A stretch of 64,000 nt of DNA, taken from the NCBI RefSeq assembly GCF_024298905.1, contig NZ_CP101154.1, positions 3,250,932 to 3,314,931 of the forward strand, written 5' to 3'. This DNA comes from Natronomonas marina. GTDB lineage: Archaea > Halobacteriota > Halobacteria > Halobacteriales > Haloarculaceae. Below, one piece after another: positions 1-64,000 of this stretch. The notes beneath the pieces are model-generated. The model saw only the letters and a program-made list of their open reading frames with translations. It was not told where the DNA came from and did not search any database. The position numbers and the translations under genes were made by a program. The stretch's first letter is position 1; each line of letters begins with the position of its first letter.

Positions 1-3
1 TAG

Positions 4-240
4 CTATTTTTGAGTTTCATCTGCAGTCGACGACTCTGCGGAGTTTTCAACTGTCTTTTGAGAGCTTTCAATTATTGGGAAGTAATCGAAGCCGAGGTAC
101 AGAAGGGCACCCAGTACTATCAGGCGTAAGAGACCTCCGTTACCGGATGGGTGGAGAATGAAACCGGTGAGCGCGATGGCTGCGACAAGGATAGCTGTAC
201 ACCGGCGAACCGTTTGCCGGAGGAGAGCAGGGTTATCCAT
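4..240 (-). CDS. Small two-helix membrane protein, unknown function
   Basis: A 78-residue protein starting at an ATG. Two hydrophobic segments (about residues 16-31 and 37-54) predict a two-pass membrane protein, followed by a Ser/Glu/Thr-rich polar tail. I do not recognise the family. It is divergent from the histidine kinase at 593 and its 3' end lies at the window edge, so its operon partners are not visible. Codon use is more relaxed than in neighbouring housekeeping genes. It could be a spurious frame, but the membrane-like segments followed by a charged tail favour a real gene. Confidence 0.55.
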   Translation of the reverse strand: MDNPALLRQTVRRCTAILVAAIALTGFILHPSGNGGLLRLIVLGALLYLGFDYFPIIESSQKTVENSAESSTADETQK

Positions 241-592
241 ACGGTAGAGCGTCTAAACGGATGGCTGTAAAAACCTATCGTTGCAGAGGCTGTACTTCAA
301 GAACGGCAGGTCCAGACCGCCACTGCTGTATTCATCCTCTACAAATACCGATAGCTATAACCCCCTGTACTGGCCGATTCACTTCTTTGCTTCTCTCGCC
401 AAGAACAATGCTGCATTCGCGCTCTGTATTCAGCAGGGCCCGTGATACTTACTCAGAGTCTGTCAGATCCCGATTGCTGAATATAGAGGGTATACTCAGA
501 GTCGGTTCGGGGCAACCGGTCTGGATACGTTGCTCGACTCACGGGCCGATACTTCAATAACACTCACAGCAGTATGCCCACATGACTGACTG
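241..592. other. Intergenic region upstream of the histidine kinase
   Basis: About 350 bases with no convincing gene. A 99-codon frame at 261-560 (+) is Arg/Cys/Ser-rich and resembles no family. The sequence ACTCAGAGTC occurs twice, near 450 and near 495, about 45 bases apart. TATTCAGCAG near 429 recurs in the palindrome at 2361. The region presumably carries the divergent promoters of the small membrane protein and the kinase. Confidence 0.4.
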
Positions 593-2290
593 ATGGTTGG
601 ACAGTGGACTCTCTTTTTTATCCCGCTCTTTGGGGGTGCAGGGATTCTGTTCGGTCTGGCTGTCCTTGCGTTCAATAACCGTGACACACGCGGCGCGACG
701 CCGCTGGGAGGATACCTCGTCACGACGGGCCTGTACAACGTTTTCTACGCGCTGCAACTGTGGGACACGACGCCCGGAGGAAGCCTCTTGTGGGCGCAAT
801 TGCAGCTGCCAATGTGGAGTTCGGCTGCCGTTTTTGGACTCCTCTTCGCGATCGAGTACACGAACCGAGAAACATGGCTCAGTCCCGCCCGCGTTGCCGC
901 GCTCTTCATGCCCCCTGCCATAGCGACCGTTCTCTTTGTGCTGCAGCCGGAGCTGTTCTTTGCGAACGTACGGATGCGTGAGGAGCTCTCACTGGTGATT
1001 ATGGCCGCCGACAAACGGACCGGCTGGTGGCTCATTCTCGCATACGGATACGGGGTCGTACTACTCGGAACGGCACTCATCAGTCTTCGATTCCTCCGCT
1101 CGATTCGCGTCGGGCAGTTTCGCGGCCAAGCACTGTTACTCGTCGTCGGCTACACGGCCACCATCGGAAGCAACGCCCTCCAGAACAGTTTCGGGTTTCA
1201 GGTGTCATTCGCGTCGCTCGGCTTCGCCGTGACCGGAATCATCGTTTACGTCGCGGTGTTCAGGTTCGGACTGTTCACCTCAGTGCCCGTCGCCAGACGG
1301 ACCATCCTGGAAACCATGGCAGATGGGTTTCTCGTGGTCGATCAGGAGGGCCAGATCATCGACGCAAACCAGCAGGCCCGGGAGATATTCGGCGGTGAAC
1401 CAGTTATCGATAAGCCAGTCGAGGCGGTCTATCCAGCGTACGAAGGTGAGATTCGAGGTCAACAAAACGGCCACGCAAGGCGCGAATACCAGCGCCACAT
1501 TGGCGACCGGGACAGAGTCTTCGACGTCCAGATCTCTCCAGTGGCTGGCATTGGAGGCGGGGTCGATGCGCACGTCGTCCGTTTCAGCGACATCACCGAG
1601 CGCAAAGAGCGTGAGCGGGAACTGGAAGCGACGAAGCGCGATCTCGAACGGTCGAACGAGAAACTCGACCGGTTTGCCAGTATGGTGAGCCACGATCTGC
1701 GGAACCCACTGACCGTGATCAAGGGTCGGGCGGAACTCCTTCGAGGACAGGCCCCTGCGGACGACGTCGAGCCCATCGAGAAGAGCGCCGAACGGATGGA
1801 GACGATGATCGAGGACCTGCTGACGCTGTCACGAGCGGGCGAAAGCGTCGCGGAGGCCGAACCCGTTTTGCTGGCGGGGGTCGTCGAAGACAGCTGGGCG
1901 GCCGTCAGTAGTGACGACGTCGAACTCGACGTCGATGTTCCGGATGACGTGGAAGTTGAGGCCGACGTTGACCGTCTTCGACACGTTTTCGAGAACCTCT
2001 TTCGGAACGCCGGCGAACACAACGACCGACCAGTCAGGATTCGTGTCGGCACGCTCTCAGATGAGATGGGGTCGATAACGGGTTTTTTCGTCGCGGACGA
2101 CGGGACCGGTATTCCGGAATCGGACCGCGATGCGGTGTTCGAGCACGGCTATACCACGAACGAGGATGGAACAGGGTTCGGCCTTTCAATTGTCGAGGAA
2201 ATCGTTGCGGCCCACGGGTGGACGATCTCAGTCACTGAGAGTGACACAGGCGGTGCTCGGTTTGAACTTCACACGACTGGCCAGCGTTGA
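593..2290 (+). CDS. 7TM-PAS sensor histidine kinase
   Basis: A 565-residue membrane sensor kinase. Residues 1-220 hold about seven hydrophobic helices (histidine kinase N-terminal 7TM type). A PAS domain follows at about 228-335, beginning TILETMADGFLVVDQEG and ending in FSDITERKERE. The dimerisation/phosphoacceptor domain has MVSHDLRNPL, with the phosphorylated His at 367. The HATPase domain at about 455-560 has an N box (FENLFRNAGEHND), G1 box (DDGTGIPE) and G2 box (GTGFGLSIVEEI). All catalytic elements are intact. No receiver gene is adjacent, so it is an orphan here; the ligand is unknown. It is a paralogue of the kinase at 45832, with the phosphoacceptor His at almost the same position. 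Confidence 0.95.
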   Translation: MVGQWTLFFIPLFGGAGILFGLAVLAFNNRDTRGATPLGGYLVTTGLYNVFYALQLWDTTPGGSLLWAQLQLPMWSSAAVFGLLFAIEYTNRETWLSPARVAALFMPPAIATVLFVLQPELFFANVRMREELSLVIMAADKRTGWWLILAYGYGVVLLGTALISLRFLRSIRVGQFRGQALLLVVGYTATIGSNALQNSFGFQVSFASLGFAVTGIIVYVAVFRFGLFTSVPVARRTILETMADGFLVVDQEGQIIDANQQAREIFGGEPVIDKPVEAVYPAYEGEIRGQQNGHARREYQRHIGDRDRVFDVQISPVAGIGGGVDAHVVRFSDITERKERERELEATKRDLERSNEKLDRFASMVSHDLRNPLTVIKGRAELLRGQAPADDVEPIEKSAERMETMIEDLLTLSRAGESVAEAEPVLLAGVVEDSWAAVSSDDVELDVDVPDDVEVEADVDRLRHVFENLFRNAGEHNDRPVRIRVGTLSDEMGSITGFFVADDGTGIPESDRDAVFEHGYTTNEDGTGFGLSIVEEIVAAHGWTISVTESDTGGARFELHTTGQR

Positions 2291-2360
2291 ATATAGATTC
2301 TCCGCCACCATCGTTTTGTCACTTTAACGTCGGGATTCCGTGAGAGATACGCGCTTTCTA

Positions 2361-2378
2361 TTCAGCAGGACTGCTGAA
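2361..2378. promoter_or_regulatory. 18-bp palindrome downstream of the kinase
   Basis: TTCAGCAG-GA-CTGCTGAA is a perfect inverted repeat with 8-bp arms, 71 bases after the kinase stop codon. It could be a protein-binding site or part of a transcript-end hairpin; there is no T-run right after it. Half of it (TTCAGCAG) also occurs near 430 upstream of the kinase. Confidence 0.3.
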
Positions 2379-2480
2379 ACCTATCACCAAGTGAGGGTTT
2401 CAACAAGGCCGATTCATCGTATTTACTAGGCAGTAGTGAGACTAATGGTCTCAATGCATACGGCCGACACAATTTGACAT

Positions 2481-2975
2481 CCTCCTCCGCGTGAACGCGG
2501 AGGAATCCCGAGCGGTGGGAGTTTCAGGTTTGCAACCACGGACGCCGCCACTTTACGGGAGCCCGTCTAACCCAGTCGTCGTGGTCGGTGGCTGTCTAGC
2601 CGTGCCAAGCGGCTGTTACTCCTATCCTCAGCGCCAGTGGCTCCCATCTGTTGTTTTTGCCAGCAGGGAGTCACTGACACGTCGATGGAGTCGGAGTTAT
2701 CGTTGAGCTTGCTCAGGCCGACGGGCACACGGCGAACCCTTCTAGGATTCGTGTTCACCGCGTCGGCGTTTCGGATACTCTCTCATTGAGTGGCGGGCTG
2801 GCCGCCTCCGAAGGCCGTTCGGAATCCGCTCCGTTCCGACCTGACCTTACTACCGTATAGTGGTTCCCGGTACTTCAAAGAGCGGATTGGAAACTCGAAC
2901 CGGGGCGTCGGACGTGGTTTGATTCCGAGTTGTCGGATTCATCCTGCGGCTAAAGCCGCAGGTATTCTCCTTGGT
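2481..2975 (-). mobile_element. Decayed IS200/IS605-type derivative (MITE/PATE-like)
   Basis: A roughly 500-base stretch bounded by hairpins (CCTCCTCCGCGTGAACGCGG near 2481, CCTGCGGCTAAAGCCGCAGG near 2943) of the kind that bound haloarchaeal IS605 elements. The minus strand between about 2700 and 2490 encodes a broken TnpB C-terminus. Pieces such as SVTP and EDRSN-RLA align with SDLNAAENMRATVTP and QDRSNGCLA of the TnpB at 19996-21264, and the string GTTACTCCTATCCT is shared at DNA level. No intact transposase remains, so this is a non-autonomous remnant. Exact ends were judged by eye. Confidence 0.65.
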
Positions 2976-3079
2976 TTCGTATAATATATCATATAGCCAT
3001 CATTTCACACTTCCCTCCCTCTACAATCAGTGGTGGGACAGGCATAACCGGCCTGCGCCCCTCACACTAGAGAGTTACC

Positions 3080-4285
3080 ATGGATATTTCCGAAATCCTC
3101 TCACCGAAATTCACCGAGTTCGACATCGGAACCCCGCTCTCGAAGGTCTCTGGGGCATTCGAGAATCAGGAACTCGATGCTGTCGTCGTCACGGACGGCG
3201 ACGAGTATCGCGGCGTCGTCAGTCGCCGACAGCTGGCGTCCTCGTCCAACCAACCGTCTGCGAAAGTCGGTTCACAGGTACAGCACGTCCCGACGGTTGA
3301 CCGCACCGAGGACGTCCGCGAGGTCGCGCGACTCATGATCGGGAGCGACGCCAAGACGCTCCCCGTGCTCAATGATGGCCGTGTCGTCGGTGTCGTGACC
3401 GGCGATGCCGTCCTCGAAGCTGTGCGTCCGTTTCTCGACGCAGCGACCGTTGATGACGCCTACACGACAGAGCTGATCAGTGCGACCCCTGAAACAACCA
3501 TCGGGAAAGCGCTCAATCTGTTTCGGGAAGCCGGAATTGCCCATCTCCCGGTCGTCGACGAGGACGACCTCGTGGGGATGGTGAGCCTGTACGACGTTAT
3601 CGAGTTCACGACGCGGGGCGGCAGCAAGAGCCAGGGCGGGTCGTCGAATGGCTTTGGTAGCCGTGGTGGGGGGCAGAACCGTGGTGGGTTCGGCGCGCGC
3701 GAGGGCGATGCCGACCGGATGCTTGACCTGCCGGTACGGAACTTGATGTCCGATGCGGTCGCGACTGTCGAGCGGAGCACACCGCTCGACGAGGTTGTCG
3801 AGACGATGTTCGACCGGGAGATTTCATCGCTCGTCGTCACGGCCGATGACACCGACGAGCCGGTCGGTATCGTCACGAAAACGGACGTCATCGAGGCACT
3901 CACCTGGGAGCGCGACGACCGGAACGCCGTGCAGGTGTTCGGGCTCGACCTGCTCGAGGGGATGGACTACGACGACGTCTCGGCGTTGATCGAGAGCATG
4001 GCCTCGAAATACGGTGAGATGAGCGTGATCAAGGCCAGCATCGAACTGCAGGAGCACAAGGAACAGAGCCGGGGCGTGCCGCTGGTGCTCGCACGGATCC
4101 GGCTGGTAACCGATCGTGGCTACTTCACTGCCGATGGGGAGGGGTACGGTGCCTCCCACGCCCTTCGTCTCGCAGCGAACGCTGTCGAACGCCAACTTCT
4201 CAAGGGGAAGACCTACGGCCAGTCGAAGAAGCATCCCGACACTGACGAGCAGGAACAACTCTACGGCTGGTGGCTCGGTGGGTGA
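3080..4285 (+). CDS. Four-CBS-domain protein with ribosome hibernation-like C-terminus
   Basis: A 401-residue soluble protein. Four CBS motifs lie at roughly 1-55, 60-118, 125-178 and 215-275 (for example LPVLNDGRVVGVVTGDAVLEA, LPVVDEDDLVGMVSLYDVI and SLVVTADDTDEPVGIVTKTD). A Gly/Ser/Asn-rich linker separates the third and fourth. CBS pairs usually bind adenine nucleotides. Residues 280-390 (VFGLDLLEGMDYDDVSALIE, MSVIKASIELQEHK, ASHALRLAANAVERQL) look like the S30AE/HPF fold of ribosome hibernation factors. Archaeal CBS-HPF proteins are proposed to sense energy state and silence ribosomes; that role is inferred here. The gene stands alone. Confidence 0.88.
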   Translation: MDISEILSPKFTEFDIGTPLSKVSGAFENQELDAVVVTDGDEYRGVVSRRQLASSSNQPSAKVGSQVQHVPTVDRTEDVREVARLMIGSDAKTLPVLNDGRVVGVVTGDAVLEAVRPFLDAATVDDAYTTELISATPETTIGKALNLFREAGIAHLPVVDEDDLVGMVSLYDVIEFTTRGGSKSQGGSSNGFGSRGGGQNRGGFGAREGDADRMLDLPVRNLMSDAVATVERSTPLDEVVETMFDREISSLVVTADDTDEPVGIVTKTDVIEALTWERDDRNAVQVFGLDLLEGMDYDDVSALIESMASKYGEMSVIKASIELQEHKEQSRGVPLVLARIRLVTDRGYFTADGEGYGASHALRLAANAVERQLLKGKTYGQSKKHPDTDEQEQLYGWWLGG

Positions 4286-4314
4286 ATTACCCGTTCGGTG
4301 AACGTGCGGAGTGA

Positions 4315-4402
4315 CTACTCAATTTCTAACTGGCCATTTCCGCTGCTCTCCTCACCGGCGTTCTCGTCCCATTCGAGTTCAAACTCAACACTCAATTCAG
4401 TC
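4315..4402 (-). pseudogene. amphi-Trp domain gene, 3' fragment cut off by the IS
   Basis: Read on the minus strand this gives ELSVEFELEWDENAGEE... and a TAG stop at 4315-4317. Joining it to the 5' fragment at 5345-5552 after removing the IS and one 8-bp target copy restores one continuous amphi-Trp frame. Amphi-Trp proteins are small haloarchaeal proteins with an amphipathic, conserved-Trp strand; the expected Trp (ELEW) is in this fragment, so the disrupted gene has lost it. Confidence 0.85.
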
Positions 4403-5344
4403 GGCTCCATTGAATCGCCATAGGGAGTTGGAATCAGCGGGTCACGTACTGTTTGATGTTGTAGACGAGACACATCAGGACGATCTCACGGAACTCACGG
4501 TACCATTCACGCGCTCGGACGGCGGAGCCGTACGAGCGCTTGACCGAGGAGTTCACTGTCTCTGTCATTGAGCGCTGATTGTAGAGATCATCCTCGATTC
4601 GTGCGTTGTGCGCGTGGTCGTAGGGTGCGAAGACGCGATGTTTCACGAGCGGGCGTATTCCCATGTCTCGGAGGGTCTCACGCAATGGCTGGCTGTCGTA
4701 GCCTTTGTCCGCGGCAAGGGTCTGCAACTCGCCCGCGTATCGGCGGGCGAGTTGCGCACAGACCTCTGCGTCACTTCCTTCTCGTGTGGTCGTGCAATGC
4801 ACGTCTAAGATCGCTTGCGTCTCTGTATCGACGAGTTTCGTCGCTTCGACGACCGTCTGGACGCGGTAATCAGTACGGTCGCAGTAGTGTTTGCTCGCCG
4901 GTGACCGCTCGTAGTAGGTTGCGTCAACGGCGACGTGTGGCGACGGGTCGTGCAGCTGCGCCGAGTGGCGCAGCAGCACTCGCCAAACCTGCATCACGAT
5001 CTTATCAAGCCACTTATTCAACGTCGATGGGTCCGGGAGATCGTCGGCCTCAAGGCCGACGACCTCCAGAATTGGCGGCATCACCTCTAATCGGTCGATG
5101 ATCATCTCGTAGGTTTCGTCGAGGAAAATCCGCAGCCCATGGAGGGAAATCATCGCGTATTCCGCGAAGCTGCCGCCGCCTTCCGGGGCGGCAGCTTCGT
5201 CGGGATCGTCGCAATAACTTTTGGCCAGCGACACCATTTCCTCGGTGAAGCGGGTGGTGATGTTCATCCAAACTGCCACTCACCCGCTTCAACTCCTTTG
5301 ATTTACCGACCGATCCCGCTGCCATCTAGTGATTCAATGGAGCC
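4403..5344 (-). mobile_element. ISH1-like (IS5 family) insertion sequence, copy 1
   Basis: A 942-bp element. The left end GGCTCCATTGAATC is matched by GATTCAATGGAGCC at the right end (14-bp perfect terminal repeats, weaker match beyond). The flanks are an 8-bp direct duplication, ATTCAGTC at 4395-4402 and 5345-5352. Eight-base duplications are typical of the ISH1 subgroup of IS5. The element carries one transposase gene. A second, almost identical copy is at 12934-13872. Confidence 0.95.
4434..5279 (-). CDS. ISH1-like IS5-family transposase (copy 1)
   Basis: A 281-residue DDE transposase. It has an N-terminal helical region (ITTRFTEEMVSLAKSYCDD, then YAMISLHGLRIFLDETY), first Asp in VAVDATYYERSPASKHY, second Asp in LAADKGYDSQPLRE and the C-terminal region with catalytic Glu (RSMTETVNSSVKRSYG...REWYREFREI). 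All three acidic residues appear present and the frame is intact, so this copy may be active. It differs from copy 2 by one extra valine codon (TVVEATKLV here, TVEATKLV there). Confidence 0.95.
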   Translation of the reverse strand: MAVWMNITTRFTEEMVSLAKSYCDDPDEAAAPEGGGSFAEYAMISLHGLRIFLDETYEMIIDRLEVMPPILEVVGLEADDLPDPSTLNKWLDKIVMQVWRVLLRHSAQLHDPSPHVAVDATYYERSPASKHYCDRTDYRVQTVVEATKLVDTETQAILDVHCTTTREGSDAEVCAQLARRYAGELQTLAADKGYDSQPLRETLRDMGIRPLVKHRVFAPYDHAHNARIEDDLYNQRSMTETVNSSVKRSYGSAVRAREWYREFREIVLMCLVYNIKQYVTR

Positions 5345-5552
5345 ATTCAGTCATATTGTCAGCTGGGCCTTCGCGTTCGGCTTTGACCTCGAAGGTCGGT
5401 CGGGCAGGGGGATTCAGCGTTACAGACTCGGAGCCTGCTTTCAGGCTGATAGCGTTACCGCTGTCGAGATTGTCCGCAACTTTCCGGAGGTACGATGCAA
5501 TCTCTTCTCGACTCTGGTCGCTCTCTGATTTGAACAGGACTTCTTCAGGCAT
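5345..5552 (-). pseudogene. amphi-Trp domain gene, 5' fragment interrupted by IS copy 1
   Basis: The frame begins MPEEVLFKSESDQSREEIAS at 5552 and runs through KVADNLDSGNAISLKAG and PPARPTFEVKAERE to DNMTE, where the IS begins. This is the start of the amphi-Trp family. The frame continues exactly across the excision point into the fragment at 4315-4402, giving an intact protein of about 95 residues before insertion. An upstream ATG at 5597 is possible, but family members normally start MPEE. The disruption is probably inactivating. Confidence 0.85.
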
Positions 5553-5614
5553 ACCGGAGATATTACACAGCCTACACGCATAAATGCGCCCGCCCAACTG
5601 ACCGATGTAAACTA

Positions 5615-5665
5615 CCCCACCCTACTTCGCTCACCGCATAGGCGGTTCGCTCGTTGAGGGTGGGG
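5615..5665 (-). ncRNA. Right-end hairpin of TnpB element; candidate omega-RNA region
   Basis: Just past the tnpB stop codon, CCCCACCCT (5615-5623) pairs with AGGGTGGGG (5657-5665) around a loop that can itself fold (ACCGC / GCGGT). IS605-type right ends form such hairpins and are transcribed as the omega-RNA scaffold that guides TnpB. The guide would be the flanking sequence below about 5610. No experiment or alignment was possible, so the RNA boundaries are inferred. Confidence 0.45.
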
Positions 5666-5687
5666 CTTTGATGTGGACTCCCGGCGA

Positions 5688-6944
5688 TCAGCTGTCGGCG
5701 GGTGGCCGATAGCCGTCGCCGTTCAACATCCCACCATTTACACGCACGTCTACTGGTGCGTCTGCGCCCCCCGACGTGGGCGAGGAACGCAGGCTGTGCT
5801 TTCGTTTCCGCATGTACCGTAGCCCGACGTTTTTCGCGCCGTTGTAGTCAGCGTTGATCTCGTACCCGCATTTCAGACATTTGAACTGCTCGCCGTCGCG
5901 GTTGTCTTCGTGGGTAAACCCACAGTCGGTGTGTGAACACCGCTGGCTCGTGTGATCTGGTTCGACCTGTTCAACCGCAACACCGCTTTCTGGCGCTTTG
6001 TACTCAACGTACTCGACAAGACGGCGGAACGCCCACACATGATGCCAGTCAGCGTGTGGCAGTCGCTCCCGTATATCGGTTAAATCCTCAAAGACGATTA
6101 CGTCGCAGTTCTGGTCGTTCGCTTCGTCAACGATCTCGTTGGCGACCGTGTGGATGTACTGTTTCCGCCATGCTCGCTCTCGCTTTCCAAGCCGCAGCAA
6201 GGCGTTGTGAGCAGCTTGTGTCCCGCGTTGTTGCATCTCCACCCGACGCTTCTCGAACTCTCGACACCAGTGGTCGTACTCGTCACCACTCCAGAACGTG
6301 CCCGTACTACTGACGGCAAGGCTGTTCACGCCGAGGTCGATCCCGAGGACTGTTTGGTGCTCGGTATCGTCCGAACCCTCGATTTCAACAGCGTTACCGT
6401 CTGTGTCTACTTTCCGTGTTTTGACGTGGAAGTAGAACTCGTCGGTGGCTTGCTCGTACTGGAGTGTACTCGTCCGAAACTCGTAGTCGTCCGAAAGGAC
6501 GTACTCCTCGTATGGTGTTGGACTGTCTGCTGGCAACTCGAAGCCACACTCGATGCGTCCGTTCACTGTGGAGAGTGAGATTTTGTTCCGATAAAATGTG
6601 GCACTGCGCTTGTCGTAGACCATGCTCCACGAGGTGAACGCTGGCTTGTTCGTCCGTTTGCCTTTCTTCCAGCGGTCAACGCCGCTATCGACGGCGTGGA
6701 CAGCACGCCGAATGGCTTCCTGGACGAGGTTTGCCGTAAGGTCGGTTTCCTCGCGGAGTCGGTCGTACAACGCATCTCTGGCTGTCACGTTCGAGGTGAT
6801 GCAATTTTCGTAGTTGGTGTTGTCCCAGCAGTAGTCACTCGCCTCGTTCGCGCAGTACAGGAATTGATCGGCCGTTTCGTGGAGGTCATCGTGGTACTCA
6901 TCGGGAACAACGAGTTTGACCGGCGCGGTACGCCTGACCTCCAT
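5688..6944 (-). CDS. tnpB: TnpB RNA-guided endonuclease, IS1341 type
   Basis: A 418-residue TnpB of normal length. The RuvC triad is complete: Asp203 in LGIDLGVNSLAV, Glu286 in IVFEDLTDI, Asp366 in NADYNGAKN. A zinc ribbon lies between the last two (CSHTDCGF ... CLKCGY). The N-terminal half carries the wedge/REC-like region with KPAFTSWSMVYDKR. No TnpA gene is beside it, so it is an IS1341-type or stranded element. The protein should cut DNA guided by RNA from its right end. Upstream, 6945-7190 holds a cluster of hairpins. Confidence 0.95.
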   Translation of the reverse strand: MEVRRTAPVKLVVPDEYHDDLHETADQFLYCANEASDYCWDNTNYENCITSNVTARDALYDRLREETDLTANLVQEAIRRAVHAVDSGVDRWKKGKRTNKPAFTSWSMVYDKRSATFYRNKISLSTVNGRIECGFELPADSPTPYEEYVLSDDYEFRTSTLQYEQATDEFYFHVKTRKVDTDGNAVEIEGSDDTEHQTVLGIDLGVNSLAVSSTGTFWSGDEYDHWCREFEKRRVEMQQRGTQAAHNALLRLGKRERAWRKQYIHTVANEIVDEANDQNCDVIVFEDLTDIRERLPHADWHHVWAFRRLVEYVEYKAPESGVAVEQVEPDHTSQRCSHTDCGFTHEDNRDGEQFKCLKCGYEINADYNGAKNVGLRYMRKRKHSLRSSPTSGGADAPVDVRVNGGMLNGDGYRPPADS

Positions 6945-7034
6945 ACTTCAGATGTTGTTCCGACGGTACTTAAAATTCGGGAGTCAGACAGCCACAGTCC
7001 CGTCATTTGTGTCACGGAGTGTCGGCTTCTGCGC

Positions 7035-7158
7035 GCGGGCTCTGCCCGCTCGCACGGCCCGAGGCGCTCCGCGCCTCGCTGTCCTCCCCGGCCTACTCGC
7101 GTCGTCCTTCCGACTGGCGTCGGAAGTCCTCGCTCCTTGAGGCCGGAGGCTCCGCCTC
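7035..7158. repeat. Cluster of four hairpins between TnpB and Mut7-C remnant
   Basis: Four inverted repeats follow each other: GCGGGC-tct-GCCCGC (7035-7049), GAGGCGC-tcc-GCGCCTC (7061-7077), CTTCCGAC-tggc-GTCGGAAG (7107-7126) and an imperfect GAGGCCGGAG/CTCCGCCTC (7139-7158). The whole 6945-7190 gap has no gene. It may be a REP-like intergenic repeat or the left end of the TnpB element. Confidence 0.55.
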
Positions 7159-7190
7159 GAAACCGCTGAACGGGCGGTGCCGGCCGCCTA

Positions 7191-7440
7191 CGTCACCGAC
7201 TCGATTTTCGCCACCATCCGCTCGTAGTGGCTTCCCTTCCAGAAGACGCGTCCGCAGTCCCGACAGCGCCAGCAGTCCGTCTCGGCCGGCGCGGGGGCGT
7301 AGTCGGGGGTCGCCGCTCCGGGTGCGACCGCTTCGAACACGGCACCGCAGACCCATCGGAAGAGTTGCAGGGCGAGGTCGGGGGGGACTCCCTCGAGGAC
7401 GCCTTCGAGACGGCCGGTATCCGTCGCTCGAAAGGGACAC
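7191..7440 (-). pseudogene. Mut7-C RNase domain protein, C-terminal remnant
   Basis: The minus strand reads ATDTGRLEGVLEGVPPDLAL ... VCGAVFEAV ... TPDYAPAPAETDCWRCRDCG, RVFWKGSHYERM, ending at a stop at 7188-7190. The zinc-knuckle and W-K-G-S-H end is the signature of the Mut7-C (PIN-like RNase with zinc ribbon) family. The normal N-terminal PIN half is absent; its place is taken by the toxin-antitoxin promoter and genes. The first cysteine pair is also degraded (CGAVF where CxxC is expected). Confidence 0.7.
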
Positions 7441-7490
7441 TGACGACCAAGAGAACCGAGAGACGGGTACCGTACGCCCGAGAACTTATC

Positions 7491-7510
7491 TGTGCGACAC
7501 ACGTCGCACA
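7491..7510. promoter_or_regulatory. Operator palindrome of the toxin-antitoxin operon
   Basis: TGTGCGAC-acac-GTCGCACA is a perfect inverted repeat with 8-bp arms and a 4-bp spacer. It lies directly after a TATA-like ACTTATCT (about 7484-7490) and ends 4 bases before the antitoxin ATG. RHH antitoxins bind such palindromes and repress their own operon, so this is the likely autoregulatory operator, overlapping the transcription start. Confidence 0.7.
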
Positions 7511-7514
7511 CGAT

Positions 7515-7808
7515 ATGAGCACGGACACCGACGGCGCCGGCGACGGGGACCGGATGGAAAAGATCGACGTCCGCGTTCCGGCCGCCGTCCTCGAGGCTAT
7601 CGACGAGGAGTACGGCCGGCGCGGATACGCCTCGCGGTCGGAAGCGATCCGCGACGCCCTCCGTGACTGGTTGAATCCGTCGCCCGAACTGTCCGACGGG
7701 ATTCTCGACGACCTCGCGGAGAGCCGGGAGCAGCGGGAGCGGGGCGAGACGGTGTCGGCCGCCGAGGCCCGCGAACGGCTCGGCCTCGACGACGACGCCG
7801 AGGAATGA
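7515..7808 (+). CDS. RHH (CopG/ParD-type) antitoxin
   Basis: A 97-residue protein. Residues 13-55 (EKIDVRVPAAVLEAIDEEYG then YASRSEAIRDALRDWL) form a ribbon-helix-helix DNA-binding domain. The acidic C-terminus (GETVSAAEARERLGLDDDAEE) is the usual toxin-wrapping segment. The ATG at 7515 is chosen because the palindromic operator ends just before it; upstream in-frame codons run through the operator. The gene overlaps the toxin gene by 4 bases (ATGA), indicating translational coupling. Confidence 0.9.
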   Translation: MSTDTDGAGDGDRMEKIDVRVPAAVLEAIDEEYGRRGYASRSEAIRDALRDWLNPSPELSDGILDDLAESREQRERGETVSAAEARERLGLDDDAEE

Positions 7809-8068
7809 CGGATGTCGAATACACCGAACAGGCCCTCGAGCACCTTGAGAGCCTGGAGAACCACGTCGCCGACCGGGTGCTGAACAAGGTCGACGAGGCG
7901 ACCGAGTGGACCGAACACCGCTTGGAACGCCTCTCGGGGTATCCCTACTACAAATTACGCGCCGGCGACTATCGGGCAATAATCACCTGGGACCGCGAGG
8001 AGGACGTCCTCGTAGTCGAGGCGGTCGGCCATCGGCGGAACGTGTACGACCGACACCTACCGCCCTGA
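7805..8068 (+). CDS. RelE/ParE-family toxin
   Basis: An 87-residue RelE-fold protein: VEYTEQALEHLESLENHVAD, KVDEATEWTEHRLERLSGYP, YYKLRAGDYRAIITWDREED and the C-terminal VVEAVGHRRNVYDR. The basic C-terminal strand is where the ribosome-dependent mRNA-cleaving residues of RelE lie. It overlaps the antitoxin gene by 4 bases. A second, distinct pair lies at 48647-49116. Confidence 0.9.
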   Translation: MTDVEYTEQALEHLESLENHVADRVLNKVDEATEWTEHRLERLSGYPYYKLRAGDYRAIITWDREEDVLVVEAVGHRRNVYDRHLPP

Positions 8069-8216
8069 TTCCAGAGGGGACGTCGAAGATACAGCCCGCC
8101 AGTTCGTCACGCCGACGCCGTCACCTCCGGAGTCGGGAAGTTCTCGCGTGCTGCGTTCGCCCTTCCAATCCGGCAGGCAGTGCGACGGCGGTTACGTCGC
8201 ACCGGAAACCGACGGG

Positions 8217-9983
8217 TCACAGTCCGAGGAACTCGCGGACGCCGTCCGCGTCCCGGCAGTTGAGGATGTCGCCCGGTTCACACCACCCCCGGCGGGCGGT
8301 GTGGACGCCGTACCGCATGTACTCGTACTCGGCAGGGCGGTGGGCGTCGGTGTTGACGCTGATCGTCGCGCCGGCCTCGACGGCGACCTTCGCGTGACTG
8401 GAACGGAGGTCCAGCCGGTGGGGGTTGGCGTTTATCTCGAGGGCGACGCCGTGGTCGGCGGCCGCCGCCGCGACCTGCTCGACGTCGAGGTCGATGCCCG
8501 GCCGCTGGTTCAGCATTCGGCCGGTCGGATGGCCGACGACGTCGACCTCGGGGTGTTCGATGGCCGCGAGGAGGCGGTCGGTGCCGTCGCCGTCGAGGTC
8601 GCTGTGCGGCGAGGCGACGACCAGGTCGAGGGCCGCCAGCACGTCGTCGCCGACGGAGACCGAGCCGTCGGCGCCGACGTTGGCCTCGACGCCGGCGAAG
8701 ACGTCGACGTCGGTCTCCTCGTCGACGGCCCGGACCGCCTCGAGTTGCTCGCGGAGGTCCGCGTCGCTCAGGCCGACGCCGCCCACCATGCCGGGGCCGG
8801 TGGCGTGGTCCGTGATGGCGACGTAGTCGTGACCGAACTCGGCGGCGCCCGCCACCATCTCGGCGACGGTCGGGTCGCCGTCGGACCACTCGGTGTGACA
8901 GTGGAGATCACCGCCAACGTCGGCCGTCGTGAGCAGGTCGGGGAGGTCGTCGTTTGCGGCCGCCCCGACCTCCCCGCGGTTCTCCCGCAGTTCCGGGGGC
9001 ATCCACGCCATGCCGAGGGCCTCGTAGACGCCCTCCTCGGTCTCGCCGGCGACGCGCTCGCCGGCGCGCTGGTCCGATTCTCCGGCGTCGGCGCCGTCGT
9101 CGCCCGTCTCCAGTTCGGAGACGTCGAAGACGCCGTACTCGTTGACCTTCAGGCCGCGCTCGATGGCCCGGTTCCGGACGGCGACGTTGTGGTCCTTGCT
9201 GCCGGTGAAGTACTGGAGGGCGGCGCCGAACTCCGCGGGGACGACGACCCGGAGGTCGACCCGGAGGTCCTCGGCGCGGACGCTGGCCTTGTTGGTGCCG
9301 GCCTCGATGACGTCGTCGGCGGCCTCCCACGCCTCGAAGGCGTCGACGACCGCCTCGGGGTCGGCGCTGGCCGCCAGGACGTCCACGTCGCCGATGGTGG
9401 GGCGCCACCGCCGGATGGAGCCGGCGACGTCGGCGCGCTCGACGGCGTCGACCGACGCGAGGAACGCCAGCACGCGGTCGGCGACCGGTCTGGCCTCCCC
9501 GAGCAGGCTCCGCTTGCGCGACTCGCGGGCGAAGGGGATGTTCTCGAGGATGTTCGACTCGGTCTTGGCGCCGAACCCGCTGACCTCCCGGATGTCGCCG
9601 GCCTCGGCGGCGGCCTCCAGGTCGTCGATGTCGGTGACACCGAGCGCCTCGTACAGCGCGGCGACGGTCTTGGGACCGACGCCCTCGACGGCCGTCAGCG
9701 CGTCCATGTCGACGGGCAGTTCCTCGCGGAGGTCCTCGAGTTCGCCGATGGAGCCGGTTTCGAGGTACTCGGCGGTCTTCGCGGCGATGGCGTCGCCGAC
9801 GTCCTCGATTTCCTGCAGCGCGTCCTCGCCGCCCTCCTCGTAGAGCGTCTCGACGGCGACGGTGTGGGCGCGGATGCTGTCGGCCGCCCGGCGGTAGCTG
9901 TTGGGCTTGTAGTCGACGTCGCGGGCCTCGAGGTGGTCGGCCATCTCCTCGAGGCGGGCGGCGACCTCGGCGTTGCGGCTCAC
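8217..9983 (-). CDS. polX: Family X DNA polymerase with PHP domain (PolX)
   Basis: A 588-residue protein acting in DNA base-excision/gap repair. Domain order: N-terminal helix-hairpin-helix (SRNAEVAARLEEMADHLEAR), further HhH motifs (TAVEGVGPKTVAALYEALG, EVSGFGAKTESNI), nucleotidyltransferase palm with GSIRRWRPTIGDVDVL (GS...GDVD metal ligands), FTGSKDHNV in the thumb, then a PHP phosphoesterase domain (GGDLHCHTEWSDG, AITDH, GVEANV, SPHSDL, NTDAH). The start is the GTG at 9983; the TGA of the upstream gene overlaps it as GTGA, so the two are co-translated. Confidence 0.95.
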   Translation of the reverse strand: MSRNAEVAARLEEMADHLEARDVDYKPNSYRRAADSIRAHTVAVETLYEEGGEDALQEIEDVGDAIAAKTAEYLETGSIGELEDLREELPVDMDALTAVEGVGPKTVAALYEALGVTDIDDLEAAAEAGDIREVSGFGAKTESNILENIPFARESRKRSLLGEARPVADRVLAFLASVDAVERADVAGSIRRWRPTIGDVDVLAASADPEAVVDAFEAWEAADDVIEAGTNKASVRAEDLRVDLRVVVPAEFGAALQYFTGSKDHNVAVRNRAIERGLKVNEYGVFDVSELETGDDGADAGESDQRAGERVAGETEEGVYEALGMAWMPPELRENRGEVGAAANDDLPDLLTTADVGGDLHCHTEWSDGDPTVAEMVAGAAEFGHDYVAITDHATGPGMVGGVGLSDADLREQLEAVRAVDEETDVDVFAGVEANVGADGSVSVGDDVLAALDLVVASPHSDLDGDGTDRLLAAIEHPEVDVVGHPTGRMLNQRPGIDLDVEQVAAAAADHGVALEINANPHRLDLRSSHAKVAVEAGATISVNTDAHRPAEYEYMRYGVHTARRGWCEPGDILNCRDADGVREFLGL

Positions 9984-10420
9984 GGCCCCCTCACCTGCGG
10001 GCCGTCGTCGTCGTGACCCAGCGCCTGCTTGAGGAAGTTCATCCAGCGCTTCTTGTCGGCGGCCTCCTGGCGCTCCGCCTCGGCCTCGACGGACTCGCGG
10101 CCGAGGTTCTCGAGGGCCTCCAGCGCCCGGTCGATGCCGATGATGGCGTCGGCCTCCCGTTCGCCCGCCTCGAAGGGGATCTCGCCGGCCTCGATGCGCT
10201 CCTTCCGTTCGAGCCGCTCGCGCCGGAGGTTCCGCTTCGCCTCCTCGACCCGCTCGCGCTCGCCGGGCGGCACCGTGTCGCGGCGCTTGATCTCGAAGAC
10301 GAACGCCTGGAGGTCGGCCTCCGTCCCCTGGACGTCGATGCGCTCGGGGATGTCGACGCCGAGCGTCGCGCTCTCGCGGCCGATGCGCTCGAGGAGCTGT
10401 TTTCGCTCGTACTCCTGCAC
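9980..10420 (-). CDS. DUF5788-like haloarchaeal conserved protein
   Basis: About 146 residues, charged and helical: QEYERKQLLERIGRESATLG, IPERIDVQGTEADLQAFVFE, IKRRDTVPPGERERVEEAKR, and EADAIIGIDRALEALENLG. From memory it matches the DUF5788 family of Halobacteria; function unknown. The GTG at 10420 fits the family length; longer in-frame versions extend into a transposon-like hairpin and non-coding sequence. It overlaps polX by 4 bases, suggesting a repair-linked operon. Confidence 0.8.
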   Translation of the reverse strand: MQEYERKQLLERIGRESATLGVDIPERIDVQGTEADLQAFVFEIKRRDTVPPGERERVEEAKRNLRRERLERKERIEAGEIPFEAGEREADAIIGIDRALEALENLGRESVEAEAERQEAADKKRWMNFLKQALGHDDDGPQVRGP

Positions 10421-10543
10421 GCGGGTCCGTAGGGCGTCGAGCGGCAAATAAGGACCGGGGCAGGGCGGCCAACAGACGCCCCGGTGTGAAAGGCGGTGTT
10501 CAGATACGCGTGCTGAGTGACTATCTTGATTCAGCGAGAGAAT

Positions 10544-10561
10544 CCCGCCGTTCACGGCGGG
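10544..10561. repeat. IS605/PATE-type end hairpin
   Basis: CCCGCCG-ttca-CGGCGGG with AATC before and CGTGAAT after. It resembles hairpins that bound IS200/IS605-type elements here (2481, 19959, 21365) and a looser one at 45716-45737. No transposase is attached, so it is probably a solo end left after decay. Confidence 0.4.
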
Positions 10562-10696
10562 CGTGAATCGCGTAAACTCCGGTGAAATACCGCCACTTAC
10601 TGCTGGTCTTGAGTCTCCAACGCTTCTAAAGGCAGCTATCAGAAACCTAAAGCTCTCACTCACCACCTGAACTCTATGATTCTAGACCTCTAAACA

Positions 10697-10990
10697 AAGC
10701 CCCCCGCCGGTAATCGTGACCGCGTTGACCGGTGTCTCGAACCGATCGCTGAGGTTCTCGAAGATGTCGGGGCGGGCCTGTCCCGACTCATCGCAAATGG
10801 GTACCGCGACGAGGAGAGAATGCCCGCGTTGGCGGTGCTAATCAGTGCGAGGAGCGCCGCAATAACGACAGCGATGACCCCGAGCGCGGGAATGCCGTAC
10901 TGGCGGCGACTTGCATCGGAGTTTGGGTGTCGGTCAGGACTGCTTGGTCGGCGACGCCGACCATGACGGTCACGATAAATAAGTAATCCT
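10697..10990 (-). pseudogene. Amino-acid permease (APC family) remnant
   Basis: Three minus-strand frames together give VADQAVLTDTQTPMQVAAS, then YGIPALGVIAVVIAALLALI / STANAGILSSSRYPFAMSRD, then PDIFENLSDRFETPVNAVTI. This order matches haloarchaeal APC amino-acid transporters (S-T-A-N-A-G-I-L-S-S-S-R-Y-P-F-A-M-S-R-D is their hallmark). At least two frameshifts and missing ends make it non-functional. It lies between a solo transposon hairpin and the AT-rich halocin locus. Confidence 0.75.
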
Positions 10991-11094
10991 GAGCTACCCG
11001 CTGACTATAATCTAATTGATTGTTATTAATGAATACTTTATTTATGTTATGGGTTAATTTTATTACAATACTCAGTGTTGAATCAGTTGGAGTT

Positions 11095-12180
11095 ATGTCA
11101 GAACCCAACCAGGACATCGACGAGACGGACAGCCAACAAACTGAGGACCAGCGGTCAGATGCGGTCGCGAGAAGGATAGAGGAAAACATGGATGATGGGG
11201 GTGGTTGTACGGAGGCCTGGGCCGCAGCCCGCCGCCTCCGGGAATCGGCTCCGGAACCGATCGTCAGCAGTCGGCGTTCGTTCATCGGCGGGATCGTCGC
11301 AAGCGTGGTCTTCGGTGCTACTGCGGCCCAGGGGGCTGCGGCAGAGGAAACAACGTCTCATGCCGAGGTCAACCCCGAGCAAATGGAACTGAAAACCGAA
11401 TCGGAGGGGCTCAGCGATCGGGCAACCGAGAAGCTCTTCACCAAAATCCAGGAGCAGCCCGAGGTTCCCCAAGTCATTGGAAGAATCGAGGAACGGCTCG
11501 ATAAAGCACTTAGGTCCCATTCACATGATTCATTCGAACTCAATGTGGACCGTGCGACCGCCCGCCGTGTTATCTACGAGGAAGCCGAATGGAAGTTCAT
11601 CCATATCCCTTACAGCACCCCGGTGCCCAGTGTCGATGCGGGACTCGTCTGGACAAATCGAGAAGGGCGGCAACCATACGGCTACGTCTCCACGCTTGAG
11701 AAACGACCAGATCATTCGGTATCTTCTCTCCTTCAGGAGTTACCGAAGAAGAACAGCATTGATTACGAGGCGGCCGATGTTCAAGCAATGGAGCACTCAG
11801 TCACCACGATCGAAGCAAACGACGGCGCTACCACCAGTAACAGCTTCTCCGAAGTGGTGCCCATCGCTCAAAATAAAGAGGCCCTGATAGAACAGGCGAC
11901 TAACGAGTCCGTGGAAACCTCTAATGTCACATCCCAAAATATCTATGATTGTGCCTGCTTCCTATTTGTAATCCCAAAGTATCAATGTACGCCATGTGGT
12001 ACATGGGACCTCGGGTGCTTATACCAGATTGCGGAGGAATTTGCCGCAGAAATCGCTATCTGTGGGACTTGTACGGCAACCAGAAACAAAACCCCCTGTG
12101 TCGCCTGTGCGGGTTACGCCGTGGAATATATTCTCGGCGGCGATTATGAGCACCTGTGCTGCCCGTGTGACACATATTAG
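11095..12180 (+). CDS. Halocin C8-like precursor: Tat-exported protein with Cys-rich tail
   Basis: A 361-residue protein. A long polar N-region leads to a twin-arginine motif at 58-65 (SSRRSFIGG) and a hydrophobic stretch (IVASVVFGATAAQGAAA). A central domain of about 190 residues follows. The last 80 residues (282-361) hold 12 cysteines, including DCAC, CTPC, CGTC, CVAC and CCPC. This layout (Tat signal, immunity-like middle, Cys-rich C-terminal peptide) matches the halocin C8 precursor ProC8, whose mature peptide of about 76 residues has 10 cysteines. The ATG at 11095 follows a TATA-like TTAATTTTA (11054-11062) and GGAG. Longer upstream frames run through AT-rich promoter. Antimicrobial function is inferred. 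Confidence 0.72.
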   Translation: MSEPNQDIDETDSQQTEDQRSDAVARRIEENMDDGGGCTEAWAAARRLRESAPEPIVSSRRSFIGGIVASVVFGATAAQGAAAEETTSHAEVNPEQMELKTESEGLSDRATEKLFTKIQEQPEVPQVIGRIEERLDKALRSHSHDSFELNVDRATARRVIYEEAEWKFIHIPYSTPVPSVDAGLVWTNREGRQPYGYVSTLEKRPDHSVSSLLQELPKKNSIDYEAADVQAMEHSVTTIEANDGATTSNSFSEVVPIAQNKEALIEQATNESVETSNVTSQNIYDCACFLFVIPKYQCTPCGTWDLGCLYQIAEEFAAEIAICGTCTATRNKTPCVACAGYAVEYILGGDYEHLCCPCDTY

Positions 12181-12244
12181 ATCTTCCGCTTGATCGTGAC
12201 GAACCTGAATTATCCCGATTTCTGCCCCGATAATTCGGACCTGG

Positions 12245-12670
12245 TCACTCAATAGACGAGAGGACGAGTTCCGAGAAGAACATCGCCCAGATGAGGAAGA
12301 TGAAACCAATCGCTGCGGTCTCAGGGATTCCTCGAGGGAATATAACTAGGAGGAATAAAACGGATATCACCATGACTACTAAGAAAAGGACATTGTTATC
12401 AACATATTGTTGACTTTTGGCCCAGGACTTGGCGTACTGCGATAGGACGGCCCCGAGTATTCCGACTACAAGAGATACGACGATCGCAACGATCCCAGGA
12501 AACGATTGGACAGACCCACCTAAGAAATCGAAATAAACAATCGCTGTTACAAACACGGAAACTAAGAATCGTGTACCTATTTTCCTTATTTCTATATTAT
12601 TTACTTTAAAGTTTGAGACCATATTTATTATTGTATTCCAGGTGCTAAAATAGTTTGGGTCTGCCGACAC
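12245..12670 (-). CDS. Four-helix membrane protein next to the halocin-like gene
   Basis: A 141-residue, AT-rich gene. Four hydrophobic segments (about 34-52, 56-79, 92-112 and 115-136) predict a polytopic membrane protein with a polar N-terminus. No family is recognised. It is convergent with the halocin-like gene, with 64 bases between stop codons, and shares its low GC, so both may have arrived together. A role in self-protection or export is possible but only suggested by position. The start is the GTG at 12670. Confidence 0.65.
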   Translation of the reverse strand: MSADPNYFSTWNTIINMVSNFKVNNIEIRKIGTRFLVSVFVTAIVYFDFLGGSVQSFPGIVAIVVSLVVGILGAVLSQYAKSWAKSQQYVDNNVLFLVVMVISVLFLLVIFPRGIPETAAIGFIFLIWAMFFSELVLSSIE

Positions 12671-12782
12671 TTCGTCCTCTGTGGGTTCACCGCCTTAGGG
12701 GAGTGCATCTAATCTACATACTCCATGGCGGCCGTGTTTAAAAGATAGGAATATTGCCTCTACAGAGTGATTTCGAGGAAAT

Positions 12783-12823
12783 GAAGCGAGCCAGTTCGAT
12801 GTGTCCTCGAACTGGCTCGCTTC
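12783..12823. repeat. Perfect 17-bp fold-back repeat at the start of a transposase remnant
   Basis: GAAGCGAGCCAGTTCGA (12783-12799) and TCGAACTGGCTCGCTTC (12807-12823) are exact reverse complements separated by TGTGTCC. The right arm codes for E-L-A-R-F of the transposase remnant; the left arm looks like an inverted copy of it, pointing to a fold-back duplication or a rearranged element end. Confidence 0.7.
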
Positions 12824-12933
12824 ACCGACCGATGTGTCGCGTTATATCAAGAAGCTGTCGGGAGCACCACTGAGGAACCTCTCAAGAAAGGAGAAGGTGG
12901 CTATGCCGACTGGGTGATTGTAACGATTCACGG
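12803..12933 (+). pseudogene. IS5-type transposase remnant, 5' part (split by IS copy 2)
   Basis: The frame VLELARFTDRCVALYQEAVG ... KKGEGGYADWVIVTIHG is the N-terminal region of an ISH1/IS5-type transposase distantly related to the one inserted in it. No start codon is in frame before a TGA near 12782. It continues at 13873 beyond the inserted element; ATTCACGG at the junction is duplicated on both sides. Confidence 0.8.
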
Positions 12934-13872
12934 GGCTCCATTGAATCGCCATAGGGAGTTGGAATCAGCGGGTCACGTACTGTTTGATGTTGTAGACGAG
13001 ACACATCAGGACGATCTCACGGAACTCACGGTACCATTCACGCGCTCGGACGGCGGAGCCGTACGAGCGCTTGACCGAGGAGTTCACTGTCTCTGTCATT
13101 GAGCGCTGATTGTAGAGATCATCCTCGATTCGTGCGTTGTGCGCGTGGTCGTAGGGTGCGAAGACGCGATGTTTCACGAGCGGGCGTATTCCCATGTCTC
13201 GGAGGGTCTCACGCAATGGCTGGCTGTCGTAGCCTTTGTCCGCGGCAAGGGTCTGCAACTCGCCCGCGTATCGGCGGGCGAGTTGCGCACAGACCTCTGC
13301 GTCACTTCCTTCTCGTGTGGTCGTGCAATGCACGTCTAAGATCGCTTGCGTCTCTGTATCGACGAGTTTCGTCGCTTCGACCGTCTGGACGCGGTAATCA
13401 GTACGGTCGCAGTAGTGTTTGCTCGCCGGTGACCGCTCGTAGTAGGTTGCGTCAACGGCGACGTGTGGCGACGGGTCGTGCAGCTGCGCCGAGTGGCGCA
13501 GCAGCACTCGCCAAACCTGCATCACGATCTTATCAAGCCACTTATTCAACGTCGATGGGTCCGGGAGATCGTCGGCCTCAAGGCCGACGACCTCCAGAAT
13601 TGGCGGCATCACCTCTAATCGGTCGATGATCATCTCGTAGGTTTCGTCGAGGAAAATCCGCAGCCCATGGAGGGAAATCATCGCGTATTCCGCGAAGCTG
13701 CCGCCGCCTTCCGGGGCGGCAGCTTCGTCGGGATCGTCGCAATAACTTTTGGCCAGCGACACCATTTCCTCGGTGAAGCGGGTGGTGATGTTCATCCAAA
13801 CTGCCACTCACCCGCTTCAACTCCTTTGATTTACCGACCGATCCCGCTGCCATCTAGTGATTCAATGGAGCC
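12934..13872 (-). mobile_element. ISH1-like (IS5 family) insertion sequence, copy 2
   Basis: A 939-bp element with the same GGCTCCATTGAATC terminal repeats as copy 1 and an 8-bp target duplication ATTCACGG at 12926-12933 and 13873-13880. Both copies' duplications begin ATTCA, suggesting a target preference. It is nested inside an older, degenerate IS5-type transposase. The only length difference from copy 1 is a 3-bp deletion. Confidence 0.95.
12965..13807 (-). CDS. ISH1-like IS5-family transposase (copy 2)
   Basis: 280 residues, the same protein as the transposase at 4434-5279 except for loss of one Val codon (GAC repeat near 13380). The Asp of VAVDATYYER, the Asp of LAADKGYD and the C-terminal Glu region are present, so it may be active. 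Near-identity of the two copies points to recent transposition. Confidence 0.95.
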   Translation of the reverse strand: MAVWMNITTRFTEEMVSLAKSYCDDPDEAAAPEGGGSFAEYAMISLHGLRIFLDETYEMIIDRLEVMPPILEVVGLEADDLPDPSTLNKWLDKIVMQVWRVLLRHSAQLHDPSPHVAVDATYYERSPASKHYCDRTDYRVQTVEATKLVDTETQAILDVHCTTTREGSDAEVCAQLARRYAGELQTLAADKGYDSQPLRETLRDMGIRPLVKHRVFAPYDHAHNARIEDDLYNQRSMTETVNSSVKRSYGSAVRAREWYREFREIVLMCLVYNIKQYVTR

Positions 13873-14312
13873 ATTCACGGACTCCGCGAGTATCTCAACC
13901 TTCCGTATCGGCGGCTTCTCGACGTGTTATCCGAGATGCCCAATATTACGAGAAAACTCGGGTTAGCAGTGGATGAATTCCTTATTTTATCACGGTTTGT
14001 ACGCGAAAGCAGGAGCTGGAAATGCTGATCTGCGGAAGCTGTTGCGGGCGTCTAATGACCTGTTTGAAACTGGAAAAATACAGGCGATCGGTTCAACGAG
14101 TCTGGCCTATCGAGTCGTCAGTCGCAACTACGCCAAGCGAATCGGTGATACGCACGAATCGGTGAAAACCACCGCACTCGTCGATTGTGATACCGGCGCA
14201 TTCCTTGATGTCCATTGCTCAATGAGCTTTCCGCACAATACACAGATCGCTTGGCAAGTGCTCAAAAGAAATCTCAGCAATCTAGGAACAGTGGTTGGTG
14301 ACAAGTGCAAGA
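13873..14312 (+). pseudogene. IS5-type transposase remnant, 3' part
   Basis: Continues the frame broken at 12933: LREYLNLPYRRLLDVLSEMP, NITRKLGLAVDEFPILSRFV, then a frame change and IGSTSLAYRVVSRNYAKRIG, SVKTTALVDCDTGAFLDVHC, IAWQVLKRNLSNLGTVVGDK. The order follows the ISH1-like transposase, but the expected first catalytic Asp (I-D-x-T) is Gly here and frameshifts and stops are present. The C-terminal Glu region is missing. An old, dead element. Confidence 0.75.
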
Positions 14313-14468
14313 CTCGCGTCCTGAATCTTGCACTGGCCCACCCACCAATTCTCCGACAGGTCCGGTTCCACTATATTCTGTAAGGGCCGAAATGTATATA
14401 ACCAATGCACAAAATCTGTCGTGCGGAACATCCCAACGACTTTGCACGCTGGCCGGCAAGGAACGGTA

Positions 14469-15398
14469 ATGGCGACCTGCGACGTGTGCGGCGAGGAGGT
14501 CAACATGCCGTACAACTGCGGGAGCTGCGGCGGGACCTACTGCAGCGCCCACCGGCTGCCGGAGAACCACAGCTGTCCCGGCCTGGAGCAGTGGAACGAC
14601 CCCGACGCCGTCTTCGACAGCGGCTTCGACGACTCGGTCGACGCCGGCGGCTCCTCGGGCGGCCTCCGCTCGAAGGTCGGCCTCGACACCGGCCCCGGCG
14701 GCCCGCTGGCGTACTTCCGGGGCAACTTCGCGTACCTGTTCCTCGGGCTCTCGGTCGTCGTCTTCGGCCTGCAGTTCCTCGTCGCGCCGCTGTTCGGCGC
14801 ACCGCCCGGCTCGCCGGCGTGGTACGATATCTTCACCCTCTCGACGGCCAACCCCGAGTTCGTCTGGACGTGGTTCGTCTCCATCTTCGCCCACGGCGGG
14901 ATCACGCACCTGCTGTTCAACGCCATCGCGCTGTACTTCTTCGGCCCCATCGTCGAGCGACAGGTCGGCTCGAGGAAGTTCGCCGCCCTCTTTCTCGTCA
15001 GCGGCATCGCCGCCGGCCTCGGCCAGGTCGGCCTCGCGCTGTTCACCGGCGAGGCCGCCCGCGTCCTCGGTGCCTCCGGCGCCATCATGGCCATCATGGG
15101 CGTCCTCTCGATGACAGCGCCGGACCTGAAGGTGCTGCTGTTCTTCGTCATCCCGATGTCGGTGCGGACCCTGACCATCCTCTTTGCGGGCTTCTCCATC
15201 TTCATGGTGGCGGCTAACACCACCGGCAGCGGCCTCCTCAGCGGCGTCGCCCACTTCGCGCACCTGGTCGGCCTCTTCATCGGCCTCTGGTACGGCAACC
15301 GCATCAAGGGCCGCGTCGGCCGCGGCCCACAGCAGTTGAACCTCGGTCCCGGCCGCGGCGGTCCCGGCGGCCCGGGCGGCCCCGGTCGCCGGCCCTGA
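14469..15398 (+). CDS. Rhomboid intramembrane serine protease with AN1-type zinc finger
   Basis: 309 residues. Residues 1-40 form an AN1-like zinc finger (CDVCGEEVNMPYNCGSCGG, YCSAHRLPENHSC). About six membrane helices follow from residue 85. The catalytic Ser is in RVLGASGAIMAIMG and the catalytic His in GVAHFAHLVGLFIGLWYG; HGGITHLLFNAIALYFFG is the rhomboid helix-2 motif. The tail is Gly/Pro/Arg-rich. It acts in the membrane on unknown substrates. The ATG at 14469 starts the zinc finger. Its TGA overlaps the endonuclease V ATG (TGATG), so the two form an operon. Confidence 0.93.
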   Translation: MATCDVCGEEVNMPYNCGSCGGTYCSAHRLPENHSCPGLEQWNDPDAVFDSGFDDSVDAGGSSGGLRSKVGLDTGPGGPLAYFRGNFAYLFLGLSVVVFGLQFLVAPLFGAPPGSPAWYDIFTLSTANPEFVWTWFVSIFAHGGITHLLFNAIALYFFGPIVERQVGSRKFAALFLVSGIAAGLGQVGLALFTGEAARVLGASGAIMAIMGVLSMTAPDLKVLLFFVIPMSVRTLTILFAGFSIFMVAANTTGSGLLSGVAHFAHLVGLFIGLWYGNRIKGRVGRGPQQLNLGPGRGGPGGPGGPGRRP

Positions 15399-16138
15399 TG
15401 GACCTCGTCCGCGAGCGGTTCCGCCCCGACGGCTCCCTGTCCCGCGAGGCGATGGAGACGATGCAGCACGACATCGCCGAGACCGCGGTCTTCGCCGACG
15501 ACGCCGACGTCACTCCCGACGACGTTCGCTCGGGCGACGCGCTCGTGGCCGGCGTCGACCAGGCCTTCCTCGACGGCGAGCGGGCCGTCTCCGCCGTCGT
15601 CGTCCTCCGGCGTGGCGAGGTGGTCGCCCGCGCCAGCGCGGTGACGCCGCTGTCGATTCCGTACGTGCCGGGCCTGCTCGCCTTCCGGGAGGGCGAGCCG
15701 ATTCTGGCGGCCCTGGAGAGCCTCGACGTCGACCCGGACCTGCTCGTCGTCGACGGCAGCGGTCGAATCCACTTCCGGGAGGCCGGCCTCGCCACCCACG
15801 TCGGCGTCTGTTTCGACGTCCCGGCCGTCGGCGTCGCCAAGAACCTCCTCTGTGGGACGCCCCGGGCGCCGGTCGACGCCCTCAAGGAGGGCGCCCGCGT
15901 CCCAATCGAGGCCGACGACTCGATGACCGCCCCCGACGGCGAGGTGGTCGGCCACGCCTACCAGAGCCGCCAGTACCCGAACTCGACGACGGTGAACCCG
16001 CTGTACGTCTCGCCGGGGCACCGCCTGTCGGCGGCGACGGCCGTCGAGTTCGTCGCGGCGACGGGCGGCGAGTACAAACTGCCGCGGCCGACGCGACTGG
16101 CCGACGCCTACGCCGACGAGTTGAAGACGGACCTTTGA
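15398..16138 (+). CDS. nfi: Endonuclease V (deoxyinosine repair)
   Basis: 246 residues. Motifs of the family are present in order: VAGVDQAFLDGERAVSAVV (first catalytic Asp), PYVPGLLAFREGEPILAALE (substrate pocket Tyr and Glu), LLVVDGSGRIHFREAGLATH (second Asp region) and GVAKNLLCG (Lys). The enzyme nicks DNA next to deoxyinosine produced by adenine deamination. It overlaps the rhomboid gene by one base, a pairing that is probably just co-expression. Confidence 0.94.
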   Translation: MDLVRERFRPDGSLSREAMETMQHDIAETAVFADDADVTPDDVRSGDALVAGVDQAFLDGERAVSAVVVLRRGEVVARASAVTPLSIPYVPGLLAFREGEPILAALESLDVDPDLLVVDGSGRIHFREAGLATHVGVCFDVPAVGVAKNLLCGTPRAPVDALKEGARVPIEADDSMTAPDGEVVGHAYQSRQYPNSTTVNPLYVSPGHRLSAATAVEFVAATGGEYKLPRPTRLADAYADELKTDL

Positions 16139-16153
16139 AAGCTAGAGGGACAG

Positions 16154-16372
16154 ATGGGGGAGATCCCCCGCGAGTTCGGGGCGTCGATTCGCTCGAATTC
16201 GCACAACTGCCTCGAGGACAACGCAGGGTGCGTCGAGACGTTCGCCCTCGAAGCCGAGTACAGCGACTTCCTCCGGTTTATCGGGATAGTTCGAGGCGCG
16301 GCCGAGTCACTTTCGGTCGAGTACACGGTTGTCCCCATCGGTACGATGCAACCGGAGGGTGGCGAGCACTGA
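16154..16372 (+). CDS. Short hypothetical protein
   Basis: A 72-residue frame 15 bases after endonuclease V. Third codon positions are strongly G/C, which supports coding. Contains NCLEDNAGCVETFALEAEYS and a C-terminal VEYTVVPIGTMQPEGGEH. I do not recognise the family; it could be a truncated remnant of a longer regulator. No membrane or signal segment. Confidence 0.5.
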   Translation: MGEIPREFGASIRSNSHNCLEDNAGCVETFALEAEYSDFLRFIGIVRGAAESLSVEYTVVPIGTMQPEGGEH

Positions 16373-16392
16373 GTACGTCGTCACTGGCGGGT

Positions 16393-16431
16393 TCGGCAAG
16401 AACACGATCAGTCTATATTAATTCTTGCCGA
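16393..16431. promoter_or_regulatory. NikR-like operator candidate upstream of the cobalt/nickel transporter
   Basis: TCGGCAAGAA (16393-16402) and TTCTTGCCGA (16422-16431) are perfect 10-bp inverted repeats with a 19-bp spacer that contains TATA-like CTATATTA (16413-16420). Metal-responsive NikR repressors bind paired half-sites with a spacer of roughly this size. It lies 80 bases before cbiM in an AT-rich leader. A second AT-rich stretch (TTTATTATAAT, about 16476) could be the promoter actually used. The assignment is inferred from spacing and context. Confidence 0.5.
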
Positions 16432-16511
16432 GAATAAGCCAGTAGTTATTATCTTATACGTTCTAGTAAGGCAAGTTTATTATAATAGTAGCAGAAATTG
16501 TTAAACCAGAG

Positions 16512-17192
16512 ATGGCACACATTCACCTCGGAGAAGGCTCGTTCCCGCTGTGGGCACTGGTACTCTGGACGCTGCTCGGCGTCGGACTGATCGGTGCCGT
16601 CGTCTACCGAGTCCGGAAAGGGGGTATCAGGACACACCAGATCGCACTCGCCGGCATCGGTGCGGCCGCGAGCTTCGCGATCTTCCAGCTGAACATCCCC
16701 GTGTGGGGTGGTATCCACATGAACCTCACCGGTCTCGTCGGCATCCTCGCCGGGCCGCTGCTCGGAGCGCTCATTGCACTGGTCGTCAATATCTTCTCGG
16801 CAGCGCTCGGACATGGTGCGGTCGGCCTGCTGGGCGCAAATACGCTCGTCAACGCGAGCGAAGCTATCGTCGCCTACTACGCGTTCAAGACGCTGATAGG
16901 GATGGACTGGGACGTCTTCCCCGCAAGCGCGAGTGCCGCCACGCTCGGTCTCTCGGCGGGGGCCTTCCTGATGGGAGCGATCATCGTCATCAGTGGCGTC
17001 AACGGGAGCGCGCTGCCGCGCGGTGACCTGACGATTGCCGTCGCTGGTCTCGTCGGGCTCAACCTCGGCGTCGCCGTCATCGAGGGCATCCTGACGGGCT
17101 TCATCGTGCAGTTCCTCGCGTCCGTCCGCCCCGACCTCGTCGGTCTCACCGACCGTAACAGCCGCGACGAAACGACCGGGGTGACCGCCTGA
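16512..17192 (+). CDS. cbiM: Cobalt/nickel ECF transporter substrate-binding membrane protein CbiM/NikM
   Basis: 226 residues. The N-terminus MAHIHLGEGSFPLWALVLW carries the conserved His residues that bind Co2+ or Ni2+. About seven membrane helices follow with NIPVWGGIHMNLTGLVGILA and GANTLVNASEAIVAYYAF. It is the S component; metal choice (Co or Ni) cannot be told from this alone. Its TGA overlaps the next ATG (TGATG). A 10-bp inverted repeat upstream may be a metal-responsive operator. Confidence 0.95.
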   Translation: MAHIHLGEGSFPLWALVLWTLLGVGLIGAVVYRVRKGGIRTHQIALAGIGAAASFAIFQLNIPVWGGIHMNLTGLVGILAGPLLGALIALVVNIFSAALGHGAVGLLGANTLVNASEAIVAYYAFKTLIGMDWDVFPASASAATLGLSAGAFLMGAIIVISGVNGSALPRGDLTIAVAGLVGLNLGVAVIEGILTGFIVQFLASVRPDLVGLTDRNSRDETTGVTA

Positions 17193-17515
17193 TGCAGCGC
17201 TGGAAGCAGTATGGTGGCCTGGCCGCCCTCTTCGCTGCCTTTCTCGCCGCTGGGTACGGGGGCTTCACCGCAACCGGCGGCGCACTGCCGTGGGCCAAAC
17301 GCTCCGCGAAAGCGCTCCAGCGCGGTGTGCAGGAGGGAGGCGGTTCGCTCGTCGACTTCGGCCGGGGCATCGTGGTGGCCGGACCCATCCGCAAGAGCGG
17401 GCTGATGCTCGAATTTCTCGGCCTCGTCGTCCTGCTGGCCGCTATCGGTATCGGGCTGTACGTCTACGTCGACCGCTACGGCGGCTTCGAGGACGGAGAG
17501 CGCCCGGCACAGTAA
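17192..17515 (+). CDS. PDGLE/CbiN-like small membrane subunit of the metal transporter
   Basis: 107 residues with an N-terminal helix (GLAALFAAFLAAGYGGFTA), a loop of about 50 residues and a second helix (LEFLGLVVLLAAIGIGLYVY). Two-helix small subunits of this shape (CbiN, or the PDGLE part of NikN) sit between CbiM and CbiQ in cobalt/nickel transporters and are needed for uptake. It overlaps cbiM by one base and is followed 2 bases later by cbiQ. Confidence 0.8.
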   Translation: MQRWKQYGGLAALFAAFLAAGYGGFTATGGALPWAKRSAKALQRGVQEGGGSLVDFGRGIVVAGPIRKSGLMLEFLGLVVLLAAIGIGLYVYVDRYGGFEDGERPAQ

Positions 17516-17517
17516 CC

Positions 17518-18330
17518 GTGACGACGCTCTCGAACCACGTTCCCGACCCGCGGCTCATCACGTCGTTCGCCGAGCAGCGGGACGGGCCGCTGCACCGCGT
17601 CAATCCCTGGACGAAGGTCGGCGTCGTCGGCGCACTCGTCCTCTCCGTCACGGTGTTCGACCGCCTCGCGCTCCTGGCCGGACTGTACGGAGCCGTGCTG
17701 GCGGTCTACGGACTCGCGGGGCTGCCCTTCCGACGGTTGGCCGGCTGGTACACGCTCCCGATGCTGTTCATCGTCTCGGTCGCCGTGCCGCTGGCGTTTC
17801 TCGAACCGGGGACGCCGATGGGCGGCGCGCTCTCGACGCCACTCGGCGAGATTTCGGTCACGCGGGCCGGTCTCGTGCTCTTCGGGGAACTCACCTGTCG
17901 GTCACTCACGGTGGTCACGTTCACCTTGACGGCGTCGATGACAACCAAATACACCGACGTTGCGTACATGCTCGGACGACTACTCCCGCGGCCCATCGAC
18001 CAGATAGCGTTGCTCACCTACCGGTTCACGTTCGTCATGATCGAGACGCTCGAGGACCTGGTGAAAGCCGCACTCTCCCGGGGTGCGAACTTCTCGGAGT
18101 TCTGGTCGAACAAACGGCTGTACGCGAGAATCCTCGGGATGACGATGCTGTCGGCAATCGAGCAGTCCGAACGACTCGTCAAGTCGATGGAAGCCCGTGG
18201 CTACACTGGCGACATCACGCTGTACGGCGACGTCTCGCGGCCACCGATCCACGAACTATTCATCGTGGTGGGTTCGTACGTTGCTGTCGTCGGCTACGCA
18301 GCGGTCGCGGTCTACGGGGTGGGGCTGTGA
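17518..18330 (+). CDS. cbiQ: ECF transporter transmembrane protein CbiQ (T component)
   Basis: About 270 residues with 5-6 membrane helices. It contains the coupling motifs of T components: ALSRGANFSEF and KSMEARGYTGDI (the A-R-G type signatures that contact the ATPases). The GTG at 17518 directly follows the previous stop codon (TAACCGTG). The gene ends in a GTGA overlap with the ATPase gene. Confidence 0.93.
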   Translation: MTTLSNHVPDPRLITSFAEQRDGPLHRVNPWTKVGVVGALVLSVTVFDRLALLAGLYGAVLAVYGLAGLPFRRLAGWYTLPMLFIVSVAVPLAFLEPGTPMGGALSTPLGEISVTRAGLVLFGELTCRSLTVVTFTLTASMTTKYTDVAYMLGRLLPRPIDQIALLTYRFTFVMIETLEDLVKAALSRGANFSEFWSNKRLYARILGMTMLSAIEQSERLVKSMEARGYTGDITLYGDVSRPPIHELFIVVGSYVAVVGYAAVAVYGVGL

Positions 18331-19190
18331 GTCGAGACGATTCACCGCTGGTCGACCTCCAGTGTGAGGCTCACACCTACCCCGACGGGACGGTCGGCAT
18401 GCACGACGTCGACCTCTCGGTGTACCCCGACGAGGTCGTCGCACTCGTCGGTGGCAACGGTGCCGGGAAGTCGACGCTCCTCGAACATCTGAACGCGACG
18501 CTCGTCCCCGACGACGGCGAACTCGTCGTCGACGGCACGCCGATCACCGAAGACAACGAGGCCCACGCACGGACCGAAGTCGGGTTCGTCTTCCAGGACG
18601 CCGATACGCAACTCGTCGCGCCCACGGTCCTCGATGACGTGATGTTCGGTCTCCAGAACTACGGCGTGTCCGGTGACGAAGCGAGAACGCGCGCTCGTGA
18701 GGCGCTCGCAACTGTCGACGCGAGCCACCTCGACGACCGAATCCCCCACTATCTGAGCGGTGGCGAGAAACGCCTCGTCGGCCTCGCTGGCGTGCTGGTG
18801 CTCGACCCGAGTGTGATCGTGCTGGACGAACCGCTCGCGGGACTCGACCCCGAGCGATCCCAACTGGTCACCGAGCGAATCGAGGAGATTCACGAGGACG
18901 GTATCAGCGTCGTCCTCTCGACGCACGACCTCGAATTTGCCGCCGAAATCGCGGACCGTGTCTGCGTGATGGCCGACGGCAACGTCGTCGGGAGTGGGAC
19001 GCCCCGAGAGGTGTTCTACGACGACGCGCTGTTGGCGGACGCGAACCTTCACCCTCCCAGTGCGGTTCGTGTGGCCCGCGATGCAGGGGTGGGGGCGACC
19101 GCACGGCCGGTGACGGAAGCGGACCTAGTGTCGCTCCTCACGGAGGCCGACGATCTGGAAACCGAACAGACCCTCTCTCGGGGTAGTTGA
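18327..19190 (+). CDS. cbiO: Energy-coupling ABC ATPase CbiO
   Basis: 287 residues. Walker A is VGGNGAGKSTLL, the Q loop is FVFQDADTQLVAPTV, the signature is YLSGGEKRLVGLAG, Walker B is VIVLDEPLAGLD and the switch His is in VLSTHDLEFAAEIAD. It powers metal uptake with CbiM and CbiQ at the membrane. The GTG start overlaps the cbiQ stop by 4 bases. It is the last gene of the four-gene operon; a single ATPase gene suggests a homodimer. Confidence 0.95.
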   Translation: MSRDDSPLVDLQCEAHTYPDGTVGMHDVDLSVYPDEVVALVGGNGAGKSTLLEHLNATLVPDDGELVVDGTPITEDNEAHARTEVGFVFQDADTQLVAPTVLDDVMFGLQNYGVSGDEARTRAREALATVDASHLDDRIPHYLSGGEKRLVGLAGVLVLDPSVIVLDEPLAGLDPERSQLVTERIEEIHEDGISVVLSTHDLEFAAEIADRVCVMADGNVVGSGTPREVFYDDALLADANLHPPSAVRVARDAGVGATARPVTEADLVSLLTEADDLETEQTLSRGS

Positions 19191-19285
19191 TACGGTCCCC
19201 GACCGCGATTCGCTCCGTGGTATCGTCTTCGTCGATAGCTGGCGGTGAGCGACGAAGGGGAGGCATCGACCCGAGCGTCGAACCG

Positions 19286-19948
19286 TCAGCCGTCGAGCAG
19301 CGCCGCCACGTCGTGCAGCGACTCGACCTCGTGGGTCGCGTCGACCGGGAGGTCGACCTCGCGGGTGTGGGGCCGGCGGACGAACGCCGAGTCCAGTCCG
19401 GCGCGGTCGGCGGCGACGACGTCGGTCGCGCTGTCGCCGACGTACAGCGCCGAGGCCGCGTCGAGGTCCGAGAGCGCCCGGTCGACGTAGTGGGTGTTCG
19501 GTTTCTTGCGTTCGAGGCTCTCGACGGACATCTCGCGGCCGTAGTAGGTGTCGAAGGTCCCGTCCCACCCGAAGTGATCGAGGAGGAACTCGATTGTCGT
19601 GTGGTGGTTGTTGCTCACGACGCCGCTGGGGAGCGCGCCGTCGAGGACGGCCTCGACGTCGTCGTAGCACTCGCGGTTGCCCGCCCTGAACGCCTCGCGC
19701 TGGGACCGGTCGTCGTGGCGTTCGCGCGCCAGCCACAGTCGTTCGGGGTCGACCCCGTAGGCGGCGCCGATCTCTTCGAGGACGTCGACGGTCACGCCCG
19801 ACGTGAGGTCGTCGACGTGGCGGTCGGCGGGGTCGGCGACGCCGACCGACCGGAAGGCCTCGCGGATGGCCGCCCGCTGGGTCTCCGCCGCCGGCGGTTC
19901 GACGAGCACGCCGTCGTTGTCGAACAGTACCGCGTCGTAGGAGGGCAC
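19286..19948 (-). CDS. HAD-superfamily hydrolase (phosphatase)
   Basis: About 220 residues. HAD motif I is AVLFDNDGVLVEPP (nucleophile Asp and acid Asp), motif II GVVSNNHH, motif III Lys in RKKPNTHY and motif IV YVGDSATDVVAADRAG. The alpha-helical cap lies between motifs I and II. Likely a small-molecule phosphatase; substrate unknown. The GTG at 19948 is chosen because longer frames (to 19963) enter the transposon hairpin at 19959. The element's end abuts the gene, so its native promoter has probably been displaced. Confidence 0.9.
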   Translation of the reverse strand: MPSYDAVLFDNDGVLVEPPAAETQRAAIREAFRSVGVADPADRHVDDLTSGVTVDVLEEIGAAYGVDPERLWLARERHDDRSQREAFRAGNRECYDDVEAVLDGALPSGVVSNNHHTTIEFLLDHFGWDGTFDTYYGREMSVESLERKKPNTHYVDRALSDLDAASALYVGDSATDVVAADRAGLDSAFVRRPHTREVDLPVDATHEVESLHDVAALLDG

Positions 19949-19954
19949 TTGACT

Positions 19955-21390
19955 TCCTCCCACGGCTGAAGCCGTGGGATTCCCGCATTGGGATATTAAG
20001 GTTTGCAGGCGACTTGTTCTTGTGGGCGTACTCTGCCCGTGGATTTGTCGAACAAGCGCACTGCTGGCTGAGCCAAACAGCCGTTACTCCTATCCTGTGA
20101 AGGATTCGGAGTTACCGTCGCTCGCATGTTCTCCGCCGCGTTCAAATCGCTATTGGCGACCAGTTCGCAGTTCTCGCAGACGTACAACCCACGCTCAACA
20201 CGATTCGAGGTGGCTTCAGTGCCGCACTCACAGCACGTTTTCGACGTTTTCACCCCTGCTTCGTCAACACGCTCCACGTCGATGCCACGTTCTTCCGCCT
20301 TGTACTCAATGTGACTGAGGAGCGTCTCGAACGCCCAGTCGTGCAGGCGTTTGTTCCCGTGCCGCCCCCAGTCTTCATCGTCACGGATGTTCTTCGGATG
20401 GCCGACAGCGATTGTCTCTACGCCACGGTCGGCACACTGCTGCACGATGTCTTTGGAGAGGGCGTGCAGGAAGTGGTTTTGTCGGCGTGCTTTCTTCCGC
20501 CGCGCCCACGCTGCGTGGTTGCTCGGCCCGTTTTCACCTTCCGTGCCGTATTCTTCGTGGCGGAAGTAGTGGGCGTCCTCTTTCAGGGCGTTACCCGGAT
20601 ACAGCAGTGTCTCGTCACCGACAGAGACAGCTGCCGTATTGCAGATACCGAGGTCAACTCCTGCCGTGTTCTCACCGGTAGCATCGGCTGTCTCAACTCG
20701 CATCTTGCAGACGAAGTGGAGGTCCCACTGCTCGCCAGTCCAGACAGCCCGCACCGTCTGGACGTTTTCAACAGCGTCGAGTGTCTGCTCGGCTGTCTGG
20801 AGCGTGTATTCACAGAGGATGTAGTCAGCGGCGTACCGCGACTTTTTGTGGTTCGTTCCTTTCGAGAGCCGGACACGGTTGTACTGGGTGTCGAGTTTGA
20901 AGCCCTGATTTTTCCACGTCACCGTCGAGCGTGGGTGGTCGTCGCCGTGTTTGCGGTAGCCGGGCGGGTTCGCGTCCGGGTCGTCCTGTTCGTACCACGA
21001 GACGAACGCCTCACCGAGTTCCTGAAGAACTCGCTGACTAGATTGGCTGTGCAAGTCTGCATACCGTTCGTGTGTTTTGAGGTACGAACAGAGGTCGTCG
21101 GTGTCTGGAATGTGGCCGATAGCGTCCCAGACGCGCTGGATTGTCCACCGGCCGACGTTCCACAGTTTACTGGCGGCAAAGCCATGCGAATCGAGGTCAT
21201 CACTGACTTGCGAGTGGTTGTGGATACTCGCTTTGAGTGTCCGAGTGACGACCCGATTCGCCATATGTAAGTATAGTATCTTTACTTACATAAAGGTTGG
21301 TGTCAGCGTGGAATATCCAGCCGAGCGTGCGAGCGTGGGTTGTCTCCCATCGTGTCGGCTTCATCCCACGGCTGAAGCCGTGGGCTTTCG
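19955..21390 (-). mobile_element. IS1341-type TnpB element with identical end hairpins
   Basis: The TnpB gene is bracketed by the same 20-base hairpin, CCCACGGCTGAAGCCGTGGG, at 19959-19978 and 21365-21384 (8-bp arms, TGAA loop). There is no TnpA gene. The right end lies between the tnpB stop codon and the start of the HAD gene; the guide part of any omega-RNA would be copied from the HAD gene's first codons. The element edges are inferred from the hairpins. Confidence 0.8.
19996..21264 (-). CDS. tnpB: TnpB-family protein with altered RuvC Glu site
   Basis: 422 residues. RuvC Asp204 (AGVDLGICNTAAV) and Asp373 (NSDLNAAEN) are present, as is the zinc ribbon (CCECGT ... CENCE). The position that normally holds catalytic Glu is Gly288 (IAVGHPKNIRDD). 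In haloarchaeal TnpBs of this V-G-x-x type a Glu elsewhere may replace it; the Glu in LLSHIEYKAEERG is the obvious candidate. If not, the protein would be nuclease-dead. The family also includes VTWKNQGFKL and the W-G-x-H-G-N-K-R-L-H-D-W-A-F block. Confidence 0.93.
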   Translation of the reverse strand: MANRVVTRTLKASIHNHSQVSDDLDSHGFAASKLWNVGRWTIQRVWDAIGHIPDTDDLCSYLKTHERYADLHSQSSQRVLQELGEAFVSWYEQDDPDANPPGYRKHGDDHPRSTVTWKNQGFKLDTQYNRVRLSKGTNHKKSRYAADYILCEYTLQTAEQTLDAVENVQTVRAVWTGEQWDLHFVCKMRVETADATGENTAGVDLGICNTAAVSVGDETLLYPGNALKEDAHYFRHEEYGTEGENGPSNHAAWARRKKARRQNHFLHALSKDIVQQCADRGVETIAVGHPKNIRDDEDWGRHGNKRLHDWAFETLLSHIEYKAEERGIDVERVDEAGVKTSKTCCECGTEATSNRVERGLYVCENCELVANSDLNAAENMRATVTPNPSQDRSNGCLAQPAVRLFDKSTGRVRPQEQVACKP

Positions 21391-21419
21391 CCTTGAAATT
21401 CTGTAAGACGGTACCGGGC

Positions 21420-21560
21420 CGTCGATGGTGGGCGTTTCGGTTCGCCGAGCGGCGCGTGCTTACCGGGGTCGGTCTGTTGCTCGTCATCGACCCCGAGGCC
21501 CTGTACGCGTCCCGGGGGCTCCTGTCTCGGGGGCCGGTCACTCCTGCTGGGGCCCAGTCC
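21420..21560 (+). pseudogene. Histidine kinase 7TM-region remnant
   Basis: The frame reads AFRFAERRVLTGVGLLLVID then PEALYASRGLLSRGPVTPAG. This matches FAFAER...LLLVRPEFLYESRGLVTRGPVT of the kinase at 45832-47553. The rest of the kinase is missing on both sides: the TnpB element lies to the left and the small membrane gene of the giant-protein locus to the right. It is therefore a fragment of a paralogous kinase. Confidence 0.7.
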
Positions 21561-21880
21561 CTCGAACAGAGAAGACAACGAGCGTCACGCCCACGATCGT
21601 GACCAGCACGCCCACGAGCGCGACGGCTAGACCGGCGGTCTCGACAGCGTAACCGGCAATCAGGACACCGAGGACGGCGGCTATGATGCCGAATCCGTAC
21701 GTCCATTCCAGCGAGCGTGCGCCGAGCACCGCCGAGGCTACGACTCCCAGCAACGCTACGGAGACCCCTATCCAGTACAGCAGTGTAATCGAGGTGACGA
21801 GTACGACGATGATACCGAGGACGGCGATTCCGACGCCGAGCGCCCCGGCGCGGATGGTCGCGATTTCACCCTCTGTAAGC

Positions 21881-21888
<8 letters not shown>
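21538..21888 (-). CDS. Small four-helix membrane protein coupled to the giant protein
   Basis: 116 residues: a short polar N-terminus (MSELTEGEIATIR) and four hydrophobic segments (about 14-36, 41-56, 65-83 and 88-109). The ATG at 21888 lies inside the last codons of the giant gene and is preceded by the Shine-Dalgarno-like GGAGGTGATG, so the two genes are translationally coupled. No family recognised. Tight coupling suggests a role in anchoring or handling the giant protein, or simple co-expression. Confidence 0.85.
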
Positions 21889-45589
<23,701 letters not shown>

Positions 45590-45831
45590 TACTGTACCAC
45601 CACATTCAAACCACAGTGGTAAAAGTCCGGCAGTAAATTAGACGAAAGCTTCGGCTTACATTCGGGAAATCGAGTCACGTTCAGGGCGGTGTCGGCCGTC
45701 ACTCCGTGAGGGGATCACGCCGTTCGGCGCGGGCGTGAACCGGACAACGCTTCCTGGTCCAGACCGACGTGTATTCGGTGTTTATTTTACTCCAGTGCTC
45801 TATATTCACGACGCCAGGGGGTCTCAGAGGG
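45590..45831. promoter_or_regulatory. Divergent promoter region of giant gene and kinase
   Basis: The 242 bases hold a short palindrome ACCAC-A-GTGGT at 45610-45620, about 20 bases upstream of the giant gene's GTG, with a TATA-like TTTACT/TAATTT element (minus strand) just beyond it. A hairpin CACGCC...GGCGTG at 45716-45737 resembles solo IS605-type ends. TTTATTTTA at 45781 is a plausible TATA box for the kinase. The roles are inferred. Confidence 0.4.
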
Positions 45832-47553
45832 ATGGGTTATCAGTTAACGCCGTTCATGCCCATGCACGCCGCCGTGTTCGGCATGACGGTCGTGCTGGGG
45901 CTGTACGCGACGCGCCGGTATCTACGGGAAGACCGCCGCTTACCGGTGCTCGCCTTTGCGGTGTTGATGTTCTCGCTCTCCTTCTGGGAACTCATGAGCT
46001 TCGTCATAGAGATGGTTGTCTCTCGGGAGTTCAAACTGATCGCTTACAACATCACGAACGCCATCGCGATTCCCGTCTACCTGTTTTCGCTCCTGTTCTT
46101 CGCGCTGGCGTTTGCCGAAAGGCAGCGGTGGATAAAGTGGGCCGTGACCGTGTCCGCTGCCGTTCTGGTTGGACTCAGCGCCCTGCTCCTCGTTCGCCCC
46201 GAGTTCCTGTACGAATCCCGCGGACTGGTGACCCGGGGGCCAGTCACGGTTCTGGGCGTCACCTTCGAGGAGTTCGTGCTCCACGACCGGAAACTCAACC
46301 TGTCGTTCAGGCTGTACGCGTTGTACGCCTACGCCGTCACGCTCGCCAGCGGGGGCATCATCCTGCGATACGTGCTCACGAAGGCGGACGAACTCCGCAC
46401 GGAACAGTCGGCCCTCATCGCCATCGGCATCGGTACCCCAATGGTGGTGAACGTACTGGTGTTCCTCAGGGTCCTTCCCCCGTCACCGAACATCACCGAC
46501 GTCGGATTCGGGGTGACTGCGGCCGCCTTCGCGGTCGCCATCTTCAGGTATCAGCTGTTCGAACTGCCTCCCGTCAGTCGTCACCAGTTGATTCGCGGGT
46601 TTGACGATCCGTTCGTGTTCGTCGACGACGACGACGAAGTCGTCTACACGAACCCGACGGCACGGCAGGTGTTCGACGTCGAGACCGACTGGCGTGGTAT
46701 GGACGCGACCGAGTTCTTCGGGCCACATGCCGGGGCCATCCAGCCGTTCTATCCCGACGAGTCCACAGAGGACGGCACGCTCGAAATCGAGGGGTCGGAC
46801 CGGTACTTCGACGTGAAGCGGACGTCGGTCCGGACTCCCGACGGGAATGTCAGTGGCCACATCGTCGCTCTCAGGGACGTCACGAAACTGGAGCGGACGA
46901 ACCGGCGACTCGACCAGTTCACGTCGACGGTGTCTCACGAGTTGCGGACGCCGTTGAACGAGGCGATGGTTCGGACGGACCGCCTCGCTCGAGAGTATCC
47001 CGACGAGCGCACCGAGTCCGTAGAGGCCGCGCTGGACCGGATGGAGTCGGTAATCGACAATATGCTGACGCTCGCCCATAGTCAGGCGGACATCGAGGAG
47101 ACCGAGACGTGTTCCCTGGAGCCACTCCTCAAGGGTGTCTGGGCAAGCGTGCGAACCGACGGCGCGGAACTGGAGTGTCACGTCGGCGACGCGGCCGTCG
47201 ACGCGGACCCGGTTCGGCTGTTCCAGGTCCTCGAGAACCTTCTCCGGAACGCAATCGTGCACAACGACTCGCCACTGACCGTCCGAGTCGGCCTCATCGA
47301 TGGCGACCCCGATTCCGGTGAATGCGCAGGGTTTTACGTCGAGGACGACGGAAAGGGGATTCCCGAACCCGAACGGGATGAGGTATTCGACCACGGGTAC
47401 ACCAGGGGCCGGGGCGGCAACGGGTACGGGCTCTCTATCGTGAGACACATCGTCGACGCCCACGGCTGGACGATTGGCGTCACCGATGGAGCCGACGGTG
47501 GCGCCCGGTTCGAAATCACCGGCGTCGACGCCGGGCCGGTACGCCGTCGGTAG
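45832..47553 (+). CDS. 7TM-PAS sensor histidine kinase
   Basis: 573 residues. Seven membrane helices lie in the first 215 residues (7TM kinase type), then a PAS-like domain (RGFDDPFVFVDDDDEVVYTN ... HIVALRDVTKLER), a phosphoacceptor domain with TVSHELRTPLNEAM (His369), and HATPase with FQVLENLLRNAIVHND, DDGKGIPEPERDEV and GGNGYGLSIVRHI. The ATG at 45832 is preceded by AGAGG; an alternative start at 45769 would cover the likely promoter TTTATTTTA. It is divergent from the giant gene and convergent with the regulator at 47564. A fragment of a related kinase lies at 21420. Confidence 0.93.
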   Translation: MGYQLTPFMPMHAAVFGMTVVLGLYATRRYLREDRRLPVLAFAVLMFSLSFWELMSFVIEMVVSREFKLIAYNITNAIAIPVYLFSLLFFALAFAERQRWIKWAVTVSAAVLVGLSALLLVRPEFLYESRGLVTRGPVTVLGVTFEEFVLHDRKLNLSFRLYALYAYAVTLASGGIILRYVLTKADELRTEQSALIAIGIGTPMVVNVLVFLRVLPPSPNITDVGFGVTAAAFAVAIFRYQLFELPPVSRHQLIRGFDDPFVFVDDDDEVVYTNPTARQVFDVETDWRGMDATEFFGPHAGAIQPFYPDESTEDGTLEIEGSDRYFDVKRTSVRTPDGNVSGHIVALRDVTKLERTNRRLDQFTSTVSHELRTPLNEAMVRTDRLAREYPDERTESVEAALDRMESVIDNMLTLAHSQADIEETETCSLEPLLKGVWASVRTDGAELECHVGDAAVDADPVRLFQVLENLLRNAIVHNDSPLTVRVGLIDGDPDSGECAGFYVEDDGKGIPEPERDEVFDHGYTRGRGGNGYGLSIVRHIVDAHGWTIGVTDGADGGARFEITGVDAGPVRRR

Positions 47554-47563
47554 AGAACGCCCG

Positions 47564-48415
47564 TCAGTCGTCGGACAGAAGCGGCTCGCTCGCCCCCGGC
47601 GGCAGGAGTGGATCGAGCGTCCGTCTCCGGTCCGTCGAGAGGTCGAGGGCCTCGATTCGGTCCGCACAGTCCCGGTAGCCGCCCATCCTCGTGGCAGCCT
47701 CCCCGTAGGCGTCTCGCAGTGCGGCCTGTTTCGACCGCAGGGCCAGGTACTCCCGGACCGGCCCCTCCAGTTCCGCCCGGTTGAGAAGCAATTCGATGCG
47801 GGCCCTCATCTGGTCCTCACCGGCCGGTTTGTAGATGTAGTCGTCGTACGCCAGTTCGTATATGTCGTCGGCGGGTTCGACGCCGCTGACACAGAGGAGC
47901 AGCGCCTGCCCGTCCTCGTCCCTGATTCGGGCTGCCACCTCGTCGCCGGACATCCGCTCGAGATTCCGGTCGATGATGACGATGTCGATGTCGTCGCCGT
48001 ACGCATCGAGTGCGTCCTCGCCGTATCGGACGTACTGTGCGTCGTAGCGACCGGAAAAGTAGTCCGCGAGCATGTCCGCGACCATCCGTTCGTCCTCGAG
48101 TATCAGCACCGACGACCGGGGTGTCTCGTACCGCTGGTTCCACGCGTCCAGCACCTCGATGGCCGGAACGAGGCCGCGGCCCTTGTCCGTCAGCACGTAT
48201 ATCGTCCTGCCGCTGTCCTCGACTGGTTCGGCCGTCGCCAGAATGTCCCGCTCACAGAGGTCGGACAGGCCGTCCGACAGCATCTTCGACGAGATGTCGT
48301 CGATAGCAGCTTCGAGTTCGGAGTACCCCGCGCCGTCCAGTTCGTGGACCGTGTAGAGGATTGCCGGGTGCCACTTGTACGTCAGTATCTCCGTCGCGGC
48401 GCGAATCCGTTTCAC
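47564..48415 (-). CDS. HTH (HxlR-like) - receiver - HalX response regulator
   Basis: About 283 residues. Residues 1-100 are a winged helix (AATEILTYKWHPAILYTVHE, LEAAIDDISSKMLSDGLSDL, IYVLTDKGRGLVPAIEVLD) of HxlR/PadR character. Then a receiver (SSVLILEDERMVADML; phosphoacceptor Asp149 in DIVIIDRNLERMSG; Lys in DDYIYKPAGED) and a HalX-type helical tail. DNA-binding domain first and receiver second is the reverse of the usual order. The GTG at 48415 starts right at the winged helix; longer frames upstream lack homology. Only 10 bases separate its stop from that of the kinase, its probable partner. Confidence 0.85.
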   Translation of the reverse strand: MKRIRAATEILTYKWHPAILYTVHELDGAGYSELEAAIDDISSKMLSDGLSDLCERDILATAEPVEDSGRTIYVLTDKGRGLVPAIEVLDAWNQRYETPRSSVLILEDERMVADMLADYFSGRYDAQYVRYGEDALDAYGDDIDIVIIDRNLERMSGDEVAARIRDEDGQALLLCVSGVEPADDIYELAYDDYIYKPAGEDQMRARIELLLNRAELEGPVREYLALRSKQAALRDAYGEAATRMGGYRDCADRIEALDLSTDRRRTLDPLLPPGASEPLLSDD

Positions 48416-48646
48416 GTTCCGTCGCCCCCCATTGCCGAAACCATGCGGCACGACGTTACGCACGGGTGGTAAAAGCTCCGCTGTTCGTCCCGTACCCGCC
48501 GCAGTTGCGGTATTCGACCGGGACGATAGTGGCAAGTCGGGGGCGCCGTAGCCGACGTAGTGTGGACTTCCGGTCCCTGACACCCGGTGAGTGCCCCACG
48601 GACGGGAGAAGACTTAATCATTCGAGCGTACTACCTCTGTAACACA

Positions 48647-48868
48647 ATGAGCACACTCAACGTGAAGATCCCGGACGAGATGGACGACGACCTGCAGGCG
48701 TACCTGGAGGAACACCCCCACTACCTGAACAAGAGCGAACTGGTCCGGGACGCACTCCGGCATCTGATCGACTCCCAGCAGCTCGCCGACTGGGCCCGTG
48801 CGGACGTTCGCGTGAGTCGCGACCAGATCGCCGCGGGTGAGACGGTCGCGCTCGAAGACCTCGAATGA
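48647..48868 (+). CDS. RHH-type antitoxin (second TA pair)
   Basis: 73 residues with a ribbon-helix-helix (STLNVKIPDEMDDDLQAYLE, LNKSELVRDALRHLID) and a C-terminal toxin-binding tail (DQIAAGETVALEDLE). A TATA-like TTAATC lies about 28 bases upstream of the ATG, which suggests a very short leader. It overlaps the toxin gene by 4 bases (ATGA). Confidence 0.9.
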   Translation: MSTLNVKIPDEMDDDLQAYLEEHPHYLNKSELVRDALRHLIDSQQLADWARADVRVSRDQIAAGETVALEDLE

Positions 48869-49116
48869 CGGAGGAGCTCCTGTCCGAACGGGCACGAGAA
48901 CGTCTCTCGGGGCTCGACCCCGACGTTCGAGACCGCATCAAGGACGCCCTCCGAGATATCGACCCGAATCGAGACCTCTCGCGACTCCCCGGCGAAGACG
49001 CGTACAAGCTCCGGGTCGGTGACTACCGGGTGATAACCGATTGGGTCCGCGACGACGACACGGTGTACGTGTTGACGCTGGGGCACCGGCGGAACATCTA
49101 CGACCGGGACTTGTAG
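48865..49116 (+). CDS. RelE/ParE-family toxin (second TA pair)
   Basis: 83 residues: ERARERLSGLDPDVRDRIKD, DAYKLRVGDYRVITDWVRDD and VYVLTLGHRRNIYDRDL. It shares the G-D-Y-R and G-H-R-R-N-x-Y-D-R ends with the toxin at 7805 but otherwise differs, so the two pairs are separate modules rather than recent copies. Predicted ribosome-dependent mRNA interferase. Confidence 0.9.
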   Translation: MTEELLSERARERLSGLDPDVRDRIKDALRDIDPNRDLSRLPGEDAYKLRVGDYRVITDWVRDDDTVYVLTLGHRRNIYDRDL

Positions 49117-49217
49117 CTCGACGCCGCCACACGGCAATGGCGTGCGTTCGCCTCGCTGTCGCCCGCCCGAACGGACAGGTCGATACCCCTAACTGTCGGC
49201 CCCGCGACCGGGAGCGT

Positions 49218-50045
49218 ATGAGCAATCGGACGGTGCTGATTACCGGCTGTTCGTCCGGCATCGGCCGGGCGACGGCGTACGCCTTCCTCGACGAGGAGTG
49301 GCGCGTCTACGCGACGGCCCGCAACCCCGCCGACATCCAGCAACTCGGCGAGGCCGGCTGCGACATCGGGACGCTGGACGTGACCGACCCCGACGACGTC
49401 GAGCGCGTCGTCGACCGCATCATCGAAGAGGAGGGCCGCATCGACGCGCTGGTCAACAACGCCGGCTACGGCCAGCACGGCCCGCTGGAGGACGTCCGGC
49501 AGGACCTCTTCGAGCGGCAGTTCGACGTCAACGTCTTCGGCCCCCACCGGCTCGTCCGGGCGGTGCTGCCCCACATGCGGGAACGGGAGGACGGGACCAT
49601 CGTCAACGTCTCCTCGGTCGCCGGGCGGCTGGCGGCGCCGGGGATGGGCGCCTACTCGGCCTCGAAGCACGCCATCGAGGGGTACAGCGACGCGCTCCGC
49701 CTGGAGGTCGAGCCGTTCGGCGTCGACGTCAGCGTCGTCCAGCCCGGTCCCGTCGAGACGAGCTTCCGCGAGCGCGTCGACGACGAAATCGGTCGCCTCG
49801 GCCGGACCGAGGCCTACGAGGACCTCTACCAGTTCCAGGAGGACGCCTCGCTGTTCGGCGCCGACAGCCCCGTCGCCGTCCACCCCGCCGAGGTCGCCGA
49901 GGCCATCGTCGAGGCGTCGGTCACGCCGGACCCCGAGCCCCGCTACGTCGTCGGCCGGGTCGCACAGGTGATGCTGTACGCCCGCTACCTGCCGGACCCC
50001 ATCCGCGACCAGGTCTTCGGACTGGTCCGAAAGTTCACGACGTAG
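49218..50045 (+). CDS. Short-chain dehydrogenase/reductase (SDR)
   Basis: 275 residues, classical SDR. The Rossmann cofactor motif is TVLITGCSSGIGRATA, followed by ALVNNAGYGQHG, the catalytic Ser in TIVNVSSVAG and YSASKHAIEG (Y-x-x-x-K). RxxxATAR after strand 2 suggests NADP(H). PGPVETSFRERV is the substrate loop. Substrate unknown. The ATG at 49218 follows GGGAGCGT (Shine-Dalgarno-like). The next gene starts one base after its stop. Confidence 0.93.
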   Translation: MSNRTVLITGCSSGIGRATAYAFLDEEWRVYATARNPADIQQLGEAGCDIGTLDVTDPDDVERVVDRIIEEEGRIDALVNNAGYGQHGPLEDVRQDLFERQFDVNVFGPHRLVRAVLPHMREREDGTIVNVSSVAGRLAAPGMGAYSASKHAIEGYSDALRLEVEPFGVDVSVVQPGPVETSFRERVDDEIGRLGRTEAYEDLYQFQEDASLFGADSPVAVHPAEVAEAIVEASVTPDPEPRYVVGRVAQVMLYARYLPDPIRDQVFGLVRKFTT

Positions 50046-50046
50046 C

Positions 50047-51336
50047 GTGTTCGTCGACCGCGCCGCCCTCGCGGACTCGCCCCCCGGCGAACTCGCCGTC
50101 GACTGCCTGGCGGCCGGCATCGAGGCGGCCCGCCCGAGGCGGGCCGTCGACCGGCACTGCTCGGTCGAGGACGGGACGCTCCGGATCCGAGACGCCGCCT
50201 ACGACCTCGCGGCCTACGACGACGTGCTCGTTCTCGGCGGCGGGAAGGGTGCCGACGAACTCGCGGCGGGCCTCGCCGAGTTACTCGACGGACGGGCGAG
50301 CGGCGTCGTCGTCACGGACGAACGGACCGCCGACCCCGATGGGGTGACGGTCCGGGTCGGCGAGCACCCGACGCCCGGCGAGGGAAGCGTCGCCGGTGCC
50401 GCCGCCGTCCTCAAGCGGGCGAGCGCGGCCGACGACGGGACGCTCGTCCTCGCGGCGGTCACCGGCGGCGCGAGCGCGCTCCTCTGTGCGCCAGCGGGCG
50501 ACCTCTCGGCGGCCGACATCGCCGCGGTCACCGGGGACCTGCTCGCGGCCGGCGCGCCCGTCGACGCGTTGAACGTCGTCCGGCGGGCCTGTTCGGAGGT
50601 CAAGGGTGGCGGCCTCGCGGCGGCCGCCCGGCCGGCGACCGTCGTCGGACTCGTCGTCAGCGACGTGGTCGGCGACGACCCCGCGGTGGTCGGCAGCGGG
50701 CCGACTGTGCCGCAGGTGAGCGACCCGGCGGCCGCCCTTGCCGTGCTGGACCGCTACGGCGTCGAGGCCGCCGCAGTACGGGCGTTCCTCGAGGACGCAG
50801 CCCCGACGCCGGCGCCCGACGTCGCGGTCGACACGCACGTCCTCGCGTCGGCTCACGACGCCCTCGCGGCCGCGGGCGAGGTGGCGGCCGAGCGGGGCTA
50901 CGAGCCCTGTCGTCTCTCGACCCGATTCGAGGGAGAGGCCCGCGAAGTGGGGCGGTTCCACGCCGCCGTCGCGGCCGAGGTCGCCGAGACGGGTTCGCCG
51001 GTCGAACCGCCGGCAGTGCTGCTTTCGGGCGGCGAGACGACGGTCTCCGTCGAGGGCGACGGCGTCGGCGGCCCGAACCTTGAGTTCGCCGTCGCCGGCG
51101 GTCTCGACCTCCCGCCGTCGGCGGTGCTGGCCGCGGTCGACACGGACGGCAGCGACGGCGGTACCGACGCCGCCGGCGCGCTGGTCGACCGTATCGACGA
51201 CGCCGCGGCCGCGCGGGCGGCGCTGGCCGACAACGACAGCTACCGGTTCCTCGACGACCGCGACGCACTCTTGCGGTCGGGCGCGACGGGCACGAACGTC
51301 AACGACCTCCGCGTCCTCGTCGTTTCGGACGCCTAA
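50047..51336 (+). CDS. Glycerate 2-kinase-like (DUF4147/MOFRL) protein
   Basis: 429 residues. The N-terminal DUF4147 half contains DVLVLGGGKGADELAAGLAE, VVVTDERTADPDGVTVRVGE, HPTPGEGSVAGA, AAVTGGASALLCAP and VRRACSEVKGGGLA. The C-terminal MOFRL half contains VLLSGGETTVSVEGDGVGGP and AVDTDGSDGGTDAAGALVD. These are the motifs of class II glycerate kinases, which make 2-phosphoglycerate from glycerate and ATP. The GTG at 50047 is one base after the SDR stop, so they share a transcript. Confidence 0.9.
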   Translation: MFVDRAALADSPPGELAVDCLAAGIEAARPRRAVDRHCSVEDGTLRIRDAAYDLAAYDDVLVLGGGKGADELAAGLAELLDGRASGVVVTDERTADPDGVTVRVGEHPTPGEGSVAGAAAVLKRASAADDGTLVLAAVTGGASALLCAPAGDLSAADIAAVTGDLLAAGAPVDALNVVRRACSEVKGGGLAAAARPATVVGLVVSDVVGDDPAVVGSGPTVPQVSDPAAALAVLDRYGVEAAAVRAFLEDAAPTPAPDVAVDTHVLASAHDALAAAGEVAAERGYEPCRLSTRFEGEAREVGRFHAAVAAEVAETGSPVEPPAVLLSGGETTVSVEGDGVGGPNLEFAVAGGLDLPPSAVLAAVDTDGSDGGTDAAGALVDRIDDAAAARAALADNDSYRFLDDRDALLRSGATGTNVNDLRVLVVSDA

Positions 51337-51376
51337 CAGGCAAACCGTTTTGACCCCGGGGGACGGGGCTACGGTC

Positions 51377-51547
51377 GTGAGGCCCCGAACCCTCGCCATC
51401 GTCGGGTTCCATCTGGTCGTCGCCCTGCTGTTCGTCGGCGTGGCGGCCTACAACCTCCACCGGGGCGACACCGTCAACGCCGTCATGCAGAGCGTCATCG
51501 GGGTCCTCATCCTCATGCTCGGCATCGGCCTTGCGCGCGCCGCCTGA
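51377..51547 (+). CDS. Small two-helix membrane protein
   Basis: 56 residues from a GTG: RPRTLAIVGFHLVVALLFVG then VAAYNLHRGDTVNAVMQSVI and GVLILMLGIGLARAA. Two membrane helices with a short turn. No family recognised, but G/C-rich third positions and the tidy hydrophobic pattern support coding. 40 bases after the kinase-like gene and convergent with the ATPase gene. Confidence 0.65.
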   Translation: MRPRTLAIVGFHLVVALLFVGVAAYNLHRGDTVNAVMQSVIGVLILMLGIGLARAA

Positions 51548-51558
51548 CACGTGGTCTC

Positions 51559-52671
51559 CTAGTCGAGACAGGCCGCGACGACGCCCAGCATCGCCTCCCC
51601 GTGGACCGGTTCGGCGAACAGCGGAACGCGCTTGACGTCGCGGCCCCGGAAGAGGTCCTGGGCCCGCGCCAGCGCGGTCCGCTGGACCTCCCAGCGCCGC
51701 CGGCAGAACTCGCAGTGTTCGGTGTCCGGCGCGACGAACCACGCCTCGTCGAAGCCCGCGACGTCCGCGAGGTCCTCGCTGACGCGGTTGACCACCAGCG
51801 TGTCGACCGGAATCGAGAACTCCTCGAGACGGTCGAGGAGGCGCTCACTCTCGACGACGCTCATCTCCTCGGGCACCATCACGACCCGGAAGTCGGTCCG
51901 GGTCGGGTCCTGCAGGGCGTCCCGCAACCGCTCTATCTTCGTCGACAGTTCGCGCAGGTCGTCGACACCCTCCTCGACGTCGTCGTCGCCGCCCCCGAAG
52001 AGACCGGCGAGGCTGCCGGCCATCCCGGAGAGTTTCTCGCGGAAGGCGAGCATGCGGCCCACCATCGAGTCCATCACGTCCGGCAACTCCAGCAACCGCA
52101 GCGTGTGGCCGGTCGGCGCCGTGTCGACGACCACCCGGTCGAAGCGTGGGTCGTCGAGGTACTCCAGCAGCAACTGGACGGCCGCCGCCTCGTCGGCGCC
52201 GGGCATCGCGCCGCCAGCGAGCGGGTGGTCGCCGCCGCCGAGCAACTCGCCCATCCCGCCCATTCCCATGCCGGCGGCGTCGCCCGGGCCGCCAGTACCG
52301 CCCGACCCGCCGGCGCCGTCAGCACCGCCGGCATCGGCCCCGGCCGGCCCGCCCTCCTCCGCGGCGAACGGCCCGCCGGTGGCCGCCTCGGGGTCGATTT
52401 CGGCGGCCCACAGCGGGACGTCCTCGCGGATTCGGCTCGGTTCGGCCGGTATCTCCGTCTCCAGGGTGTCCGACAGCGAGTGGGCCGGGTCCGTCGAGAG
52501 CACCAGCGTCGTGGTGCCGTCGCGGGCGCTGGCCAGCGCCGTCGCCGCCGCACACGTCGTCTTGCCGACGCCGCCCTTCCCGCCGTAGAGGACGTACTCC
52601 GGAGCGTCGACGCCCGCCGGCACCTCGGCGTCCTCGACGGATTCGACCGGCTCGACGGTGAGGTCGCTCAT
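51559..52671 (-). CDS. ArsA/Get3-type ATPase
   Basis: 370 residues. The deviant Walker A is YVLYGGKGGVGKTTCAAATA (signature Lys early in the loop), switch I LSTDPAHSLSD, switch II VVVDTAPTGHTLRLLELPD. A long Gly/Met-rich insert (about residues 100-165) is unlike bacterial ArsA. CEFCRRRW near the C-terminus is the zinc-binding Cys pair of Get3-like dimers. Such ATPases handle tail-anchored membrane proteins or act in metalloid export; no ars genes are nearby, so a Get3-like role is more likely. ATG at 52671. Confidence 0.92.
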   Translation of the reverse strand: MSDLTVEPVESVEDAEVPAGVDAPEYVLYGGKGGVGKTTCAAATALASARDGTTTLVLSTDPAHSLSDTLETEIPAEPSRIREDVPLWAAEIDPEAATGGPFAAEEGGPAGADAGGADGAGGSGGTGGPGDAAGMGMGGMGELLGGGDHPLAGGAMPGADEAAAVQLLLEYLDDPRFDRVVVDTAPTGHTLRLLELPDVMDSMVGRMLAFREKLSGMAGSLAGLFGGGDDDVEEGVDDLRELSTKIERLRDALQDPTRTDFRVVMVPEEMSVVESERLLDRLEEFSIPVDTLVVNRVSEDLADVAGFDEAWFVAPDTEHCEFCRRRWEVQRTALARAQDLFRGRDVKRVPLFAEPVHGEAMLGVVAACLD

Positions 52672-52749
52672 ACGCACCGCTGGGCGTTCCGCGCTTGTGT
52701 ACCCGTCGATGGGCGGACGCGGGTACGAGCGGCCGTCGACGCGAGGACC

Positions 52750-52755
52750 TATATA
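52750..52755 (+). promoter_or_regulatory. TATA box of the pilus-like cluster
   Basis: TATATA ends 23 bases before the GTG at 52779. That spacing puts the transcription start at or next to the start codon, as for leaderless haloarchaeal genes. All eight following genes are close or overlapping and could be one transcript. Confidence 0.6.
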
Positions 52756-52778
52756 CCAGGCCGGGACCATCCCGGTGC

Positions 52779-53180
52779 GTGTCCCCCAGCAACCCCGACC
52801 GCGACTCCGTCGAGCGCCGACTCGAGGCCGTCGAGCGCGCGCTGTCGGCCGAGGAACCACTCGAACGGACCGACCGCCTCGACGACCTCGAAGACCGCGT
52901 GGCCGAACTCGAGGCGGCCGTCCAGGCGATTCGCGGCTACGTCGGCGAGATTCGCGCCATCAACGAGGACGTCGAGCGCCGCGCCGACCGTGCGCTCCGG
53001 AAGGCCGAGGCCGTCGAGCGCACCGTCGGTCCCGGGGACAGGGGGACATCACCGCGAGACGACGGGACGCCGCCGCGGGACGGGGGGGCGGCGCGGCGAG
53101 ACGACGCGGCGACGCGTGACGACGACGCCGCGGCACCGAAGGACGACGACGACACCGACGGCATCCTCCGGTGGGGGTGA
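52779..53180 (+). CDS. Coiled-coil protein at the head of the pilus-like cluster
   Basis: 133 residues. Residues 8-85 are a coiled coil rich in Glu/Arg/Leu heptads (SVERRLEAVERALSAEEPLE, DLEDRVAELEAAVQAIRGYV). The rest is a charged, disordered Asp/Arg/Ala tail ending DDTDGILRWG. It corresponds, from memory, to the DUF7310 coiled-coil family found with this cluster in Halobacteria. The GTG at 52779 is set by the TATA box. Confidence 0.75.
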   Translation: MSPSNPDRDSVERRLEAVERALSAEEPLERTDRLDDLEDRVAELEAAVQAIRGYVGEIRAINEDVERRADRALRKAEAVERTVGPGDRGTSPRDDGTPPRDGGAARRDDAATRDDDAAAPKDDDDTDGILRWG

Positions 53181-53186
53181 GTCGGC

Positions 53187-53678
53187 GTGATTCGGGTCGT
53201 GCTGGCCGTCGCGCTGGCGGCCGCGCTGCTCGGGGCGAGCCTCCCGGTCGCCGAGCGGGTCGAACGGGACCGCAACGCCGCGCTGGCGACGACCGAACTC
53301 CAGGAACTCACCCGGGCCGCCGACCGTCTCGTCGCCGACAACGACCCCGTCGTTCCCTCGCGGCCGCCCGCCGAGACCGTCGTCGTCGTCGCGCCGCCGA
53401 CCCCGACGGTCACCGACGGCGGGCGAATCGTCGTCGGCGACGACCGGCTAGTCTGGGCGCCGGCGACTGGCGACAACCGGACCGTCGAGGCCAGCGCCGA
53501 CCTCCGGGTAGAAGGAACGCTCGTGCTCGCCGACGACACCCGGCTTCGGCTCTCGCTGGTCCGCGACGCCGGCGGGCCGGTCGTCGTCGTCGAGCGGGCG
53601 AGGGTTGAAGGGCGAAGCCGCGACCAGACGCCCCGTGCTCGGACGCCTGCTGTCATCGGAAGACGACTGCCTGTGTGA
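53187..53678 (+). CDS. Pilin-like secreted subunit (DUF7311-like)
   Basis: 163 residues. A single N-terminal hydrophobic helix (IRVVLAVALAAALLGASLPV) followed by AERVERDRNAALATTELQEL, the shape of a type IV pilin stem, and a beta-rich domain. It overlaps the next gene by 74 bases, unusual for this cluster, so the following start may lie further down. Function as minor pilin is inferred. Confidence 0.75.
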   Translation: MIRVVLAVALAAALLGASLPVAERVERDRNAALATTELQELTRAADRLVADNDPVVPSRPPAETVVVVAPPTPTVTDGGRIVVGDDRLVWAPATGDNRTVEASADLRVEGTLVLADDTRLRLSLVRDAGGPVVVVERARVEGRSRDQTPRARTPAVIGRRLPV

Positions 53679-55422
53679 GGTCGGCTTCGAGGGAGACTGT
53701 CTGCGGGTCGACAGCGACGACTGCCCGGGCGACGGCCGTCTCGCCGAGTCGGCGGCGTGTCGGGCGACGGTCGTCGAGGCCCTCGAGGCGCGCGACGTCG
53801 AGTCCGTCTGCACCCGTGCCGCCGGGTTCGAACGGGCCTACGAGGACGACGCCGCGGCGATGCTCGTTGCCGCGGGCCGGTTCGCCGACGCCGTCGCGTT
53901 CCACGACGAGGCGCTAGCCGAACGCGCCCGCGAGGACCCGCTGGGTGCGGCCCGCGTCGCCAGCGGTCGCGGCGAGACGCTCGCCCGGGCGGCCGCCGAG
54001 ACCGGTCTCGCGGCCTTTCTGGAGGCCGACTACGGCACCGTGCTCCGCCCGAGCGTCGGTCCGACGATCGCCCGATCCCGAGTGGCGACGCAGCCGCCAC
54101 CGACCGCGACGCTCCGGGACCGCTACGAACTCGACACCGGGGCCGTCGTCCGCCGGTACGAGGGCGACGGCCTGGACACATACCACCTGACGCCCGCCGA
54201 ACACCGGCTGGACGCCGAAGCGACCGCGACGCTGGCCCGGGCCTACGAGCGGCTCGCTCGCGGCACCGTCACGGGCGGCGAGCGTGCCCCCGCACGCGCC
54301 GTCCGATCGGTCGCCGAGGGTGACCAGCCAGTCGAGACGCTCGTGGCCGCCCTGGAGAAACACACGCTCGGGCTCGGCGTCGTCGAGGACTGCTTCGCCG
54401 ACCCGTCGGTCACGGACGCGTTCCTCTCGGCACCCGTCGACGAGAACCGGATTCGCGTCCGCCACGACGGCGAGACGCTCCGCACGAACGTCCGGCTGAC
54501 GACCGAGGGCGCCGACGCGCTGGCCTCCCGGTTCCGCCGCTCCAGCGGTCGCGCGTTCTCCCGGGCCAGCCCGACGCTCGCAGCGACGACCGACGCCGGC
54601 GACCGGCGCGTCCGCGTCGCCGGCGTCACCGCGCCGGTCAGCGACGGCGTTGGGTTCACGTTCCGTGCCCACGACGAGTCGGCGTTTCGTGTCTCCGACC
54701 TCGTCGAGAACGGGACGCTAGCGCCCGAAACCGCCGCGTTCCTTTCGGTCGCGGTCCGCCGAGGGGCCGCGACGCTGCTCGCCGGCGCCCGCGGAGCCGG
54801 CAAGACGACGCTGCTCGGCGCGCTGCTGTGGGAGCTCCCGGTCGACGTCCGGACGGTCCTCATCGAGGACACGCCCGAGCTTCCCGTCGGCGAACTCCAG
54901 GCCGAGGGCCGGGACGTCCAGCCGCTCCGGGTCGCCACGGGGGACGGGGCGTCAATCGAGCCGACCGAGGCGCTCCGGACCGCACTCAGGCTCGGCGACG
55001 GCGCCATCGTCGTCGGCGAGGTTCGCGGCGAGGAGGCGAAGGTCCTCTACGAGGCGATGCGGGTCGGAGCCGCCGACGGCGCGGTGCTCGGGACCATCCA
55101 CGGCGGTGGCGGCGAGTCCGTCCGCGAACGGGTCGTCACCGACCTCGGGGTCCCCGAGACGGCCTTCGCCGACACCGACCTCGTCGTGACGATGGAGGCC
55201 TACGACGACGGGGGTGGCCGTCGGCGACGGCTCCGTGCCGTCGAGGAGGTGCGACGCACGGGCGACGGCGTCGGCTTCGCAACGGTCGCAACCGAGGGGT
55301 CGCTCGCCCTCGAGGACTGCCGGACGCTGTCGGCGCTCGCGGACCCGACGGAGACGGCGGCCGATGTCCGGAGCGAAATCGACCGAGCGGCCGAGGAACT
55401 GTCGGGGACATGTCGCTGCTGA
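53605..55422 (+). CDS. Type II/IV secretion ATPase (PilB/ArlI-like)
   Basis: 605 residues. The N-terminal half is family-specific with Cys-containing DDCLCEVGFEGDCL. The motor domain has Walker A GARGAGKTTLL (394-404), Asp box LIEDTPELPVGELQ, Walker B-like GAIVVGEVRGEEAKVLYEA and the His box GTIHGGGGESVRERV. Hexameric ATPases of this type drive pilus or archaellum assembly at the inner face of the membrane. The TTG at 53605 gives a long overlap with the upstream gene; a later start is possible. It overlaps the platform gene by 13 bases. Confidence 0.9.
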   Translation: MKGEAATRRPVLGRLLSSEDDCLCEVGFEGDCLRVDSDDCPGDGRLAESAACRATVVEALEARDVESVCTRAAGFERAYEDDAAAMLVAAGRFADAVAFHDEALAERAREDPLGAARVASGRGETLARAAAETGLAAFLEADYGTVLRPSVGPTIARSRVATQPPPTATLRDRYELDTGAVVRRYEGDGLDTYHLTPAEHRLDAEATATLARAYERLARGTVTGGERAPARAVRSVAEGDQPVETLVAALEKHTLGLGVVEDCFADPSVTDAFLSAPVDENRIRVRHDGETLRTNVRLTTEGADALASRFRRSSGRAFSRASPTLAATTDAGDRRVRVAGVTAPVSDGVGFTFRAHDESAFRVSDLVENGTLAPETAAFLSVAVRRGAATLLAGARGAGKTTLLGALLWELPVDVRTVLIEDTPELPVGELQAEGRDVQPLRVATGDGASIEPTEALRTALRLGDGAIVVGEVRGEEAKVLYEAMRVGAADGAVLGTIHGGGGESVRERVVTDLGVPETAFADTDLVVTMEAYDDGGGRRRRLRAVEEVRRTGDGVGFATVATEGSLALEDCRTLSALADPTETAADVRSEIDRAAEELSGTCRC

Positions 55423-57092
55423 GCCGTCTCGCCTCGCGCTCGCCGCGCGAGACGGCCCCGTCGGAACTCGGAGAGGTGGCGCCGTTCCTTGGCCGCGAAC
55501 CGCTCGAGTACGCGGTGGCCGCGGACGCGGCGGGGCTGTTCGTCGGAGCGTTGCTCCTCGTCGCGGCGCTCGTCGTCGGGCAGCCGCTGCTCCTGTTGGT
55601 CGCACTCGGCGGCGCCTACGGCACCGTCGCGCTCGTCCGTGGCGGGGCAATCGCCGCCGCGAACGCCCGCCGGAGCCGGACGCTGGGTTCGGCGCCGGAA
55701 CTGGTCAGCCGTGCCGTGCTACAGACCCGCGTCGCGCCGACCGCGGAGGGGGCGGCGGCCTTCGCCGCCGAGACGGAGGGCCGTCTCGGGGACCGCCTCG
55801 CCGAGCACGTCCGCCGGGCGAGGGGGACCCCACGGTCGGGACTCGGGAGCTTCGCCGACGCCTGGCGGGACTCGTTCCCGGCGCTCCACCGGTCGCTGAC
55901 GCTCGTCGATGCCGCGGCCGGCGCTCCGGACGAGGAACGCGACCGCGCGCTCGACCGGGCGATGGCTGCGATCCTCGACGGGACCCGGGACCGGGCGTCC
56001 GACGCCGCCGACGCCATCCGTGGCCCGGCGACGGCGCTGTACGCCTTCGGCGTCCTCCTGCCGCTGGCGCTCGTCGGCGTCCTGCCGGCGGCCGGTGCGG
56101 CGGGCCTCGAGGCGACGCTCCCGGCCGTCGTCGTCCTGTACGACCTGGCCTTGCCCGTCGTCTTGATTTGTGCCAGCGCCTGGCTGCTCGCCGGCCGACC
56201 CGTCGCCTTCCCGCCGGCGGCCGTCGGTCGGGACCACCGCGACGTTCCGACCCGGCGGTGGCCCGCACTCGCGGCCGGAGGCGCCGTCGGCGTCGCCGCC
56301 TGGGTGTTCGCCGGTCGCGTTCTGACGCCCTGGAGTGCGCCGCTTGCGACCGTCGGTCTCGGTACGGGGACGGCGCTTATCGCCCTCTACCGACCCGTCG
56401 TTCGGGTCAGGGAGCGCGCCGACCGCCTCGACGAGGCGCTGCCGGACGCGCTGTACCTCGTCGGCCGACGCGTCGCGGACGGCATCGCCGTCGAGCGCGC
56501 CGTCGCCGACGCAGCCGACGAACTCGACGGGGTCGCCCGAGATGTCTTCGGGGCCGCCGCGAGACGACAGTCACAGCTCCGCGTCGGCGTCGAGACCGCC
56601 TTCGACGGCGAGTACGGCGCCCTCGAGGCAGTCCCGAGCCAGCGGGCCCGCGGTGCCGCCCGCCTGCTCGGAGCGGCGACGCGAGAGGGGCCGCCCGCTG
56701 GCCGGGCACTCGTCGAGACGGCCGACCACCTCGACGACCTCCGCCGCGTCGAGCGGGACGCCCGCCGCGACCTGGCCCGCGTCACGTCGACGCTCGGGAA
56801 CACGGCGGCATTCTTCGGGCCGCTCGTCGGCGGCGCGACGGTCGCCCTCGCCGACAGCGTTGGCACCACCGCGGCTCTCGAGGGCGGCGCCCCGGAGACG
56901 GCCGGTCTCGGCCTGGCCGTCGGCGCCTACGTCCTCCTGCTCGCCGTGATTCTGACGGCTCTCTCGACGGGGTTGTCTCGCGGTCTCGACCGCGCGACCG
57001 TCGGCTACCGCGCCGGGGCGGCGCTCGTGGCCGCCACCGTGACCTACGTCGTCGCCTTCCGCGCCACCGCCACCGTGGCCGGAGGTTTATAA
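55410..57092 (+). CDS. Type IV pilus-like membrane platform protein (TadC/ArlJ-like)
   Basis: 560 residues with two repeated halves, each with cytoplasmic helical F domains (LVSRAVLQTRVAPTAEGAAA; DALYLVGRRVADGIAVERAV) and membrane helices (about 38-75, 205-262, 282-325, 485-560). This is the T2SSF-fold platform that anchors the ATPase and the pilin fibre. ATG at 55410 lies within the ATPase 3' end. Confidence 0.9.
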   Translation: MSLLSRLASRSPRETAPSELGEVAPFLGREPLEYAVAADAAGLFVGALLLVAALVVGQPLLLLVALGGAYGTVALVRGGAIAAANARRSRTLGSAPELVSRAVLQTRVAPTAEGAAAFAAETEGRLGDRLAEHVRRARGTPRSGLGSFADAWRDSFPALHRSLTLVDAAAGAPDEERDRALDRAMAAILDGTRDRASDAADAIRGPATALYAFGVLLPLALVGVLPAAGAAGLEATLPAVVVLYDLALPVVLICASAWLLAGRPVAFPPAAVGRDHRDVPTRRWPALAAGGAVGVAAWVFAGRVLTPWSAPLATVGLGTGTALIALYRPVVRVRERADRLDEALPDALYLVGRRVADGIAVERAVADAADELDGVARDVFGAAARRQSQLRVGVETAFDGEYGALEAVPSQRARGAARLLGAATREGPPAGRALVETADHLDDLRRVERDARRDLARVTSTLGNTAAFFGPLVGGATVALADSVGTTAALEGGAPETAGLGLAVGAYVLLLAVILTALSTGLSRGLDRATVGYRAGAALVAATVTYVVAFRATATVAGGL

Positions 57093-57116
57093 TGGAGAAC
57101 GGGACCAGGCCCCCCC

Positions 57117-57584
57117 ATGTTCGAGGCTCCGCTCGACGCGTGGTACGTCTGGCTCGGTCTCGCGGCCGTCAGCGCCACGGCCGCGGGCGTCGTGACCGCG
57201 ATACCCGCCGCACCGCCGCCGGACGCGACGGGCGCCGCCGAGACGGTCGACGCCGTCGCCGTCAGCGAGCACGCTACCATCGACGAACGGCCCCTGCCGA
57301 ACGCCGAAGCAGTCCGGGTCGGCGCGGATTCGCTGTCCCTCCGGGGGCCGGGTGGCACCGCACACGCACGGTTCGGGTACGGGCCGGTGACGCCAGCCAC
57401 CGCCGACGAGCGACTCGAGGCCGTCCTCCTCGGGACGCCCCCGGAGCGCGTCTTCGCGTCGCCGAAAGCGTTCGAGCGCGCGGCGTCGGCGGCGCGGCGA
57501 GACCGACCGCAGTGGACCGACACCGACCGCCTCGTCGTCCGGCGCGTCACCTGGGAGGGGACCGATGTCGTCCTCGTGGGGTAG
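57117..57584 (+). CDS. Pilin-like cluster protein (DUF7283-like)
   Basis: 155 residues with an N-terminal helix (WYVWLGLAAVSATAAGVVTA) and an extracellular domain with PPDATGAAETVDAVAVSEHA. It overlaps the next gene by 20 bases. From memory it matches DUF7283; specific role unknown, probably a pseudopilin. Confidence 0.75.
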   Translation: MFEAPLDAWYVWLGLAAVSATAAGVVTAIPAAPPPDATGAAETVDAVAVSEHATIDERPLPNAEAVRVGADSLSLRGPGGTAHARFGYGPVTPATADERLEAVLLGTPPERVFASPKAFERAASAARRDRPQWTDTDRLVVRRVTWEGTDVVLVG

Positions 57585-57963
57585 GGCACAGACGGAACCC
57601 ATCGCAGCGCTGGCGGCGGTGTTCGCGCTCGGCGTCGGCCTGTCGCTGTACGCGGGCGCCTTCGACGCGACGGCGGCCGAACTGGTGACCGACCGGGAGA
57701 TGGCACCGCACGCGGCCGACCGTCTCGTGGCCGAGACCACTACCTTCGGCGCAGTGGTCCCGCCGCTGGCGGAGCACACCGACGCGGCGAGCCCCCGTGG
57801 GTATCGCCTGAACGCCTCGCTGCGAACCGACGAGGGGACGTGGACGGAGGGTCGTCCGCGGGCACCGGACCCGGAGTGCGTCGACCGCCGGGTCGCCGTC
57901 CGCGTGGCGCCCGCTCGCGTCATCCCCGGTCTCCTGGAGGTGTGCGTGTGGCCCGCGGCGTGA
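57565..57963 (+). CDS. Pilin-like cluster protein (DUF7285-like) with class III-type signal
   Basis: 132 residues. GRAQTEPIAALAAVFALGVG LSLYAG resembles the archaeal type IV pilin signal: a short basic leader followed by a hydrophobic stem with E-P next to it, to be cut by the prepilin peptidase. A soluble domain with two Cys (PECVDR, LEVCVW) follows. Overlaps both neighbours. Confidence 0.75.
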   Translation: MSSSWGRAQTEPIAALAAVFALGVGLSLYAGAFDATAAELVTDREMAPHAADRLVAETTTFGAVVPPLAEHTDAASPRGYRLNASLRTDEGTWTEGRPRAPDPECVDRRVAVRVAPARVIPGLLEVCVWPAA

Positions 57964-58733
57964 GCACCGTTCTGGACGTCGCGGTCTGTCTGCTGCTCGT
58001 CGGGACCGCTCTCGCCACGCTTGCGGCGGCGCCCCCGACGCCGACGCCGGAGGCCCCCGACGCCGACGCCGCCGCACGAACCGTCGCGACGGCGACGACG
58101 GGCGTCCCGGGCGGGAACAGCACGCGCCACACGACGCTCGCTGCCCACCTGGGGAGCGCCGCCGTGCACGCCGCGACGGTCGACGGACAGCGACTCGTGG
58201 GGAGTTCGTACCCGGCCGCAGTCGTCGAGGCGACCGGGGAGGCGACCGGCGACCGGGTCTACGTCACGGCGACCTGGGAACCGTACCCGAACGCCACCGT
58301 TGACGGGCGCGTGACGGCCGGACCGAAACCCCCCGCGAGCGCCGACGTCGCCGCGACGGTGATGACCGTCGAGAGCGGTATCGACCGGGCGCCGGTCGAC
58401 GATTCGACGACGTTCCGTACCCTCGGTGGGGCGCTCGCCGAGGCTGTCGTCGAGTGGCTCTTCCCGTCGACGCGGACCCGGGCGGCGCTGGCCGACCCCC
58501 GGACCGCTCCCCGGACCGTCGACCGGTATCGGACCGTGGGCGATGCGCTCGACGCCCCCCTCGACTCCGTCGAGGCTGACGTCGACGTCGCGGCCGCAAA
58601 CGAGACGCTGACCGCCGCTCTCGCCGACCGCTTCGAGACGGAGCTACGGGGTCGGTACGCCACGGCGGATGCGGCCGCCGCGGAGACATCGGCCGGCGAG
58701 GTCACGGTCGTCGTCAGGCGGTGGGATCCGTGA
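57948..58733 (+). CDS. Pilin-like cluster protein (DUF7284-like)
   Basis: 261 residues from the GTG at 57948, inside the preceding gene. The stem RGVSTVLDVAVCLLLVGTAL is pilin-like. A Thr/Ala-rich extracellular domain with N-glycosylation sites (NST, NAT, NET) follows. It ends in a GTGA overlap with the next gene. Confidence 0.75.
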   Translation: MARGVSTVLDVAVCLLLVGTALATLAAAPPTPTPEAPDADAAARTVATATTGVPGGNSTRHTTLAAHLGSAAVHAATVDGQRLVGSSYPAAVVEATGEATGDRVYVTATWEPYPNATVDGRVTAGPKPPASADVAATVMTVESGIDRAPVDDSTTFRTLGGALAEAVVEWLFPSTRTRAALADPRTAPRTVDRYRTVGDALDAPLDSVEADVDVAAANETLTAALADRFETELRGRYATADAAAAETSAGEVTVVVRRWDP

Positions 58734-61636
58734 ACGACCGTGCCCGCGTGCCGTTCGCGCTCGTCGGCGTGCTCGTCCTGGTGTCGAGCACGACGCTCGC
58801 GGCGACGGTCGTGACGAACGACCCGGCATCGACGCCGACGGTCGACCGGGCCATGGCCGGCGCCGAGGCGGAGACGGTGACGACGCTCCGCGTTGTCGCG
58901 GACGAGGCGGCGACCGAGACCGCCGCTCGGCCGGTCACCGAACCGGCGAACACGACCGCCGGCCGAGCGCTCGACGCCGACCGGCCGTTCCGCGACGCAT
59001 TGCGCCTCCGAATCTACCTGCTGGCGCGCGAGCGCCTCGAATCGGTCCGGGTCCGTCGCGGTGGCGTCGTCGCAAACGCGTCGTTGCCGCCCGTCGAACC
59101 GACGACCGCCGGGTACCGCGAAGCGATAGAGCGCGTCCGGGTGGAGCGGGCCGGCGAGAACGGTACCGCGTTGCGGGTCGAGATACGGGATGTCCGGATA
59201 GCGGGTACCCACCGGGACCGCCGAGTCGCCACCGAGGAACTGTCGCCGACCTTCGTCGTCCCGAACCCGGCGCTGTTCCTGCACGACAGGACCGAGCGGT
59301 ACGAGCGCCGGGTGAACGCGCCCGTCACCCGCCCGGGCCTCGGACGGCGTCTCACGGCCCGGCTGTATCCCATCGCCTGGGCCAGGGGCTACGCCCAGTA
59401 CAGTGGCGCACCGATAGCGAACGTCGTCGGGACGAGACACGTCGAGTTGGCGACCAACGACGCGCTATTGACCGAACAACGAGCAGTCTTCGGCGCCTCG
59501 GACCCCGGGGGCGACCGCGGCGTCGTCGCCGCCGGCCGCCAGATCGGGGGCCGTGACCTCCTGGCTGCGACCGGCGTCGACGGTCGCTGGAGCGACGCCG
59601 TCCTCACCGCGGCGGAGACACACGGGTCGGACTCCTCGCGGTCTCCGCCGGTCGGGACCGACGAGGAGCCACCCGACGACACCTCGGTGACCGTCGGGGT
59701 CAACGGCTCCGCGGACCGTGCGTTCGCGGAGACCGTCGGTATCGAGGGCGACGACGCCCTCCGGAAGGCCATAGAGCGGGCCCACACGGTCCAGGCCCGC
59801 GTCCGGGCCGAGGCCTCGGGCCGCGTCGTCGACCGGGAACGGACCGGCTCCGTCTCCGGGTCGTGGAATCTGGTCGAGGAACACACCGACGACTCGGTCA
59901 GCCTGGAGCGGATCGACGGGACGCCGCCGAGTGCGGACGGCTGGGAGACACGGGACGGCGCGGCGTTTCGAGTCCACGAGACGCGGGTTCGGTCTCGGAC
60001 CTGGCGACGCGGAAGCCGGCGGAAGACGACCAGCACCGTCGTCGAGCGGGAGTACCGCGTCCGAATCGCGGTCCAGGCCCGTACCGCACCGGTACCGGGC
60101 GCGCCGCCAGGATCGCTCGACGGCCCGCTGGCTTCGGCGACCGACCGGGCCGTCGCCGCAGCCATCGACGAGGCCGGTGGGTTCGAGGCCGTCGCCAGGG
60201 CCGCGGTCGACGGCGACACCGGCCCGACGAGGGCGAACGCGACCGCCGATTCCACCGTCGACCGGGAGACCGTCCTCGCCGACGTGCGGACCCTCCGGGA
60301 CCGGACCCGGAACGTCTCGACCACCGTGCCGGGGACCGACCTCGCCACGGGTCGGGTCAACCCGGCCCGACGGCTCTCGGAGAACCTCTCGGCGCGACAC
60401 GGCCGGCTGCGCGGCCGAGCCGACCGGTCGGTCGCCGAGCGGACCCGGGTCGCGGCGCGCGAGGCGTACCTGGCCGCGCTCGAACGCGACCTCCGGACCC
60501 GCTCGGAGCACCACGGGACGGTCAACGACGGCCTGAAAGACGAGATTACCGAACACCTCGACCCGAGTCGACTCGACGGCGCCCTCGCCGCTCACCGTCG
60601 GGCAGTCCGGCCGCCGACCAGGACCTACGAGGATCCGGTCGGGAACCTGTCTCTCGCCGTCGAGACCGGCCCGTCCTACCTCCCGACCGGGCCGGTCAGC
60701 CGGGAACGGATCCACGCCGGTGAGAACGGGACGGTCCACCCGCTTGCGACGCGGAACCTGAACGTCTTCACCTCTCCGCACGGGCAGGTCGTCGAAGGGA
60801 TACTCGGGCGGCTCCCGATAATCGGCGACGACAGCGTCTCGCTTTCGACCGCCGCCCAGGCGTTGGACGCCATGAACGGTACCGACGAGGGATACGACTC
60901 GCTGCGGTCCGAGGTGACGGCCGCGAGTCGCTACGTTCGTGACGAGTTGGTCGCGGCGATGACCGCCGAAGGCGTCCCCGCTTCCGAGGCCCGGGGCGCC
61001 GTGACGACGAACGCCTCGACGGCCGAGGCGGCGAAGGCGCTCGCCAACGGTTCGACGGCCGAACGGGCCGCATCTTCGGCCGGTGGTAACGGCGTCGACC
61101 GCGACCGGCTCCGGGTTCGCCTCCGGGTCACCCTCGCGGACGCCCTGCGGGACGACGCCGCCCGCCCCTCCCGTTCGTCGACCAACGAGGCAGTCGAAAC
61201 GGTGAAGCGGGAGTTCCGACGCGAACTGCAGGCGAAGGCAGAAAAGCGACTCGAGGACGCCATGGAGAAGAAGCGACGGCAGAAGCTCGGCAAGAAGATG
61301 GGCTCGCTACCGGCCGGGATGCCGCTCGTCCCCGGCTACTGGTACGCCACCGGCAACGTCTGGTACGTCGAGGTCGAGGGTACCTACGAGCGGTTCGTCG
61401 TCCGGGCGAACCGCGGCGACAGCCGGGCATCGACCGCCTACGTGCGGGAGGGACGGACGGCACGTCTCTCCCACGACGGCCGGCGTCTCGAACTCGGTCG
61501 GGGGCCCAAAATCACCGTCAGTACCGAGACGGTGGTAGTGGTCGTCGTCCCGTCCGGCCCGAGAGGCGTCGGCGACACCGACGGCACGATGGACGAGCGC
61601 TCGCCCGGGTGGCCGCCCGGCGAAGGCGGCGGTTGA
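58730..61636 (+). CDS. Large pilus-like cluster surface subunit (DUF7286-like)
   Basis: 968 residues. A single N-terminal helix (RVPFALVGVLVLVSSTTLAA) is followed by a very large, charged, Arg/Glu/Thr-rich extracellular region with helical stretches and several sequons (NTT, NGT, NVS). A basic segment near the C-terminus (QAKAEKRLEDAMEKKRRQKL) precedes a short hydrophobic piece (MPLVPGYWYATGNVWYVEVE) and a Pro/Gly-rich end. Likely the major secreted or tip subunit of this system; the GTGA overlap ties it to the upstream gene. Confidence 0.8.
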   Translation: MNDRARVPFALVGVLVLVSSTTLAATVVTNDPASTPTVDRAMAGAEAETVTTLRVVADEAATETAARPVTEPANTTAGRALDADRPFRDALRLRIYLLARERLESVRVRRGGVVANASLPPVEPTTAGYREAIERVRVERAGENGTALRVEIRDVRIAGTHRDRRVATEELSPTFVVPNPALFLHDRTERYERRVNAPVTRPGLGRRLTARLYPIAWARGYAQYSGAPIANVVGTRHVELATNDALLTEQRAVFGASDPGGDRGVVAAGRQIGGRDLLAATGVDGRWSDAVLTAAETHGSDSSRSPPVGTDEEPPDDTSVTVGVNGSADRAFAETVGIEGDDALRKAIERAHTVQARVRAEASGRVVDRERTGSVSGSWNLVEEHTDDSVSLERIDGTPPSADGWETRDGAAFRVHETRVRSRTWRRGSRRKTTSTVVEREYRVRIAVQARTAPVPGAPPGSLDGPLASATDRAVAAAIDEAGGFEAVARAAVDGDTGPTRANATADSTVDRETVLADVRTLRDRTRNVSTTVPGTDLATGRVNPARRLSENLSARHGRLRGRADRSVAERTRVAAREAYLAALERDLRTRSEHHGTVNDGLKDEITEHLDPSRLDGALAAHRRAVRPPTRTYEDPVGNLSLAVETGPSYLPTGPVSRERIHAGENGTVHPLATRNLNVFTSPHGQVVEGILGRLPIIGDDSVSLSTAAQALDAMNGTDEGYDSLRSEVTAASRYVRDELVAAMTAEGVPASEARGAVTTNASTAEAAKALANGSTAERAASSAGGNGVDRDRLRVRLRVTLADALRDDAARPSRSSTNEAVETVKREFRRELQAKAEKRLEDAMEKKRRQKLGKKMGSLPAGMPLVPGYWYATGNVWYVEVEGTYERFVVRANRGDSRASTAYVREGRTARLSHDGRRLELGRGPKITVSTETVVVVVVPSGPRGVGDTDGTMDERSPGWPPGEGGG

Positions 61637-61773
61637 ACTGGAGGCGACGACCGCGGCTGTCGGGTCCAGTCCGACCCGGGACACGCGGCGGATGGACCGT
61701 CCTGCCACTCGACCGCGACGAACTGTAAGAGTCTATCACTGTATTTATTTTGCGCGTTAAAGCAAAAAGAACA

Positions 61774-61779
61774 TATATA
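61774..61779 (+). promoter_or_regulatory. TATA box of the Tat-exported protein gene
   Basis: TATATA preceded by purine-rich AAAAAGAACA (BRE-like). It ends 21 bases before the ATG at 61801, which supports a leaderless start there rather than at 61792 or 61750. Confidence 0.6.
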
Positions 61780-61800
61780 GAAAGTAATATTATGCCTACT

Positions 61801-62856
61801 ATGTCGAGAGAAAAAGACCGACACGGAACTCCGAGTAGCGACATTGTCGACAGCATCAGCCGTCGGAGCGTCCTGAAGAAGACTGCTGCCGTCAGCGGGG
61901 GAGCGGCGATCCTAGGTACCGCGCCCGCGACCGCGGCCTCGCCGTGTACCAACGTCGATCCGGACGCGTCCTGCGGCCAGAGCGACCTCGACTCGATCAT
62001 CTACAAGACGGACAACGACTGTTTCACCGACTGCGGGAACAACAACGAGTCCCTCCAGACCGCATCGATATCGGATTCCCGGTTCGGAATCTCCTATCTC
62101 GGGAGGGAAGGTGGCGACGACACCGTCTACAAGTTCGCCCTCTCGGGGTCCGCACTCTACTACGAGTACGCCGACTACGACACGTTCTGCAACAGCGACT
62201 ACCGGAACGAAGGCGACATCGTGGGTCGGAACCGGATTCAGGATCTGACGATCGACGTGAGCATCCTCGGCAAGACCGAGCCGGCCACGCAGGTCGACGC
62301 CTACAGGGACGCCATCCACGCCGGACTGCTGGAGGGTGGCGAGGTAACGCAGGCGATTCGGGACAACTGGGGGGATACCAGCCAGGACATCTGCGACCTC
62401 CAAGACGAGTTCGACAAGGGCGACTACGATCCCGACACGTTTCCCCTGTGGGCTGCCGGTGTGTGCGCGGTTGCTGGTGGAGTCATCGGAAGTGGCCCCA
62501 CGCTAGCGTACACGGTTGCAGGCCAGGCCGTGGGTGGGGTTCCACTCGTCTACGACCTCATCAATCAAGAGAGCGGACAGGAACTCGTCCAGCAAAAGGA
62601 CAACGCGACCCGTGACAAGTACCAGTTCGAGTGGAACGGTAGGGCCTCCTACGTCAACTTCGCCGTGCCCATCGAGGTGACCGTCGACGACGACGAGAGT
62701 GGGTCGCTGTCGCTCTCTGCGGAAGCCGACTACACGGCCCCCTGCGACGAGGTCGACACCCTCGGGACCGGGACCGTGGCGGTGCCGACGGACGGACGGG
62801 AACCCACCTCCGACGACCTCGGTATCAACACCTCCACCGACTACAGTCGCTGCTGA
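61801..62856 (+). CDS. Tat-exported cysteine-containing protein, unknown function
   Basis: 351 residues. A twin-arginine signal (SISRRSVLKKTAAVSGGAAI) is followed by A-x-A cleavage near ATAAS. The mature part has an early group of Cys (SPCTNVDPDASC, NDCFTDC), a hydrophobic middle (FPLWAAGVCAVAGGVIGSGP, LAYTVAGQAVGGVPLVYDL) and a beta-rich C-terminus with further Cys. The hydrophobic middle beside Cys recalls bacteriocin-like or pore-forming proteins, but no family is recognised. ATG at 61792 (MPT) is an alternative start. Confidence 0.85.
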   Translation: MSREKDRHGTPSSDIVDSISRRSVLKKTAAVSGGAAILGTAPATAASPCTNVDPDASCGQSDLDSIIYKTDNDCFTDCGNNNESLQTASISDSRFGISYLGREGGDDTVYKFALSGSALYYEYADYDTFCNSDYRNEGDIVGRNRIQDLTIDVSILGKTEPATQVDAYRDAIHAGLLEGGEVTQAIRDNWGDTSQDICDLQDEFDKGDYDPDTFPLWAAGVCAVAGGVIGSGPTLAYTVAGQAVGGVPLVYDLINQESGQELVQQKDNATRDKYQFEWNGRASYVNFAVPIEVTVDDDESGSLSLSAEADYTAPCDEVDTLGTGTVAVPTDGREPTSDDLGINTSTDYSRC

Positions 62857-62929
62857 CCGACGGCGGGGCCAATCTCGGCGCCGTTCGCACCACCCCTGTC
62901 TTCGACGGTCGCTCCCCGTTCACGGGCGC

Positions 62930-63105
62930 CACCGCCGGCTCGATTTCGTCGTCGATAGCCTCGCCGGAGTCGAGTAACACGAACGGGACCGTCTCGTAGA
63001 CCTCGTGAGCGAGAGAACCCACGAAGGCGAAGACGAGGGCCGTCACCGCCCGTTCGCTCTCCCCGAGGTGGTCGATGGCGTCCTCCGCAGCCACGACTCT
63101 TTTGT
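62930..63105 (-). pseudogene. Archaea-specific SMC-related ATPase, C-terminal remnant
   Basis: Minus strand: RVVAAEDAIDHLGESERAVT, ALVFAFVGSLAHEVYETVPF, VLLDSGEAIDDE. This matches the Walker B/D-loop end of the archaea-specific SMC-related proteins (L-V-H-E-V-Y-E-T-V-P-F-x-L-L-D-S-x-E-A-I-D). The long N-terminal part and the last part are absent, so it is a fragment. Confidence 0.6.
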
Positions 63106-64000
63106 CTCGCCGGGCCGCTGTTCGGCCCCGATCTCGGGCGGTCGGGCACGATGAGGAGTGACGACGGCCATCCTCGAACCGGCGGCACGAGTACGATTCG
63201 CCGTATAGTATCCCCTATCAATATTATAAGAGATTAACAGCCAATACTGCATGCGTACACAAGCGGTAACAGTTAGCTGTAGCCCCTTAGATATTTTCCG
63301 GTGGGTCGTGAAAGCGGCAGCTCGTCAATATCGACACCCGGCAGTCCGTCGTAGCGGTCCAACCGGGGTGATGTGTGACGAGACGGAACGCCGAGGATAC
63401 CGTTACGCGGAGCTATCGATTCAATGATGCCGAACAAACCTGTGATTCGAGAAGAATATGATAGGACGCGACACACGGATATAACAACATTATATTTGTT
63501 ATTTGGATACGGTGTCGGAGTTAATCTCGTACCGTTCGTTTCCGAGGAGTGAACGCCCCTACGCACTGAACGGCAGAACGTGTCGGGCAGTATCGACAAA
63601 TCAAACCAGCACTGCGTCTACTATTCGGGGGGAGCCACTCACAACCACCGGAGGGGAATCAAAGATCCACGACGGATGGGCGACCCCAGGTGTTTGGGGT
63701 TCGTTTCCACGATCTCTCGTATCCGAATTCCGGGATCGGTCGAGCGAACGTTCCGGGGGTCGGTCGCTCGATGTCGCCGGTCCGTTCTGCAGGAGGGGAT
63801 TTTATACCGTCCTGTCGATGGAGATGCTTCTTCAACCGGAATCAAGAGGTGGGGGTGAGGTCGGTCGCCCGGACGTGTTCGGTGTTTCCGAATCGGAGGG
63901 CCGTTTCCGAATAGCTGGGCACTCCCACCGAGGGCGACCGGCCCATCCACGGGGGCCGGCGTCTCGACGGCTTTCAGTTTCCATCACCCTTCGCCGTGAC
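63106..64000. other. Region without recognisable genes
   Basis: About 900 bases of mixed, lower GC. A short frame at 63424-63552 (+, 42 codons, ending in FGYGVGVNLVPFVSEE) has a weak coding look but no family. A 108-codon minus frame (63273-63599) lacks haloarchaeal codon bias. No RNA gene or transposon end was recognised; degraded mobile DNA is possible. Confidence 0.35.

What the first reader, a model, noticed from the sequence alone, without database searches (positions are those of the whole stretch)
11095..12670. Halocin C8-like antimicrobial locus in an AT-rich island
The precursor has a Tat motif, an immunity-like middle and an 80-residue tail with 12 Cys (halocin C8 has 10). The neighbouring four-helix membrane protein shares low GC and is convergent. 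The locus sits between a permease remnant and nested transposons, as expected for transferred DNA. The tail sequence differs from halocin C8 and may be a new variant.
Basis: partly seen in the sequence, partly recalled or inferred. Interest (0 to 1): 0.72.

Follow-up and report, generated by a model that had tools for sequence, protein, structure and literature searches.

The report
Halocin-like toxin precursor with membrane partner
This salt-loving archaeon carries an intact gene that looks like the precursor of a secreted, cysteine-rich antimicrobial peptide, built like the known halocin C8 precursor but with a different end, next to a small membrane protein that probably protects the producer.

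Summary
Window 11095-12177 encodes an intact 361-aa protein with a twin-arginine signal, a middle domain and an 80-residue tail with 12 cysteines; a convergent, AT-rich four-helix membrane protein lies 64 bp away.

Full-length homologs occur in several other haloarchaeal genera. All 12 tail cysteines are invariant, and in three of those loci a homologous membrane protein again sits tail-to-tail.

It is halocin-C8-like in architecture and in its middle domain (profile-profile E 5e-8 against C8-type precursors). The tail is not a halocin C8 domain: no TIGR04449 hit and no tail-to-tail similarity.

The protein belongs to a modular haloarchaeal family sharing an N-terminal 'DGGGCxExW' leader, a Tat signal and often a 'V[ST]xQ' motif at the tail junction, with different cysteine-rich tails, some truly C8-type. 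Adjacent small membrane proteins resemble each other only when the tails do, as expected for cognate immunity proteins.

The most likely function is a Tat-exported, protease-activated halocin with HalI-like self-inhibition and a dedicated membrane immunity protein. Activity and immunity are inferred, not shown. I rate it a new variant of a known kind; one relevant 2019 survey could not be read.

The parts
11095..12180 (+). Precursor gene, 361 aa plus stop
   Evidence: Intact frame; full-length homologs in other genera
11095..11268 (+). N-terminal leader, residues 1-58, with DGGGCTEAW (residues 34-42)
   Evidence: Invariant G37, C38, E40, W42 region in class members; leader profile finds 19 genomes at E<1e-12
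11269..11346 (+). Twin-arginine (Tat) signal, R60-R61, residues 59-84
   Evidence: RR invariant in all 15 aligned relatives
11347..11925 (+). Middle domain, related to the HalI-containing region of halocin C8 precursors
   Evidence: hhalign prob 94.8, E 5e-8, shuffles far lower
11926..11937 (+). Junction motif VTSQ, residues 278-281, possible processing site
   Evidence: [VIL][STN][TSAI]Q within 22 residues before the tail in 17 of 39 precursors against 2.3% background; motif chosen post hoc
11938..12177 (+). Cys-rich tail, residues 282-361, 12 Cys: predicted mature peptide
   Evidence: 12 Cys invariant in five genera; no TIGR04449 match
12245..12670 (-). Four-helix membrane protein, candidate immunity protein; start could be ATG at 12622 rather than GTG at 12670
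   Evidence: Homologs tail-to-tail with the same tail class in L052, L053 and L127
10690..10960 (-). Permease-like remnant bordering the island
   Evidence: Read by eye in one frame
12934..13872 (-). IS5-family element, transposase 12965-13807, 8-bp target duplication
   Evidence: Profile match, terminal repeats, three genome copies, duplication

Best explanation
A two-gene, horizontally mobile, halocin-type antagonism unit. Shown: a precursor with a conserved leader, a Tat-type signal, a middle domain related to the HalI-containing region of ProC8, and a 12-Cys tail of its own class; and a small membrane protein that recurs beside the same tail class. Inferred: the precursor is exported by Tat with the tail held inactive by the HalI-like middle domain; an extracellular protease cuts at or near the V[ST]xQ junction and frees an acidic, disulfide-rich peptide of about 76-80 residues; the peptide attacks the membrane or a membrane protein of related haloarchaea; the neighbouring four-helix membrane protein gives the producer tail-specific immunity, alone or with the middle domain.
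For: Middle-domain homology to halocin C8 precursors; relatives with the same leader carry TIGR04449 tails; invariant Tat arginines and 12 tail Cys; tail-to-tail membrane partner in three other loci and a degraded fourth pair; small multi-TM neighbours enriched beside precursors, 13/38 against 8/80, and similar only when tails are similar, 7/21 against 0/57; junction motif. ProC8 is Tat-exported and yields HalI and a 76-aa peptide (PMC11509114); haloarchaeal precursors can be activated by secreted serine proteases (PMC12893001).
Against: No activity, processing or immunity was measured. The tail is not homologous to any characterised halocin. Many homologs of the membrane protein stand without a precursor within 1.5 kb. 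Neighbour statistics treat related loci as independent. ProC8 itself lacks the junction motif and the extra membrane gene.
Confidence: 0.68

Rival explanations
1. A halocin-like peptide whose immunity lies only in the middle domain, as proposed for HalI in ProC8; the membrane protein is unrelated to immunity (for example export, anchoring or chance).
For: The middle domain is related to the HalI-containing region; canonical ProC8-type loci have no such membrane neighbour in my scan; orphan homologs of the membrane protein exist.
Against: Conserved tail-to-tail pairing in four loci and co-variation of neighbour with tail.
Confidence: 0.15
2. A secreted Cys-rich protein with a non-antagonistic role (adhesin, metal or redox protein, peptide signal), with the membrane protein as receptor or anchor.
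For: Function of this tail class is untested; Cys clusters can bind metals; some members carry a dedicated FilR1-type regulator, which would suit signalling.
Against: HalI-like middle domain, exchange of the tail for genuine halocin C8 tails within the family, patchy distribution and decay of genes.
Confidence: 0.12
3. The N-terminal leader, not the tail, is the active fragment, as in HmHapP of Haloferax mediterranei.
For: HmHapP releases an active 45-residue N-terminal fragment with two helices (PMC12893001); the leader here is predicted, at low confidence, to form two helices.
Against: The leader precedes the Tat signal and should be removed with it; the 12-Cys tail is invariant. I could not obtain the HmHapP sequence to compare.
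Confidence: 0.05

Closest known systems
Halocin C8 precursor ProC8 (TIGR04449 tail, PF22862 Hac8_like_N)
   Same: Twin-arginine signal, related middle domain, Cys-rich C-terminal tail of about 80 residues
   Different: Tail is a different class with 12 Cys, not matched by TIGR04449; extra N-terminal leader; a separate membrane protein beside it; V[ST]xQ at the junction
HmHapP (HFX_0892) with halolysin HlyR4, Haloferax mediterranei (PMC12893001)
   Same: Latent secreted haloarchaeal precursor; a protease is proposed to release the active part
   Different: HmHapP's active part is its N-terminal fragment; homology not testable here because its sequence was not obtained
Polymorphic toxin systems (PMC3482391, not read in full here)
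   Same: Common N-terminal module, variable C-terminal part, tail-matched neighbour; resemblance in logic only
   Different: Short Cys-rich peptides with small membrane partners rather than enzymatic toxin domains

Membership tests
Halocin C8 (TIGR04449) | Tail matches the halocin C8 domain profile | tested here: not met
   No hit at E<=1; tail profiles do not align (prob 0.05)
Halocin C8 (TIGR04449) | Ten-Cys pattern of the mature peptide | tested here: not met
   12 Cys in a different, conserved spacing
Halocin C8 precursor middle domain (PF22862 Hac8_like_N) | Profile match of the middle domain | tested here: inconclusive
   No Pfam hit for the single protein; profile-profile match to C8-type precursors at E 5e-8
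Halocin C8 precursor | Twin-arginine signal | tested here: met
   R60-R61 with hydrophobic stretch, invariant in relatives
Halocins in general | Kills or inhibits other haloarchaea | not testable with these tools
   Needs a growth-inhibition assay
Halocins in general | Proteolytic release of the active peptide | not testable with these tools
   Only a junction motif seen
DGGGC-leader Cys-tail precursor family (as delineated here) | Leader motif, Tat signal and Cys-rich tail together | tested here: met
   this sequence is one of the rows of the leader model, so the independent support is the hits in other genomes
Dedicated immunity protein | Conserved pairing with the tail class | tested here: met
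   Tail-to-tail partner in L052, L053, L127
Dedicated immunity protein | Protects against the peptide | not testable with these tools
   Needs expression in a sensitive strain

The most novel reading that the evidence does not exclude
Haloarchaea carry a polymorphic halocin system: one conserved delivery module (leader, Tat signal, HalI-like domain, V[ST]xQ cleavage junction) combined with many interchangeable Cys-rich tails, each with its own small membrane immunity protein; this window holds an intact pair of a previously unmodelled tail class.
Probability: 0.4. Interest if true: 0.7.

Novelty: new variant of a known kind. Interest (0 to 1): 0.55.

Why it matters
Few halocins are known at sequence level, and for C8 the immunity is held to lie in the same polypeptide. 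A tail-matched membrane partner and a shared junction motif give directly testable candidates for a separate immunity protein and for the cleavage site, and a way to find halocin-like precursors that current models (TIGR04449, PF22862) miss and that RefSeq calls hypothetical.

Tried and rejected
A genome-contig scan with the single protein found nothing and the 15-sequence alignment was too diverse to scan with; a four-sequence alignment worked. No relative in viral contigs or phage records; one on a Halorubrum trapanicum plasmid. The solved-structure search gave only weak hits, best E 0.3. AlphaFold of the precursor failed (mean pLDDT 40), so no fold search was run. A first middle-domain comparison included signal sequence and was repeated without it. 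Tail homology to halocin C8 was tested and rejected. Weak leader-profile matches often contain stop codons and were treated as chance. Makarova et al. 2019, the archaeal antimicrobial survey, is not held.

Full report
What is there. Window 11095-12180 (+) is an intact gene of 361 codons. The protein has a 58-residue leader with DGGGCTEAW, a twin-arginine signal (R60-R61), a middle domain, and a tail holding 12 of its 13 cysteines. The tail is acidic (net charge -5). On the other strand, 64 bp away and convergent, 12245-12670 encodes a four-helix membrane protein. Both genes are AT-rich for this window (GC 0.548 and 0.423 against 0.661). Upstream is a minus-strand stretch that reads like a permease remnant (by eye). 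Downstream is an IS5-family element at 12934-13872 with an 8-bp target duplication, present in three copies in the genome, inserted in what reads like an older transposase remnant.

Is it a real gene? Matches occur in 16 of 391 genomes of the class including its own, five others nearly full-length, the best at E 1e-31, and in none of the 11 other genomes of its genus sampled. A second collection names two of the closest relatives and adds two: Halopiger goleimassiliensis, Actinarchaeum halophilum, Halapricum sp. CBA1109 and a Haloferacaceae MAG. At about 30% overall identity, all 12 tail cysteines, the leader cysteine and the twin arginines are invariant.

The family. A profile of the leader plus signal finds strong hits (E<1e-12) in 19 genomes. 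The members read have the order leader, Tat signal, variable middle, Cys-rich tail (some are truncated or interrupted), but several unlike tails; three reach the cut-off of TIGR04449, the halocin C8 domain. Canonical C8 precursors, one of which (L024) hits PF22862 at 1.7e-48, lack the leader. TIGR04449 occurs in 43 of 391 genomes. I found no Pfam or NCBIfam model for the leader or this tail, and RefSeq calls the plasmid-borne relative and its small neighbour hypothetical proteins. The window's own genome holds a second precursor with a different, 10-Cys tail.

Halocin C8 or not? I compared profiles of six members of this tail class with twelve C8-type precursors, part by part. The middle domains, with signals removed, align with hhalign probability 94.8 and E 5e-8: score 53.5 against a maximum of 21.7 in 100 column shuffles and 10.5 for the reversed profile. 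The tails do not align (probability 0.05, score below the shuffles). So the middle domain is related to the HalI-containing region of ProC8, while the tail is of another class. Related tails occur in 13 of 391 genomes at E<=0.001, some of them on precursors without the leader.

The membrane protein. Its homologs in Halopiger and Actinarchaeum sit tail-to-tail with the precursor, 15 and 23 bp away, and in the Haloferacaceae MAG the two genes overlap tail-to-tail. A degraded locus in G328 keeps a tail remnant beside a frameshifted homolog. Beyond this class, a small protein with at least three predicted TM helices lies within 400 bp of 13 of 38 precursors against 8 of 80 control genes (Fisher p 0.0035; loci are related and two are near-duplicates, so the p-value is optimistic). 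Among 13 precursor-neighbour pairs, neighbours are similar in 7 of 21 tail-similar comparisons and in 0 of 57 others. Tail-specific immunity predicts this, though joint inheritance would look alike. Against exclusivity, many homologs of this membrane protein have no precursor within 1.5 kb.

Processing. In 17 of 39 distinct precursors, with unlike tails, a [VIL][STN][TSAI]Q motif lies within 22 residues before the first tail cysteine, against 2.3% of random windows in the middles (the motif was chosen after looking and sequences are related, so the nominal p of 3e-18 is far too strong). Here it is VTSQ, residues 278-281. It could mark a common cleavage site; the ProC8-like L024 lacks it.

Most likely working. 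Established for relatives: ProC8 is Tat-exported and gives HalI and a 76-residue peptide (PMC11509114), and a haloarchaeal precursor can be activated by extracellular serine proteases (PMC12893001). Inferred here: export by Tat, inhibition by the HalI-like middle, cleavage near VTSQ, release of a disulfide-rich peptide against related cells, protection by the membrane protein. None of these steps was shown.

Other family features. A FilR1-type regulator (PF08350 with PF25213) is encoded divergently upstream of two G027 members and of the second precursor of this genome, and upstream on the same strand in G053, but not here.

Limits. Structure prediction was uninformative. The main prior survey of archaeal antimicrobial peptides (Makarova et al. 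2019) could not be read and may already describe parts of this family; that is the main risk to novelty. That L024's tail equals mature halocin C8 is from memory, supported here by its PF22862 and TIGR04449 matches.

Noticed in passing
window 21881-45589 (-): A single open frame of 7902 codons with AT skew near -0.5; Pfam sees only TSP3_bac repeats: probably a giant surface protein.
   Followed up: partly
L117:6066-6908 (own genome, G000:C1 about 1354.1-1354.9 kb, -): Second leader-type precursor in the same genome, 280 aa with a different 10-Cys tail, a 75-aa two-helix neighbour and a divergent FilR1-type regulator.
   Followed up: partly
L123:4304-4984 (G269); frames of about 228 aa at leader hits in G050, G089, G319, G079: The DGGGCxExW leader motif also heads a 226-aa protein with no visible Tat signal and a CxxC-containing C-terminus, so the leader may be a more general module. 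Only L123 was read.
   Followed up: no
L121:4854-5628 (G041) and L065:6874-7323 (G227): Truncated precursors: in G041 only the leader and signal remain while the 4-TM neighbour is kept; in G227 the frame is cut short beside a transposase-like gene.
   Followed up: no
L082:1071-1814 (G328): Degraded pair: a tail remnant without leader beside a frameshifted homolog of the window's membrane protein.
   Followed up: yes
window 4395-5349: A 99%-identical copy of the IS5-family element that lies at 12934-13872; another copy is at C1:705878.
   Followed up: no
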